NCBI GenBank assembly: GCA_002224055.1
Contig: AZLU01000159.1
Location: 33,426-97,425 of the forward strand
Source: Pezizomycotina sp. ARF18
Taxonomy: Eukaryota > Ascomycota
Direction of reading: 5' to 3'
DNA length: 64,000 nt
The position numbers and the translations under genes were made by a program. How positions within the stretch are numbered: position 1 is the stretch's first letter; each line of letters begins with the position of its first letter. Positions 1 through 64,000 of this stretch are shown here, one piece after another. The notes beneath the pieces are model-generated. The model did not search any database. It worked only from the letters and a program-made list of their open reading frames with translations, and had not been told where the DNA came from.

Positions 1-848
1 CGCCAGCGCCGGTGCTGCGCTGGATAAAACGCCTGTTTCGCGTACGTATCTACTCTTACGGTTTCCCGGATTTATTATTCACTAACTAACGTACTCCAGC
101 AATAACGAAATCCCAACTCGACGACCTCTTCTCCCCGTTCGACCTCAAGCGCCTCGAATCCTACGCGAATAACATGCTCGACCACCACGTCATCGTCGAC
201 TTAATCCCCTTAATCGCAACGCTGTACTTCACATCCCGCCTACCCTCCTCCTTCAAGCTATCCGGCCTACAATCTTCCATACTCCTCGCCATCGGTCTAC
301 AGCGTAAAACAATCGACGACGTCGAAAAGGAACTTAATTTACCGAACCAGCAGGTACTAGCCATGTTCATCAAGATCATGAAGAAAGTATCATCGACCCT
401 TAATGGTATTCTTTCGGACGCGATCGGTAGCGAATTACCTGCGGCGCACGAAGGGAGGAAGTTAGTCGGCGCCGAAGAAGTTTTTGACGATGATGCTGGG
501 GGTGTTAACGGGACTGCGAATAAATTAGTACCGCTGGAGCAGACGCTCGAGGAGGATATAGCGGAAGGGGAAGAGGAGACTAGTAAAGCTCTCAGGGAGA
601 AACAGAAGGAGCTTATTAACGCGCTGGACTTGCAAAAGTACGAGATACCGTCCGCGCAGTCGGAATGGGATGACGCGGAGAAGCAGATTGCTGGTAGTAG
701 TAGTAATGGCGCGACGGGTAAGAGCACGACGGTGAGTATAAAGTCTACGAAAGCAGCCGGGAAGAGGAAGAACGGAGAGTCCGCGAACGAGATTTACGAG
801 AAGGAGATGGCGAGACAGTCGTCGTCTAAGAAGCATAAGAAGCGGTAG
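1..848 (+). CDS. kre33: RNA cytidine acetyltransferase Kre33/NAT10, C-terminal end (partial)
   Basis: This is the 3' part of the gene; the 5' end lies outside the window. Kre33/NAT10 makes N4-acetylcytidine in 18S rRNA and some tRNAs and works in the nucleolus in small-subunit maturation. A short first exon (1 to about 41) is followed by an intron with GTACGT donor, ACTAAC branch site and CAG acceptor at 99. Exon 2 runs from 100 to the TAG at 846-848. It reads through the conserved block LFSPFDLKRLESYANNMLD and then a helical region typical of the family's tail domain. The protein ends in a Glu-rich linker and a Lys/Arg-rich nucleolar-type tail (KKHKKR). The reading frame is intact here, unlike most other genes in the window. 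The acetyltransferase and helicase domains are not visible. I am confident of the family. Confidence 0.93.
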
Positions 849-1817
849 AAAAAATAAATAAAGGAATGGGATTGTGTTTTTGACGAGTCTGTCATTTTGT
901 AAGATATAGGAGGAAAAAGTTACTAGTTTTTCATGGTTATGTTTGTCGTCGCTCTGGGGTTAGAAGGGAGCTGTAAGATAAACTTCTAATTAGTAGAATG
1001 CGTGGGAGTTATTCATTTCGTTATATGTATATTGCAACGCTCTCGAAGGCAGATTCAATGAATGATTGAGTGAATAGTAGTATATCTACGTAGTAATTCA
1101 TCTGAGAATGTTAAAAAGTAATATATCGTATATGTATCTCCTACAGCTACCAGCAGTTGAGGAAGAAGTCATCTGGATTTTACTGGGGTGCAACCCGTTA
1201 AAATGAACGCTTAATGTTTGTTTGGTATCTCTCGCGTTCCTTCAGTGTCTATAAGCTTATCTAGTGTTTCTGAGAGGCATGTCTGGCTAAACTAAGGAAT
1301 TTTAAAAAAAAAAAAAAGAATACAAGAAAGAAAACATCGATTCTAGTCATACAGCTCACTTTTTTAATAAAATAGTTTGTGGTAGTACAGGATACGGTAT
1401 AAAGGGCGATTCTTAGTAATAATAAGAGTATAGAGTAGAGATCGCGAGGCTCAGATTTGTAGCCTCGTGCGATCAAAATTTCGTGATGTTCAAAAGAAAA
1501 ATAGACCGTTAGGGAAGATAATAAGTGTGCTTGGGTAATTAACGCCTCTCACAGTTAAAGTATAATGGCTCGTGGCCTAGAGGCAGTAAAACGAGAAGAG
1601 CATTCAAACGGTAAATAACAAGATAAGGACGGAGAAGTTAATACCAAGTCATAAGGAAGAAATGGTAACAAAAACGCACACGAAATAAAAGAGAGAATGG
1701 CGTAAAAGAAAAGGCATTAAAAATGGGTTCGAGTATTGGTTAATAAGTAAGGTATCATTGCTCAATATAAATAGAGGCAAGTTCGCTAAGGGACAGTTTT
1801 GGAAAAGAGCTTCCCAC
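849..1817. other. Intergenic, convergent 3' ends
   Basis: AT-rich spacer between the 3' ends of kre33 (plus) and dst1 (minus). I see no conserved coding segment. It contains a 14-A run near 1303 and general A/G-rich sequence, and should hold the terminators and 3' UTRs of both genes. Confidence 0.6.
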
Positions 1818-3032
1818 TCAAGAGAACTATATGGAAAATATCATTTCAGTACACAGAGATAGTATCAGGGCTAGGAAGAGATTGAGACTTACCTTCCACC
1901 TATTGCCGCAGATCTCGCATTCGCAGAACTGTATAAAACATACAAATGTTAGCGCGACTACGGAAAATGTAACTCTGGATGAGGGAGAGGTTATACGCAC
2001 TGTTGTCATCGGTTCATCTGCGGACCTAGTCTGAGCCTGCGAGTAAGAAACTTGGCGCTTGCCGCACTTTCCGCAGCGGAACTGGTCGGTCGTAGACTTC
2101 TCTGCTTTAGGAACCATGGCCTTATTCATGTTTTCCTTTTCGAGTATCTTATCGGCCGCCTTGCGTTCCGCCGAGGCCATCTCCTCCGTCGTCATCGTGG
2201 CGAGGCGCTCGGGCGGAATTTCACCGCTGACAACACGTTTCCGCAGGTTCGGGTTCTTGACATCCTTCAGGTTAAGGAAGAGCGATCGCATCTTCACACG
2301 GTACTCGTCGTCGAGGCGCTTCCCGCTCGTTTGTACACCGTTTCTTCGATGGACCTAACGATCTTAACGATATGGTCGGGACCTGTAGGGTGAAGGGCGC
2401 AATTATAGTTAGTATCTCCTGGCGATCAACAGTTATTATAGGATATTTAGCACATACTAGCGTCGGAGCCTATGCAACACCCATCGTACAATAAACCGAG
2501 AGAGCGATTCCTGACCTCGTCGTCGTAAGGTCGAGACTCACGCCGTCGTTCTTCCTGTTGCGATTCGCGGACGAAACGGTTTTCGAGGGGGCGGCGGATG
2601 ACGACGATGCCGATCCGTTCTGACTGGCTTCCTTCTTCATTGGCGCCCTCCCTTCCCATCCCCCGCGGCTTCGGCTTGTTCCCCGACACCGACACGTCCT
2701 TCTTCCACTTCATAACGATATCCTTCGCTAGTTCCGCCACAGCCTTGTCGGGAAACTGCCGTAGTTTGTTTACCGTCATTCCGATTTTCGTCTCCTATAA
2801 AAAGATAAAACCAATTAAAAAAGGTGAGCTTGTCGCATTCCATCACTTTTTCATCCTAGAAAACGCAATAACCTATGTCGAAAGAGAGATTGCGTACCCT
2901 CAGAACCTTCTCACTCGCCACAACCCTTGCTTTCAGGCTCTCGAGAATATCGATGACGTGCTTTGCCGGGAGCTTGTCTTTCGTGGCCTTCTCCAGGTTC
3001 TGGCCGCAGGTCTTGATTTCGGCGACATCCAT
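1818..3032 (-). CDS. dst1: Transcription elongation factor TFIIS
   Basis: TFIIS rescues backtracked RNA polymerase II by stimulating transcript cleavage. All three domains can be read on the minus strand. The N-terminal LW domain begins MDVAEIKTCGQNLEKATKDK at 3032, is cut by an intron (donor GTACGC near 2895) and resumes at ETKIGMTVNKLRQFPDKAV near 2793. A Ser-rich linker leads to the central domain (VKNPNLRKRVVSGEIPPERL). The C-terminal zinc ribbon has CGKCGKRQ, the catalytic acidic pair in RSADEPMTT, then CECEICGNRWK after an intron. The last exon (1826-1818) encodes only Phe-Ser-stop after a 66-bp intron (1892-1827), giving the family's usual WKFS end. Frame breaks near 2645, 2525 and 2315 interrupt otherwise conserved sequence, most likely sequencing deletions. 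Divergent from the gene at 3552. Confidence 0.92.
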
Positions 3033-3551
3033 AGCGACGGTAGTATTATTCTAACTAGACTTCGAGAATCGCGTGGCGGGCAGAATATGGGCAAAGGCGA
3101 CGAGTGAGATGGTGGGGCTGGATCGTTGGAGAACTGCGATTCTGATGAAGATCTATTATAGAAATCAGTCTCGCATCATCAAAAATTAGGAGCCGCGCGG
3201 TTGACTTGGCAAACTATGAAGACCTGAAGCAGTGCGTACTTGCCCCTTAGATATAGGTTTTGCGCGGATGAATTTTGACGATACGACTTGAGAAAGGAAT
3301 GGGCGAGAGGGATGAACTAAATGGAGATGGCGATTTGTAATTGTTGTTGACGGATTTTTGATCATCGATGTTTGTAACGAAAGGGAGTGGAAACTCGTGT
3401 GTGAGTGTGGGAAGGAAAAGAAAGAGAAGGCCAATCAATCAATGAAAAAAAAAAAAATAACAATTTAGTTTTTAATAAATTACCAAATCAGGTGTAGCCT
3501 TATAGAGGATCACGTGATATATAGCGGTGCCTTTGAGGCCTGTAATTTTCT

Positions 3552-4661
3552 ATGTCGTGGATGTCTCCTTTCCTTTCCTTCCCTTTCCTTTGTTCGTTTT
3601 CGTTCCTAAGTTCCTCCCTATCTTCGACAGGCTTTCTTGGATCGACACAGCAGCGGAACCCTTTACTACGGTCAATAATAAGGGGATTCGAGAGATATGA
3701 GGCTAGCTTGCTTCTTCAACCTGCTCCGAGCAAGGCAGCCCCACGGTTAACAAAAAGAACTTCCAAAGTCGTGCCCCTTCTCTTTCACGAAATCAAAATC
3801 CAATCAAGGAAACAAACCATGTCATCAAAACCGAAACCTATACGCACGGCGGCCAAGAAGGTCTTCAAATCACTAGCCCGCTGCATAATCTTGCCGCTCC
3901 GCGTCCTGGTGGCGCTCACCTACGGCGTCGTCAGGATCCCCGGCCGCGTCATGCTGCGAGCCGCGATGGCAGTTTCCAAGCGGATCAGACGACCTCCCGC
4001 CCGCCCCCAACCGGCCCTCTACCCTCCACCTCGACCGTCGGCACTTTCCTACGACGTAATCAGGGCTGCAGTTCTGGATAATAGGGATTTACCACTCCGC
4101 GAGGCGGCGTTGCACGCTCAGTGCGTCCACTACCTCAAGGGCCACCTGGACGACGACGAAGTGGCGAAGTTGCAGGAACTGCTTACCCAGCGGCGCGGTC
4201 TACAGGCGGCCATGGTTTCGATTGCGTCGGAAGGTGTCCGCCGCGGCGTACTCCCGCGGGAAGCGGTGCTCAGCGCCTGCTCGGGTGTCGGTCAGCCGTC
4301 AGGCGAAACGCTGCTGAACGCCATACTTATCGGCCAAGTCATACCGATGTTCGTTGCGCTCGAAGATGCAGCCGGAGAATTTCAAGCACCGAGGGTGTGG
4401 CTCGCAAACGTCATAAGTCATAGTCGCGGGATGTCGCCTTCTTACGTACGACTGGTGGACTTTAAAAGGCTCGCGATGGATTTTGGTTTTCTCATCTCCG
4501 ACTCCGCTAGGAACCTGGATTTCAGAGCTGCGAGCCCTGAAGAAATGGAATTATCTCCTACACGAATACCCATCTTTGATTGTATTATTCCGGAAAACGA
4601 CGAGGAGTTTGCTGCCTGGGATAGTGCGGAAGCAATGACCTCATCTCTCATGTTCTTATAA
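3552..4661 (+). CDS. Hypothetical protein, basic N-terminus
   Basis: An uninterrupted reading frame of 369 codons from ATG 3552, or 280 codons from the more likely ATG at 3819, which has a better context (AAACCATGTC); the region between the two is C/T-rich and looks like 5' leader. I do not recognise the family. From the second start the protein opens with a Lys/Arg-rich segment, then a moderately hydrophobic stretch (CIILPLRVLVALTYGVV) that could be an amphipathic or membrane-associated helix or a mitochondrial-type leader, then a Pro-rich linker and a mainly helical domain with many Ala/Leu/Arg residues, and an acidic end. No catalytic motif is visible. It shares a roughly 500-800 bp divergent upstream region with dst1. 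This is one of few frames of this length without a break, which supports it being real. Confidence 0.6.
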   Translation: MSWMSPFLSFPFLCSFSFLSSSLSSTGFLGSTQQRNPLLRSIIRGFERYEASLLLQPAPSKAAPRLTKRTSKVVPLLFHEIKIQSRKQTMSSKPKPIRTAAKKVFKSLARCIILPLRVLVALTYGVVRIPGRVMLRAAMAVSKRIRRPPARPQPALYPPPRPSALSYDVIRAAVLDNRDLPLREAALHAQCVHYLKGHLDDDEVAKLQELLTQRRGLQAAMVSIASEGVRRGVLPREAVLSACSGVGQPSGETLLNAILIGQVIPMFVALEDAAGEFQAPRVWLANVISHSRGMSPSYVRLVDFKRLAMDFGFLISDSARNLDFRAASPEEMELSPTRIPIFDCIIPENDEEFAAWDSAEAMTSSLMFL

Positions 4662-4934
4662 AGGCAAATCACGGTTGGGATGGCATTTTTTTCAAAACCA
4701 TTGTATATACGCATGACGTATCGACATTAGGTTACGTCGTCAAGACTGAATATTAATCATGGCCATTCGCACATAAAGGGTCAACATATATACCGTGGCT
4801 TCATTTTAACGCTAGCAGTAAGGTGTATCAAGTGAAAGTTCTAATATTGTTGAGAAGAGATGCTTTTGCCCAACGACATCCACGAAAAAACAACGAATCA
4901 TAACAAGCATAGAGGTAGAGACGATGGTGAGCCT

Positions 4935-6288
4935 CTATCTGCCGGTCATCGAAGACATGACCTCCTGGTGCGCGGCCCTGTCTCTGTTCGTATCCGAAAG
5001 GTTTCCTATGCCTATTTCCAGAACGAACGGTGTTACTAAATTTTGTTCTTCAAATGTAGTCTAGGATTTGTTGCTTACTTCTCAGATCACCGACTACGTC
5101 CTTCGCCTTGCCGAAGTATACCTCCTCTGTTGATGCGACACAATTGTTAGCAAAAGCTAAGTGAACTAAGAATGGTGGGACTCACGTAGCATATTCCTCA
5201 TCTTCAGTTCCATATCCTCGACCAACTAGAAGATCTCAATGTTAGCCAATTCACAAATAATTAGTAAAACAAGAGCGTGCAGCGCGAGTGCTCTTTGTGC
5301 GCGTATAATATGCACATAGTATATACGTAGCATGCGTAAAGCGTAAAACGCTATATGCAAATACCCCTATATAAGTAGCAAAATATCTTACCTTGCCAAT
5401 ATTAGCAATGTGGGAGGTGTCGTCTTCGACCGGCAGGTCCTGCTCGACCTGCCTCGTCATGTTCCCGCTCAGGTCCATCTCGCCGAGGGATTCGCTGTTG
5501 CTCAGCATGTTTAGTATGACCGTGCTGGTGAGCTTGTAGTGGGCCATCTCGCGCGGTCGATGGCCTCAAAGACGTGGATCGAATCCCAAGTTCCCTCGGA
5601 CTTTGATGACGGGGAGGCGGCTGTTGTTTGTGAAATACAGTTAGCTCTTGTGCTTCGGGTGACGGCCATTGAAGTTTTAGCGGTATGTTCTTGGATTGGG
5701 TATTACGAACATTTCTTCAGCAAAACAACGCCGGCAAAACCGTCGTCCAGATTCCAGAAGTACACGCTGGAGACTCCGCCTTCATAGTACCTAATTATTC
5801 AAATAATCTTTGAATCAGCGAATCGTGAAGTGCTTCAGATTGCAAGTAGCTCAAATCCGCCGCGTCTTTTGGAATTCTCCTTACAGCTCTCTGTAAACAT
5901 CGAAAGCGTCGTTAGCCGCGACCTCCATCTTCCGCACACGCTCGCTTGGGTATGTGCCGTCGCTCAGCGGCGGATCGAACTCGTTGCTCCACGGCGACCT
6001 GTACGAGTCCTGGTCGCGGTTGTAGTCGCAGAGCAGGTAATCGCGGCCGGATTTCTTGCACCTGGCGATCTGCAAGGGCTGGTCGACGGAGGAGAGGAGA
6101 TCCTCCGTCAGATCTGGGACGAGGTCGACGAGGCATTTAGGTTGCTGCTGATGTGCTTGGGATTTAAGCGACGGAGTAGGTCACTGCGACATTGCGGTTA
6201 AAAGCAGCTGGTTAGCAGAAATTATATCGCTGTTAATGCTTCTGAGGTATAAGATAGCTTACAGAGCTGAATCGAAAGGATCGGACAT
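4935..6288 (-). CDS. cap2: F-actin-capping protein subunit beta
   Basis: CapZ beta forms a heterodimer with CapZ alpha and caps actin barbed ends. The minus strand starts MSDPFDSAL at 6288, followed at once by an intron (GTAAGC donor). Exon 2 carries [29 protein letters not shown], then the family signature [20 protein letters not shown] and [12 protein letters not shown]. Exon 3 ([20 protein letters not shown]) starts near 5788. Exon 4 carries [18 protein letters not shown] and [19 protein letters not shown], with ANIGK before the next intron; then [12 protein letters not shown] and [16 protein letters not shown]. The last exon ends [11 protein letters not shown] and TAG at 4937-4935. At least six short exons fit the usual length of about 270-290 residues. 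One frame break sits near 6155. It is divergent from the methyltransferase gene with 311 bp between start codons. Confidence 0.93.
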
Positions 6289-6599
6289 GTTTGGACGTTT
6301 GGACGAAGGAGCTGTTGAGCTATAAGTGACTTTTTCTAGCTAGCAGTGAAGCTCCTTTTTCTGCTTATCGAGAGAAGAGAGTGGGTGTGTATGGGTTTTG
6401 TAGCTGCAGGTTTGTTGGTCGGTCGTCGAGAGAAAAAGAAATATAGAACGACACGCTTTTAACACCACGTCCATAGGCTTTTTCCTCTTCCCACATTTTT
6501 TTCCAAGTCGACAAAGTTCCCCGCGATTTTTCCACGACAGTCAAGATTTTTCTACTCCACACACTCGCTTCAACACCGCTTGCTAGTCCATGCGTGATC
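6289..6599. promoter_or_regulatory. Shared divergent promoter, cap2 / methyltransferase
   Basis: The two start codons face away from each other across 311 bp, so both core promoters must lie here. The middle has T-rich and GAGAGA-like tracts. I see no clear TATA box. Confidence 0.5.
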
Positions 6600-8365
6600 A
6601 TGGAAACGAAGCTTCTTTCAGGAATATTTCGAAAATTGTTTCGTCAATGCCACTGCCGTAAAGCTGTGCGGACGGCAGTACCTCTCTACAGCTTCAATGG
6701 CTTTTCAGGACCTGCATTAACCTCCAACGGTGGCTTGCGACAGCAGCGAAGATGCTACGCTAAGGTGCCTACGCGAGAATCGCTCATTGATCGCGATAGC
6801 TGGCAGGCTAGGTCGCTGGTACAGACGAAAGATATGACGGAGGAGTTCAAGAAGGTGCCGCTGGAGACGCGCGGAGTCTAGCGAGGAGGAGGGAGCGGCC
6901 GAAAATGTGCAAGATGCTCGTGAGGGATTATATCGACGGTTCAGTCTTCCCTACGATGGCATTGCAGACCTTTATCGCATATAGCTCTTTAATGATATAA
7001 CTTTTGGAAATGGCGATTTTTATGGTGGTGTGTTTTTTGTTTCTTACGCTTTCAAATTTCAAAAATCTTAGATTGCCTATACAACCCAGCTATGGGTACT
7101 TCTCGAAGGAGGCAGTTATATTCTCATCGCCCGAGCCGTTCCGCTTCACAAGCATGAGGAACGAGTACGAATTCGACCGCGAGCTGCAGCGGAAGTACCT
7201 CGCCTTTGAGGATGCGCTCGACGCCGAGGAGCGAGCGACATACGGCAGCTGTGGCACACGCCGACGGAGCTTTTCAAACGTACTATGGCGAAGCCATCGC
7301 ACGGTACCTTTACGAGAATTACCTGGACTGGTACCCCACGTACGACCTGGTGATATACGAAATGGGCGCGGGCAACGGGACGCTCATGGTCAACATTCTC
7401 GACTACCTGAGGAATAATTTCCCGGACGTTTACATACGGACGCAGTTCAAGGTCATCGAGATATCGCCCAGGCTGGCGGACCGGCAGCGCCGCATTGCCG
7501 AGAGTTCGGGACACGGCGAACACGTCGAGATCGTGAACACGAGCTTCTTCAACTTCGATCACTTGGTATCGACACCGTGCTTTTCCTGGCGCTGGAGGTC
7601 TTCGATAATTTTGCGCACGACATGGTGCGGTACGACCCGGAGACGGAGGATGCGCTGCAAGGTTACGTACTGATAGATAACGACGGCGAATTCCACGAGA
7701 TCTTCACGCGGGGGCTGGATCCGGAGACGGAGCGGTTCCTAGAGCTCCGCCGCAGCGTCTACGATCCCGAAGCCGACCCGTTTTTCAAGAGGATTATTAC
7801 AAAATCCTTCGGAAACCCTCACGCCAGCTCAGCTTTGGCACCGCTATGGAGCAGATCAAGCGGAGGCTGTTCACGTCGCGAACCTTACGGCGCCTGAGTT
7901 TTTACCCATACGCATGTTGCAGTTCTTGAAATACTGAACTCGAGGTTTCCGCACCACCGGCTTATCATATCTGATTTTCATTACCTGCCTGATACCATCG
8001 AGGGCGTCAACGCGCCGGTAGTTCAGACGAGATATAAGAGGACTAACGTGCCGGTATCAAACTTATTTTGTAAGTAACCATCGCTTCAAACTCACCATAT
8101 ATTCTCTGCACATGTCCATTGCATTTCAAATACTGACACACAATGCTTGCCTATAGGTCCAGCAAGGCTACTTCGACATTCTCTTCCCCACAAACTTTGA
8201 GATGGCAAAAATGCTGTACCAGCTCATCTGCGGGAAATTCTCGCGCGTGCTGACGCACGAAGATTCATGAAGCAGTGGGCGGAGCTAGCGGATACTACAA
8301 CGAGAAGCGGCGAGAATCCCATGCTCAACTGGTACGCAAATGCGTCCGTATTGTGCACAGAATAA
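6600..8365 (+). CDS. MidA/NDUFAF7-like SAM-dependent methyltransferase, mitochondrial
   Basis: The protein belongs to the DUF185/MidA methyltransferase family; NDUFAF7 in animals dimethylates an arginine of complex I, though this fungal branch may have another target. ATG 6600 begins an Arg-rich, acid-poor leader (to about residue 55) typical of mitochondrial import. After an intron come CKMLVRDYIDGS and NPSYGYFSKEAVIF. The cofactor site is the glycine-rich YEMGAGNGTLMVNILDYL near 7359, followed by an acidic block (KVIEISPRLADRQ). Then come FLALEVFDNFAHDMVRY and GYFDILFPTNFEMAKMLY after an intron with GTAAGT donor near 8070. The end NPMLNWYANASVLCTE with TAA at 8363-8365 matches the family's C-terminus. 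Frame breaks occur near 6880, 7240, 7290, 7570 and 7830; conserved sequence resumes each time, so I treat this as one functional gene. Confidence 0.85.
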
Positions 8366-8729
8366 ATCGAAAAAACTAGGAATGGTGTAATGAAAAACGT
8401 CTGTGATTCTACGCGAGTTTGAGTTTTCACATTGCATTTCTTACTATGATATTGGGAAATGATCAAGGATTCCCATTGTACAAATACCTTCAAGCATACT
8501 TCCCTTTGTACGGGGGAGCTGGTCTGGATATCTTAAAAAGTCCTACTCGAATGATCAATTTCGCACATACTCACAATTGAGCACGCTGCCCACTTAAAGA
8601 GACAATAGTTTAGTGATTTCACCATCAACGTATTAAAGAGGCAGCACAGTAATTCCACATCGAGATAGATCCGTACACACAACTCGATATCTACAGTGCA
8701 ATCCTACTCAAGAAAACGTGCTCCTTTTT

Positions 8730-9040
8730 TTAAGCTTTTTGCTTCCCACCCTGTCCAGACGTGCCGCTATTTCTTCCTTTTCCTTGTCCAGACGTACCCC
8801 CACTTTGGAATTCTGCACTGCTATCACCGTAATCGCTCTCGCTGCTGTCGTCGCTATTGTCTCTATTTTCAATGCCGCTGTCATGGTTTTCCTGCTGCTG
8901 TGCTCGCAAAAGAATAGCTTGACACCACGGGCACGTACCGACGGGGAACCACGCGGGTCTCATCCTGTCGCATTGGCATATCGGATGCCTGGTAACGACT
9001 TGTGGAGACACCAGTGGTATCGGTTGTTGTAGATGCACAT
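8730..9040 (-). CDS. Small Cys-rich hypothetical protein
   Basis: The minus strand encodes roughly 100 residues with a cysteine pattern that looks like a zinc-binding module: HPICQCDRMRPAWFPVGTCP followed by WC, giving a CxC then CxxC pair about 15 residues apart. Beyond it are a Gln/Asn/Asp/Ser-rich stretch and a Gly/Ser/Lys tail (GGTSGQGKGRNSG). Just upstream, in another frame, an ATG at 9040 opens MCIYNNRYHWCLHKSLPGI, also cysteine/histidine-bearing. Given the frequent single-base losses in this window, both parts may belong to one protein. The start and any upstream exon are unresolved; an acceptor-like AATCTAG lies near 9068. The family is not recognised. Confidence 0.45.
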
Positions 9041-11883
9041 TTTCTTGTCGCTTATGAAGGGTTGATCCTAGATTTAATGAAAAATAAAATGGGTAGTTGT
9101 TTTCGACAGTGGGAAGTGGAATTCCTGGTGTTCTAATATCAAGTTGTAGATTCGGCTAGCTATAGCTATGCATATTGATTGATATTTTATAACACGATCG
9201 ATTTACCTCCAGACAATTATAGAACCCAAATTCGTGAAGTTTAGAAAGAGTGAGAAATTCTAATAATTAGAATAGCTGGGCAAAATATATCTTTGAGACG
9301 GATATCCATTCAGGATTTTACTCGGGTTCTCAGGTTTTTACAAAGAGTTTTCTTGTATATTACTAAAGAAAGTTGTTTCATGCCCACCTCTTCACCATAC
9401 GGAAGCAAGAAGGCTTTTTTCGTCTCTTCGGCTTAATCTTGGGCTCTAGTAGTCTGGAGGCTCTCGGGTCTCTAGACTAGGCTATCGCAATGGTAAGAAT
9501 ATATTGTTGGGCATCATTGATAGTGATCACGGCGACTATCAGAGATCTTATATAATCATACGGGCTGTATATTGAACATGTTGTATTTTTGTTGTATATT
9601 TCATTTTCGAAAAGATATACTTGGGGTAAGGAAATATGTCTTGCTCAAAAAATGAAATACAAATAGGCATCATTAGGAAAGAATGAAATTGAAGGAAGCA
9701 TTTCCGGCGAAAAATGTTACAAGGCGATGCATGTATTATTATTAAGTATAATAACAAGTTTTCAAGTTTGTAAAGATAATGCTATAACTTGACAGCGGTA
9801 GCGCACTCTTAGACGGACAGTATCGAGGTTTCTTTTCACTCATCGCAATTTAATGGCTTCTGATTTCTATGACTTGAAAAACCATATCCTTATCCTTGCC
9901 AATGTGCTCTTCAGGGTATGATAACCAATTTATAAAATATATATTTCCTTTTCTTTGAAAAAGGGAAGCGAGGAAAACGACTCAAAAAGTCAATTGACAA
10001 TATGACGCATTTGTTATGAAAGAACTCGTAACGCAACGTTTAACTCGGTCCGAAACGGCCAGCTTAATGCTGCCTACCAGCCCGTTCTAGAGTTACACCA
10101 GATATATATGCTAGAGGAGAACCTAGAAGGCAGGCATACAGCCTCGAGTGATGAAAGCGTGCAATTTGTGCTACAGCACATTTGAAAGTTTGATATTCTT
10201 TGAGCAGCGTTCAAGTACAAACTCCTGCGGAACATGACCACTGCAGGATACATGAAATAAGCGCTTGATCTCCAACGTCAAGTCAGCCTTCTTTCAACTG
10301 TATAAACGTATAAACATAATCACGATACCCAAAAAAAAAAAAAAAAAAAAAAACAGGAAATATTTTGTTTGTTTGTTGTTTGTTTGTTTCGGTTAGATTC
10401 GATTCAGCGTTTAGACCGTTGCTAACTTGCTATTAACGATCTAGCGGGGCTTTCTGAGAAAGCCTCCGAGCAATCTATAAAACGACTACATTATTAGGGG
10501 AAATGGAGAAAATACTAAACGCCTTCACAAGACAAATTACAGTGAGAATATATTACGGAACGTATAACTCCTAAACCGGATTTTTATTCCGGTCAATAAA
10601 GCCTCTGGGGAGTCCAGAGTCCTAACAGAGCCGTATTCATTCACAAACAATATACTCGAAACATTCACGTTATAGAGCCGCTCGCGACCGTTTCACTCAA
10701 CAATAACACACAGTCCCGCGACCAAAGCGCACGTATGAAGTAGTTAATATATATCAAACCACGCAAACAAACAAGCGGGAAAAATAAGCACTTTCCCCAT
10801 TTTGTGCTTTTTCTTTTTAATATAGAAAAACAAGATGCCGACTAGCTTTTTATAACGCTTTGAAGACGTTTGCTGACAAAAAAAGGGGGGGGGGAGGTGA
10901 GTCAATAATGTTCGCGGTACCACTTCACGAGATTGGGCTTGAAATGAAAAAAGGAGTACATTTTCGATATCGCGCGGCCCCGACGCCGTGCCATATAGAT
11001 AAAATTCAACCGGGGAGCAACGATTGGGGAGTCTGGAGACTAACTAATCGTAGTAAAGGGGGTAGATACCCGTAGGTTTACATCTTAGTAGATAATACCT
11101 TTCTTAAGAAAGAAAAATTTTTATAAGGCTGCCAATTTCGCTCGATTACGCGTTCAGAAGCGGTGGGGCCGTAAGATGGGATAAACCGTGGAAACGATAT
11201 GAAGCAAGAAGCGGTATACCGATCCTACGTCGTGATTCTCGTTAAATTGCATCATCGAGATGCTGATTATCAGGCGATTATCATCAGGAACATTCGAAAG
11301 TATATCAATAGGATAATCATCTAGTCGAATCTCCTAAGGAAGATCAAATGCAACGTTCCTCTCGGCATTCCTTAAGTTGTTCATGCAAAGTTATCAGGCA
11401 TTCTCATTGCTGTAGATCTAGACCTGAGGAAGCATTTATATGACGATAGAGAATATATTTTTATTGTAATTGTATTTCTCAATCTTCTGAGCAATACATG
11501 AAATGGTGTATACCTGGTATATATCGTCTGCAAAACTACAAAGACAAATGGAAAGATGTAATGATGAGGAACGAAGGATAAGGATAAATATGAATATAGA
11601 TATTGGTATCATAGAATGCAAAATAAAATACAAGAAAATAGAGAATATTAGGAAATTTAGTAGGGAAAGTTATGATACCGCTAAATTACACAAAAATAAA
11701 ATAAAATAAGAAAAGCATTGAAGATAAAAAAGATTATAGATACACATGAGGCATGAAAAAATGAATAATTTTTTATTTCATAGTCCAAAGGTAATTATTA
11801 AGAAGCTCTATAATATAATGGTATCAAGAATAGCAAAAAGGCAAAGAAAACTTTTAACTGTTTACAGAGCTGGTGTAGGAGCG
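9041..11883. other. Gene-poor intergenic region (2.8 kb)
   Basis: No reading frame here has recognisable protein features. The sequence is AT-rich with stop codons in all frames, a 22-A run at about 10330 and a short G run near 10888. It may hold long 3' or 5' UTRs of the flanking repeat protein gene or noncoding RNA, but nothing can be supported from sequence alone. Confidence 0.5.
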
Positions 11884-14846
11884 CTACCCTCTTTTCAGAC
11901 CAAGCGACAATGTAACCGCTTGCTGCAAGTTGGTGAACTTGGGTAGCGAGGCACCGTAGCTGCCACTTCCTCCATTGCTGTTCTTGCCATTTCCGTTTCC
12001 ATTATCAGAGTTTCCGCTCTTGCTGCTGCTGCTACCACTACCATTTTGAGCGTTCTGGTTGGTAGCGTTGGAGCCTTTAATGGCGGCAGCGCTAACTTTA
12101 GGACTTTCCTTTGCCGGCGTGCTTGTCACGGGCAGGGAGTCGGCCTGAGCTCGTTCCTGCTTCGTGGGAGTAGCCTTAGCATCTTGTTGCTGTTGCTTTC
12201 AGTGGGGTGGTTCTTGCTTCTGGCTTCGCTAGCTGAGCAGACACCTCAGGAGATTGTACTTTCGGTGCCTGCTGTTGCTGATCTGGCTCGGCGGTTGCTT
12301 TGCGCTGCTGCTGCTGAAGATGAGCCATACTGCTGCTGAGAGGAGCTAGACTGTTGCTGAGATGAACCGTAACCCATTGAGATGAGGACTCCTGGGCGGG
12401 AGGCGTGTACACAGGACTTGTGCAGCGTAGGACGTGCTGCTTGGCCACTCTGTTGATATCCACCAGCAGGCGGGGCGTATACTGGAGCTGCAGCCTGGGA
12501 AGACATCATAGGCGGAGCCTCGGCATGGCCGGAGCATATACAGGAGCTTCAGCAGGGGAGCTCATCGCTGGTGCTTGGGCGTACGCCGGGCAGAGCTGGT
12601 CGGTAGCGGCGCTTCGGCCATTGCGGAAGAAGTAGTGCACGGCTGAGACCGGGCGCGGCGGGCTCGGGCTCAGGCATGGCAACATCTGCGGCATGTACGA
12701 GTTCTGCATGGCGGAGGAGTGGTGGTGCGTAACCACCCATGCCGGACCAGGAGTTCATCGGGCAGGCACAGTGGCAGTTGCAAGCCTGGGGTGGCTGCTG
12801 CTGCTCAGGAGACTGCGCTGGTGGAGAGTGTATGACGGAGCAGGTGCAGCCTGTATGGGAGCTTGCGCCGGCGGAGTGACAGTGACCGTGTTAACCTCTG
12901 TCTGAACCTGGTTCACGGTCTCAGTCTGGATCTGGTTAACGGTTTGAGTCTCAACATTATTGACCGTCTGAGTGACGACGTCGGTCTGAATTGATTGACG
13001 GTCTCAGTTTGCACCTGATTGACGATTTGAGTCTGAACGTTGTTGATGGTCTGGGTGACAACGTCCGTCTCGAAGTGTTGACGGTCTGGGTCATCGTTTG
13101 GACCTGGTTCACGGTCTGAACGTAGGTGACGAATTTATCGCTCTCGACAGTCTCGGTCATAGTCTGAACCTGGTTGACGGTCTGAATATAGGTGATAAAT
13201 TTATCCTTCTCCACAGTCTGCGTGACATCCCTCTCAACGGTCTGAGTCTGGAGGTAGACCTGTGTCTTAGTGATGTCGTTCTCCACGGTTTGCGTGACGT
13301 CCCTCTCGAGAGTCTGTGTTTGGACGTAGACTTGTGTCTTGATAACATCATTCTCCACAGTCTGTGTAACAGCTTTCTCAAGAGTCTGAACGTATACCTG
13401 GGTCTTGGTAACGTCGTTCTCGACGGTCTGTGTTTGAAGGTAGACCTGAGTCTTCGTAACATCGTTCTCAACGGTCTGCGTCTGAACGTATACCTGAGTC
13501 TTTGTAACGTCATTCTCGACGGTCTGTGTCTGAAGGTAGACTTGAGTCTTGGTAACATCGTTCTCCACAGTCTGTGTAACAGCTTTCTCAAGAGTCTGAA
13601 CGTATACCTGGCTTGGTAACGTCGTTCTCGACGGTCTGTGTTTGAAGGTAGACCTGAGTCTTCGTAACATCGTTCTCAACGGTCTGCGTCTGAACGTATA
13701 CCTGAGTCTTGGTAACATCGTTCTCAACAGTTTGAGTTTGCGTCTGGAGATAGACTTGGGTCTGTAACATCGTTTTCGATCGTCTTTGTAACGTCATTCT
13801 CAACCGTTTGAGTCTGTAGGTAGACCCTCGTCTTCGTAACGTCATTCTCGACCGTTTGGGTCTGTGTTTGAACGTAGAGCTGGGTCTTGGTGACGTCGTT
13901 CTCAATGTCTGAGTCCGCACGTAAGTGATGAACTTGTCCTGCTCCAAGGTCTTGACATAGGTAATGAACCTATCCTTCTCAACGGTCTGAGTCTGGACGT
14001 AAACTTGCGTCTTGGTAACGCGTTCTCGAGCGTTTGGGTCCTGAAGTAGGTGAAGAACTTGTCCTTTTCAATAACGTCCGTCTTTGTCACATCATTCTCA
14101 ATAGTTCGAGTCTGAATATAGTTCTTGGTTTCCGTTTCCGTAAGGGTTTCGAACATAGTATCAGTCTTGACCAAGAACTTGGTGTATAACTGGACGACCG
14201 TAGTTGGGATTTCCTCGACTTTAGTAACAAACTTCTTCACCGTCTCGGTCTCGGTTTCCGTGTAGATGACAGTCGTGGGGATCAGACGAGTGTAGACCTT
14301 GGTCTCGAACATGGTTTCAGTTTCCTTGTAAACAACAACCTTGGTTGAAACATAAGTAGTCGGCACGAGCTCGTATAGGTCTTGGTCTCAAGATCGACTT
14401 CCGTCTTAGTAACGTGAATAGTCTTAGGAGGAAGGTGTAGAACACCGTGACGGGCTTCGTCACAACGTCAGTCTCCTTCACTGTTTCCGTAACCTTCGTG
14501 TCTCTGTCACAACATAGTTGCCACCCTTATTGTTGTAGTTGTTATTCGAGTTGTAGTAATTAGGAGGCGCATTGTATGGAGGCGGTGAATATTGCTGCGG
14601 AGGTGCGTAGTACGACGGAGGGGTATTAGACGCCTTGTACGCATTCGTTGACGACGTATACCCATATTGCTGCCCTTGCCCATACGAAGGAGTTTGCCCG
14701 TACGAAGGAGCCTTCGATATCTCGCTCACATCCACCGATCCAATTTGGCCGCCAAAGCCAGGAGCCGATGCCTGGGCGATAGCCATGAGCTGGCCCACCA
14801 CGGCAAAAATTGCCGCCGATCTTAGACTGTTTGCTGACCTCGTCAT
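11884..14846 (-). CDS. Large secreted repeat protein (adhesin-like), Thr/Val/Gln-rich
   Basis: ATG at 14846 opens a secretion signal (SAAIFAVVGQLMAIAQASA), then a Tyr/Gly/Gln/Pro/Asn-rich segment with repeats of PSYGQ. Next is a region dense in alternating Thr, Val and Glu (KVVVYKETETMFETKVYTRL), and then many copies of a 16-residue repeat, TVENDVTKTQVYLQTQ, mixed with variants (LEKAVTQ, EKDKFITYVQTVNQVQT). The C-terminal third is rich in Ala/Pro/Gln/Ser with APVYAPP motifs and ends in a Ser/Asn/Gly linker and a short tail (LPKFTNLQQAVTLSLGLKRG). About 980 residues if read through. I see no GPI signal or enzymatic domain. The composition resembles fungal cell-wall or adhesin-type repeat proteins; this is inference, and no named family is recognised. 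At least eight frame changes occur, including one proved by comparing repeat copies. Gene-poor flanks of over 2 kb on both sides. Confidence 0.7.
13351..13710. repeat. 210-bp in-frame tandem duplication inside the repeat gene
   Basis: Positions 13351-13502 recur at 13561-13710, offset 210 bp (70 codons). The two copies agree base for base as far as I can compare them, except that the second lacks 2 bp near 13611 (CCTGGGTCTTGG against CCTGGCTTGG), which throws the second copy out of frame. Confidence 0.9.
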
Positions 14847-17103
14847 TTTCTTTATAGGATATGTGAAAGATATAAGAAAGAAGGATAGACTCTCAAGCTG
14901 GTATTGTAAAAACAGAACTGGTTCAAAAAATATATAGATAATGAGCGTTCTTTCAGTCCTGCTTCGTTTCCTCTCCAGGAGGTCTTGATAGTCCTAGCAA
15001 CTATGTTAGCTAAACAATTCTGAGATCAATCAAATCAACCGAAAAGCCAAGCGGGAAGATGATTACTCACAAAAAGTAAGAAAAATTAGATAGAAACGAA
15101 GGGCATTAAAAAGAGAGTAGAATGTAAAAAGCGGTCCTTGAGATCCTGTCCCTTGATTTCCAGCCGCTGCTGATATAAAAATGGACGGTCAACGTGCAAA
15201 GAAAGGAAGGGAAGAAAAGAAAAAAAAAAGGGAAGGAGAAGAGAAGAATAAAAGGAACAAACAAAATGAATGGACCAGCAAAACAGTTGAGGACGAGGAA
15301 GAGAAGAAAAGAAAAGAGAAGATCTAAGGGGACGGGGAATTAGAGATCCATATATTCAATTGCGGGCGCCTCCATCCCCACCATCTTTTCGTCGGATGTG
15401 CAGGAACTTGCAGCAAGCAAGATGTTTGTTTATTGTCGCAGAAAAGAAAAAAGAAAAGAAGAACAGAAAAAAGGAAATACAGCGATCAATGTAGAAAAAG
15501 AAAAGAAAAGGTAAAGGGAAGCAAAGCGAAAAATAGCCAGGCCATGCACATGCTTTTTTCTCCTTTCACGCTGTAGCCTTTCCTCCCGGTGAAATCTGAC
15601 AATTGTGCCCTATTCATAGATATCTGGGTGCTGCTATACCTCCATCTCTGGGATCGGCTCTTCGGTTCACTGTGACCGCAACGACCCGCAACACATTGGG
15701 TGTCAAAACCCCTGGACATTAGGTCGATCCTGGAAAGGTCCTGACTGACATTACTATCCAATTTACGGTTCAATTGAGGTCGCAACGGTAGCAGTCGAAC
15801 ACGGTTATAGTGCCCACCTCTTTTTTTTTTTTTTTTTTTTTTTCTAGACTGAGACGACCGTTCGCGAAAAGGGAAGTGGGGATTTCAGGGCGATGCATCG
15901 CCACTCCTAGTAGAGCGTGTGGAAGCGATTGTGGAACAAACCACTCTTCAGTATAAGATCCGCAATCTATATGAGAAATTATCCCAATAAGAAAGACAAA
16001 TTCGAGAGGGGGCCTTTGTTTACCGCGTTTTACGGGAAACCGTCATCCGAAAGCAGGTGTGAATTGTGAATAGAGGAGTATAGCTATAGATAAGGGTAGT
16101 ATCCCAAACATCACCCTGTTTCAGAGCCTCCGTTCTCCATTGATCGTGACGGTTGTACTCTATCACCAAAAATATCATGAAGAGTGACTATCATTTCATC
16201 CTGTAACACGTCGACGCCGGGTATTTCACTTGGCAGGGGGGAAACAAATATATTTGGACGGCAGCGGCCCTGTATATGAAAACAACGTCCTCCTCTATCG
16301 CCGAAAGAGTAGTAGAAAGAAGAGTCAGCTTCTGCCTGGCGAATTGAACGAAGTAAAAAAAGGATTTAATACTTGTTTGATGAGGGAGAAGAAAGCATAA
16401 TTCCAACTGTCCCAGATAACCACCTGCTATTAAAAGAACCTGTTATCGAGAATATAAAACTCCCAATAAGTATAAGGGCGTCCAGAAACTGACGCATACG
16501 TATCGTCAAGGCCTGAAGAAATGGATAGAGATTGAGTTAGAACTGGAAGCAAAGAGGGATAAATCCCTCGTTCAACAAATGATGCGAACAATACTCATGT
16601 CGCTTGTCAGTTGCTTGATTGGTCAGTCGCGAGTAGTCGAGAATAAGAATTGAATACTATAAGCTTTTTTGTTGAGAGAATTTCATGACGGTTATTCTTA
16701 AAGGAGGAGACTTTTGGAGTATTGAAAATATTCATAGTTAATTATTTCGGCCGGTACTTAATTAATCTATTTTTCAATAAGCAATATACCGTCTGAACAA
16801 TTTCAGAATCGAGACCTCGAAACGATTTTTAAACTACTTTCTCAAGAGTCATACTTGTTCGACTCGAGCCCTGCTAGCGACAGTGAAGGACAAAATACTG
16901 AGCAATTTGGCCACTCACTGGGTATTCCCAGCTTAAGAGGAACGAGGCCTGAATCAAGTAAAAGTCTAGCAATCCCAGCACGACCTGCCTTATCATCTCG
17001 GTAATGAACTTTCGCGGTGCTGGGTTCAGGGCCTTTACTGATATCTGATACAGAGCTATAACAGGCGGTTTAAGTCTAAGGATTATTTTTTTCGCAAAAA
17101 TCG
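14847..17103. other. Gene-poor intergenic region (2.3 kb)
   Basis: Upstream of the repeat protein gene. It contains A/G-rich tracts at 15180-15310 and 15440-15520 and a T run of about 23 near 15821. Such purine-rich blocks are common in fungal promoters. No coding evidence was found. Confidence 0.5.
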
Positions 17104-17268
17104 ATGCAGCCTCACGCAAGGAAGCAGCCAAGCAGCTCCCCAGGTGCAGTGGGGATCTACAGCGAACCTCCGCCCATCGCCGGCGTGTATACATTGGAAA
17201 CGTCAAAATCCGACGGCTATGTTTTCACTTCCAGCGGCAGTGGCGTTCTATCGTACGATTTATTGGCT

Positions 17269-17305
<37 letters not shown>

Positions 17306-18517
17306 TAGGTATGTTTGAAGATATTACGTTGAAATCGAAGATTGACAGTAAGAGTCGCATGCTCAAAAGTTTCGTCCATCTTTGTAGAAGAAACAACAAG
17401 CTCGCTTTCTTTCTCTCAAAAGCAGAAGCTGTTCTTCTCGGAGCTGCCAGCGTTTTTAATCTTCATGTTTATTTCGTCGGTTATTCATTTGCTAAGTATC
17501 TTTAACGTCGATCTCAAAACAGACGTCAGTAGCTTGCAGCAGCTGATCACTTTGGCGTGCCTTGGCCCCTTCGGTCAATTTATTAGACGACCATTGGCAT
17601 GCGGCGTTAGCGTTCCTTGGGAAAACCCCGCAAGGTGCAAGTCGTATGCCTGCAGCCCACGCGAGCAAGGGGGAGTTTGACAACGAAATCCTCGTATTTC
17701 GATTCTCCAGTCCTAGTACCGTTTGCGGGTTGGGAACTTCTGAGGCGGTACTGTTTCGAATCTCCAGAAACCTATTTATACTTCTTACCATCCGGGGAAA
17801 AAAAAGGAACAAATGCATCAGTTTCCCATTCTTTCTTTACCATTACCTACTGACATCTGCTCATGCTGTGGACTCTGAAGAACTAATTGCGGGCATGGAA
17901 TAAGAATTCTCCGCCGTCCAATCGAAAATTCTCTGCTGGTATATGTTTGAGACGAAACCATTTTGAAGAGCTGGTTCACGTTGATTTTCAGTCGTTTCTT
18001 TTTTTTTTTTTTTTTTTTTTTTGATTGATAAGCGGTCGTGATTTATTTTTGCGAGTTTTTTTTTTCCTTCTGCGTTATAATGCTTTTAAATTATTCTTAT
18101 TAGTTATTTAGGGCTGGAGTTTTGATTGCAGACCCGAATCTCGGAAAGAATTTACCTGAGCGAGGATTTAGAAGCGTATCAGATGTTTTGTGGCTTGCTC
18201 CACCACTGTCGCGATATTGCGATTTTGGCCCTGCAAGATATTTTCCGTACGGTCTGCAGGTCTGAGTCTAATATTAAACATTTCTTTGGGGTAATTTTCA
18301 CGATCTCATGTTTTTCTTAGGTTCACTCCACATTAATTTCGACGATTTTGAAAACTGAGAAAAGAGCACCACATCTCATTGATATACGAGAGAACAGAAG
18401 AGTTGCTGGCTGTAAGGCTACGGTGAATATACTTATATTCTATTTCGTTCAGTTGTTATTTACAAATTTATTCAGGCGTCTTCCCTCCAGCGCGATAACC
18501 ACCAGATTCCAACCTGA
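17104..18517 (+). CDS. Possible multi-exon gene of unknown function
   Basis: Low-confidence locus. An ATG at 17104 opens about 55 codons (VGIYSEPPPIAGVYTLETSK) that run into a 34-A homopolymer (17270-17303). Farther on, coding-like segments appear: IFNVDLKTDVSSLQQLITLA near 17500 and ERIYLSEDLEAYQMFCGLLH at 18144. A consistent set of exon ends joins the last pieces: a possible donor after CTGCAG near 18258, acceptor CTTAG near 18321, exon HSTLISTILKTEKRAPHLID, donor ACG|GTGAAT near 18420, acceptor TTCAG near 18476, and a final ASSLQRDNHQIPT with TGA at 18515-18517. I recognise no family. It could equally be a decayed gene. Confidence 0.25.
17270..17303. repeat. 34-bp A homopolymer
   Basis: The longest single-base run I find in the window. 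It follows an open frame directly, so the lysine codons in it should not be taken as protein sequence. Confidence 0.95.
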
Positions 18518-19602
18518 AGATCCTGTCTAAGACGATCCCGAACGATGCGGAATCAATGCAACCAAAGTCTAGATAGATCAATGCATACATTTGGATGGGA
18601 ATAAGGCACACACACACACACATACACTTACTCACTCACAGGCACACACACACATTGACACACACTTTCCAAGACAGTTCACGTCTCGAGCTACCCAAGC
18701 CTTTCGGCTTTTTTCTTTGCATATATTCCTCGGTTTGTCACGATTTTACATGACGATCCTGATTGTTCCAAGGGCCTCGTATATTGAGAGTTCGGAACTG
18801 TCTTGTCTGTAAACGCGTACGTATATGGCCCATATATGATCCAGAAAAATAGTATTCCGATATATTATCATTTATCGCAAAGTAAGGCGCTCTCTCTTGA
18901 TTTCTAAGAAATGTATCTTCGAACCCCATCATATTGCGAAAGGATTGGGTCGAAGTAAATGTTATGGCTTTCTTACGATGCGTGATCGAGTAATTTATGA
19001 GTACGAATTTGTGGGAAGAAGGAATTGCGCAATGCATTTACCAACAATATCGTTCCAACAGATCTTCCTGGTAACCGATGTGGGAGCTCGGGACAGGCAA
19101 CCCTTTGAGAGGAAATCAAAACGTGTACACTATACTTGAGGTGAGATGAAATGGACTTTCTAAAAGATCTAAATCTCCGACCTATATCGTTATAGATTAA
19201 AAATAATACTACGTCGGCTTCTATTCTTCTTTTTTTCGATATAGGATGGGGGTTTAAGAAATACCAAGATTCGGTAATATATCTCACGTTACCGGGAGCT
19301 CCCATGTTGGTATTAATTTTCCCACATCACAATTGTTGGTTCACGATGTTGATGATGCTAGTTAAATTAAATATTGTGCATGTATCTCGTCACAACGTGT
19401 TGACTTTTTGACTAATCATTTTATAGTGGTTGAGCTTCGTCCAACCACCGGATACATCTTTCCCCCCGTTGACCACGCTCCGAGCCTTGAAGGCAGGGGA
19501 CGCCGTACGAGCGGGGCTGCCGTTAGCGTGAACCTTGCTAGGACTCCCTGTAATAGAGACCCCTTCGTCGGCGTCACCGTGCCATCTTCGGCGACGATAT
19601 CA
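18518..19602. other. Intergenic with (CA)n microsatellite
   Basis: A CA-rich microsatellite lies at about 18607-18665 (CACACACA with interruptions). No conserved coding sequence is visible. The interval should hold the 3' UTR of atg14. Confidence 0.5.
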
Positions 19603-21374
19603 TTATCCTTTGCTTGGCACGTACCCTGACTCCGCGATCATTGTCGAATCGGCGGTAGCCTCCGCGGCTTCTTCCAGCGCCTCGTCCTCGATGAGGTCCC
19701 ACTCCGCCGCCGTAGATTCCCCCAGCAGTAAAAATTTCGTCCTGTCCATCAGCATCCCCAAATTAACCTTCCACCCCGCCATGTGCTCGTGACCCTTCGC
19801 CGATCCCAAAAACTCCTTCGCGCAGGCGTGGTTCACCATGCCGAACATCGTGTTATCGCCGGCGCCGTTTCCTTCCTCACGTTACCAGCGGCGGGGATTT
19901 TCCTCCTGACGCTGCTGCGAGGTTAGGTGTAGGCAGCGGCGAAACAGTAGGATCAGATATCAGCGGAATATCGCTCGCGACAACCGCCGCTGGTACGTCT
20001 TCGTCGGCGTCGCCAGGAGTAAATAGTACAGATTCCTCCCCGGCTGCCAGACGTCTTCCACTTCCCCTACCACTTCCTCCACACCTTGCGACCAGCACAT
20101 CCACGAGACGTTGTACGCCAGCATGCTGACCCCTCGATGAACAGCGCGTAGCGGTTCGAGTCCGACGACGACAGCTGGAGTAAAGGTACTTCGATGTTCA
20201 GCTCGCGCGGCGGGACTTGCTGGATATTCGGATGGAGGGGTGCGGCGAACCGCGCTGCGGTAGCTGGATCTCGCAGGGTAGCTTGAGGCCGAGGTACGAA
20301 GCTACCAGGACGGTAAGGTGCACCAGGTGACCGAGGGAGACCGTGAGGTTCGTGGGGTTTATATCTGTGTTGAGAGCTCGTTAGTCATATCCATATCATT
20401 ATTAAAAAAAAAAAAAAAAAAAATTAACTTAAATGAAAAACGGTAAAGAAGCTCGTCTTACGGTTCAGTTGCCTGATATCCGGTATCACAACGCCATTAA
20501 TCATGTAATCAATACCCCTCTTCCTCCTGCGCTGCTTGAGCGAATGCAAGCTCGCCGCTTCCCTGCACAAAAACACCCTCGCTTCCCCTGTTAGGTCGTG
20601 CACAACGTTCGACGCCTGATTCTTTTACGTATATCCCTCTTAACGTCGCTGAGCGCCTTCTCCTTCTTCTGCTCGAATACGTTCCTCGCTTCCTTTAGCG
20701 CATCCTTCTCTCCTTATTCGCCTGCTGCAGCGCACTAATCTTCTCCGAACAGTTCGCCATCTCCCTCCTCAACCCGTCCGCGTAACCTGTATATCGCTAA
20801 CCCGACTCCTGAGCTCCTCCGTCTCGTGCCTCGCCTGCAGACACGCGCCGTAGTCCGAATCCTCGCTCAGCTGCCAATAATAAACTCTCCTGCGTCGTCG
20901 CGGTCTTAACTACGACGACGGACTCGTACCGGCGGGCGTACAGCTTATCCCGCACGCAGTCGGCGCACGTGAGCTTCGTCTGCGAGCGGTCGCACAGGTT
21001 ACACCTCCCCGTCGGCTTCGGGGGCGTCTTCGCGCGGGTCACCGGTTGCGCGCCTACCCCTCCAACAACTCCGACGGGGCTGTGCGACCGCTGGCCGGAT
21101 AGCGCATTTAAGCGGAGCGTGTCGATGGCTCCCGGTGCTGATCCGTGGCGCTGGAGGTGTTGCTGCTGCTGCAGACGTGCTCGGGGAGAGTTATTCGTGG
21201 CGGGGGAGCGTAGGGTGACGACAGCGACGACCCCGCCACCGCTGCCTGCTGAGAGTGGGGTTTAAGGGGGAGTGCGGGTAGGAGTAGTGGTGGATGGGCG
21301 GAGGCGGGCGGTGGACATTGTCGTAGATGGACGGCTGCCGGGCCTGGTGGTGGGGCGCTAGACTGGAGATCCAT
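19603..21374 (-). CDS. atg14: Autophagy protein Atg14 (PI3-kinase complex I subunit)
   Basis: Atg14 directs the Vps34-Vps15-Atg6 kinase to the phagophore assembly site. From ATG 21374 the protein opens with a Pro-rich disordered region, then the diagnostic cysteine module CNLCDRSQTKLTCADCVRDK (two CxxC pairs) near 21000. A coiled-coil region follows (KISALQQANKEKDALKEARN, with frame breaks). Then come LHSLKQRRRKRGIDYMINGV and VIPDIRQLN, an intron carrying a 22-A/T run near 20402, TVSLGHLVHLTVLVASYLGL, and MLAYNVSWMCWSQGVEEVVG. The C-terminus has FGMVNHACAKEFLGSAKGHE and ends at TAA 19603. The order of these blocks matches the fungal ATG14/UVRAG family (Pfam PF10186). Vps38 is the alternative, but the N-terminal cysteine repeats favour Atg14. 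Several frame breaks are present, near 20640, 20710, 20790 and 19930. Confidence 0.85.
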
Positions 21375-22113
21375 AGCGGAGTCGGGTGAGGCGGACGGAG
21401 GGAGGGGAGGAGGGGCACCCAGAGGGTTCGAATTCCTGCGGTAGGGATCCAGGGCTGATGACGATGGCGGGAGGTAGCTTCTGAATAACTGGATTTAGAG
21501 ATTTTTCGAGTAGCTAGACGAAGAGAACTCTGCGGCTCAAAAAAGAGAACCCCTGGCGGTTGGTAAACAAACGGATTGAACGCTGTTAAAACAGGGTATC
21601 TTGAGTATTGAGGGTATCAAAGCAAAGGAGCAAATAAGCGAGAATCGTGAGATCCTATAGCAAAAACGACCAGTAGAGTGTCAGCGGATCGTCGAGGATG
21701 ATGAAGGGTAGAAGACACAGGAATTATATATTCCTACAACGGCAACTCAAAGATGAAGGCGGAAAAAAATAAAAATAAAAAATAAATGAAGGAAAGGGAT
21801 GGGTTCTTTAAAGTAACTCTCGTGTTCCCTGGGCCTCTTTTCACTTCAGCCGCGTGACTCTCTGGTGATCACCATTTAGCGATGCGCTGAGATGCTGACC
21901 TGATCTGACGCGATACACACGAAGTTAAACGCCAAAAGCTCTCACGTGATCTATAATGTATCTGCTTGAATTAGTTAGATCTTGAGCTCGACGTGAATGC
22001 TGGCACGGCGATTCACTAATGGTATGTTCCCCTCGCAGAAACTGTACGAAACTTGTGGGAGCTATTAAGGTAGACTATTAGATTATTATTATCACCATTG
22101 TAGCTTTCGCCAG
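21375..22113. other. Upstream region of atg14 / downstream of tel2
   Basis: No gene seen. tel2 and atg14 are in tandem on the minus strand, so this 739-bp stretch must contain the tel2 terminator and the atg14 promoter. In-frame codons run a short way upstream of 21374, so the atg14 start could be farther upstream if an ATG was lost to error. Confidence 0.5.
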
Positions 22114-25100
22114 CTAGCCTATAAGCTCCCCAAGTAGTAGCCTCTCATACTTCTCCACGACCTCTCTCGTCTTCACAAGTACCCCCGCCGCAAGCGCTCT
22201 CCTCTTTCATCGTTGCCTTCCCCACCTTTACCACCCCGCCCTCAAAGACGTCAGTCACCCACTCCTGCGTCTCCACGAGCTCCTTCGCGTGCTCTTGAGC
22301 TAGGCGCCGCTTCGCTTCGTCGGTAGTAGAGTTGATGTCCACCACTGTAAGGAAGCCTAGTAGTATAGAGTCGAGGACGGTCGAAGACGAAAATGCGAGG
22401 GGGTTATGTCGGAGGGATAGGAGCAGGTCCCAGAAGGAGGATGTAAGCTGCGGAAGGTATAGGACGTTGGGTCCGGAGCTGTGCAGCAGCAGCGTGAGGG
22501 TTTCAGGTAGAGGGCGAGGAGGTGTGGGTTGAGGTGCGGTGTAGATATGCCACTGCAAAATGAGTTAGAAATTGCATTTATCTTAAGAGAATAAGAAGTA
22601 TGTGAGAGTTAAATGTACTTACTAGTCCTGTAAATAAACCGACCAAGCATTGATAAGAGGAATGAAGAAAGCTTCCGCTACGATTTTCCCAAGCTTGTTC
22701 GGCGTAGGCTTCTTCCTCCTAGCTTCGACGTCCATCCGCGTCGAAAATTTGCGGACTTTCAACACTTCCGGTCCCGAAAGCTTATCCGCGGCGTCCACTG
22801 CCATAGGTCGTACCATGCTCTCTTCCAATTTCGCCGCGAGGGCATCTACCGGCGTCGAAGAGTACGAATACGTATCGTGCAAGCGTGCCGGTAGCTTCTT
22901 CGAGGGAAACCTCGCCTTCGCCTTCTCCCCTTCCGTCAACTCGAATTTTCCAACCCACGAGGAGTCCTCCTCACTCGTCCGGATATTTCGAGCGCTGCTA
23001 TACCGACGGCACTCAGCATCATGCACCGCTGGTTGAGCGACCACTCCCCATCAAATACCCGCTGCGATATCCACCGCCCGCCGTGACGGGTTGTGATACC
23101 ACGATGGCGACGATGCCTTTAAGCTTCATGGTGTCAAATCCTTCCATGTCGAACTTATCCTGTAAACCCACGAGCGAGTCTAGCAGCTCGGTCAGGTGCG
23201 ACGTGAGCTCCGTACCAAAATGGCTTTCCGCCTTATTAGTACGGCGGCGTTCTGCAGTGCGAGCTCCTGCTTTCGTAGTAGTCGTGGGAGTTTAGCATGT
23301 AGAGCAGGTCGCGGATGTACACTGGCGCGCTCTCCTTTTGCCTCCTAACCATCGTAGGGTCGTCGTCGGAATCTTCGGCGTCCGAGGCCATTTTCGGGTA
23401 CGGTTCAAGGTCGTCGTCGTCGTCTTCTGATTCCGTCTCTACTTCTACTATCCTGGCACCGGATGCTTCGGTGAGACCCTTCCCATCGCTGCCATCTTTT
23501 ATTTCCTCGATAATCGGTACTACTGATGCTTTCGGCTTTCGCGCCGTCATCGCAGGCTTCTTTTTCGCATGCGGTTTCCTCTCCTTCGCGAGCAGCTTAT
23601 AATCACCAACCTTATCATCAACGTACACCAACCTCCTCCAACTATCCGCTTCTTCCCCTTCCATCTCCTCCAAACCGGAAAACTTCATCCGTATCTTCTC
23701 CTCATCCACAAGTTTCGACACCGCCTCCCCGACCACCATCCCCAAAAACCTAACCTGCGTGTTCGTACTAGCCAGCCGGTTCGATATGGAATGTAAATAG
23801 GCCGACGATTTAGATAGCAACTTCAGATACGACGGCGGCTGGCGGTGAACGTATCCCGCCAGAAGTAGCAGGCACTGCGCGTTGACTTCCTGGTGCAGCA
23901 CGGGCGCGTGGCGTATCCACAGCTTGTCGCCGAATGTAGATACGTTCTTCTCCAGCGCTTCCTGTAAGAAGTACAGACTGTTCTCGCACTTATTTACGGC
24001 TGATATTATCGCCCGCCGGATAACTACGGTTTGACCGGAACCCGCGCCGCCGCTACGGTAATCCACTCCTTAAAAATCCTCTGCATTCCTCGCTAACTTC
24101 ACCGTCTAGTAAAGCGTATAAAACCCGCAACCGCCGAAATCGTCATATCCGCTTCTGCATCCGTAGATAATTGTAACGAAGTATCTGAAGAAAAATGCCG
24201 TTTCGATAGTAGCTTCAGTATCGAGTCAAGGTACGACTTCCTATCGTGTGGTTGCAGCGCGTCCAGCATCCTCTGTATCCTTTGAAAGAATACTTCATCC
24301 GTAACAGCGCTATCCTCCGGGAAATACGCTATTATCCGCGAATCGATAGTTTCGTCCGTATATCCAAGCTCAGCGCGCGCGATACCAGCGTTGCAAGCTC
24401 CTTCCAGCCACCATCGCTGTCTAGTGGTAAAGAGCGTATCATGGTCGATATATTCTTCCCAGCCACGTAGAGTACCTCTTCCCGTCGCCGATCCACTTTC
24501 CTTCGTCTCCGTAGCCATCATAATTTCGTAGGAGCAGAATATCCGCCTCACTTGCTACGGATAGTAAACGCCCACCCGCTACCAGATTGATGAACTCCTT
24601 CCATACCATATCTTTCTTGACCTTATTATTATTCCCCTCCTCGCTGCGCTGGTAAATAAACTCCCACATCTCAACGCAACCCTTCCACCGCGTAGTAGCC
24701 GCTCCAGCACGTTCATCGCGTCAGATAGCTGTTCTTTCGATTCCTCTTTCTCTTTAACACCTCCGGACGATGCGAGCGACGTTAACACCCTTATCCTCGC
24801 TACTAAACCACCGAGACCCGTCACGCTACGCAGGCATTCCAGCAGCTGTCCGCGCGCTTTCTTGTGGTTCGCTAACACCCGCCAAAAGTTCGGTAAGATA
24901 CACGTTATAAGCGCGTTCACGATCCTTGAAGATACCGCCGACGGTTTCCGGACGTCGAACGAGGACGTGAGGTACTGCAGTACGGCGGAGAGCTGTTCCA
25001 GCGACGGCGACGCTTTTAGTAGCATTACGGCTGCTTCGACGCTATCTACTGGTTTAAGCTGCTGCTGCTGCTGTTCGGAGCTGCTAGAGCTTTGTGGGAC

Positions 25101-25231
25101 GTCATCTTCGTTCTTTTCTATTAGGGTGGAGGTGCTCTGAGCGTCTGTTTTGTCGATGTAGAGGAGATGGCGGTTATGAGGGGGTCGGATTTAAGGGATG
25201 AAGACCGTACAGTTGTTAGTAGCTCTTCCAT
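22114..25231 (-). CDS. tel2: Telomere length regulation protein Tel2 (TTT complex)
   Basis: Tel2 works with Tti1 and Tti2 as a co-chaperone that matures PI3K-like kinases (ATM, ATR, TOR). ATG at 25231 begins MEELLTTVRSSSLKSDPLIT. The helical-repeat body follows: SLEQLSAVLQYLTSSFDVRK, ILPNFWRVLANHKKARGQLL, DKLWIRHAPVLHQEVNAQCL and VHRQPPSYLKLLSKSSAYLH. The hallmark acidic linker with casein kinase 2-type sites (SEDDDDDLEPYPKM, DAEDSDDDPTMV) lies near 23400 and leads to APVYIRDLLYML. The C-terminal helical block has FPSKKLPARLHDTYS, LSGPEVLKVRKFSTRMDVEA and KKPTPNKLGKIVAEAFFIPL. After an intron near 22559-22621 it ends VVEKYERLLLGELIG with TAG at 22116-22114. About 1000 residues, usual for filamentous fungi. 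Frame breaks occur near 25025, 24670, 24090, 23260, 23040 and 22160. Confidence 0.92.
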
Positions 25232-26453
25232 GGTTGTAGTGGCAGCTTGAAGCTGAAGCTGCATGCACGTGGAGGATAGTTTCGAGCTTGCATATGCACC
25301 GGAGCTGTCATGGATTTAGAATTGCTGTGGGGCTCATTTTTTCGGCGCAAAATTTCGAGGTCCATTAAAAATGGATCTTAAAAGCTGCTATCCATGTTTT
25401 TTTCGACACGGCTTACTTTGAAGAAAATACGTTTCGTTTCGACAGAATTGTAGAAGTTCACGATAGATATAAAACAGCAGACATTACTTATATACATAAG
25501 AGCTCAGGTGTTTTGGTAATTGAATGTTACACGTATTCTCATTAAAAATCATGTCATTGGATACGGAACTGTTTTGGTTCAATATCGCCGATATTCATAA
25601 AATATGAACATGGAAGGGAAGAAGAATGGATGGAGAATATAAACATCTCTATACTGAGAGAAGATGGGGATAAAGAAGCATATGGCGTACAGAGCATGGA
25701 GAATATAGAAAAGAAAAAAAAGTAAAGCGTGACGGAAATAAAAGGAAAGAAAAGTCCGGAACTCCAAGGCAACATCAAACCAAGTATACGTAAACAGGTC
25801 ACCAGGAAGAAGTGAAAACGAACAGGAATGAAGGAGAATCCTGGCATAGGGAAAAATACAAATGCACCACCAACGAAGAAAAACAAGAGTAACTACAAAC
25901 ATTTTTGTCAAGCATTTTTAAAAACTCGGCAGACCATCGTTAAAGGAGCTTTTTTTTTCTTGATGTTACAAAGGAAACAAAAAAGAGAATTGATGAAAGA
26001 ATGTGTTGACGGCGTGTGATTTTAATAATAAGCGTCCTTTAGGCAATGCGCTTTAGTAAGAGGAGTTTTGTCTTAAGGGAGCAATCGGAAGGAGGAAAAT
26101 AATAAAGAAAAAGGCCGTAGTAAGAGTAAAGGAATGAATATTTGCGCTCGGGATTTTAGACGCAGAGTACAAGAAATGACCGTCCATAAGAACCATTAAA
26201 AAAAAAATATTGAGTGATTGTAAACGATAGTCTGTGAATAGAAAAAAAAAATAATTCTTATGGCTTGTTAGAGAGGAAAAAAGGTTTCTTTTTGTAAAAA
26301 TTCCCGATATTAAATAATGTTGAAAATAGAAAGGAAAATAAACCGCCATCGTGAAAATAGAAGCCGCTCGTGCTGGGAAGTCGTGATTATTGTCGGCATC
26401 GAGACGTCGTCGTATAATTCTTAATTATTGAAAAAAACCGTCTCCTGTTGTAG
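25232..26453. other. Intergenic (1.2 kb)
   Basis: Upstream of tel2 and downstream of the DUF2406 gene. AT-rich, A/G-rich between 25600 and 26350, with stops in all frames; no coding evidence seen. Confidence 0.5.
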
Positions 26454-28351
26454 TTATCTATTGTCCTTCCTGCTGAAGGTTCTTTTCAACCAAGATCCCC
26501 TATTAGATTGCGTCTGCGACGAAGAAGAATTCTGCTTGGAGAGGGTGTTCGGGCGACGCTGCGAGTTATCCTGAACAGCGGCGGGTTATAGTTGTACTGA
26601 GGTTGTTGCTGCCTATATTGCTGCTGCTTCTGGGGCTGCTGCTGCTGCTGATAGTATCCACCTTGCTGTTGTTGGTTCCTCTGTCCATACGGGTTGACGT
26701 TTTGCTGATACTGCTGCTGCTGCGGACGACCTCCGAAACCGTTCTGCTGGCCATCGACGGGACTGACTGGGCTCACTACATTATAGTATTCTTGTGAGCC
26801 GGGATTTCCATAGGAATCGTTACATCCGCTATCATCATAATAATAACCTTCTTGACCTTGAACTTGAGCAGCATAGCCGGCAGTAGGAACACGGTTGTTG
26901 GAACTTGATGGGACAGGTTTTCTGTTAATATTCATACCTCCGTTCTGCTGCGGTTGCTGATTGGGATAAGCAGCTTGGCTCTTGGACAGCGGCGATGGCG
27001 TTTTCTTCGGACCGGCGGCGGCGCGCCGTTCTGATCCATGTAGTCCCTACCCCTGTAGCTAGACGATTCCGAGGAGGGATTCGTAGAGTAGGCGTCGTTG
27101 CTCCACCCTCGAGATGCGTAGCTTCCCGAGCCTGTGCCGTTAGTGTCTACTGACGGCGATGGCATCTCGCTGTCGTCGTAATAGGGCTGCTCTCCGTTGG
27201 AATAACCGCGGTGATTGTAGGGGAGGCGCTGATTTGAGTCTCGGTATTGCCTAGCATTGTCGAAACTAAAAAGGGTGTTAGAAAAGGGTCATAACTGAAG
27301 CGCACAAATTGCGCTCAATGAATTCCAGGGGAAAAAAATTATAGGTATAAACATTGAGAACATCAAGCTGAAATAGAAATGAGTGATGCCAGTCATGTCT
27401 ACGGAACGGAGAATACCTGCCTTTCATTCCTTGGCATCCTTCCCTGGCCGTTATAGTAGGAATCAAACTGCTGGCGGACCATACTTTGTCTCCTAGACGA
27501 AGCCGCCGTTTGACTAGAAAAAAAAAGAAAAAAAAACAACGAAAGTCAGCATCACGTCCAACTTCCCTTTCTGGTGAAATCATTCGTAACTCGTCGCAAC
27601 AATCGTCTCCTAAGACTGTAGCAGAAGAAGCGCAGCAATCTGACATACCGCCACGCTCTGTTCCAGTTTCTAATAATTTCGCAACATTAGCGAAAAGAAT
27701 CTCGAATTAAGCCCCAGATACAGAGAAGGGAAAAAAAAAATCCAAGAAGAATATTTATCCAGGGAGGTTTCGGTGAAAATGGTAACGCACCATATCTGGA
27801 AAGCCTCTTTTCCTCCTCTTCCTTCATGATAGCATGGTCAAAGCTTCGGATTGTATCGAGAGGCCTCTCCAGCCTGTGTCTCGTAGGGTTACTCCTATCG
27901 GGATCGGCTTGCGTGAGATTGGCATGTTAGTGGACGCTTGCGTTGAAAGGAAGAAAGAAATTGAAATTCTGAAAGCACGAGCGAACAATGGGGTGATAAA
28001 AATAAAAAAGAGTACAAAAAGGCAATCAAAGACAACGTCCCCACCACGGAAAGCCCCGCGCCTCAGATAAGGGAGATAGATGGCAAGGATTGCGATGATA
28101 TTGAGTAATTTAAATTGGGGTACAGGAATGGGGTGGAGGGGTTCTTTTTGGTGGGTGGTACCTATTTCATTCCCGTATTGATCTTTGTGCTTCAATCTCG
28201 AAATCCCGATTGCAGCACTCTGCGCCTGCTGGAACGGTTCCTCTGCCGCCAACGCCGACGAAGGATCCTTCGAGGCTACCAACTTCCTCGCCCGTTTATC
28301 TTTCTCTGTCTCCTTCAGAACGACCTTCTCCTTCTTCCTTCCGAAGACCAT
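26454..28351 (-). CDS. DUF2406 family protein, Gln-rich tail
   Basis: Function of the family is unknown; it is fungal-specific. From ATG 28351: MVFGRKKEKVVLKETEKDKR, then LKHKDQYGNEIA. An intron (donor GTACC near 28152, acceptor CACGCAAG near 27912) precedes the family's signature PDRSNPTRHRLERPLDTIRS, followed by FDHAIMKEEEEKRLSRYG. Two more exons add RQQFDSYYNGQGRMPRN and then a long disordered region: Ser/Tyr/Asn-rich, then a Gln tract encoded by CAG/CAA (26600-26720). The C-terminus, read in the frame that stays open, ends GSWLKRTFSRKDNR with TAA at 26456-26454. The DPDRSNPTR..RPLDTIRSF block is what supports the call. Frame breaks are seen near 26960 and 26580. Confidence 0.75.
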
Positions 28352-29029
28352 GGTTGCGACGAGCAGCCGTCTTTGCGACTGGGCCTTTTTGAAGTTAAGA
28401 GCGATCGATAGATTGGATTGCGATACGAAATAGCGCGCGGTTTAGTGTCGAATAATAATTATAACAACAACAAATTTTTTTTGTTTGATAATCCTCGATC
28501 GGAAGGTTGTTGTAAAAGTCGAAAGAGGGACGAAACGAATGGAGGGGATACGTATGTTATTAAGTGACGATCTAGCAGGTTAAGTTTTTTTTTTGTTTGT
28601 TCTTTTTTTTTAAATGAAACAACAGTGGTAGATGGAAGATATAGTTTTCGGTCGCAAAATGGCTTTCGTCCCAGTAGAAAAGACCCGCGACACAAAATCT
28701 GCGACACAACTTTCTTTTCCAAAACCTTCTCTTATGTTCCGCAGGTGGCTCAGTTTTTTTTTCGACGTGATAACTGGGTTATGTCCCTTCGTTGAAATAT
28801 TTTTCTTTAATTGTGATAAAAAAGCGACGGTAAAGAGAGTAAAGCGATCGGTGAACAGGGTCTGCAAGATGAAGAATTTATTATCCTTCCCGTTTTATTT
28901 CATTTATTTTTGTTTTTATTTTTTTTGTTTTTATTTTTAATTTTTTTTTTGTTGCGGCCGGTGATCTGGCGGAATCTGGCGGAATGTTTCTTTTGAAAAG
29001 GCGACGAAGAAAGCGAGTGAACTGTGAAT

Positions 29030-29030
29030 C

Positions 29031-29057
<27 letters not shown>
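29030..29057. repeat. (AAT)n microsatellite
   Basis: Nine or more consecutive AAT/TAA units between the DUF2406 gene and the gene-poor region. Confidence 0.9.
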
Positions 29058-29061
<4 letters not shown>

Positions 29062-32000
29062 ATGATATGACGATAATATTAGATACCCAATAATAGATGC
29101 TTTTTTCGACTTTTGATCCCAATTGAATAAACGATTAATATAAAAAACCTAGCGGTATATATAAACGACTGAAAGATGGTAGATATGTATATATAAATAT
29201 AGAAATTAAGATAGATAGGTAAACTATATATGAAGAAAGAGATATGAAGCGAAAGAATAGAAGGGAAGGAATGATGGTACGACGACCGTTTGGTTATTAT
29301 CTCGAGACGAGGTGGAAAAGAAGAGAAAGAAGAGAGAAAAAAAGAAAGACGAGAAAGTCGTTTATTTAATTTTTTTTTTTTATTTATTTTCACCTACTAT
29401 TTATTTTATTTTTATTTTTATTTCCGTCGCTGAGATTTTTGCTCTGCGCTGTATCCTTTTTTTTTTTTTATAAAATATAACCACTGCCATAGTATTTATT
29501 TCCTTTCTTTTTTCTCTCTCTCCTCTTTCTCTTCTTTTCTTTCGTTCTTTCTTTCTTTTTCTTTTCTTCTTTTTCTCTTCTGCCACACGCATCACATCAT
29601 CATAATCATCATCGTAATTATTATTGCTTTTTCATTTCCTCGCGCGCTGATTCTTTCCCCCCAAGAAACGAACTTCTGTCTTTTGCCCACGGTGCCAACC
29701 TTTTTGCCTATATTATTGCTTCCTTTTTGCATGCAAGGCCCGAAAAGCAAATAAAAGCCAATGGAAACGTCTCAAAAAGGCAAAAGGGGGGCAGAAGAGG
29801 ACCTGTTGGATGGGATGAGATGGTGTTGTCGTAGCGGTGGTGCATGGCATGGATCCGTGGGTGGATGACTGCGGGGGAACTAGAAAAGAGAAGACCAAGC
29901 AATAAACACCTCCGTGAAGTATATACTAAGTGCATACATGACACGGTGAGCATTCTAGGCAGGATGTTTACTCCCGCGCATCCTCAGGAACATTTATTTT
30001 AATTTTTTATTTTTAAATTTGTTTTGGTTTAGTGGCTGGCAATGGCTGCTGTTTTTTTTAATTAACGTTCTACCACTTGCAGTTTTCTGACAATTACGCG
30101 AAAGACCTCCATTCACAATCACCACTCATCTGAATCCCACTTGAAGAAAAGAAGAGGAGGAGACTTGAACAGACAAATTATTCAAAGGCACAAAGGGTAT
30201 TCGCGCAATGGCACATTCTCTATATTGTACATTTGTGATTTAAAAGAAGCATCCCATTTTGTACCTCCGGGAGCGAGAAAATATTGGGCGAGAGGCAATA
30301 TTGTCATTGCTGGCAAAAGAAAAGCAGGCGCTGCAGGCTAAAGAAAGTGGTTGGGATCTGTTTCTTTAATTTTTTTTTATATATACCGCAATACACTACC
30401 GCTAAACCGTATAGCTTGTACCAGCCTTTCGATATCTAGGATCAACCCTCCACCGCGTCGCTGAACCATTCCGTGGATTCTCGCCAATAAAGCACTACTG
30501 CAACAATAGTCTCGGAGCAGTCGAGGCAGTCTCTTTCTGCATTCTTCCAAGGCTGTTGTGAAGCGGGAGAGAGGAGAATTCGTGACAACAATGCAATTGT
30601 CGCAAGAGCTTAATGCGTCGGAGAGCAGACTGATCGCGAGATGTAATGGTAAGGTAAATTTTTACATTATAGTTTTCGGGCGTTTAACTGTCCCGAAACT
30701 CAAGATTGCTTAATCAAAAGGGGACAAAATCGATAATAAATCAAAAAACCCATTTCATCTGAATTACTCGCAGAAAACAGTCCGTATGATTTCATACGAA
30801 GTCGCACAGAGAAATTAATCCGACAACATTGAAGCACAGACATCAAACGAATTTTCCGTCCGTTTAACGCCCAATAGCTTTACCTGATACAGTGACACAT
30901 CATCCCCGAAAATCTTCACGGTTGTCCTTTAACACCAATATTTCAGACGGAGGAAAGGGACGGTGAAATATTCGGTCGAAAAAAGGTTGGGAAGAGCAAC
31001 GACTGGTGAGTGGTGGACGCGTAACTTGCTGATGAAACGGTCGCGACGAGGTACATATACCTTTTTGAAGCTTCACAAAGCGCTGCGCTGAAGTGTAGTA
31101 GTGAGAGGTGGTGGTATGAGGTACAAAAAGAATGCTAAGTGCCTCCGCCACACCAAACAAAAAAAAACAAAAACTCCAAAGCGAGATAAAAAAAAAACTG
31201 CATGTCTCACTGAAAAGAAAAGATAGCTCTTTTGATAGCTTAAAAGAGCTTGCCCAACTACCCAAGCTGGAACTGGAGACGAGGGGTTAAAAAAAGGAAA
31301 AGAACAGACTCAGCACGAACCCCGGAGAAAATGGAAAGTTTGTTTCCGGTAGAGTGGTTACAAAAGTGTTCGTTTGCAATAATTGGTGGACTATCTGATA
31401 ACTGGCTGCAGCGGAGTTGAGCGGAAGAAACTGTCGCACTTCACCTACTTTTCTTCCCGATATGCTCTTCCCAGTCGTTTACACACCTTTCCAAGTGATG
31501 GAAAAGGGAAAAAAAGAAGCAGGAAAGCTTTGCTTGACCGCGAACTGTGGAGGACCAGGGAAGAAGCAAAAAGACAACTAAAAAGTCGCTCAATTTCGAA
31601 TCATCGGACAGATCGGCTATGGATCCCTTACACCAATGATGGAATGATCTGTCGTAGGGTTACTGGTAACATTCACCCTTACACGTTCCTCTTTTTATTG
31701 ATAAGGGGTTCCCACTATTTTTTAGCAGCGAGCGGCAGTTCCCACAAAGCTATTGTGCTCACTCCACCTCTATTCGCTCTACTGAACTGAGAGCAATGCT
31801 GCGGTGGGAGTTTTAAAGCTTCTCTTAAAACGGCACCAGAATGCAACGGCTTTGTGATATATAGACTCCCGAATTCTTTCGACTTTAATTCCTCCTTCTC
31901 CGCCACCTCAATTTTATCCAATTCTAGAATGTGACAGTTCTTAACTGACTTATTCCCCGCAAGTATGTCCCGTGTCATAGTTTCGCGACTCAGGGACCCT

Positions 32001-32640
32001 TGCAAGTTGCAACGAGATCACGATCAAAGTCCAAGAGATCTATTATTACTTTCGAGACTATTAATACCACTTATCAAAGATATGACCCACAAACTACTTT
32101 AGTATGATATTGATAGCTCCTTTTTTTTCTTTTCCTACGTGGAGATGGCCAAAATGGGACACCGTTCTTTTCCCAATTCGCCAATGCACGACCGTGTTTG
32201 TCCAAAAAAGCTGCCACTTCTCTACATTTACGAGCCGTATCGTTTAAGCGGCAAACGAATGACGAAAAGGCAAAAGAAGACGCCATTTCTTGTGTTCGCA
32301 CGTTCGGAATATCCCACCCAAACGCTCTTTTTTTTTTTCTTTTTTTTTTTTTTTTTAAATATAGAAGTTTTTTTTTGCCTCTGGAGCTGATTTGCGGTGT
32401 GCAAAGCTTCTAAAACAGACATTTGCAGGAACCCACTTTCTTTGTTCACCCTCAACCCCAACCGACGTTCAAGGAAATACTCAAATTGAACGCCATTTTG
32501 CTCAAAGATTTTTTTGCTCGTCGGATGTTGCATTTGTTTTTTTTTTTTTTTTTTTTTTTTTCTGGTCAATTGCGCTATTTTTCTCGTCTATTTCCATTCG
32601 AACTTTGTGTGGAAATTGTGGAGTAGCTTGCTGCGAGTTT

Positions 32641-32981
32641 ATGCAGTTGGCAATGTGGAGTGGCATGGCCCCCGGGTTGCTCAATTGTGACTTGAGCTTC
32701 TATACCATTGGCGGTGCTGGTAAAATCACTATACTAGTAAATTTAATAGCACGTGAGTGGCGTATTTACCCAAAATAAGCGAATTGCCAAGATTTTTTTT
32801 TTTTTTTTTTTTTTTTTAATCCGAGGTAGGTAATTTTACCACTATTTGGCTACTTTACTAGCCAGTCACCCAGTTGCGACTGCGATTTTCTATATAGTAA
32901 AATCAAGAGCCCGAAAAAATCTTATGCGACTCACTAAAATATACGACTTGGCAGCATGCAACTCCACATCGCCAACTGTAT
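32641..32981. repeat. Short inverted repeat in T-tract-rich DNA
   Basis: A segment at 32641-32668 (ATGCAGTTGGCAATGTGGAG and on) matches the reverse complement of 32954-32981 at about 24 of 27 positions. Both lie among three T-runs of 20 or more within 500 bp. Two diverged copies of a small element in opposite orientation would explain this. Confidence 0.55.
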
Positions 32982-33901
32982 ACTCCAAAATGGATCTCGT
33001 CGAATTGTGCGAGCTGCAATTAGGACGAGAGAGTTTATCCTGCATCAGTCGAATATAAGCACGACTTTTGACGATAGATCGCCACATTTTCTACATCAGG
33101 ACCAATTGACTTTTGTTGCCTTTTCTGCTTTACGATTACTCAAGCTCAAGGACGAAGATTGGAAAAAACGTCTTCTTTTTCGGCGCCCCATTACCTAACG
33201 GCTCTAATAGCTACAAATGGGTTTCCCTGCTGTAATGCCTGTTGGAGTTAAATTGGAGTTACGCGACGAAACCAGGAGCTTGAAAAAGTGAGAATTATAG
33301 CTCTACTATTTCAAGATGACTGACACTTAATTCGTACCTACTTGATAGGCCCCGTTCGGAAGTTCTGGTTCCAAGACTGGTAAGTTAAGTAAGTATCTAC
33401 AAGTAAGTAGTATTCGCTTAAATAGTTAAAGAAAAGGAAGGGAAAAAGGAAAGACATTATTTTCAGAGAAGAGAACTGGTGATATCTCAGACAATTGTAT
33501 ATACAACAACATTATTAGTGTCGAAATAGAAATATATATATTTGATACCATAATTGCTGAAAATGTAAAATATACTGTAAATGAAAGATTCCAGTGTTGC
33601 AGCATCGCATTATTAAAATCATCAGGAGCGACGACGTGGAAGCTTTCTTGCCACTACCAATGTAAATAATAGGTGGATGGTATATCGGTATCGAAAGCTT
33701 TAAGGCCATGACGTTTTTGTAAGAATTCCTTTCTCTTCTGGTTCGACGTTTACCCGGTATCTTCATCACAGCAAGAAAATGCCGCAGAATTTGGGCACTC
33801 ATGTTTGAAAATCATACCGGTTATATCCTCCGCATGCTTTTAGTGGGTTAGGACGAAGGCGAAAGGACAAGATTGAAGTAGCTCTACGACATTTGTTATT
33901 G

Positions 33902-34994
33902 TTATAATAGGCTGTAAAACTTCGCCGGCTTGCATAGTTGAAGACGAATGTAAATTAGATTCCGCCCAACCAAATTAGTTACCCATTGATCATCTATATA
34001 CATGATGTCTTCGTCGCTAGAATTCATTGAGTAAACGTCTAATTCGGTACCAAAATCAAAGTTATCCTTCAGTTCTACTTTCTTGAACCTATCAACCAGC
34101 TTCTGACCTGAGGCGGGTGAGTTGTGAGGTGTAGAGGAAGGCGAGGAGCATGCCGCGACATAAATGATTTTAGTTAAAAACCATAAAATATCTTCTCGAT
34201 GATTGCTGTCTCGCGTGCAATACACTTTGATCTTATTGCCACCCCCCAATTGTCCAGGCGCAAGAAAAGAGATTCATCGCCAGTTGCACATACGCCAAAG
34301 ACAGTGTGATTTTCCTTCTCGTTGTACTTTCGATGAGCTGAAAGTATTGCCATGTAAACCAGTGTTTGAGGTGCTCCATCGAGTGCACGGGAAAGATTGG
34401 ATTTCGCTTCGATAACAATGACGAAATTTTCGAGCATAGGAACGGTCCGAGAATCCTTGATATTCCCGTGTCCTAGAAGATAATCGGTCCGGCCGGTTAT
34501 TTCAGTTCCGAGTTCTTTACAGCTATGCTTAAGGTTAACTTCCGTCCATAGCCCGAGTTTACAGTTAGGTAAATCTTCCTGTCTAAGCGAAACGGGAAGC
34601 GGCGTAACGGCATTTGCCGAAAATGACGAGCGGGACAGCAAATGCGGTATAGGTGTGGCGGGTGTAGGCGGGTGAACTGCCGGTGGGGTGGCGACTGGAG
34701 AGGAAGTAGAAGAGTAAGATGAGGAAAAAGGGATGAGCGGAACGGGCGCGGATGGCGCGAGAGCTTCGGACGACGTGATCGTTGCAGAAGAGGAAGAAGG
34801 GTAAGTTGGTAATAGCGATGCGCGTGCGGCGGGGTTACGGACGAAGAGAATCCGGGCAGGGTAGCTGGCGTGGCGCGGGAAACACGCGATGACGAGGATG
34901 ATGGACGTGAGGCCGAGAATGAAGAAGGGGATGCAGGCGTTGATGGCGCAGAAGACTCGGACGGTGTAGCCGCCGGGGACAGGAGGGTCGTCAA
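33902..34994 (-). CDS. PD-(D/E)XK nuclease-like fungal protein
   Basis: The N-terminal part is low-complexity and rich in Ser, Pro and Ala (start unresolved; no good ATG seen near 34994). The ordered part reads LPNCKLGLWTEVNLKHSCKE, then TEITGRTDYLLGHGN, ENFVIVIEAKSNLSRALDGA and PQTLVYMAILSAHRKYNEKE. Asp in GRTDYLLG followed about 25 residues later by the E-A-K triad of VIEAK is the spacing of a PD-(D/E)XK active site; a helix with LVYMAIL follows as in such folds. The downstream part HTVFGVCATGDESLFLRLDN and a final acidic tail end at 33902 after one frame break near 34190. Similar domains occur in fungal proteins linked to transposons or Crinkler-like genes; that relation is inference. Function unknown. 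Confidence 0.5.
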
Positions 34995-35768
34995 AAGTAG
35001 CCGTCGCCGGGATTGGTGGATATATTGTTGCGTCGCGAGGTTTTATATCTTTTCCTCAACGATTGTCTTGGCTCGTAAGATAAACAAATCGATGACCATA
35101 CGAGACGCCGCTTTTGTTTCTAAAGCAAATGCTTCGCCCTAGAGTTCGAGCGCCTTCTCTACAGCGAGTTAGCTTTAGTAGATTGGAGATGCTTAAAAAG
35201 GAGGATTCGAGACCTACCGAACTCCTTGTCAGATAGGATTTCTTCTCCGCGGCGGCAACTCCAGGTCGGGTCGCACGGTGATGCCGCATTCCATACAATG
35301 ATCACACATGCTTAGAACTTCGAATGAAAGGTTGAAATAATTTTGAATATCAGTAAGGGGATATTGTGGCAGATATAGTTTTTGGCTTCTTTGCTATGTC
35401 GTGCAACAGCTTGGAGAGTCCTTTGCCAACAGGGTCATCGTTTTCCCTCCATGCACCTCGTAATTTCCTGGATAGATTGAAGCTCTCAAAACCTGATCGG
35501 CCGAACTTTAGTGTTTAACATCTTGAATGAACTACTGCTGGTCGGCAATGGACAGAGCGATTCTTTATAAAAATAGTCTTGGCCCCTCCATGTGTGAATT
35601 CGGAATAGGTGTGCGGTACGCTTTATCAAGGTGACAGGGGTGCGGCTTTGTATATACAGATTTCGTTGGATCACGTGTCATTTATGACTCATAGCTTTGT
35701 CATAATATTCATTGATCTTGGCCGTGACGTGCATCGCACGCTCTTAGACTCCTCGAAATAGCAGCCCT
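34995..35768. other. Intergenic between nuclease-like gene and atg6
   Basis: Must hold the 5' end of the nuclease-like gene and the atg6 terminator. A 62-codon minus-strand frame at 35486-35674 has no recognisable features. Confidence 0.4.
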
Positions 35769-35819
35769 TTAAGCATCCGCCGGCGGCGCTGTCCTTTGCG
35801 CCGACTCCGGTCGAAGATG

Positions 35820-35858
<39 letters not shown>

Positions 35859-37529
35859 CCTCTTCGCGTACCCTTGGTTCGAAGTATGCGCCAGCAGGAA
35901 CTTAACACACGTCAGCGTATACTTGCACGCCCTCGTCCACGGCTCGTCCTGGTTGAACGTGAGCCGTATGCTGACTTCGCCGATCTTGTCCTTGACAATC
36001 TTATACGGTAGCGACAAGGTAGGATCCTTTTTTTCAACCCAGTCGCCCATCTGCTTCACGCAGTCCAGAAACGCGACCATCGCGCCGTCGAACTTGCGGT
36101 GGCGAAGAGGTGGCCCATCGTAACGTTCCGGAGCTGAATAGTTCGAGCGTTTGCACGCGGGATTCGGGTTGCGGAGTAGACGCGGAACCGTTCATGGATG
36201 ATGTGCTGGAGCCTGTTGTAGGCGGACCTCCATTTTTTCGATTTTGGAGGTGGAGCCCATCGGTTTCAGGCGGTAGCCTTCGAATTGGAAGCCGAGCTTG
36301 TCTGCGACGGTGTGGAGGAGGAGTAGTACTTGGCCCCAGGCGGCGTTTATCTCTGACCATTCGACCTAGAAAATAATGATAAGGAAGACGACTAGTTATT
36401 AAATACTCCAAAGTGAGAAAAGCGTTGAAATCGGGACTTAAGACGTACGGGCTGCTGAGGAAGCTTGCCCAGCCGTAAACCATTGATCGTGCCAAAATGC
36501 CCATCGTGACCGATACAGAAAGTATCATTATAGACATTTGTCCTTTGTAACCGCTCCAGCTGCTTCGAGTCAAACTCGAATTGCGTGTTCACGCTGTCCC
36601 TCTCGTTCTGGAAATCCCTCAGCTCGGTCATAAAATCGTTCCTCTCCCTCCAGAATTCCTCCTCGTGCTCCTCCAGCAGTTTCGACTCGGCTTGGAGCTC
36701 CTTAATCTCCTTCTCCATCTCCTCCTTCAGCTTCTCCAGCTTCTCGAGTTCCCTCATTGACTCTTCCTCCTCTTCCTTCGCCTTCGCGAGGTCGGCTTTG
36801 ACCTGCTTCACTTCCTCATCCGTCGGTACCTCAGCCTGCACCTTCTTCACAAAATCCTGGAACGCGTCGCGCTCCTGCGTTATATTACTCAGCTTTTTAC
36901 TCATCCCTTCCACCAGCGCCTCCGTGCAGTCCGCGCATATGGGTAATCAACATCCGACCTCGAGCTCAAAACGTCAAAAAGCTTCGCCGAAGTCCTCATC
37001 TTGTGCGAGAGCATCGAGTCGTTATCCTCATCCGCACTCCCATCCACGACGCCCGAGCGCCGGTTGGGGCTGCTGTCCCTCTGCCCGCCGGCCGTATCAG
37101 GAGCGTGCATAACCACCGAATCCGAAAGCACGACGAAGGACTCCGCCGCCGTACTACCACCACCCGCTGCTGCCAGTGGCGACGGGTACCGCGGGGCGCT
37201 GGGACGGTGCGCTTGACCACGGCTTGCGACGCATTTTGGTTCGCTTTATCGTAGATCTCGCGGCGCTCGTTGGGTCGGGTAGGCGTCGATTGCTTTGCTG
37301 ACGAGTGCGAGGCGGACCGTGCTATGCTTTCCTGGGAGCTCTTGCTTGTGGAACCTGTATTGCCACCGATTTAATTGCTCGAGAGGTTAGCTATAGGACA
37401 TAGAAAGAAAAGAGTAAAGAAGAACTTCGTTGGTGGATTCTTGCCTGTTAGGAGATTGAGTCCCGCCGGGCTCAGGTCCTGCAGGGACTTGTGTAATGTC
37501 AGAGGCGTTCGGCACTTCTGACAGTACAT
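35769..37529 (-). CDS. atg6: Autophagy protein Atg6 / Vps30 (beclin 1)
   Basis: Atg6 is the beclin subunit shared by PI3-kinase complexes I (with Atg14) and II (with Vps38). Exon 1 (37529-37445) encodes [20 protein letters not shown] with the conserved N-terminal CxxC. A 90-bp intron (37444-37355) has a GC donor (CAG|GCAAGA) and CAG acceptor. Next are a Ser/Thr-rich region, [20 protein letters not shown], and the second Cxx[14 protein letters not shown], near 36930. A long Glu/Lys coiled coil follows ([20 protein letters not shown]), then [20 protein letters not shown]. After an intron, the BARA domain reads [20 protein letters not shown] and [19 protein letters not shown], and [21 protein letters not shown] run of 12 Gln sits near the C-terminus. 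Frame breaks near 37190, 36936, 36128 and 36103 each restore the family sequence if one base is missing. Confidence 0.95.
35823..35858. repeat. atg6: (CAG)n tract encoding 12 Gln in Atg6
   Basis: Twelve consecutive Gln codons (on the minus strand, ten CAG then CAA, CAG) just after the conserved end of the BARA domain ([11 protein letters not shown]), before a short Pro/Ala tail. Confidence 0.9.
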
Positions 37530-37991
37530 CTTCGCGCGTTTCTCCGGCTTTTCTGTAATCTGAGGTGATACCGCCTGGAAGGAAGCCTTGGAAGAAAAAT
37601 GGCGATATAGGTTCAAGGGTGACGATGTGATTTTTTACCAGAAGAGTGACGTTGAAAGATGGAAAGGAATTATTGAGGGATGTTTGGTGTTAATGGGTTG
37701 TGCCAGGGTGAATGCATGCGCCCCACTCTCGTGACTGTGGCGGTTAAATCCGGGACATTTCTCATTACTTCTGTGGCACAAAAAAGCTTCAGAGCTCCCT
37801 GAAACAGTCATTTTTTTATTGCCGCCATCAACCACCTCACCTTCAAGCTTATCTCTCCTAACAAGCTTGTACTCAATCTCTAGACGGTTAATCCTGTAGG
37901 AGCAGCAATACGAGTCATAGGGAACACAATTCGCCGAATCACTAGTCTAGAGCTTTGAGTATAAATAGCAAGCTCATTGGAAAGCTTTTCC
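37530..37991. promoter_or_regulatory. Divergent promoter atg6 / HisRS, with TATA box
   Basis: 462 bp separate the two start codons. A TATA-like element (TATAAATA) sits at 37960-37967, only about 25-32 nt before the first ATG of HisRS (37992). Initiation 25-35 nt downstream of it would fall at or after that ATG. Confidence 0.55.
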
Positions 37992-39906
37992 ATGAGAAGC
38001 ATTGTCCTCAGTCTAGCTCGAAGACAGAACGCTTTAGCTATTATCGGTCGTCAATTCCTTATCAAGTCTCAATTCCCCTCGAGCTACCAAAGAAGCATCA
38101 GCATATTTCGCAATTCCTTTTTACCATCAACCTCCACTCAATTTCAAAGACATATCTCTAGCGACGCAACAGATCTAAATACTGCTACAATGGGCAAAGA
38201 AAGGTTACCTTTAACTTGAAGACGCCGAAGGGCACAAAGGATTGTAAGCTTGCAGCTTCGAATTCTCTTTGAAGGTCTATCATTTTTGCCCAATTCAATA
38301 CTAATCACGAACGTTTTCCATGAGTTCTAGGGGCCGGCGTCGACATCGCCGTCCGCGACGACATCTTCAACAGGATCGTCACCGTCTTCAAGAAGCACGC
38401 GCCGTCTCCCTCGACACCCCCGTCTTCGAGCTCAAGGACATCCTATCCGGCAAGTACGGCGAGGACTCCAAGCTGATCTACGACCTCAAAGACCAAGGCG
38501 GCGAAGTCTGCTCCCTCGCTACGACCTCACCGTACCCTTTGCCCGCTGGCTCGCAATGAATCCTTCCGTTCAGAACATCAAGCGGTACCACCTCGCCAAA
38601 GTCTACCGCCGCGATCAGCCCGCTGTAACGAAAGGTCGGATGAGGGAGTTCTACCAGTGCGATTTCGACATCGCGGGGACGTACGACGCCATGTTACCCG
38701 ACGCGGAGGTTATGAGGATCACCGTGGAGATATTGAACAGCATGGACATCGGGGAGTACACGATCAAGATTAACCACAGGAAGATCCTGGACGGGCTTTT
38801 CGCGGTGTGCGGCGTGCCCGAGGAGAAGTTCAGGACGATATCGAGTGCGGTGGATAAGCTGGATAAGTCGCCGTGGGCGGAGGTGCGGAAGGAAATGACC
38901 GAGGAGAAGGGTTTGGCGCCCGAGGTCGCGGATAAGATTGGAGAATACGTCGTCAAAAAAGGTATATATATACTAATCTCAGCTATATCGAAATCTCAAA
39001 TTCGGAGAAATTTGGTTTAATTAACAAGATATGAAATGATTAGGTGGCAAGGACCTCCTGAAACAGCTCAAATCCTCCGAAGAGCTCATGGCGAACGCAG
39101 CCCTAAAAGCCGGCCTGGAAGACATGGAACTCCTCTTCACTTACCTAGACATCTTCGACGTCACCCCAAAAATCTCCTTCGACCTCTCCCTCGCCCGCGG
39201 GCTGGACTACTACACCGGCGTCATCTACGAAGTAGTAACCGACTTTCCGCCCACCCGCCGCCTCGGGTTCCGTAACCGCAACCAAGAAAAAGAAACCCAA
39301 GAAGCCCGAAACCGACGATCCCGAGGCCGACAGGTCCGAAGACGACACCGTCGGCGTAGGATCCATCGCGGCAGGCGGTAGGTACGATGAACTCGTGGGT
39401 ATGTTCTCCTCCAAAGCGAAGATACCGTGCGTGGGTATATCGTTCGGCGTCGACAGGATATTCAGCATTGTCAAGAAACGGCTGGAGAAGAAGGAAGTGC
39501 AGCTGCGGTCGGCGGAAGTTGAAGCATTCGTCATGGCGTTTGGCGGGGGTCTGCTGGTGGAGCGGATGCAGGTCGCGAAGGAGCTGTGGGACGGTAACAT
39601 TAAGGCGGAATTCACGTATAAAGCCAAGCCGAAGCTGCCGCAGCAGTTTAAAGCCGCGGAACAAGGTGGCGTTCCGTTCGCTGTCATACTGGGCGAGGAC
39701 GAGCTGAAGGCTGGTAAGGTGAAGGTTAAACAGTTGGGTCTCGAGGAAGGCCACCCGAGAAGGAAGGGATCATGATTAATAGGAATGATATGGTCGCGGA
39801 GATCAGGAAGAGGCTCGCTGCGATTAAGGAGCAGGAACTGAAAGACGCAACGACGCTAGACTCCGAAGCTTCGAAGTTGAAATCAGGATCCCGAGAATCA
39901 AAGTAA
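37992..39906 (+). CDS. hts1: Histidyl-tRNA synthetase, mitochondrial and cytosolic
   Basis: Charges tRNA-His. Two in-frame starts: ATG 37992 opens a 66-residue Arg/Ser-rich, acid-poor leader ([20 protein letters not shown]) suited to mitochondrial import; ATG 38190 (MGKE) starts the cytosolic form. After [11 protein letters not shown] and an intron (GTAAGC near 38243 to TTCTAG near 38330) come class II motif 1 ([20 protein letters not shown]), [20 protein letters not shown], and motif 2 ([12 protein letters not shown]). A second intron near 38961-39043 precedes the histidine A signature [14 protein letters not shown], and [20 protein letters not shown]. Motif 3 is [14 protein letters not shown]. 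The anticodon domain ([12 protein letters not shown]) ends at TAA 39904-39906. Frame breaks near 38203, 38402, 38518, 39260 and 39757 are each corrected by one extra base. Same arrangement of dual targeting is known for yeast HTS1. Confidence 0.95.
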
Positions 39907-40985
39907 GGGCCCGTCATTTCGTAGTTTGGTTGCGCTGTCACTTCATATACTACCTTTATAGTACTATTTTTCATTAGGCGTAATTTTCTGTAACTTTAAT
40001 TATATCAAACAAAAGTTCATTTCTCATAGCAACATCGTCAATCTCACTGCCAACACTTACCACTTTCCCCCCAGTGATATTATATTCAATATGAAGGTAA
40101 CCCTACGGCATATCACTTTAGCAACTACGCAACTGCAATAGCGTTAGCTATCGGGCTGTCTCTCTACGTCATATTTTGTATAGCCTGTAACATAGACCGT
40201 CAGACGAAAAAGTGTATAGATAGAAGGAAGAATTGAATACATATTTGTCCCCTTATGCTCCCCTTATCGCTAACTCCAACCCCCGGAGTCGTTTTAAAGA
40301 TGTTCAAATACAAGTTATATGCCAACAACAGCATTGCTCTTCATTTTTTTCTTTTTTTTTAAAAAAAAAAATATAAAATAAAATAAACAAGGAAGAATAA
40401 GACCTAACACCGAAAACTATGCATTTACGCTTTCTGTCTATAAAGAGTTCAATATGAAAAGCAAGGGTGAGATGAAATATGAGAATGGAGGTATAAACGT
40501 TTAATAAAGGTCGTTAAGGTTATTGAGGTAAGTTGACGTAGGGAAAATGAAGGGAAGTTCAAAGAACAACGAGAAAGAAATAGGTTTCAAACGCCACTGT
40601 TAAGGGATAAAATATCATGGGTCCCAGGATAATCAAAAGAAACGGAAAGATAAGTAAGTACCAGAGTGAACAGACTGTCCGTTGTAACCAGTTTGTCCTT
40701 TTTGAAAGGGAATAAAACATAATCGGGGGGAAAGTGGACGAAACGTGTAATAATAAGTATCAGATACAGTAAGAGAGATATATCAACAAATATGTACCTA
40801 AGAGTGTCAAAGCTTAGCAAATCCCATCCTCCTTTTGAAATCCGCAAGCTGGCGCTGAAGAGGATTCATGCGTTCTCATCGACGTACTACACCTGAGGAG
40901 TCGTAGGCGGTACGCAGTACGCATTCTAGTCGTAATTTTCGACCGGTACCTTGGCCGATTATTTGCCTCCTTGAGTTTGAGAGCT
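39907..40985. other. Intergenic, convergent 3' ends
   Basis: Between HisRS and the kinase gene. Contains a T then A homopolymer pair near 40345-40370 that could form a hairpin. No coding evidence. Confidence 0.5.
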
Positions 40986-41231
40986 TTAAGCCGGCTCGAG
41001 AGGCGAAGCAAACATCGGAGCGTTGACTGCCTCAGGCTTAAGCTTATCGGTGTTGGGAATTTTAACGGTGTCTTCGTTCGGGTACGCGCTGCCATTATTC
41101 GAGTAAAAACTCCCCTCGGTTGAGTAGAAACTCCCTTCTTTCGGATAGAAACTGCCCTCGTTCGAATTAAAACTCTCTTTGGTCGAGTAAAAACTCTCCT
41201 CGTTAGAGTAGCAGGTCTCGTCGGAGTCGTA
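40986..41231 (-). other. In-frame extension beyond the kinase stop, 7-residue repeats
   Basis: Directly after the TAG at 41234-41232 the same frame stays open for exactly 81 codons to a TAA at 40988-40986. It encodes six tandem 7-residue repeats (GSFYSTE, ESFYSTK, GSFYPKE, GSFYSNN) in 21-bp units, then an ordinary tail. It may be the true C-terminus of the kinase if the TAG is an error or is read through. Confidence 0.55.
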
Positions 41232-44346
<3,115 letters not shown>

Positions 44347-44714
44347 ATCGCCGTCGTTGCTACCCTTCCTCCGCTTCTTCTAGAAGTCGGGGGAGTCGAG
44401 CGGTGCCTTCAAGAATGCTATTTTTGAAAAAGAAAAAAAAAAAAAAAAAAAAAAAACTCCTACCTCCGCGAGATATGTCTAAGGGGACCGGTTGTCGCGA
44501 AGTACGAGCAACGGCGTTTCAAATTTCCCCACAGAGACGATGTTTTCTGCGTACTTGATGAACGGTAGACTTGCAGCTGAACAGGTTCGAAAGGGAGTCG
44601 TGAGCGTGTGCTTTACTGTAGTATGAGGGGTTGGTGGATGTGGATGTGGATTATAGAGGAGCAGTTTTAGTGGGAGGAGTAAAACCCCCTCTGTTTGAGC
44701 CGCGAGAGCCTTTA

Positions 44715-44745
<31 letters not shown>

Positions 44746-45657
44746 GGTTTTAACTCTTCGTTATCTTAAACTAAACTCCGACGGCGCCGTAGATACTAGT
44801 ATGAACAAAAAAAAAAAAAAAAAAAAAAAAACTTGCCAAAAAAGCTTTAAGTATTGTATTACTGCCTCTTTTCTTTCGGATAATTTCGCCCGCCACCTTC
44901 AGGTGGAATGCAATAGGTAGAAAAATCGAGATGACCGTAAGTACTACGATAGCGATATCTCTATCTCTATAAGCGCGGACCAGCAGCTTTGATTTTTTTT
45001 TTTTCGCTCAATGGTTTGGGAAATATAATGTTGCCGGCTATCTCGGCTAATATATGGTGAAAAAGGAAGAAATGAATAGGTCCGATGGGATACACGGGGG
45101 AAATGTATTTGTTGCTAGTTGGCACACGCTCGTATCAGCTTATACAATCTATTCTCTCCTTAACAATCCTTCCTTATACGTACTATATAATAAGCTCGTA
45201 AGAAGCCTGCTCTGCTCGGCAGCGGTGTTATATATTGATGATGTTCCCCGACATTAGCGCTAACTATTATGTGTTCGTCTGCTAGCCTGTTGGAAGATTC
45301 TATGATATATATATATATATATATATTTAATAAAAAGTATTTGTCGAGTATATATATAAAGTATATACACAATAATTACTATTCAAATAAACAAATAGAA
45401 ATAACGAAGGAAACAAGATCACCAGAACAGAGGTACTTAAGTATATATCTCAGTACTTAAGTAGTAATATTAATAAACATATTATTTATTGTCCTTAAAT
45501 CAAATACTATCCCGCGCCGGCGCTTTCCATTTTTGCGAATCCCGCTTGTCTCCTTAGGTGTCTTCAAACCGTTATACTTGGTACCTTAAGCGCGGTCTCG
45601 AGTGACGGCCGTCGATACCCATCCCTAAGTACTCTTTGAAGTACTTATTCAAGTGTG

Positions 45658-45691
<34 letters not shown>

Positions 45692-47248
45692 GAATATTCC
45701 CTTCCTCCGTGGTCGGTCGTTGGTCATTAGTAGCGTTAAGCTGAGAGTTGCGAACGCCTTTGGAAGATTTTCCAGCTAATTTCAGTGGTATGGGAAGGAA
45801 GAGGAGAGCAAGAAAGAACCAAGGACCATTCGACACCTATCACCTAAGTAGTCAGTGTTGGTTCAAATCGTTCAGCACGTGTTATCAGCAGCTCTATCTA
45901 ATTCTTCACCTTTCCTTTTTTGGTCCTTCGCTTTCCAGCCAGCTCTTCCTGGCAGATCTAGATCTGGGGATTTCCCCCCAAACAGCCAGAACCCCATTGG
46001 GGGGCATCTTCAGATTCAGAATTATATACCTTATACAAGGAAGATAAGAAGGACAGTTGATCACGTATCAAATTTACAAGCGGAGTCAAATAATCCGGCG
46101 TTCAACCTTGGAGCCGCCGTTAGCTACAAGAGCGATAAACATATAAATGCAATGCCTTGGTTTATCATTCATTGCAGATACTCCTGTTTAAGCTCCATGA
46201 ACTCCTAAGCGAAAATGGCGGCAGCCTGGTAACTCGCAAGGTGGGTTCAGAAAGGGAACGAGAGCTATGCAACAGAAATGCCGGGGGGGGGGGGGGGGAG
46301 AAAGGGGAGAGGGAGGCAACCTTGGCCTAAATGATACTAAACCGCTTGCCGTTTATGAAGAAACCGGGTTTTGTCTAGCACAGGACCCAGTGGATAGTCG
46401 GAGCGATGCGTTTGGAATAATACTACTCCATCAAAAAGAAATTATAGAGGATGATCCGAAATGCAGGAAAGCCCCGTAATGTCTAGCCCCCCTTCAAAGT
46501 TTCTAGACGCCTTGGTAATTGGAAGAACCACAGAAAACCCTAATTCTATGTATATCACGAGTGCTGGCGGCGTAGTAGTATATATAATCGCACCATAACG
46601 AACAGAAAGAATGAAGAGTACTTAGGATTAACGTGAATCTTCAATTTATTAGTCACCTAATTTTTTTTTTTCCAGTTCGTAAGCTACTTCTTACCTCGAC
46701 CTCTTGTACTCTAACGTCTGACCCTCACGTAAGGATGTTCGAATTCCTTCAACAGCGTATTCTGCCCATCGGCGGGGACAGGCTGGGTCGAGGGATCAAA
46801 GAAAAGCCTTGAAGCCCGATCACAGAAGCTCTGATTCCAACCTCCCTTCGCAATATGATGTCGATGGGCCTCCTGCATATACTCGTACCGCGGCCGGCAG
46901 TCAAGGAAGGAAATCTCCCGGCGAGACTACGCCCCCGAAAAAAACAAACAGCAACGCAAGCGGCCGGCTCACGTATGCATTTTCGCCTATTGACTGACCC
47001 CTTTGCAAAAAGGCGGCCGGGGACTCTTGGTGTCTGAGCCTTTTCTTCCTCCGGACATCCTCCACTCCTCCAAAAAACCCTTTCATAATGATATATGCTT
47101 TAATAGCCATGCTTCTCATTCTCTTACTCCAAAATTCTTATGAAAGTCTACATTTCTCGATTGTGTGCCTTTATTTTCTTTTCTCTTGTTTCTACTATCG
47201 CTCTCTTTTCTCTTTTCTTCTCTTTTTAATACTGGCTTACCGCAACAG
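44347..47248. other. Mostly unassigned region with homopolymers and microsatellites
   Basis: Holds likely 5' exon(s) and promoter of the kinase (44347-44600), A/T homopolymers at 44428-44455, 44717-44745 and 44808-44831, (TA)n at 45303-45326 and 45659-45688, and a G16 run at 46283-46298. Open plus-strand stretches at 45860-46208 (SGDFPPNSQNPIGGHLQIQN) and 46809-46997 (PPAYTRTAAGSQGRKSPGET) may be upstream exons of the gene ending at 47605, but I cannot link them. Confidence 0.4.
46283..46298. repeat. 16-bp G homopolymer
   Basis: Sixteen consecutive G, followed by more G/A-rich sequence; rare against the A/T runs that dominate this window and able in principle to form a G-quadruplex. Confidence 0.9.
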
Positions 47249-47605
47249 AACAAGAACATGATGTACGACGAATGGGGCGCACGACGAATACACGCAGGAA
47301 AACATCCTCCCGTGTTTTGAGATTATGCGCGACTCGGCGGAATGTATGGTCGAACTACTTCTAGGTAACGAAATTGACGAATTCCTCCAACCTATGTCCC
47401 ATTCCTTTTACTTCTTTTTTTTATCTAATGTAATGCTTGTTATGTATCATCTAGCCGCCCTCGACGGATACGAAAAGGGCTACCAGGGCTGCCTCTGGCA
47501 CTCTTTAACGAGTGCGAGATATACTCCAACACGAACCCGAATTACGCACAGTCCCTCCGACGCTTGGACGAATGGACGAGGGATAAATACAAAAAGAACC
47601 TATAG
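47249..47605 (+). CDS. 3' exons of an unrecognised gene (partial model)
   Basis: Two exons can be joined. The first starts after an acceptor (CGCAACAG, 47248) and reads MMYDEWGA then DEYTQENILPCFEIMRDSAE and CMVELLL, with one frame break near 47280. The donor after CTTCTAG near 47364 and acceptor ATCTAG near 47453 give a phase-1 junction. The second exon is AALDGYEKGYQGLPLALFNE, CEIYSNTNPNYAQSLRRLDE, WTRDKYKKNL and TAG at 47603-47605, with another break near 47493. Family not recognised; it is soluble, helical and acidic. Upstream exons are not resolved. Confidence 0.5.
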
Positions 47606-48179
47606 ATGGTGTGTATTCAAGCGTTCTACATGCATATTTTTTTTTTTTTTTGCTATCCCTTCTTTTTATCCCCCTTGATCGAATTCACACACACACACAC
47701 ACCTATATATATCCTTTATGTATAAGCTAGGGGAAGAGTGTGATATATTGGTTAGTACTGATAGGCCATCGTTATACTAATCAAACATATGTTTTTCGAG
47801 CAGTAAAATAGACCCATCGAAAATCTGGCCGTGAAAAGCTAAGATGACCACGATGTGCTGGGGATTTTTTTACTCAACTACATATATTATACATATCTGT
47901 ATCTAGGATTATATACAGAGAAATAAAAAAAAAAAAAAAAAAAAAGGCAAGATACGTTAAGACGCCATAGAATCTAAATGCTACATGACATGAACTCCGG
48001 TAAAACTCCCGTGTGTTTTCTGCTAATGTAGATAAATAAGTGTACCCTGAAAAAATTAGAGATAAATAGAGAAATATGGTAGAAGAGTGAAGGAGATTGT
48101 TAGTAGAGAAAAAGAGCACAGAAAGATGTGACGATAGCTTTTCCCTGATGTTCCTTTAAAACGTGCTGATTACGTTTCT
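47606..48179. other. Intergenic, convergent 3' ends, (CA)n
   Basis: A (CA)n microsatellite at about 47686-47701 and a 24-A run near 47926. No coding evidence. Confidence 0.5.
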
Positions 48180-50456
48180 TCACTTATCCTCGTCCTCTTC
48201 CGCGTCGTCAATTTCCTCGTCCCATCCTCGCTCCCAGAATCATCATCGGCTTCGTCGTTCTCGTCGTCTTCGTCGTCCTCGTCATCCTCTTCGTCCTCAT
48301 CGTCGAGCCCCTTTACGCCTTGCCATTCCACGTAGATATTGTCTATCCAACCTCTGCTAAGCGACAGCTTATACGGATCGAAAGGGAAGAACGTCTGTAA
48401 TTGTGATGTCTCATTCGCCGCTTTGTCGCCGCCGACCTGCACGCCGCCGTTTGCCGAGGAAGAGGAAGAAGTATGGAAGTCCGCCCGCTTGTTCCGTTCT
48501 ATGATGCTGTAGCAGTACACAAAGTCGAAGTGGTGCGCGAGGCGGGCGAATTGGTTGACGACGACGGCCGAGCACACCTAAATCGATTTTTATCAGCCCA
48601 GAGTCCTTTTTTTTTCAGAATATTAAGGGGGGATAATAAAAAGACAAACCTTCAGTGGATTGAACTTTGACGTGATCAACCGCTCCAGCACATTCAAACC
48701 GGGAGCCCACCCTTTAACCAGCATCACATCCTCGTCCTCATTCTCGCTAAATTTTTCGCCCTTGAGTTCCTTCCACCGGAAGCAGAAGATGTACATTACC
48801 GCCTGCGTGATAGCGTAGAACGACCCGAACCGGCTGACGTCAGCGCCGCTGCACTCCTTTTCCCTGTCGGTGACGAACCTGTCCAGCCAGGAGCACAGGT
48901 ACGTGACCGTATCGCGTATTGTCTGCCGGCTCAGCGTCTTCGCGCGGGCGACGTACGAGGCCGTGTACGCGCTCGCGGCCTGCCGCGTAACCTGCGACTT
49001 CGACATGTCGAGCGCCTGCGAGAGCAGCATGCCGAGGAAGTAATCCGACAGCCGCGGCGATTTCTGTGACGACCAGAAGACTACGAACTGAATATACCGC
49101 GACCGGAACGTCGGTAGCACGGTCACGTCGAAGAAGTGCAGTAGCAGCTCAAACGTCTCGAAGGATGCCTGGCTCGGTTCCGCGATGGGCTCGTCGGGAA
49201 ACAGCGAGGAGAAGTACGTGAATAGAACCTCGAGCATCGCGTCCAGCTTCTCGACGGTTTCTTTGATCTTCTTAACCGAATCTTCCCCGCCGTCGTCCGA
49301 TTCCGCGTCGTCGTCGCTTTCGTCTGCGTCGTCATCCTCCAGCTCCGCCGCCATCCGCGATTTCGCCCTCTCCACCATATCCACCTCCCCGTTCCCATTC
49401 CCGTTTAATTCCCTCGCCAGCGTCTCCCCTTCTTCCTCCTCCAGGTCGTCAAAGTTCACCTGGATCTCAACGTCCACCTGCATAACCTTTCGAATATAAG
49501 GCCCATAATCTTGGTCCGAGAGACGGGTGCGTAGTCGAGGATGCGGAGGAGGTTCGTCATGAATGTCGTCTGGTATATTCTCTTCTGGTCTTTGTGCGGG
49601 AACTCGGACTGTATAGCCTGGAAAAGCGCGGAATAAGCCGTCGGTACCATGTCCAGTAGCGACCGCAGCGCTCTGTGTGCCCTATTAAAAATTTCTTTCC
49701 TCGTGACCGGTACGTCGCCTGGTATGCGACCTATTTCGCGTGGCTCTATAATAGAAAAACTTCAATCAGTACCAAAAAAGTATCTCTATACAAGCTATTT
49801 CATTCTGGAATCCGTACGTAGCGTTAAGTGCTTCACCAGCATCCTCATCACCGTAAACACGTAGTTCGAATGCGCGCTGACGACATTCATCAGGAAGCCC
49901 ATGTACGCCGCGTAGAACCTCTCGTCGCGGCCGGCCCAATTGAAGCTCACGATGTCGTGCACGATCCCGCTGCACTGCTGGTTAAGCTGCGCGACGACGT
50001 ACGTCAGCGCCGACAGTATCTCCCGGAGCTCCTTCGACGACGGCGCAAAGTCGTCCGAGGGTGACATTGTGAATTTCTTCCTCAATTCTTCGAAGCGCTG
50101 CGATTGTTTGTTCTATCATAGTAAAAAAAAAAAAAAGAAACCACCCAATAAAAATCCTGAGTTTTAGCTCTGAAGCCAGAAGACAAGTGTTTGGGCAATG
50201 AGAAAAAAAAAAAAAAAAAAAAACGTACCGATTTCTGCTCGTCCAGCGCGCCGATAACGTACTTCCTCATCATTCCCTCCGAAAGGTGGATATCCAGCGC
50301 TGTGGTGCCAGCTGGGTCGACTATCCGTACTCTTTTCGACGGGGTCGGCGCTGCGCCGTTGGCGATGTCCGATGCCCCACGTTTAAGGCTGCCATTGCCG
50401 TTCGTATGGCTTAGGATCGAGATTGCACCGTTGGCGTCCTTAAGAAGAGAAACCAT
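48180..50456 (-). CDS. rrn3: RNA polymerase I initiation factor Rrn3 (TIF-IA)
   Basis: Rrn3 bridges RNA polymerase I to the core promoter factor on rDNA and is a target of growth signalling. ATG 50456 opens MVSLLKDANGAISILSHTNG, then TPSKRVRIVD. Intron 1 begins after ALDEQKS with GTACG followed directly by 23 T. Exon 2 has MSPSDDFAPSSKELREILSA, HDIVSFNWAGRDERFYAAYM and FTVMRMLVKHLT. After another intron: REIGRIPGDVPVTRKEIFNR, AHRALRSLLDMVPTAYSALF, FPHKDQKRIYQTTFMTNLLR. The large exon (to 48650) starts VDVEIQVNFDDLEEEEGETL and holds the HEAT-like body, SYVARAKTLSRQTIRDTVTY and NEDEDVMLVKGWAPGLNVLE. The last exon has FFPFDPYKLSLSRGWIDNIY and an Asp/Glu-rich tail; with one missing base it ends at TGA 48182-48180. 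Divergent from mrp2. Confidence 0.94.
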
Positions 50457-50846
50457 CTGAGCGAGTGATGATTGTGCATAAGGGGTGGGTGGATAGTAAA
50501 CAGCACTGGAAAAGACCAGATGGTTCAGTTGTATGTTTTCAATTCGTAAAAAAAGAACGTCGCGTGGGTTCTCTGAGAAAGAATGAATGTGAGAGTGAGT
50601 GATGGTGGGTTGGTTTTAAAGAGGGAAAGGAAAATTTTTTCTGGTTGTGTGGGTTGGATTGAAGGGGGTTAAAGGAATCCTGGCTGGTTGGTTTTACCTG
50701 CTCATTTTGCCTCGAAGTTATTGGCGGCAACCTGAGAAAAATAAAATCCAACCTCCGAAAGCTCCACACGAAGACTCTATCACGACATTATTTTCACCTA
50801 CACCGTTCATCGAATCAAAAGACTTCACGGCCCTTAACCATCCATC
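50457..50846. promoter_or_regulatory. Shared divergent promoter rrn3 / mrp2
   Basis: 390 bp between the start codons. GTGTGGGTTGG-type G/T-rich sequence lies near 50645. A gene for rRNA transcription and a gene for a mitoribosomal protein would share regulatory input here. Confidence 0.5.
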
Positions 50847-51360
50847 ATGTCGACGAAGCTGCCCTACAAGCTCGGCTGGTAATAATTCCCATCTCACCTC
50901 CCCTTCCTCACCGCGATTGACTCCCGTTCCGTCAACAACCGTCACACAATGCTAACTTACCCAGCTTCGTCAACGCCAAAATCCTGCGTGACGCCTACAA
51001 GCGCGAAACCTTCAAGGACCACGAAATAACCCGGCAGGCGCTGCGCTACATCGCCCGGAACATGACGCTGCCTGCCCGTCAGCGCGCGGAGGCGCAGCTC
51101 AGGCTCACGCAGCTACCCGTCTCCTCGCAGCCAACAAAGATCAAGAACAGGTGCATAATGGGAGGGAAAGGGAGGGGCGTACTGAGGGCTTTTAAGATGG
51201 CTAGGTTAGTATATTTTTATTCAGATCCTTTCTCGAAGTGGGGGAGTAAAGTTAGGTTAGGTTGAAGGTTGAACTAATGATATATTCTATACCGTAGTAT
51301 CCGTTCAGAATAGCTGCGCTGGATGGACAACTTCCCGGAGTCCGCGTTGCAAGTTGGTAG
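50847..51360 (+). CDS. mrp2: Mitochondrial ribosomal protein uS14m
   Basis: Small-subunit mitoribosomal protein of the S14 family. Exon 1 (ATG 50847) encodes MSTKLPYKLG; intron 1 (GTAATA to TTACCCAG) is about 85 bp. Exon 2 reads FVNAKILRDAYKRETFKDHE, RQALRYIARNMTLPARQRAE and the S14 signature IKNRCIMGGKGRGVLRAFKM. Intron 2 (GTTAGT) is followed by YPFRIAALDGQLPGVRVASW and TAG 51358-51360, the universal S14 ending. One base seems missing at the second splice junction (51298 region), since joining at the visible acceptor gives a frame break. About 115 residues, as expected. Confidence 0.95.
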
Positions 51361-52024
51361 AAATTGTGAACAGTGGGTCACTATTATGTGAGCTTGTTGT
51401 TGGTATCAATCTAGCGAATTCATTGCGGGAACAAACTGTAAATATTGTACAAATATAAAACAGGGTATAGACATCATTTAGAAAGAAGAACGCTTCTGCG
51501 TCGAGACGTAGAGAATATATACTCTCTCCAACTCTGCATGGGCATCTGGGAGCAGAACGAAGCAGAAGGAGATAGTAGAAAAGTGAGAAGAGACCATTAA
51601 GACTAAATCGCAAGAAAATATACTTCAGATATAAAGTGAGTACGAGATCGAACATCTACTGATACTATAACGGGAATAAGGACTAATATGAAACAACACA
51701 AAAAGGGAAATAATCTCATCATTAAGATCGTGATCGTGATCCGTTAAAAGTAAAATACATAGAAGAAAAAAGCGCGCGATTTTCTAGAACTTCAAAGACA
51801 ATAACCGCCTATGAGTAGAAAACAAGGATCAATAGAAATAAAAAGTCTCAACAATGCACGCTAAATGAAATGTCCATGACATGTGCGCCTAGAAAAGGTA
51901 CAAAAGAAACATGGCTATGTGCATCGAGAAGAGATACAAAAATATAGGGAAAGTTATGGTAGAGGAATAAGTGAGGATGTTATAGAGTGGGGGTGCCGGT
52001 TGGAGAGAAAAGAGGTGACTTTTT
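51361..52024. other. Intergenic, convergent 3' ends
   Basis: Between mrp2 and lsd1 3' ends. AT-rich; no coding evidence seen. Confidence 0.5.
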
Positions 52025-55000
52025 TTAAGTGGAAGCAGGCTTTGGCCTCTCAGCAACGGTGATATTTCCATGGTCGTCGATCGAGAATTGCTGGCCGCTA
52101 AGTCTGCACATTCGTTCAATCGTGCGCATCAAGGGTTCCTAATTCAATGGGTTATAATTTAGTTACTGGAGTTTAATTATATTAAGCAGTTGGTGGAAAT
52201 ATATAGTGAATAACACCTACCATATCTTGCCGTGCCTGTCTTCGGCCGCAGATGGCCCTGGACAAGGATTTTGTTGCTCGTATGTGGCATAGTAATTCTG
52301 AACTTGGGCCAAATAGCTCTGCAAGTCCCGCTTGTAGGCAGCTTGCTCGGCGTCTCTTTGGGCATTGGTAGCGGCCGCTTGTCGCTCGTAACGAGCCTTT
52401 TCCCTCGGAGATACCGTCTCCCACTTCCTGCTCAAGGTATTCCTGATAGTTTCCTTGGTCACGTTTCTGCGACCCGCTTGCCGGAGCTCGTTTTTCGTCT
52501 GGTCCCATTTGTCCTTGGAGAATAGCACCCAAGGGTTGGCTTTGCCCGCCGTAGGCTTCGGAGGTGGACTGCCGAAAAGCTCTTCTGCCTTGACACGACA
52601 GCTTTCATAATAGCCATCCAAACGCTGTCTCTTCAGCTTGTAGTATTGTCGGATCGGATGCTCGTTCGGATCCGGATCTGTTTCCGCCTTCCGCTTCAAG
52701 AAGTTCGGTTTCGGCCTTGGTGGAGTGCCTTTTCGAGCTCTTCTTCGATACTAGACTTCGTCATGATGAGGTTTTCCGGTATCTGAATGTCGCCAATATA
52801 GGACCTAAGTACCTCCTCGGCAGCTCTCAATCCGCTAATGTAGGCCCCGGGAACGGTAGCAGGATGGGTTCCGCAAGTCGCTTCGCCGGCGAAAAATAGT
52901 TTCCCGTCGATAGATTTGGCTAGATTATCGTAGTCCGTCGGCGTGGTAGTGACGCTCGAGAAGGAATAAGATCCTCTGCTGAACTCATCCTGGCGCCATT
53001 TGGTCACGATAACCTCAACGGGGTCGGGAAGCTTCTGTAGATTAAACTTCTTTCTAAAGATTCTAGTAAGGATCTTCATGGCTTCCTGAGAAAGCTCGGA
53101 TTCTAGTTCTGTCTCCACCTGAACTGCGGCCTCGCCCGCCATCAAGCCGACTACAAATGCACAAGCAATTAATGATCAGGAAAAATAAAAATAAAATAAG
53201 AGGTAGGGAGGATCATTACCTAGAGCCGGTCGACCGCACGCCTTCGATACGTTCCAGAACATGTAAAATCTCCCACGGTTGGCTGCATAGCTTGACTGTT
53301 TCGTTGGGTCTCCCCATGGCTCTCGCAATGTGCCAAACATATCGTTGTCGACGTCCCAAAAAGGCTTGTCGAATATCAAGATTACCTGCCAAGTTATATC
53401 AGTTAAATGATTTTTCTTGCCGTGTGGGGTGGCTTTACGAACATACCTTGTTGAAGACACCAAAGCCTAGATTGTCGATGGCATCCTGCTTCCAGCTAGG
53501 CAGATTAGGATTAAATTGTATCGTATCGTTCTTCAAGCAGCCCAAAGATGATGTTACGACGACCTTGTCGACTTTCATGAATTTCCGGTTTTCCACCTCG
53601 AATTCGATAGTGGATGTAGCACCAACTGGCACTAAGAAAGCAAGTTGAGCTTTTTGTGCGATCTCAATTTCCTTCTCGTCGTCCCAACTAATCACGACTT
53701 CCTTGGTGAGATCGTCCTGGTCGTAGGTAACTCTCCTGACAGGAATATCAGTGTAGACATTCTCCAACGGCTTTGGATATTCCGCAAGGGTATCGACCAG
53801 GCTTGAATACCCCCCGACCATGAGACAATGAGCTCCAGCAAAGTTATTGCCTTCATCTTGGTCCCAGAGTGACAGACTGAGTTCGTCCTCGCGACAAGCG
53901 TTCGAGTATTCACTGTTGGCATGGTGCCAGTTGAATAAGCGCTGGTGCTGCGAATTTACGTAAGTCATCTCCTTATAGTGATCTAGGACCTTATCCAGAG
54001 TCTTCCCCAAAGATTCCCGGCCGTTTTCGTCGCAAACAGGCTGAATATCCACGTCTTCAAATTTATCTACGCCGGGTCTCAAGGACCACCCTTCGTGTTG
54101 TAGCTTCATGGCCGCGGGTAGTTTCTTAGGGGCTTCGGCAGCTTCGTCTTCCCTCGGTAAGTCTCTATTTGTCGAAGTCCACAACCTTCCGAGTGGTCTG
54201 TCCCAGGTGTCGAGCCAATCTCCTCTTCGCTCGCCAAGGGCAATCGGCCCAAGGCCTCCATCACCAGGCGCGTTGCGGCACTGGTCTATTAAAGTGGAGC
54301 TGATCGCTTCTGCTGTCTTAATAGGAGCTTGTTCGGCTTTGAACTCACCGACGCGGTCCAACGCATCGTTGTACATGAAATCAACCTTGTCGTCTTCTCT
54401 TTTGCTAACCTCTTTTCCATTTGTGTCGTAGATGGGACAGGCGCCTTTTACATAGTGCAATGGCAGACCCTTTTGTTTAATTATCGCATCTAGTGGGTTG
54501 CCCGTAAGACCTGTTATTACTTGCGCTCCAATTTCGACGCTCGGCTGTTCAAGGACCGGGATGGATGGATGGCCTTCAATTGGTCGGGATGGGCTCTGAA
54601 GAGGACGCGAAAATACCCTTCCACCGAGCCTATCTCTTGCTTCAAGGACATATACTTGTGGAATGTCCTCAGGTTGACGAATCGGTCTTTGAATTGCCAG
54701 AAGAGGTAGTTTAACTGTCTCGCACAGCTTAACCAGAAACGCCGGCTCCAATGATTCCAACAATCTTTTGTGATTTTGATCGCTCGGGGAAATCAAGGCA
54801 CCCATAGTTGATATAGCCATGTCGAACGAGGAATTCCCAGCAGTAATCGGCAAGTTCAGCGTGACGTGGATCGCTGATACAACTGGCGGCCTGCTCTCTC
54901 GTTATTGGTGATGTGAGCGTGGTGTGCCACAGTTTCAGTATCTTATTCCTGATGATAAGATAGTTCGTCGCCTGGAGGAGATTTATGGAGTGCCGCAGCA

Positions 55001-55546
55001 GTCTATGTTCCTCGGGGTGGAGCTGATACGGTTCCAAACGGCTCATGAAAGCATACTGTCCGATTTCACTTCTCCACTTCGGTGAGTCCGGTTCCCTCTC
55101 AAGTCTCTCAAACTTTCGGGGTTCTTCCTGAAGGTTTCCTTCATTTCTGAAATTTTTTCAGCCTTCTTTTTCTTCCAACGGAGCTTGGTGTCGTCTTTCT
55201 TAAATTGCTTCACATCGCGCTCCGTTTCGCTAACAAGCTTATCATCCAGATCGGACAGCTCAGAGTCTGATAGGTTAGCAGCATCGGCCGCAGCCGTGGT
55301 ATAGGATGATGGCGCCGATGACACCGAGGAAGGCGAATCTCCGCTGGAGAAAACGGCAGAAGACGCCGATACCGATGCTGGAGACTGATGAGATCTAGAC
55401 ATTGACCTCGTCATCCTAGTGTCAGGGGAGACTGCCATGGGATCACCACACCGGCGACTACGCGGTGTCTCAACTCTCCTCAGTCCTCGGGTACTACTCG
55501 TAAAACTCGACGCTGTCTGCGCTATGTCGCTGACTTTATTGCATTC

Positions 55547-55578
<32 letters not shown>

Positions 55579-55685
55579 AGTTAGTTATAATCTCTAGAGA
55601 TATCAACTTTGCACTAAATTCTTCAGGCACTCATACCTTTCGTCGAGCGAGATCTACTCCTTGTAACCATGGCTGTTTCGGTCAT
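52025..55685 (-). CDS. Lysine-specific histone demethylase LSD1-like (SWIRM, amine oxidase, HMG box)
   Basis: FAD-dependent amine oxidase acting on methylated histone lysines. Start MTETAMVTRSRSRSTK at 55685, then an intron with a 28-A/T run (near 55548-55575). A Ser-rich N-terminus and a basic coiled segment (LRWKKKKAEKISEMKE) precede the SWIRM domain: LHPEEHRLLRHSINLLQATN, REQAASCISDPRHAELADYC, RHGYINYGCLDFPE. The FAD-binding loop is KIVGIIGAGVSG near 54740, then LEARDRLGGRVF. Oxidase body: GAQVITGLTGNPLDAIIKQK, GAHCLMVGGYSSLVDTLAEY, DKVVVTSSLGCLKNDTIQFN, and LFFAGEATCGTHPATVPGAY. The C-terminus has an HMG box (NPWVLFSKDKWDQTKNELRQ) as in fission yeast Lsd1/Lsd2 and Aspergillus KdmA. A final exon (PLMRTIERMCRLSGQQFSID) ends at TAA 52027-52025. 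Frame breaks near 55085, 54740, 52700 and 52228. Confidence 0.93.
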
Positions 55686-57867
55686 TTTGGAGGTCGATTG
55701 TTTGTCTGCACGTTATGTCAGTAAGAGATTATTGACGTTTCGTTTGAATGAAATCTTAAAAAAAAAATTCCTTTCACTCGTAATGACGATGGTTAAACTG
55801 TAAAGAACACCACACCACTACACTTCAAAGTGTGTCCTCCCCTACTCCCTGATCCCAATTATATATGGAAGCATATAGGAAAAGTTCTTACTTCAAGTCT
55901 TTTTAGAACCAGATGCTGAATAGAAAAAGAGTGAATTTTGGCTGATAGTAAGAAGGGTTCGAAATCGCTTGGAAAAGGAGGGGCAGTAGTAAGTTGAGGT
56001 ACCAAATGAGACAAAACTGGTTGAAGTTATGTTTTCTCCAGTTGTTTCCATGTGTTTCTGTAAACCCGCTGAAGCATAATATATATATATATATAAAGTC
56101 ACGATCTTGAATATATACCTTAAATGCGATATGACAATGAAAGAACCGATCTTGAAAAACAAGCACCGGAATACATGTCTCCCCCACTTCTCTTCTTTAT
56201 AACTTTCTACCGGTTCTTGTTGGTATAATCGCTACTCTTACACATGGGCAAAATTAACGAAATGACGCAAAATGAATATTGATCAAGAAATAAATATATT
56301 TGTATATATTCAACAACTTACCAAAGATTGAGATTGGATAATATCGCTCAATGTGATATGAGAGGAACACCGAGAACCTTCGTTCTGGGGGAGATGTTGG
56401 TGAGAGATCGTTTCGAACATCATGGCGGGGCGCAACCTAGCAGCGAGGTGACTTGTAATCAATGACTTGGACGACAGCTTCCTCCGGTGGAACCTCAGGC
56501 TGCCAGTTGCTCGATGACTTCGTTTGATATTCCTTCCTAGCGCTGAGGTCTTTTCAGGATATTGCAAGATGTAATGGTAGTGTTTTCTATATGGTTTGCG
56601 TCTTTCTTTCTCTCTTCTTGGGCTTTGATAATTCAAATTTCTTCAAAATGCGCTGTATTATATATTTTGTCCAATTAGCGATTTTTGACCGACCTCGAAA
56701 TACCAAGGAAACAGAAGACGAATCGAAAGAAGGAATGAATGAAAAGGAAGCTCACCATCTTTTTAACCGCACGTGTAAAGATTAAACTTCTAACATTTTG
56801 TTAATGATTAAAACATCCTTTATATCTTCTGTGTCTTTCTACGCTGGAGATGATATTATTAATAATTATTATTGTATGACCGAAACTAACGAAAGGGACA
56901 AGTGATTTCGCCCAAATGTGGCTTTTGAAACTCCAGCGATTCCTGTTGAGGATTTCAGGGATAGCAGCTGTACGATTTCAAGAATGAGAAGCAAATTGCA
57001 GATATTCTGTTAACCGTAAAAATAGGTCCAATGAGTTCAAAATACACTTTGAACTATATAATTGGAATATATCGACGTTCGATTGTCGCTTCTCTGATAG
57101 ACGGGAGATCTAATATCGGGGTTATTCTGCAAGAATTACTGGACTGAACCCCCCGAAATGCGTTTCCGCCGAGGGCGAATATGCATCTAGATCCAACTCC
57201 AGCAAGGAAACCAATATTGAAATTCGGATTTTGCGAGGTCTATATTTGAATTGAAACCTTTAGGTCCGTATGTATATATATAAACCAATTTTAGTGAATA
57301 AAAATTTTTTTATAAAACATCTCATGCCATCCTCTTTTTTATCATAGAAGAAGCCTTGGGGGTGAGCAGGTTTTGTGGGAGGGATTCCAGACCTTCCTCT
57401 TAGGAGTGGAGCGGGTGGACCGTGCTAGTTTGAAGAAATACTGCCGCTGTCCAACAAAAAAAAAGTCCACCCAAAGCAAGGAATACTGTACATCACGGAA
57501 TTACGCCTTCTCCATCAGTAACTGCGTATTTCATAACGGTCGTTTTCGCTAACTTGTGCCCGTTTTCGTTCGAATGCTTACAGCGGTTAAACAAACACAA
57601 AAAAAACTTGTCACTAGGACAAAACGGGCGACCTGGATGGAGTAAAAAAAAAAAAATATATATATATATATTTTAGACACCTCTTTTTTACGGTTCAGGA
57701 AATGGTCCTTCCTGATTCGGGTTTGTTTTCGGTCGAATTTGAAACGGCTAATCTTGCCTCTCTATGCTACCTGGGCACTTTTTTAAAAGCACCTTTGTAT
57801 CTTTTGATTCACCTAATCGTGCTGGTAATATATTGTTGCCACCATCATATAATGTTTGAGACAGACA

Positions 57868-58025
57868 TGTAATGTCGATACAAACATACAAGTCGATACG
57901 AACATGTAATGTTCGAACATCCAATGTTTGGCACGAACATGTAATGTTAGTGCGAACATGTAATGTGATCCGACATGTAATAATGTTGCTACCGTCATGT
58001 AATGATGCTACCGTCATGTCGTGCT
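57868..58025. repeat. Degenerate tandem repeat of GAACATGTAATGT
   Basis: About nine imperfect copies of a 13-17 bp unit built on ACATGTAATGT and TCATGTAATG; most copies carry ATGTAATG. Spacing varies, unlike a simple microsatellite. Lies outside any gene I can support. Confidence 0.8.
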
Positions 58026-58512
58026 GGTACATACTTATTGTTAGGGATGCTCCGGCAAGAACGAGTACTTGTACGAACACCAAATATACGAAGGTAATAC
58101 AAAATCAATCAATAAATTAAATATTAAAAAAGAATTTAACTACTTCAATATTATAAAGATTTTACAAAATATGTGATAAATATCTCAATTCAACATCGGG
58201 GGATTTTGCCCTTTGTAAGCAAAACTCGCCACGTTCCTCTCATTGTTCTATTGTTTGATAGGTCTTGATGCAGTTGACCACGGCTCGTTGAAGTAGTATA
58301 TAATCACAGCGAGCCCAGGAATGTAAAGAATCGTAACGAACCGTGTTTGATTTAAAGAGCTAAAAGAAAAAGGAAACGCCATTTTAATTGGTTAAATAAT
58401 ATAATGAGGAAAAACGGTCTATAGAATTGAAAGTACAAAACTCCTTTTTTTCCACCTTGATTGCCAATAAACGCCGGGAAGAGCAAGCAAATGTTCTATC
58501 TACAACGCAACG

Positions 58513-58660
58513 AAAAAAAAAAAAAAAAAAAAAAGAAACGAAACGAAACCAGAGGAAACGAAACGAAACGAAAGGAACGAAAGGAAAAGAACGAAAGAAA
58601 TAAAACGAAATGAAATGAAAGAAAATGAATGAAAGGAAACGAAAGAAAAATCGGAGGGTA
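58513..58660. repeat. A20 tract followed by (GAAAC)n-like purine satellite
   Basis: A homopolymer of about 22 A leads into imperfect repeats of GAAAC, GAAAG and GAAAT for over 100 bp, all purines on one strand apart from scattered C and T. Confidence 0.85.
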
Positions 58661-58759
58661 GTTGGCCATCTTTGTAGCGTAGGCTCCGCTTAGGCACAAC
58701 GCAGGCCAATTCTTGAATAGCTGCACTGAGTACACCGCGGCATGTTGCAATGTCGATAG

Positions 58760-59650
58760 TTAACTCTTGGAGCCGGAAAGCCTTGCGGGAAGAGGTGTGC
58801 CCGCAAAGAGTTCATCGACTCTTATAGAAGCATTGATACCGGTGCGGGTGGTATTGGACTCCGTCGGGAAGAGTTTCTTCAGAAAAGTTAGGACTATCAA
58901 GCATCTTTCAATAGATATGGTTATATAACCTTACTCACAATGTTTCGTGCTGAGGGTAGATCTTTTCCAGATACGTAACTCTCCGGAGATAATGCTGCCC
59001 GATTTGACGAGATCAATTGAAATCACGACTTGGGTTTGGCCTGACGTCCCGTCTTTCCAGATAGCGCATGCCGCGTCCAGGGAAGATGTTGTTTGAGAGT
59101 AGGCAATCTCCCACACGACGGATGGGAAACGACGGCCTATGGGTACTTGTGCAAGGTCGGGTTTTTTGAAGAGGAGCTTGTGAGAGTGAAGCCGCTGTAC
59201 GCTAAAAAATACATACAGGATGGAGAAATGGTAAAAGAAAGAAAGGAAAAGAAGTAAACATAAAGGAGTTACTTTAGCGAGCTCTAGAACCACTTACTTC
59301 GGAGGAGGAGAGGCTATGTATTGGGTCATTTGCAAAGGGAGATCCCATGGTGTTTATCCAGTCGGCCCAGGTAGCGATCGCGAAGGAGATGCCAGCTTCG
59401 TGGGGTGCTGACGGCATTACAACGCGGATTTAGAAGTAAGTGAATTATATAATATCCTGTTTAATGTCAATGCGATTCAATCAACAAGGATGCTTCTGAG
59501 AAAAATGCTTACCTGCGGTGATTTTCGGGATGTTGGTATTAAGAATTTCAGAGACTTTCTCGAAGCTGGTTTTAGAAATATTCTCAATAACCAGGTCCCC
59601 ATCGAAGGTCAGCGGTTATAATTTGTTTGACGATATCCTGCTAGTGCCAT
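58760..59650 (-). CDS. Small PD-(D/E)XK/Uma2-like fungal protein
   Basis: Minus-strand gene with about four exons. ATG 59650 (MALAGYRQTNY) with one missing base continues PLTFDGDLVIENISKTSFEK and LNTNIPKITA to a GTAAGC donor. Exon 2: PHEAGISFAIATWADWINTM and SPFANDPIHSLSSSE, GTAAGT donor. Exon 3: RLHSHKLLFKKPDLAQVPIG, RRFPSVVWEIAYSQTTSSLD, AACAIWKDGTSGQTQVVISI. A GTGAGT donor at 58937 probably leads to a last exon: FPTESNTTRTGINASIRVDE, LFAGTPLPARLSGSKS and TAA at 58762-58760. The FPSVVWEIAYS block (Glu after a beta strand), the tryptophan helix and the V-V-I-x-I strand are typical of small Uma2/PD-(D/E)XK-like proteins expanded in some ascomycetes, in which the tail carries a DELFAG-like motif; this comparison is from memory and is inference. 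Function unknown. It lies 1.7 kb from the AT-rich repeat block. Confidence 0.55.
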
Positions 59651-60487
59651 TGTTCAGCTTTTTTTTTTTTTTTTGGAGATTATATGAACTTGGGAACCTA
59701 CTGCCATTGTGTTGAATGCAAAGAAAAGTCGTTGTTGTTCGCCTGTCAAGAACTTTGATGTTTTTTGTTCAAAGACCTAGAAAGATTGCAATTTTGCAAA
59801 AAGTGGTCACTAAAAATTTCTTTCGGAGCAAAAAAAAAAAAAAGTGTAAGAAAAATATATATATATATATATTTTATTGTTATTTCTATTAAAGCGGAAT
59901 TTTCCGTCAGGACTCAGAGGTCATTGCTAGTAATAAACAGCACACACAATGTGCAGTTACTAATCGAGTAGTAAAGCTTGTCATTTAGCTAATAAAAACT
60001 CTACGGGTATCTTCCTCTGTCGCGAACATCTAAATTCTAATAACTGTTTAGAACTCGCCTATCTTGCCAAAAGAATCAAATATTGTTGTTGTGTAAATAA
60101 ATTTCTTAAACTGTCAAAAAAAAAAAATAATAAAAAAAATAAACCTAAAATTACGATTTCCCAAAGTGGTCTCAAAAAAAGGGATGTCAAAAAAAAGAGG
60201 ATGTTCAAACATAATATTGTAGTCGTGATGTCTAGCCTTTTTACTGGTGTGATCTCTACCGGAAAGCACGGGTGTCGAACCTTTTATAGTCGCGAACTCA
60301 CCTCAAAAAAAAAAAAAAAAAAAAAAACACTCACTGTTAATTTTCAGCCACGAAGAAATTATCAGTATTTGTTTAAAGTTATAAAATAAAAAATAAATAA
60401 TATAAACCAACTGAATACAACGTATGTTAAAGCAGATCCCTGTCATTCTATTATTTTTGCTGTACTGATTATCGTTCACTCATGTTC
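59651..60487. other. Intergenic with A/T tracts
   Basis: A (TA)n at about 59856-59871, A runs at 59830-59843 and 60305-60328. No coding evidence. Confidence 0.5.
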
Positions 60488-61373
60488 AGATTTCTGCTTC
60501 CATCGATCGACCACCAAATTACATTCCTGAGCCTACCTCTAACAAGGCAAAAAAAGCCCGAGAAAAACCAGTGGGACACAGCGCCGACTACTATAAACAA
60601 AAAGCTGAGGAACTCGATGAGAAAACTTCCCGCGTAATTATCACCTCAAACTATTCGAGATAGGGCCGAACATGGGAGCTCTGGACAGAGTAAGTTACGA
60701 TTTTACTGTTAATATTAGCTTGAAATAGCTAAGCTAATTTCTATAGATATTGTACAGTAATTCAAAAGGATCCAAAGATAATCGTAAAGAGGCGGCAACA
60801 GAGACCAGATGCTTATAACGATATTTTGAGTGAGAATTGATACCTCAAATATTACTAAGCTCTCGTCATTGAGAACCGAATGGAGGCAGATACGGTCTAT
60901 CTGGGATAGTAGAGAAAGTCGTATTGAACCTTTAGTGGCAAAGGAAATACACGCAGTAAGTTATCTTACTACCATTTTGTTTTTTCGAGAACAGTATTCA
61001 CTAATACGCTATGAAATCAGTTTCTTGATAGTTACCTCAATAAGTACAAGCATATAAATGACTACGTTAAAATAAAAATGTAGCTACCGATCACGATCTC
61101 AGCAAACCTTGTGAAAGCGCGATGCGAAAGATCAGAATACATCCGACATGGTCGAGAAATTATTCAAATTCTTCTTGTATGGTATCTTTTATCGTACACT
61201 TCCTCAAGACCGGAGCGATGGTTGAAAGTGCTGCCTGGATTGAACAAATAGGGCCTTGTGTTGGGGATGTCGACTCTACATCCTTGACGCTGATGGGGAA
61301 CATATTTTTGGTGCGGAAGTCAGAAGCTGGCTACGGAAAGGGAAGCAAGTTATACAAAAGAAGGTAAGTCACG
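60488..61373 (+). pseudogene. Fragments of an unrecognised multi-exon gene, probably decaying
   Basis: Plus-strand pieces with protein-like composition and plausible splice sites: an exon after CATGTTCAG (ISASIDRPPNYIPEPTSNKA, GHSADYYKQKAEELDEKTSR), a stretch VIQKDPKIIVKRRQQRPDAY, another VRIDTSNITKLSSLRTEWRQ with IWDSRESRIEPLVAKEIHA ending at a GTAAGT donor (60958), and a last block (SDMVEKLFKFFLYGIFYRTL; VEVRSWLRKGKQVIQKK in another frame) ending at a GTAAGTC near 61364. Frames switch between pieces and stops intervene. The gene abuts the AT-rich block. It may be a gene with sequencing errors or one damaged by RIP leaking out of the repeat. Family not recognised. Confidence 0.35.
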
Positions 61374-61740
61374 TTATGGTCGGCGCGCTAATTTTTTTTA
61401 TTTTTTTTTAAATTAAGTATTAATCTAAAAATCGAGATAAAAGAGTATCTAAGCTATTAATCTTTAAGCCTATAATATAACTTCTAAAGTTAATATAATA
61501 ATTCTTAAAAGTTCTATATTAAGTAGATTTTTAACCTTTAAAGATATTATTTAAGAGAAGCGTTTATAAATCTATATTTTTAATTATATAATTTTTTCGC
61601 GATAATTACGCTACTTTAATAATTTAGAGGTTAACTCTTAAAATATATTATAGCTTTACGAGCGGCTATATTAAAAATCTATTATTATTTATAATTAACT
61701 AAAATTCTAATAATTCTCTTTAAAAATAAAAAATATTAAT

Positions 61741-61858
61741 TAGTGTTCGATCTCGGCGCCAGACGGGACGGATTTGGGACCTCTTTCTGGCCCGCGGTTC
61801 CCGGTGCCACTTTTGTTGGCCCGCCGCGCCGACTGGCCCGTCCCGGAGCGCGACGCGA
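61741..61858. other. GC-rich island inside the AT-rich block
   Basis: About 118 bp rich in G and C (GGCCCGCGG, GGCCCGCCGCGCC) bounded on both sides by nearly pure A/T. It has CpG sites that RIP would normally remove. No frame looks coding. Confidence 0.8.
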
Positions 61859-62080
61859 ATTCTGCCAAGACTTTTATATATAAAAATAAATAAACATGTA
61901 GTTATTTTATATAATTTTATATTATTTTTACATTTTTACATCGATTTAAATATTATTTTTATATATATTTTATATATATTATTATTATTTATTATTTATT
62001 TATTATTTATATATTATTATATTATATACAATACATTTGCTAGCTACTACATCTCTATGTCTACTACTAGTATTTCTATG

Positions 62081-62420
62081 CTATGGTTCACCACCATGGA
62101 TGTCCACACTAATCTCCCTACAGAGACCGGTATCCCCATGCCATAGTTCAACACCATGGGTGTTCTCCACCAACATCTCCATATCCACCACCAACATCTC
62201 CCTGTAGAGCACCGGTATTCCCATGCCATGGTTCACCACTATGGATATCCACCACCAACATCTCCCTACAGAGCACCGGTATCCCATACTATAGTTTAAC
62301 ACCATAGGTGTTCTCCCATTAACATCTCCATATCTACCACCAATCTCTCTGCAGAGCTCTGGTATCCCTTATACTATGGTTTACTACCATGGGTGTCCTC
62401 TCTACTAATATTACTATATT
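62081..62420. repeat. Minisatellite with alternating 60- and 85-bp units
   Basis: Units begin CCATGGTTCACCAC / CTATAGTTTAACAC and contain CCACCAACATCTCC and CAGAGCACCGGTATCCC. Unit starts at 62081, 62141, 62226, 62289 and 62374 give lengths 60, 85, 63 and 85, so the higher-order period is about 145-148 bp. Copies differ mostly by C to T and G to A changes. Confidence 0.85.
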
Positions 62421-64000
62421 ATGTCTCTATATTTAAACCAATATGTAGTAAAACCTCTATAATTACTAAAAACTAAAGAGATTTACTTACCTAAAGCAAG
62501 AACCACCGCGGCATCTTAATACAATAATAGAGAATTAGGTTATTTTTTATTAAACTAGGGGAAGGTAATATAAGGTAATACCGCTATACCTATGCTAGAC
62601 CCCGGAATCCCCGGTTACCTTACGGATTCCATATTAACTCGCATCATAAAGTATCATATAAGGCGTGTTAGGTGCCTATATGTGCATAATAGAAATAGGC
62701 TTAGGTCGTCCAAGCGAGGTTCTAACACTTTAGTTCTTTCCACCTTTATAAAAACTTAACACCTTCTAGTTTTCTTCTACCTTATAAAAACTTAATACCT
62801 TTTAAAATAATTTAACCTTTTAATAAAACTACGCCTTTTAATTTTAAATATCTTTAACGTATTATAGGATTAATTTACCTTTTCTAACGTATATTATTTT
62901 AAATTTTTAATTAAAAGGCATATTTTAATCGAAAAATTATTAAAAAAAATAAAAATAAAGTAAAAAAGAAATAAAAAAATAAAAAAAAAAACAAATAAAT
63001 TAGAATAGTTTAAATAATAAATAATATATATATTATATATTAGGAGGCGATAACTACTCTCTAGCCTACCGTAGCTACTTATACGCGTGTTCTTTTTCTA
63101 CTCTTTCTCTACTCTTTCTTTATTCTTATCGTAAGCATCTTATATGCGTGTTCTTTTTCTACTCTTTTTTTACTCTTTCTCTACTCTTTATTATAAGCTA
63201 TTTAAACGCGTATTTTTCCTCTACTCTTTATTAATAGAAAGACGAGGCTATATAATTTTACTTATAACTACCTTTATTTTTAATAAATTAACTAGTACCT
63301 AGTACCCCTTTAATATTTAGATTATAATTATAATTTTAATTAAAAATAGAGATAGTATAACTAAGATTTTATAATAATAAAGTTAGCCTATCGATAAAAA
63401 GAAACGATATTAAGATAAAAATTTAATTAAAATTTCGATTAAATTAATAACTAATTATAATATAAAATTAAATAATATAATAAATTAAAAGAGATAGATA
63501 TAGATATAATTACTCTACCAACTTTTTTAAATTATATATTCTATATTCTATAAGTATTAGTTTTTAAAGTTTTATATAGCCTATTAAAGAGTTAGAGCTA
63601 TATAAACTATTCTAGACTTTATTATAAGCGGGCGTATTTTATCATATTTTCTTTATTAAATAATATAAAATCTAAAGGCTAGTAAGGTACTTTAATAATA
63701 ATAATATTAATATTAAATAGTTATAAATATAATATTTTAATTAGAAATTGTTGTTGGTAAGAGCGTTCAAGGCCTCAATTGCCGGGCAATACCTCGTAAA
63801 GACTTAAAGTTAATTTATATTTTTACTAAAGATATATATAATATCTATTTTACTCCGCTTTTTCTAACTTAATAGAGGAGAATTATTTAGTAAGATAGAT
63901 TCTACCTATATAACCTTTTTTATTAATAATAGATTAAAAGTTCTAGTGACCATAACTTAGGATAAACCGAGCTATAATCTATTAGAGGATATTATTTATT

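What the first reader, a model, noticed from the sequence alone, without database searches (positions are those of the whole stretch)
11884..14846. Unrecognised secreted protein built from 16-residue Thr/Val/Gln repeats
Signal peptide, Tyr/Gly/Gln-rich spacer, then a long array of TVENDVTKTQVYLQTQ-type repeats with strict alternation of polar and beta-branched residues, then an APVYAPP-rich segment. I know no named family with this repeat. It could be a beta-solenoid or amyloid-like wall adhesin. It stands alone in about 5 kb of gene-poor DNA, as expected for a fast-evolving surface gene.
Basis: partly seen in the sequence, partly recalled or inferred. Interest (0 to 1): 0.7.

Follow-up and report, generated by a model that had tools for sequence, protein, structure and literature searches.

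The report
Fungal secreted protein with threonine-faced repeats
A fungal gene, broken in this assembly by frame shifts that look like sequencing errors, appears to encode a secreted protein whose long central repeat keeps nearly every threonine on one side of an alternating chain, as a structural or sticky cell-surface protein might.

Summary
The feature is real. On the minus strand an ATG at 14846 opens a likely signal peptide, then a Tyr/Gly/Gln/Pro-rich spacer, a Thr/Val/Gln array of about 540 residues, an Ala/Pro/Tyr/Gln-rich part and a Ser/Asn/Gly-rich end at 11884. The frame changes at least nine times between 14.5 and 13.0 kb; two conserved genes of the window also change frame, so consensus indels are likely, but decay is not excluded. 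I worked on pieces and mended nothing. Main result: over nine array pieces 131 of 135 Thr sit on one residue parity, with 0 of 68 Gln and 5 of 48 Lys/Arg, although unit spacing varies (8-16, always even in the longest piece). Copies differ mostly at third codon positions. No significant match in the Pfam, NCBIfam, PHROGs, PDB-sequence, IMG/VR, GTDB, phage or plasmid searches made; no fungal collection was available. One locus was found in its 46.4-Mb genome. Best reading: a wall or matrix protein whose beta-strand array has a Thr face.

The parts
14481..14846 (-). Signal peptide and Tyr/Gly/Gln/Pro/Asn-rich spacer (piece A); no Cys
   Evidence: own-genome search gives itself and one weak match at E 0.18
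14368..14499 (-). Start of the Thr/Val/Lys array, two short pieces in two frames (B, C)
14025..14375 (-). Divergent Thr/Glu/Val/Lys/Tyr-rich part of the array (piece D): 27 of 30 Thr on one parity, the 3 exceptions each the first Thr of Pro-Thr-Thr
13611..14025 (-). Tandem TVENDVTKTQVYLQTQ-type array, pieces E, F, G, each in another frame than its neighbour
13080..13610 (-). Longest open piece of the array (H, 177 aa): 41 of 41 Thr on one parity, no Gly, Pro or Cys
12860..13074 (-). Third repeat type, TDVVTQTVNNVETQTVNQIQTETVNQVQ (piece I and the first part of J)
   Evidence: 83-nt repeat, 77% alike
12190..12859 (-). Ala/Pro/Tyr-rich (APVYAPP, SPVYTPP), then Gln/Ser-rich part; frame changes several times
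   Evidence: three-frame translation, read by eye
11884..12189 (-). Ser/Asn/Gly/Lys-rich C-terminal end (piece L) with stop; tail only weakly hydrophobic (best 12-mer 0.73)

Best explanation
A secreted structural protein of the fungal wall or extracellular matrix, possibly adhesive. Shown: a leader with a strong hydrophobic core; low-complexity ends; a central array of about 540 residues whose two-face dipeptide pattern is kept across at least three repeat types and through units of different length. Inferred: the leader sends it to the secretory pathway; the array runs as beta-strands with Thr (with Val and, in the tandem part, Asp/Glu) on one face and Gln/Lys/Tyr (with Val) on the other; short END or NQ stretches may be turns; neighbouring strands or molecules pack into sheets, the Thr face being O-mannosylated or used for lateral packing; the Tyr/Gly/Gln- and Ala/Pro/Tyr-rich ends are flexible and may serve in crosslinking. 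Only parity, not unit length, has to be kept, which would explain why units of 8, 10, 12, 14 and 16 residues are tolerated.
For: On the Thr parity over pieces B-J: Thr 131 of 135, Gln 0 of 68, Tyr 1 of 27, Lys/Arg 5 of 48. H 41 of 41 and D 27 of 30, each reached by 0 of 10,000 shuffles. In 104 control cases (a 100-aa piece of another frame of the window with at least 12 of one of five residue types) the best reached 12 of 15. All 13 unit spacings in H are even. Among 21 copies, third codon positions carry 637 of 1,214 differences; eight 16-residue units give pS 0.67, pN 0.039 (picked by an amino-acid pattern, which lowers pN). H and G have no Gly, Pro or Cys and mean beta propensity 1.16, D 1.10, against 0.93-0.97 in three conserved ORFs (recalled scale). 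Leader hydropathy. Hydrophobicity of H has a period-2 component reached by 13 of 500 shuffles.
Against: No structure could be computed. No homologue of known function. In D hydrophobicity shows no period 2 (213 of 500 shuffles reach it) but a helix-like period of 3.67 (6 of 500; 14 periods tried), and D's only PDB echo, E 0.22 and not significant, is a GCN4 fusion construct. I and J peak at period 4 (1 and 3 of 500). Mean helix propensity of H (1.03) is like that of the conserved ORFs (1.01-1.10). Piece B untrimmed shows no parity bias (6 of 8; 2,242 of 10,000 shuffles). The acid/base split of H (35 of 36 charges) is absent in D (19 of 34; 2,355 of 10,000 shuffles) and the acids of I and J all lie off the Thr parity (0 of 7). 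Copies are not independent, so shuffles overstate significance for the tandem part. No clear GPI signal or wall-binding domain. The frame is broken in this assembly.
Confidence: 0.45

Rival explanations
1. A mucin-like stalk: a disordered, heavily O-mannosylated Thr-rich spacer with no beta-fold; regular Thr spacing serves the mannosyltransferases.
For: Thr is 23% of H and 26% of D; low-complexity ends; [quoted passage not shown]
Against: The array has almost no Ser or Pro (H: 1 Ser, 0 Pro; D: 1 Ser, 3 Pro), unlike usual mucin stalks (recalled). Gln, Tyr and Lys/Arg also keep parity (0 of 68, 1 of 27, 5 of 48 on the Thr side), which glycosylation alone does not ask for.
Confidence: 0.24
2. A regular beta-solenoid with a 16-residue coil.
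For: Identity at lag 16 is the highest of lags 1-49 in H (0.46); runs of 48-nt copies; bacterial and fungal ice-nucleating proteins have 16-residue solenoid coils (PMC12978214, passages).
Against: Runs of 16 are interrupted by 8-, 10-, 12- and 14-residue units; no Gly in H for tight turns. No model available.
Confidence: 0.12
3. A decaying pseudogene or a wrongly assembled repeat, with no protein made.
For: At least nine frame changes between 14.5 and 13.0 kb and more towards 12.2 kb, by impression denser than in neighbouring genes (not measured).
Against: The histidyl-tRNA synthetase gene (near 38.5 kb) and the Atg6/beclin gene of the window also change frame without an intron-sized gap (by eye), and two overlapping chitin-synthase matches on contig C64 lie in different frames, so the consensus seems to carry indels. 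Third-codon-position excess speaks for long selection on the protein; start, leader and stop are present.
Confidence: 0.12
4. An ice-binding or ice-nucleating protein: regular Thr-x-Thr motifs on one beta-face order water.
For: The 16-residue units give two TxT motifs each (TKT, and TQT across the unit boundary) on the same parity; TxT arrays on beta-solenoids are the putative ice-nucleating motif of Mortierellaceae proteins, one of which has a signal peptide (PMC12978214, passages).
Against: No Pfam PF00818 match in the 8 pieces scanned nor in the own genome (0 of 1, but 0 of 14 control genomes rang too, so uninformative). No SLT or YGS in the array pieces; unit length varies.
Confidence: 0.04

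Closest known systems
Fungal cell-surface GPI proteins rich in Ser/Thr without a recognised N-terminal domain (Hwp1, Pga22, Fig2 kind; PMC6023273, section 16)
   Same: Signal peptide, Thr-rich low-complexity repeats, no folded ligand domain found; length near 1,000 codons
   Different: No clear GPI signal found; array nearly without Ser and Pro; strict Thr parity with Gln/Lys/Tyr on the other parity
Als (36-residue) and Flo1 (50-residue) adhesin repeats (PMC6023273, section 19)
   Same: Repeats thought to be beta-sheet and to promote hydrophobic or amyloid-like aggregation
   Different: Units here are 8-16 residues; no match to these families among the 8 pieces scanned against Pfam
Bacterial and Mortierellaceae ice-nucleating proteins (InaZ type; PMC12978214, passages)
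   Same: 16-residue units with TxT motifs; secretion in the fungal case
   Different: No PF00818 match, no SLT or YGS in the array, unit length not constant
Gp5_C octapeptide repeat of phage needles (PF06715)
   Same: Eight-residue submultiple of the repeat; the only Pfam echo of pieces F and G
   Different: E 0.93 and 0.91, below cut-off; lacks the conserved Gly of that repeat (recalled)

Membership tests
Typical fungal GPI-anchored adhesin | N-terminal secretion signal | tested here: met
   Leader with a 12-residue core of mean hydropathy 2.28 (recalled scale); no dedicated predictor was on hand
Typical fungal GPI-anchored adhesin | Ser/Thr-rich tandem repeats | tested here: met
   Thr 23-26% and repeats; but Ser is nearly absent from the array
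Typical fungal GPI-anchored adhesin | C-terminal GPI-attachment signal with hydrophobic tail | tested here: inconclusive
   Tail in the open frame is weakly hydrophobic (best 12-mer 0.73); the frame there is uncertain
Typical fungal GPI-anchored adhesin | Folded ligand-binding domain (present in many, not all) | tested here: not met
   No Pfam family at its cut-off in 8 of 8 pieces scanned; pieces B, C, I and the part 12.19-12.76 kb were not scanned
Ice-nucleation protein (InaZ, PF00818) | Match to the Ice_nucleation profile | tested here: not met
   None among 8 pieces scanned; own genome none, with an uninformative control
Ice-nucleation protein (InaZ, PF00818) | 16-residue coil with TxT, SLT and YGS motifs | tested here: not met
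   TxT present; spacing 8-16; SLT and YGS absent from the array pieces
Regular beta-solenoid | Constant coil length | tested here: not met
   Spacings 8, 10, 12, 14 and 16 in H
Functional amyloid | Cross-beta fibres | not testable with these tools

The most novel reading that the evidence does not exclude
The array is a distinct kind of protein material: a chain of about 540 residues, its tandem core free of Gly, Pro and Cys, governed by a parity rule rather than a fixed repeat length, forming two-faced beta-sheets with an uninterrupted threonine face used for lateral assembly or for ordering water.
Probability: 0.1. Interest if true: 0.7.

Novelty: new variant of a known kind. Interest (0 to 1): 0.37.

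Why it matters
Adhesins and wall proteins outside a few ascomycete yeasts are sparsely described, and sequence searches do badly on low-complexity repeats (PMC6023273, passages and section 16). A simple measurable rule (residue parity kept through units of different length) could find such arrays where similarity searches cannot, and could separate beta-structured arrays from mucin-like stalks.

Tried and rejected
One search covered a wrong frame of piece H; I ignored it and repeated it in the right frame. Searches failed because a reference ran through a stop; I corrected the coordinates. A whole-genome search for 18S rRNA (RF01960), meant to help name the organism, did not complete, so the species is unknown. 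A paper search by assembly size led nowhere. Radial-spoke protein PF06098 was not found in the genome, but 0 of 14 control genomes rang, so a flagellated fungus is not excluded. Weak profile hits (EF-Ts_N E 0.005, MU2_FHA 0.02, phrog_24073 E 0.0025 and others) are below cut-off or of unknown function and usual for repetitive queries; rejected. PDB sequences: none for H or its four-row profile, one at E 0.22 for D, a GCN4 fusion. IMG/VR: no pattern match. GTDB genomes: 11 pattern matches, none confirmed (one peptide pattern). Phages (H only) and plasmids (D only): none. Charge segregation as a rule for the whole array was tested and rejected. One search stopped on an error and was rerun. Paper searches for a like protein; none of the listings showed one, and most listed papers were seen as listings only. 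Passages of PMC13408134 and PMC8746771 were read and not used.

Changed on re-check: the helix-like period of D, the untrimmed piece B, the 0.55 identity of loose units and the unscanned parts are now told; for these the confidence in the best reading went from 0.50 to 0.45, the mucin rival from 0.22 to 0.24 and the novel case from 0.12 to 0.10.

Full report
What was checked. The window is part of contig C159 of a 46,361,250-base, 408-contig genome for which no relatives are held. It is a fungus by inference: the genome has chitin-synthase (PF03142, 8 matches) and fungal transcription-factor (PF04082, 34 matches) domains. PF03142 also rang in 4 of 14 control genomes, all four bacteria, so PF04082, which rang in 0 of 14, weighs more. 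Species and phylum could not be established, because the rRNA search did not complete.

The gene. No single ORF spans it. Three-frame translation shows at least nine frame changes between 14.5 and 13.0 kb and further ones to about 12.2 kb. I used eleven open pieces and joined none. The window's histidyl-tRNA synthetase (PF13393; PDB match at E 1.2e-67) changes frame near 38.5 kb within a conserved stretch with no room for an intron, and so does the Atg6/beclin gene (PF17675 and PF04111) near 36.1 kb (both judged by eye; 2 of 2 genes inspected so). On contig C64 two chitin-synthase matches overlap by 13 bases in different frames. Consensus indels are therefore the likelier cause. The break rate in the array looks higher than in those genes; I did not measure it.

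The pattern. In piece H (177 aa) residue identity is 0.12-0.46 at even lags and 0-0.07 at odd lags (lags 1-49). All 41 Thr share one parity; 0 of 10,000 shuffles do so. Piece D, which is not visibly tandem, has 27 of 30 (0 of 10,000); its three exceptions are each the first Thr of Pro-Thr-Thr. E has 9 of 9 (9 of 10,000 shuffles), F 12 of 12 (0), G 13 of 13 (1), I 6 of 6 (177), J 11 of 11 (0); B has 6 of 8 untrimmed (2,242 of 10,000) and 6 of 7 trimmed; C 6 of 6, not shuffled. In all, on the Thr parity: Thr 131 of 135, Gln 0 of 68, Tyr 1 of 27, Lys/Arg 5 of 48, Asn 9 of 26, Val/Ile/Leu 60 of 138, Asp/Glu 47 of 76. The acid/base split is clean in H (35 of 36 charges) but not in D (19 of 34), and acids of I and J lie off the Thr parity (0 of 7). 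As a control, 104 cases (100-aa pieces of other frames of the window with at least 12 of one of five residue types) reached at most 12 of 15.

Hydrophobic periods (14 periods tried, 500 shuffles each). H: period 2 (reached by 13 shuffles) and 8 (20). D: period 3.67 (6) and 8 (18), but not 2 (213). I and J: period 4 (1 and 3). So the strand-like period in hydrophobicity is limited to H, and D could be helical; the Thr parity of D then needs another reason.

Selection. Among 21 copies of the TVE-type unit (pieces D to H) the five codons after the anchor differ 637 times at third, 266 at first and 311 at second positions (210 pairs); amino-acid identity there is 0.55. Eight full 16-residue units give pooled pS 0.67 and pN 0.039 over 28 pairs; they were picked by an amino-acid pattern, so pN is biased down, and pairs are not independent. 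Two of the eight are identical in DNA, and a 208-nt period at 92% match (copies at 13404 and 13612 94% alike) shows a recent block duplication. So the amino-acid pattern seems old and kept, while copy number has changed recently.

Relatives. Searches of the own genome with pieces A, D, H, J and L returned the gene itself plus weak matches to A (E 0.18) and L (E 0.25 and 0.51); the tool scores only its best candidates. Pfam: no family at its curated cut-off for 8 of 8 pieces scanned; B, C, I and 12.19-12.76 kb were not scanned. NCBIfam: 0 for 4 of 4 pieces; PHROGs: only weak matches of unknown function (3 pieces). Sequences of solved structures: none credible. IMG/VR, GTDB genomes, phages, plasmids: none. 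No collection of fungal genomes was available, so absence of fungal relatives is not shown. The string TVENDVTKTQVY occurs in 0 of 5.39 million held papers.

Surroundings. Of ten ORFs scanned around the gene, nine between 8.2 and 19.3 kb have no Pfam match at E up to 0.01 and one at 20.8-21.3 kb has a sub-threshold ATG14 match; 13 more flanking ORFs listed were not scanned. The nearest clear gene found on the other side is a Methyltransf_28 gene at 7.2-7.7 kb.

Interpretation. A chain whose residues alternate in chemistry over some 540 residues, with beta-favouring composition (H 1.16, D 1.10, against 0.93-0.97 in three conserved ORFs; helix propensity of H 1.03 is not low, recalled scales) and no Gly, Pro or Cys in H, is best read as beta-strands with two different faces. 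Units of 8 to 16 residues keep the faces but not a coil length; that argues against a regular solenoid and for sheets or meanders. With a secretion leader and low-complexity ends, a wall or matrix role is the likeliest, adhesion being one form of it. Typical yeast adhesins have Ser/Thr-rich repeats and stalks, and some surface proteins of that kind lack recognised N-terminal domains (PMC6023273: passages, sections 16 and 19). The resemblance to TxT-bearing ice-nucleating proteins of Mortierellaceae (PMC12978214, passages) is one of motif only; membership fails. That many fungal secreted proteins carry Thr-x-Thr low-complexity stretches is my recall, not a result; it is the main reason why I do not score this higher.

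Noticed in passing
window 38422-38700 (+) and 35900-36200 (-): Histidyl-tRNA synthetase and Atg6/beclin genes change frame inside conserved stretches: the assembly seems to carry consensus indels.
   Followed up: partly
window 35818-35855 (-): A run of about a dozen Gln codons in the frame that follows the Atg6/beclin domain (TGC array).
   Followed up: no
window 42539-42632: About ten copies of a 9-bp unit that one minus-strand frame reads as Met-Gln-Ser-type repeats.
   Followed up: no
window 41098-41210: About five copies of a 21-bp unit inside an open minus-strand frame.
   Followed up: no
window 34174-35055 (-): Open frame of 293 aa without Pfam match whose end looks to me like a restriction-nuclease-like fold (by eye, recalled).
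   Followed up: no
window 62000-64000: G+C falls to 27% with 148-bp tandem repeats at 62070-62392: perhaps a repeat island.
   Followed up: no
window 12762-12784 (-): One frame of the gene's proline-rich part reads CNCHCAC, a possible small cysteine cluster; the frame is uncertain there.
   Followed up: no
window 52217-54901 (-): LSD1-type histone demethylase gene followed by a frame that looks like an HMG box (by eye, not scanned).
   Followed up: no
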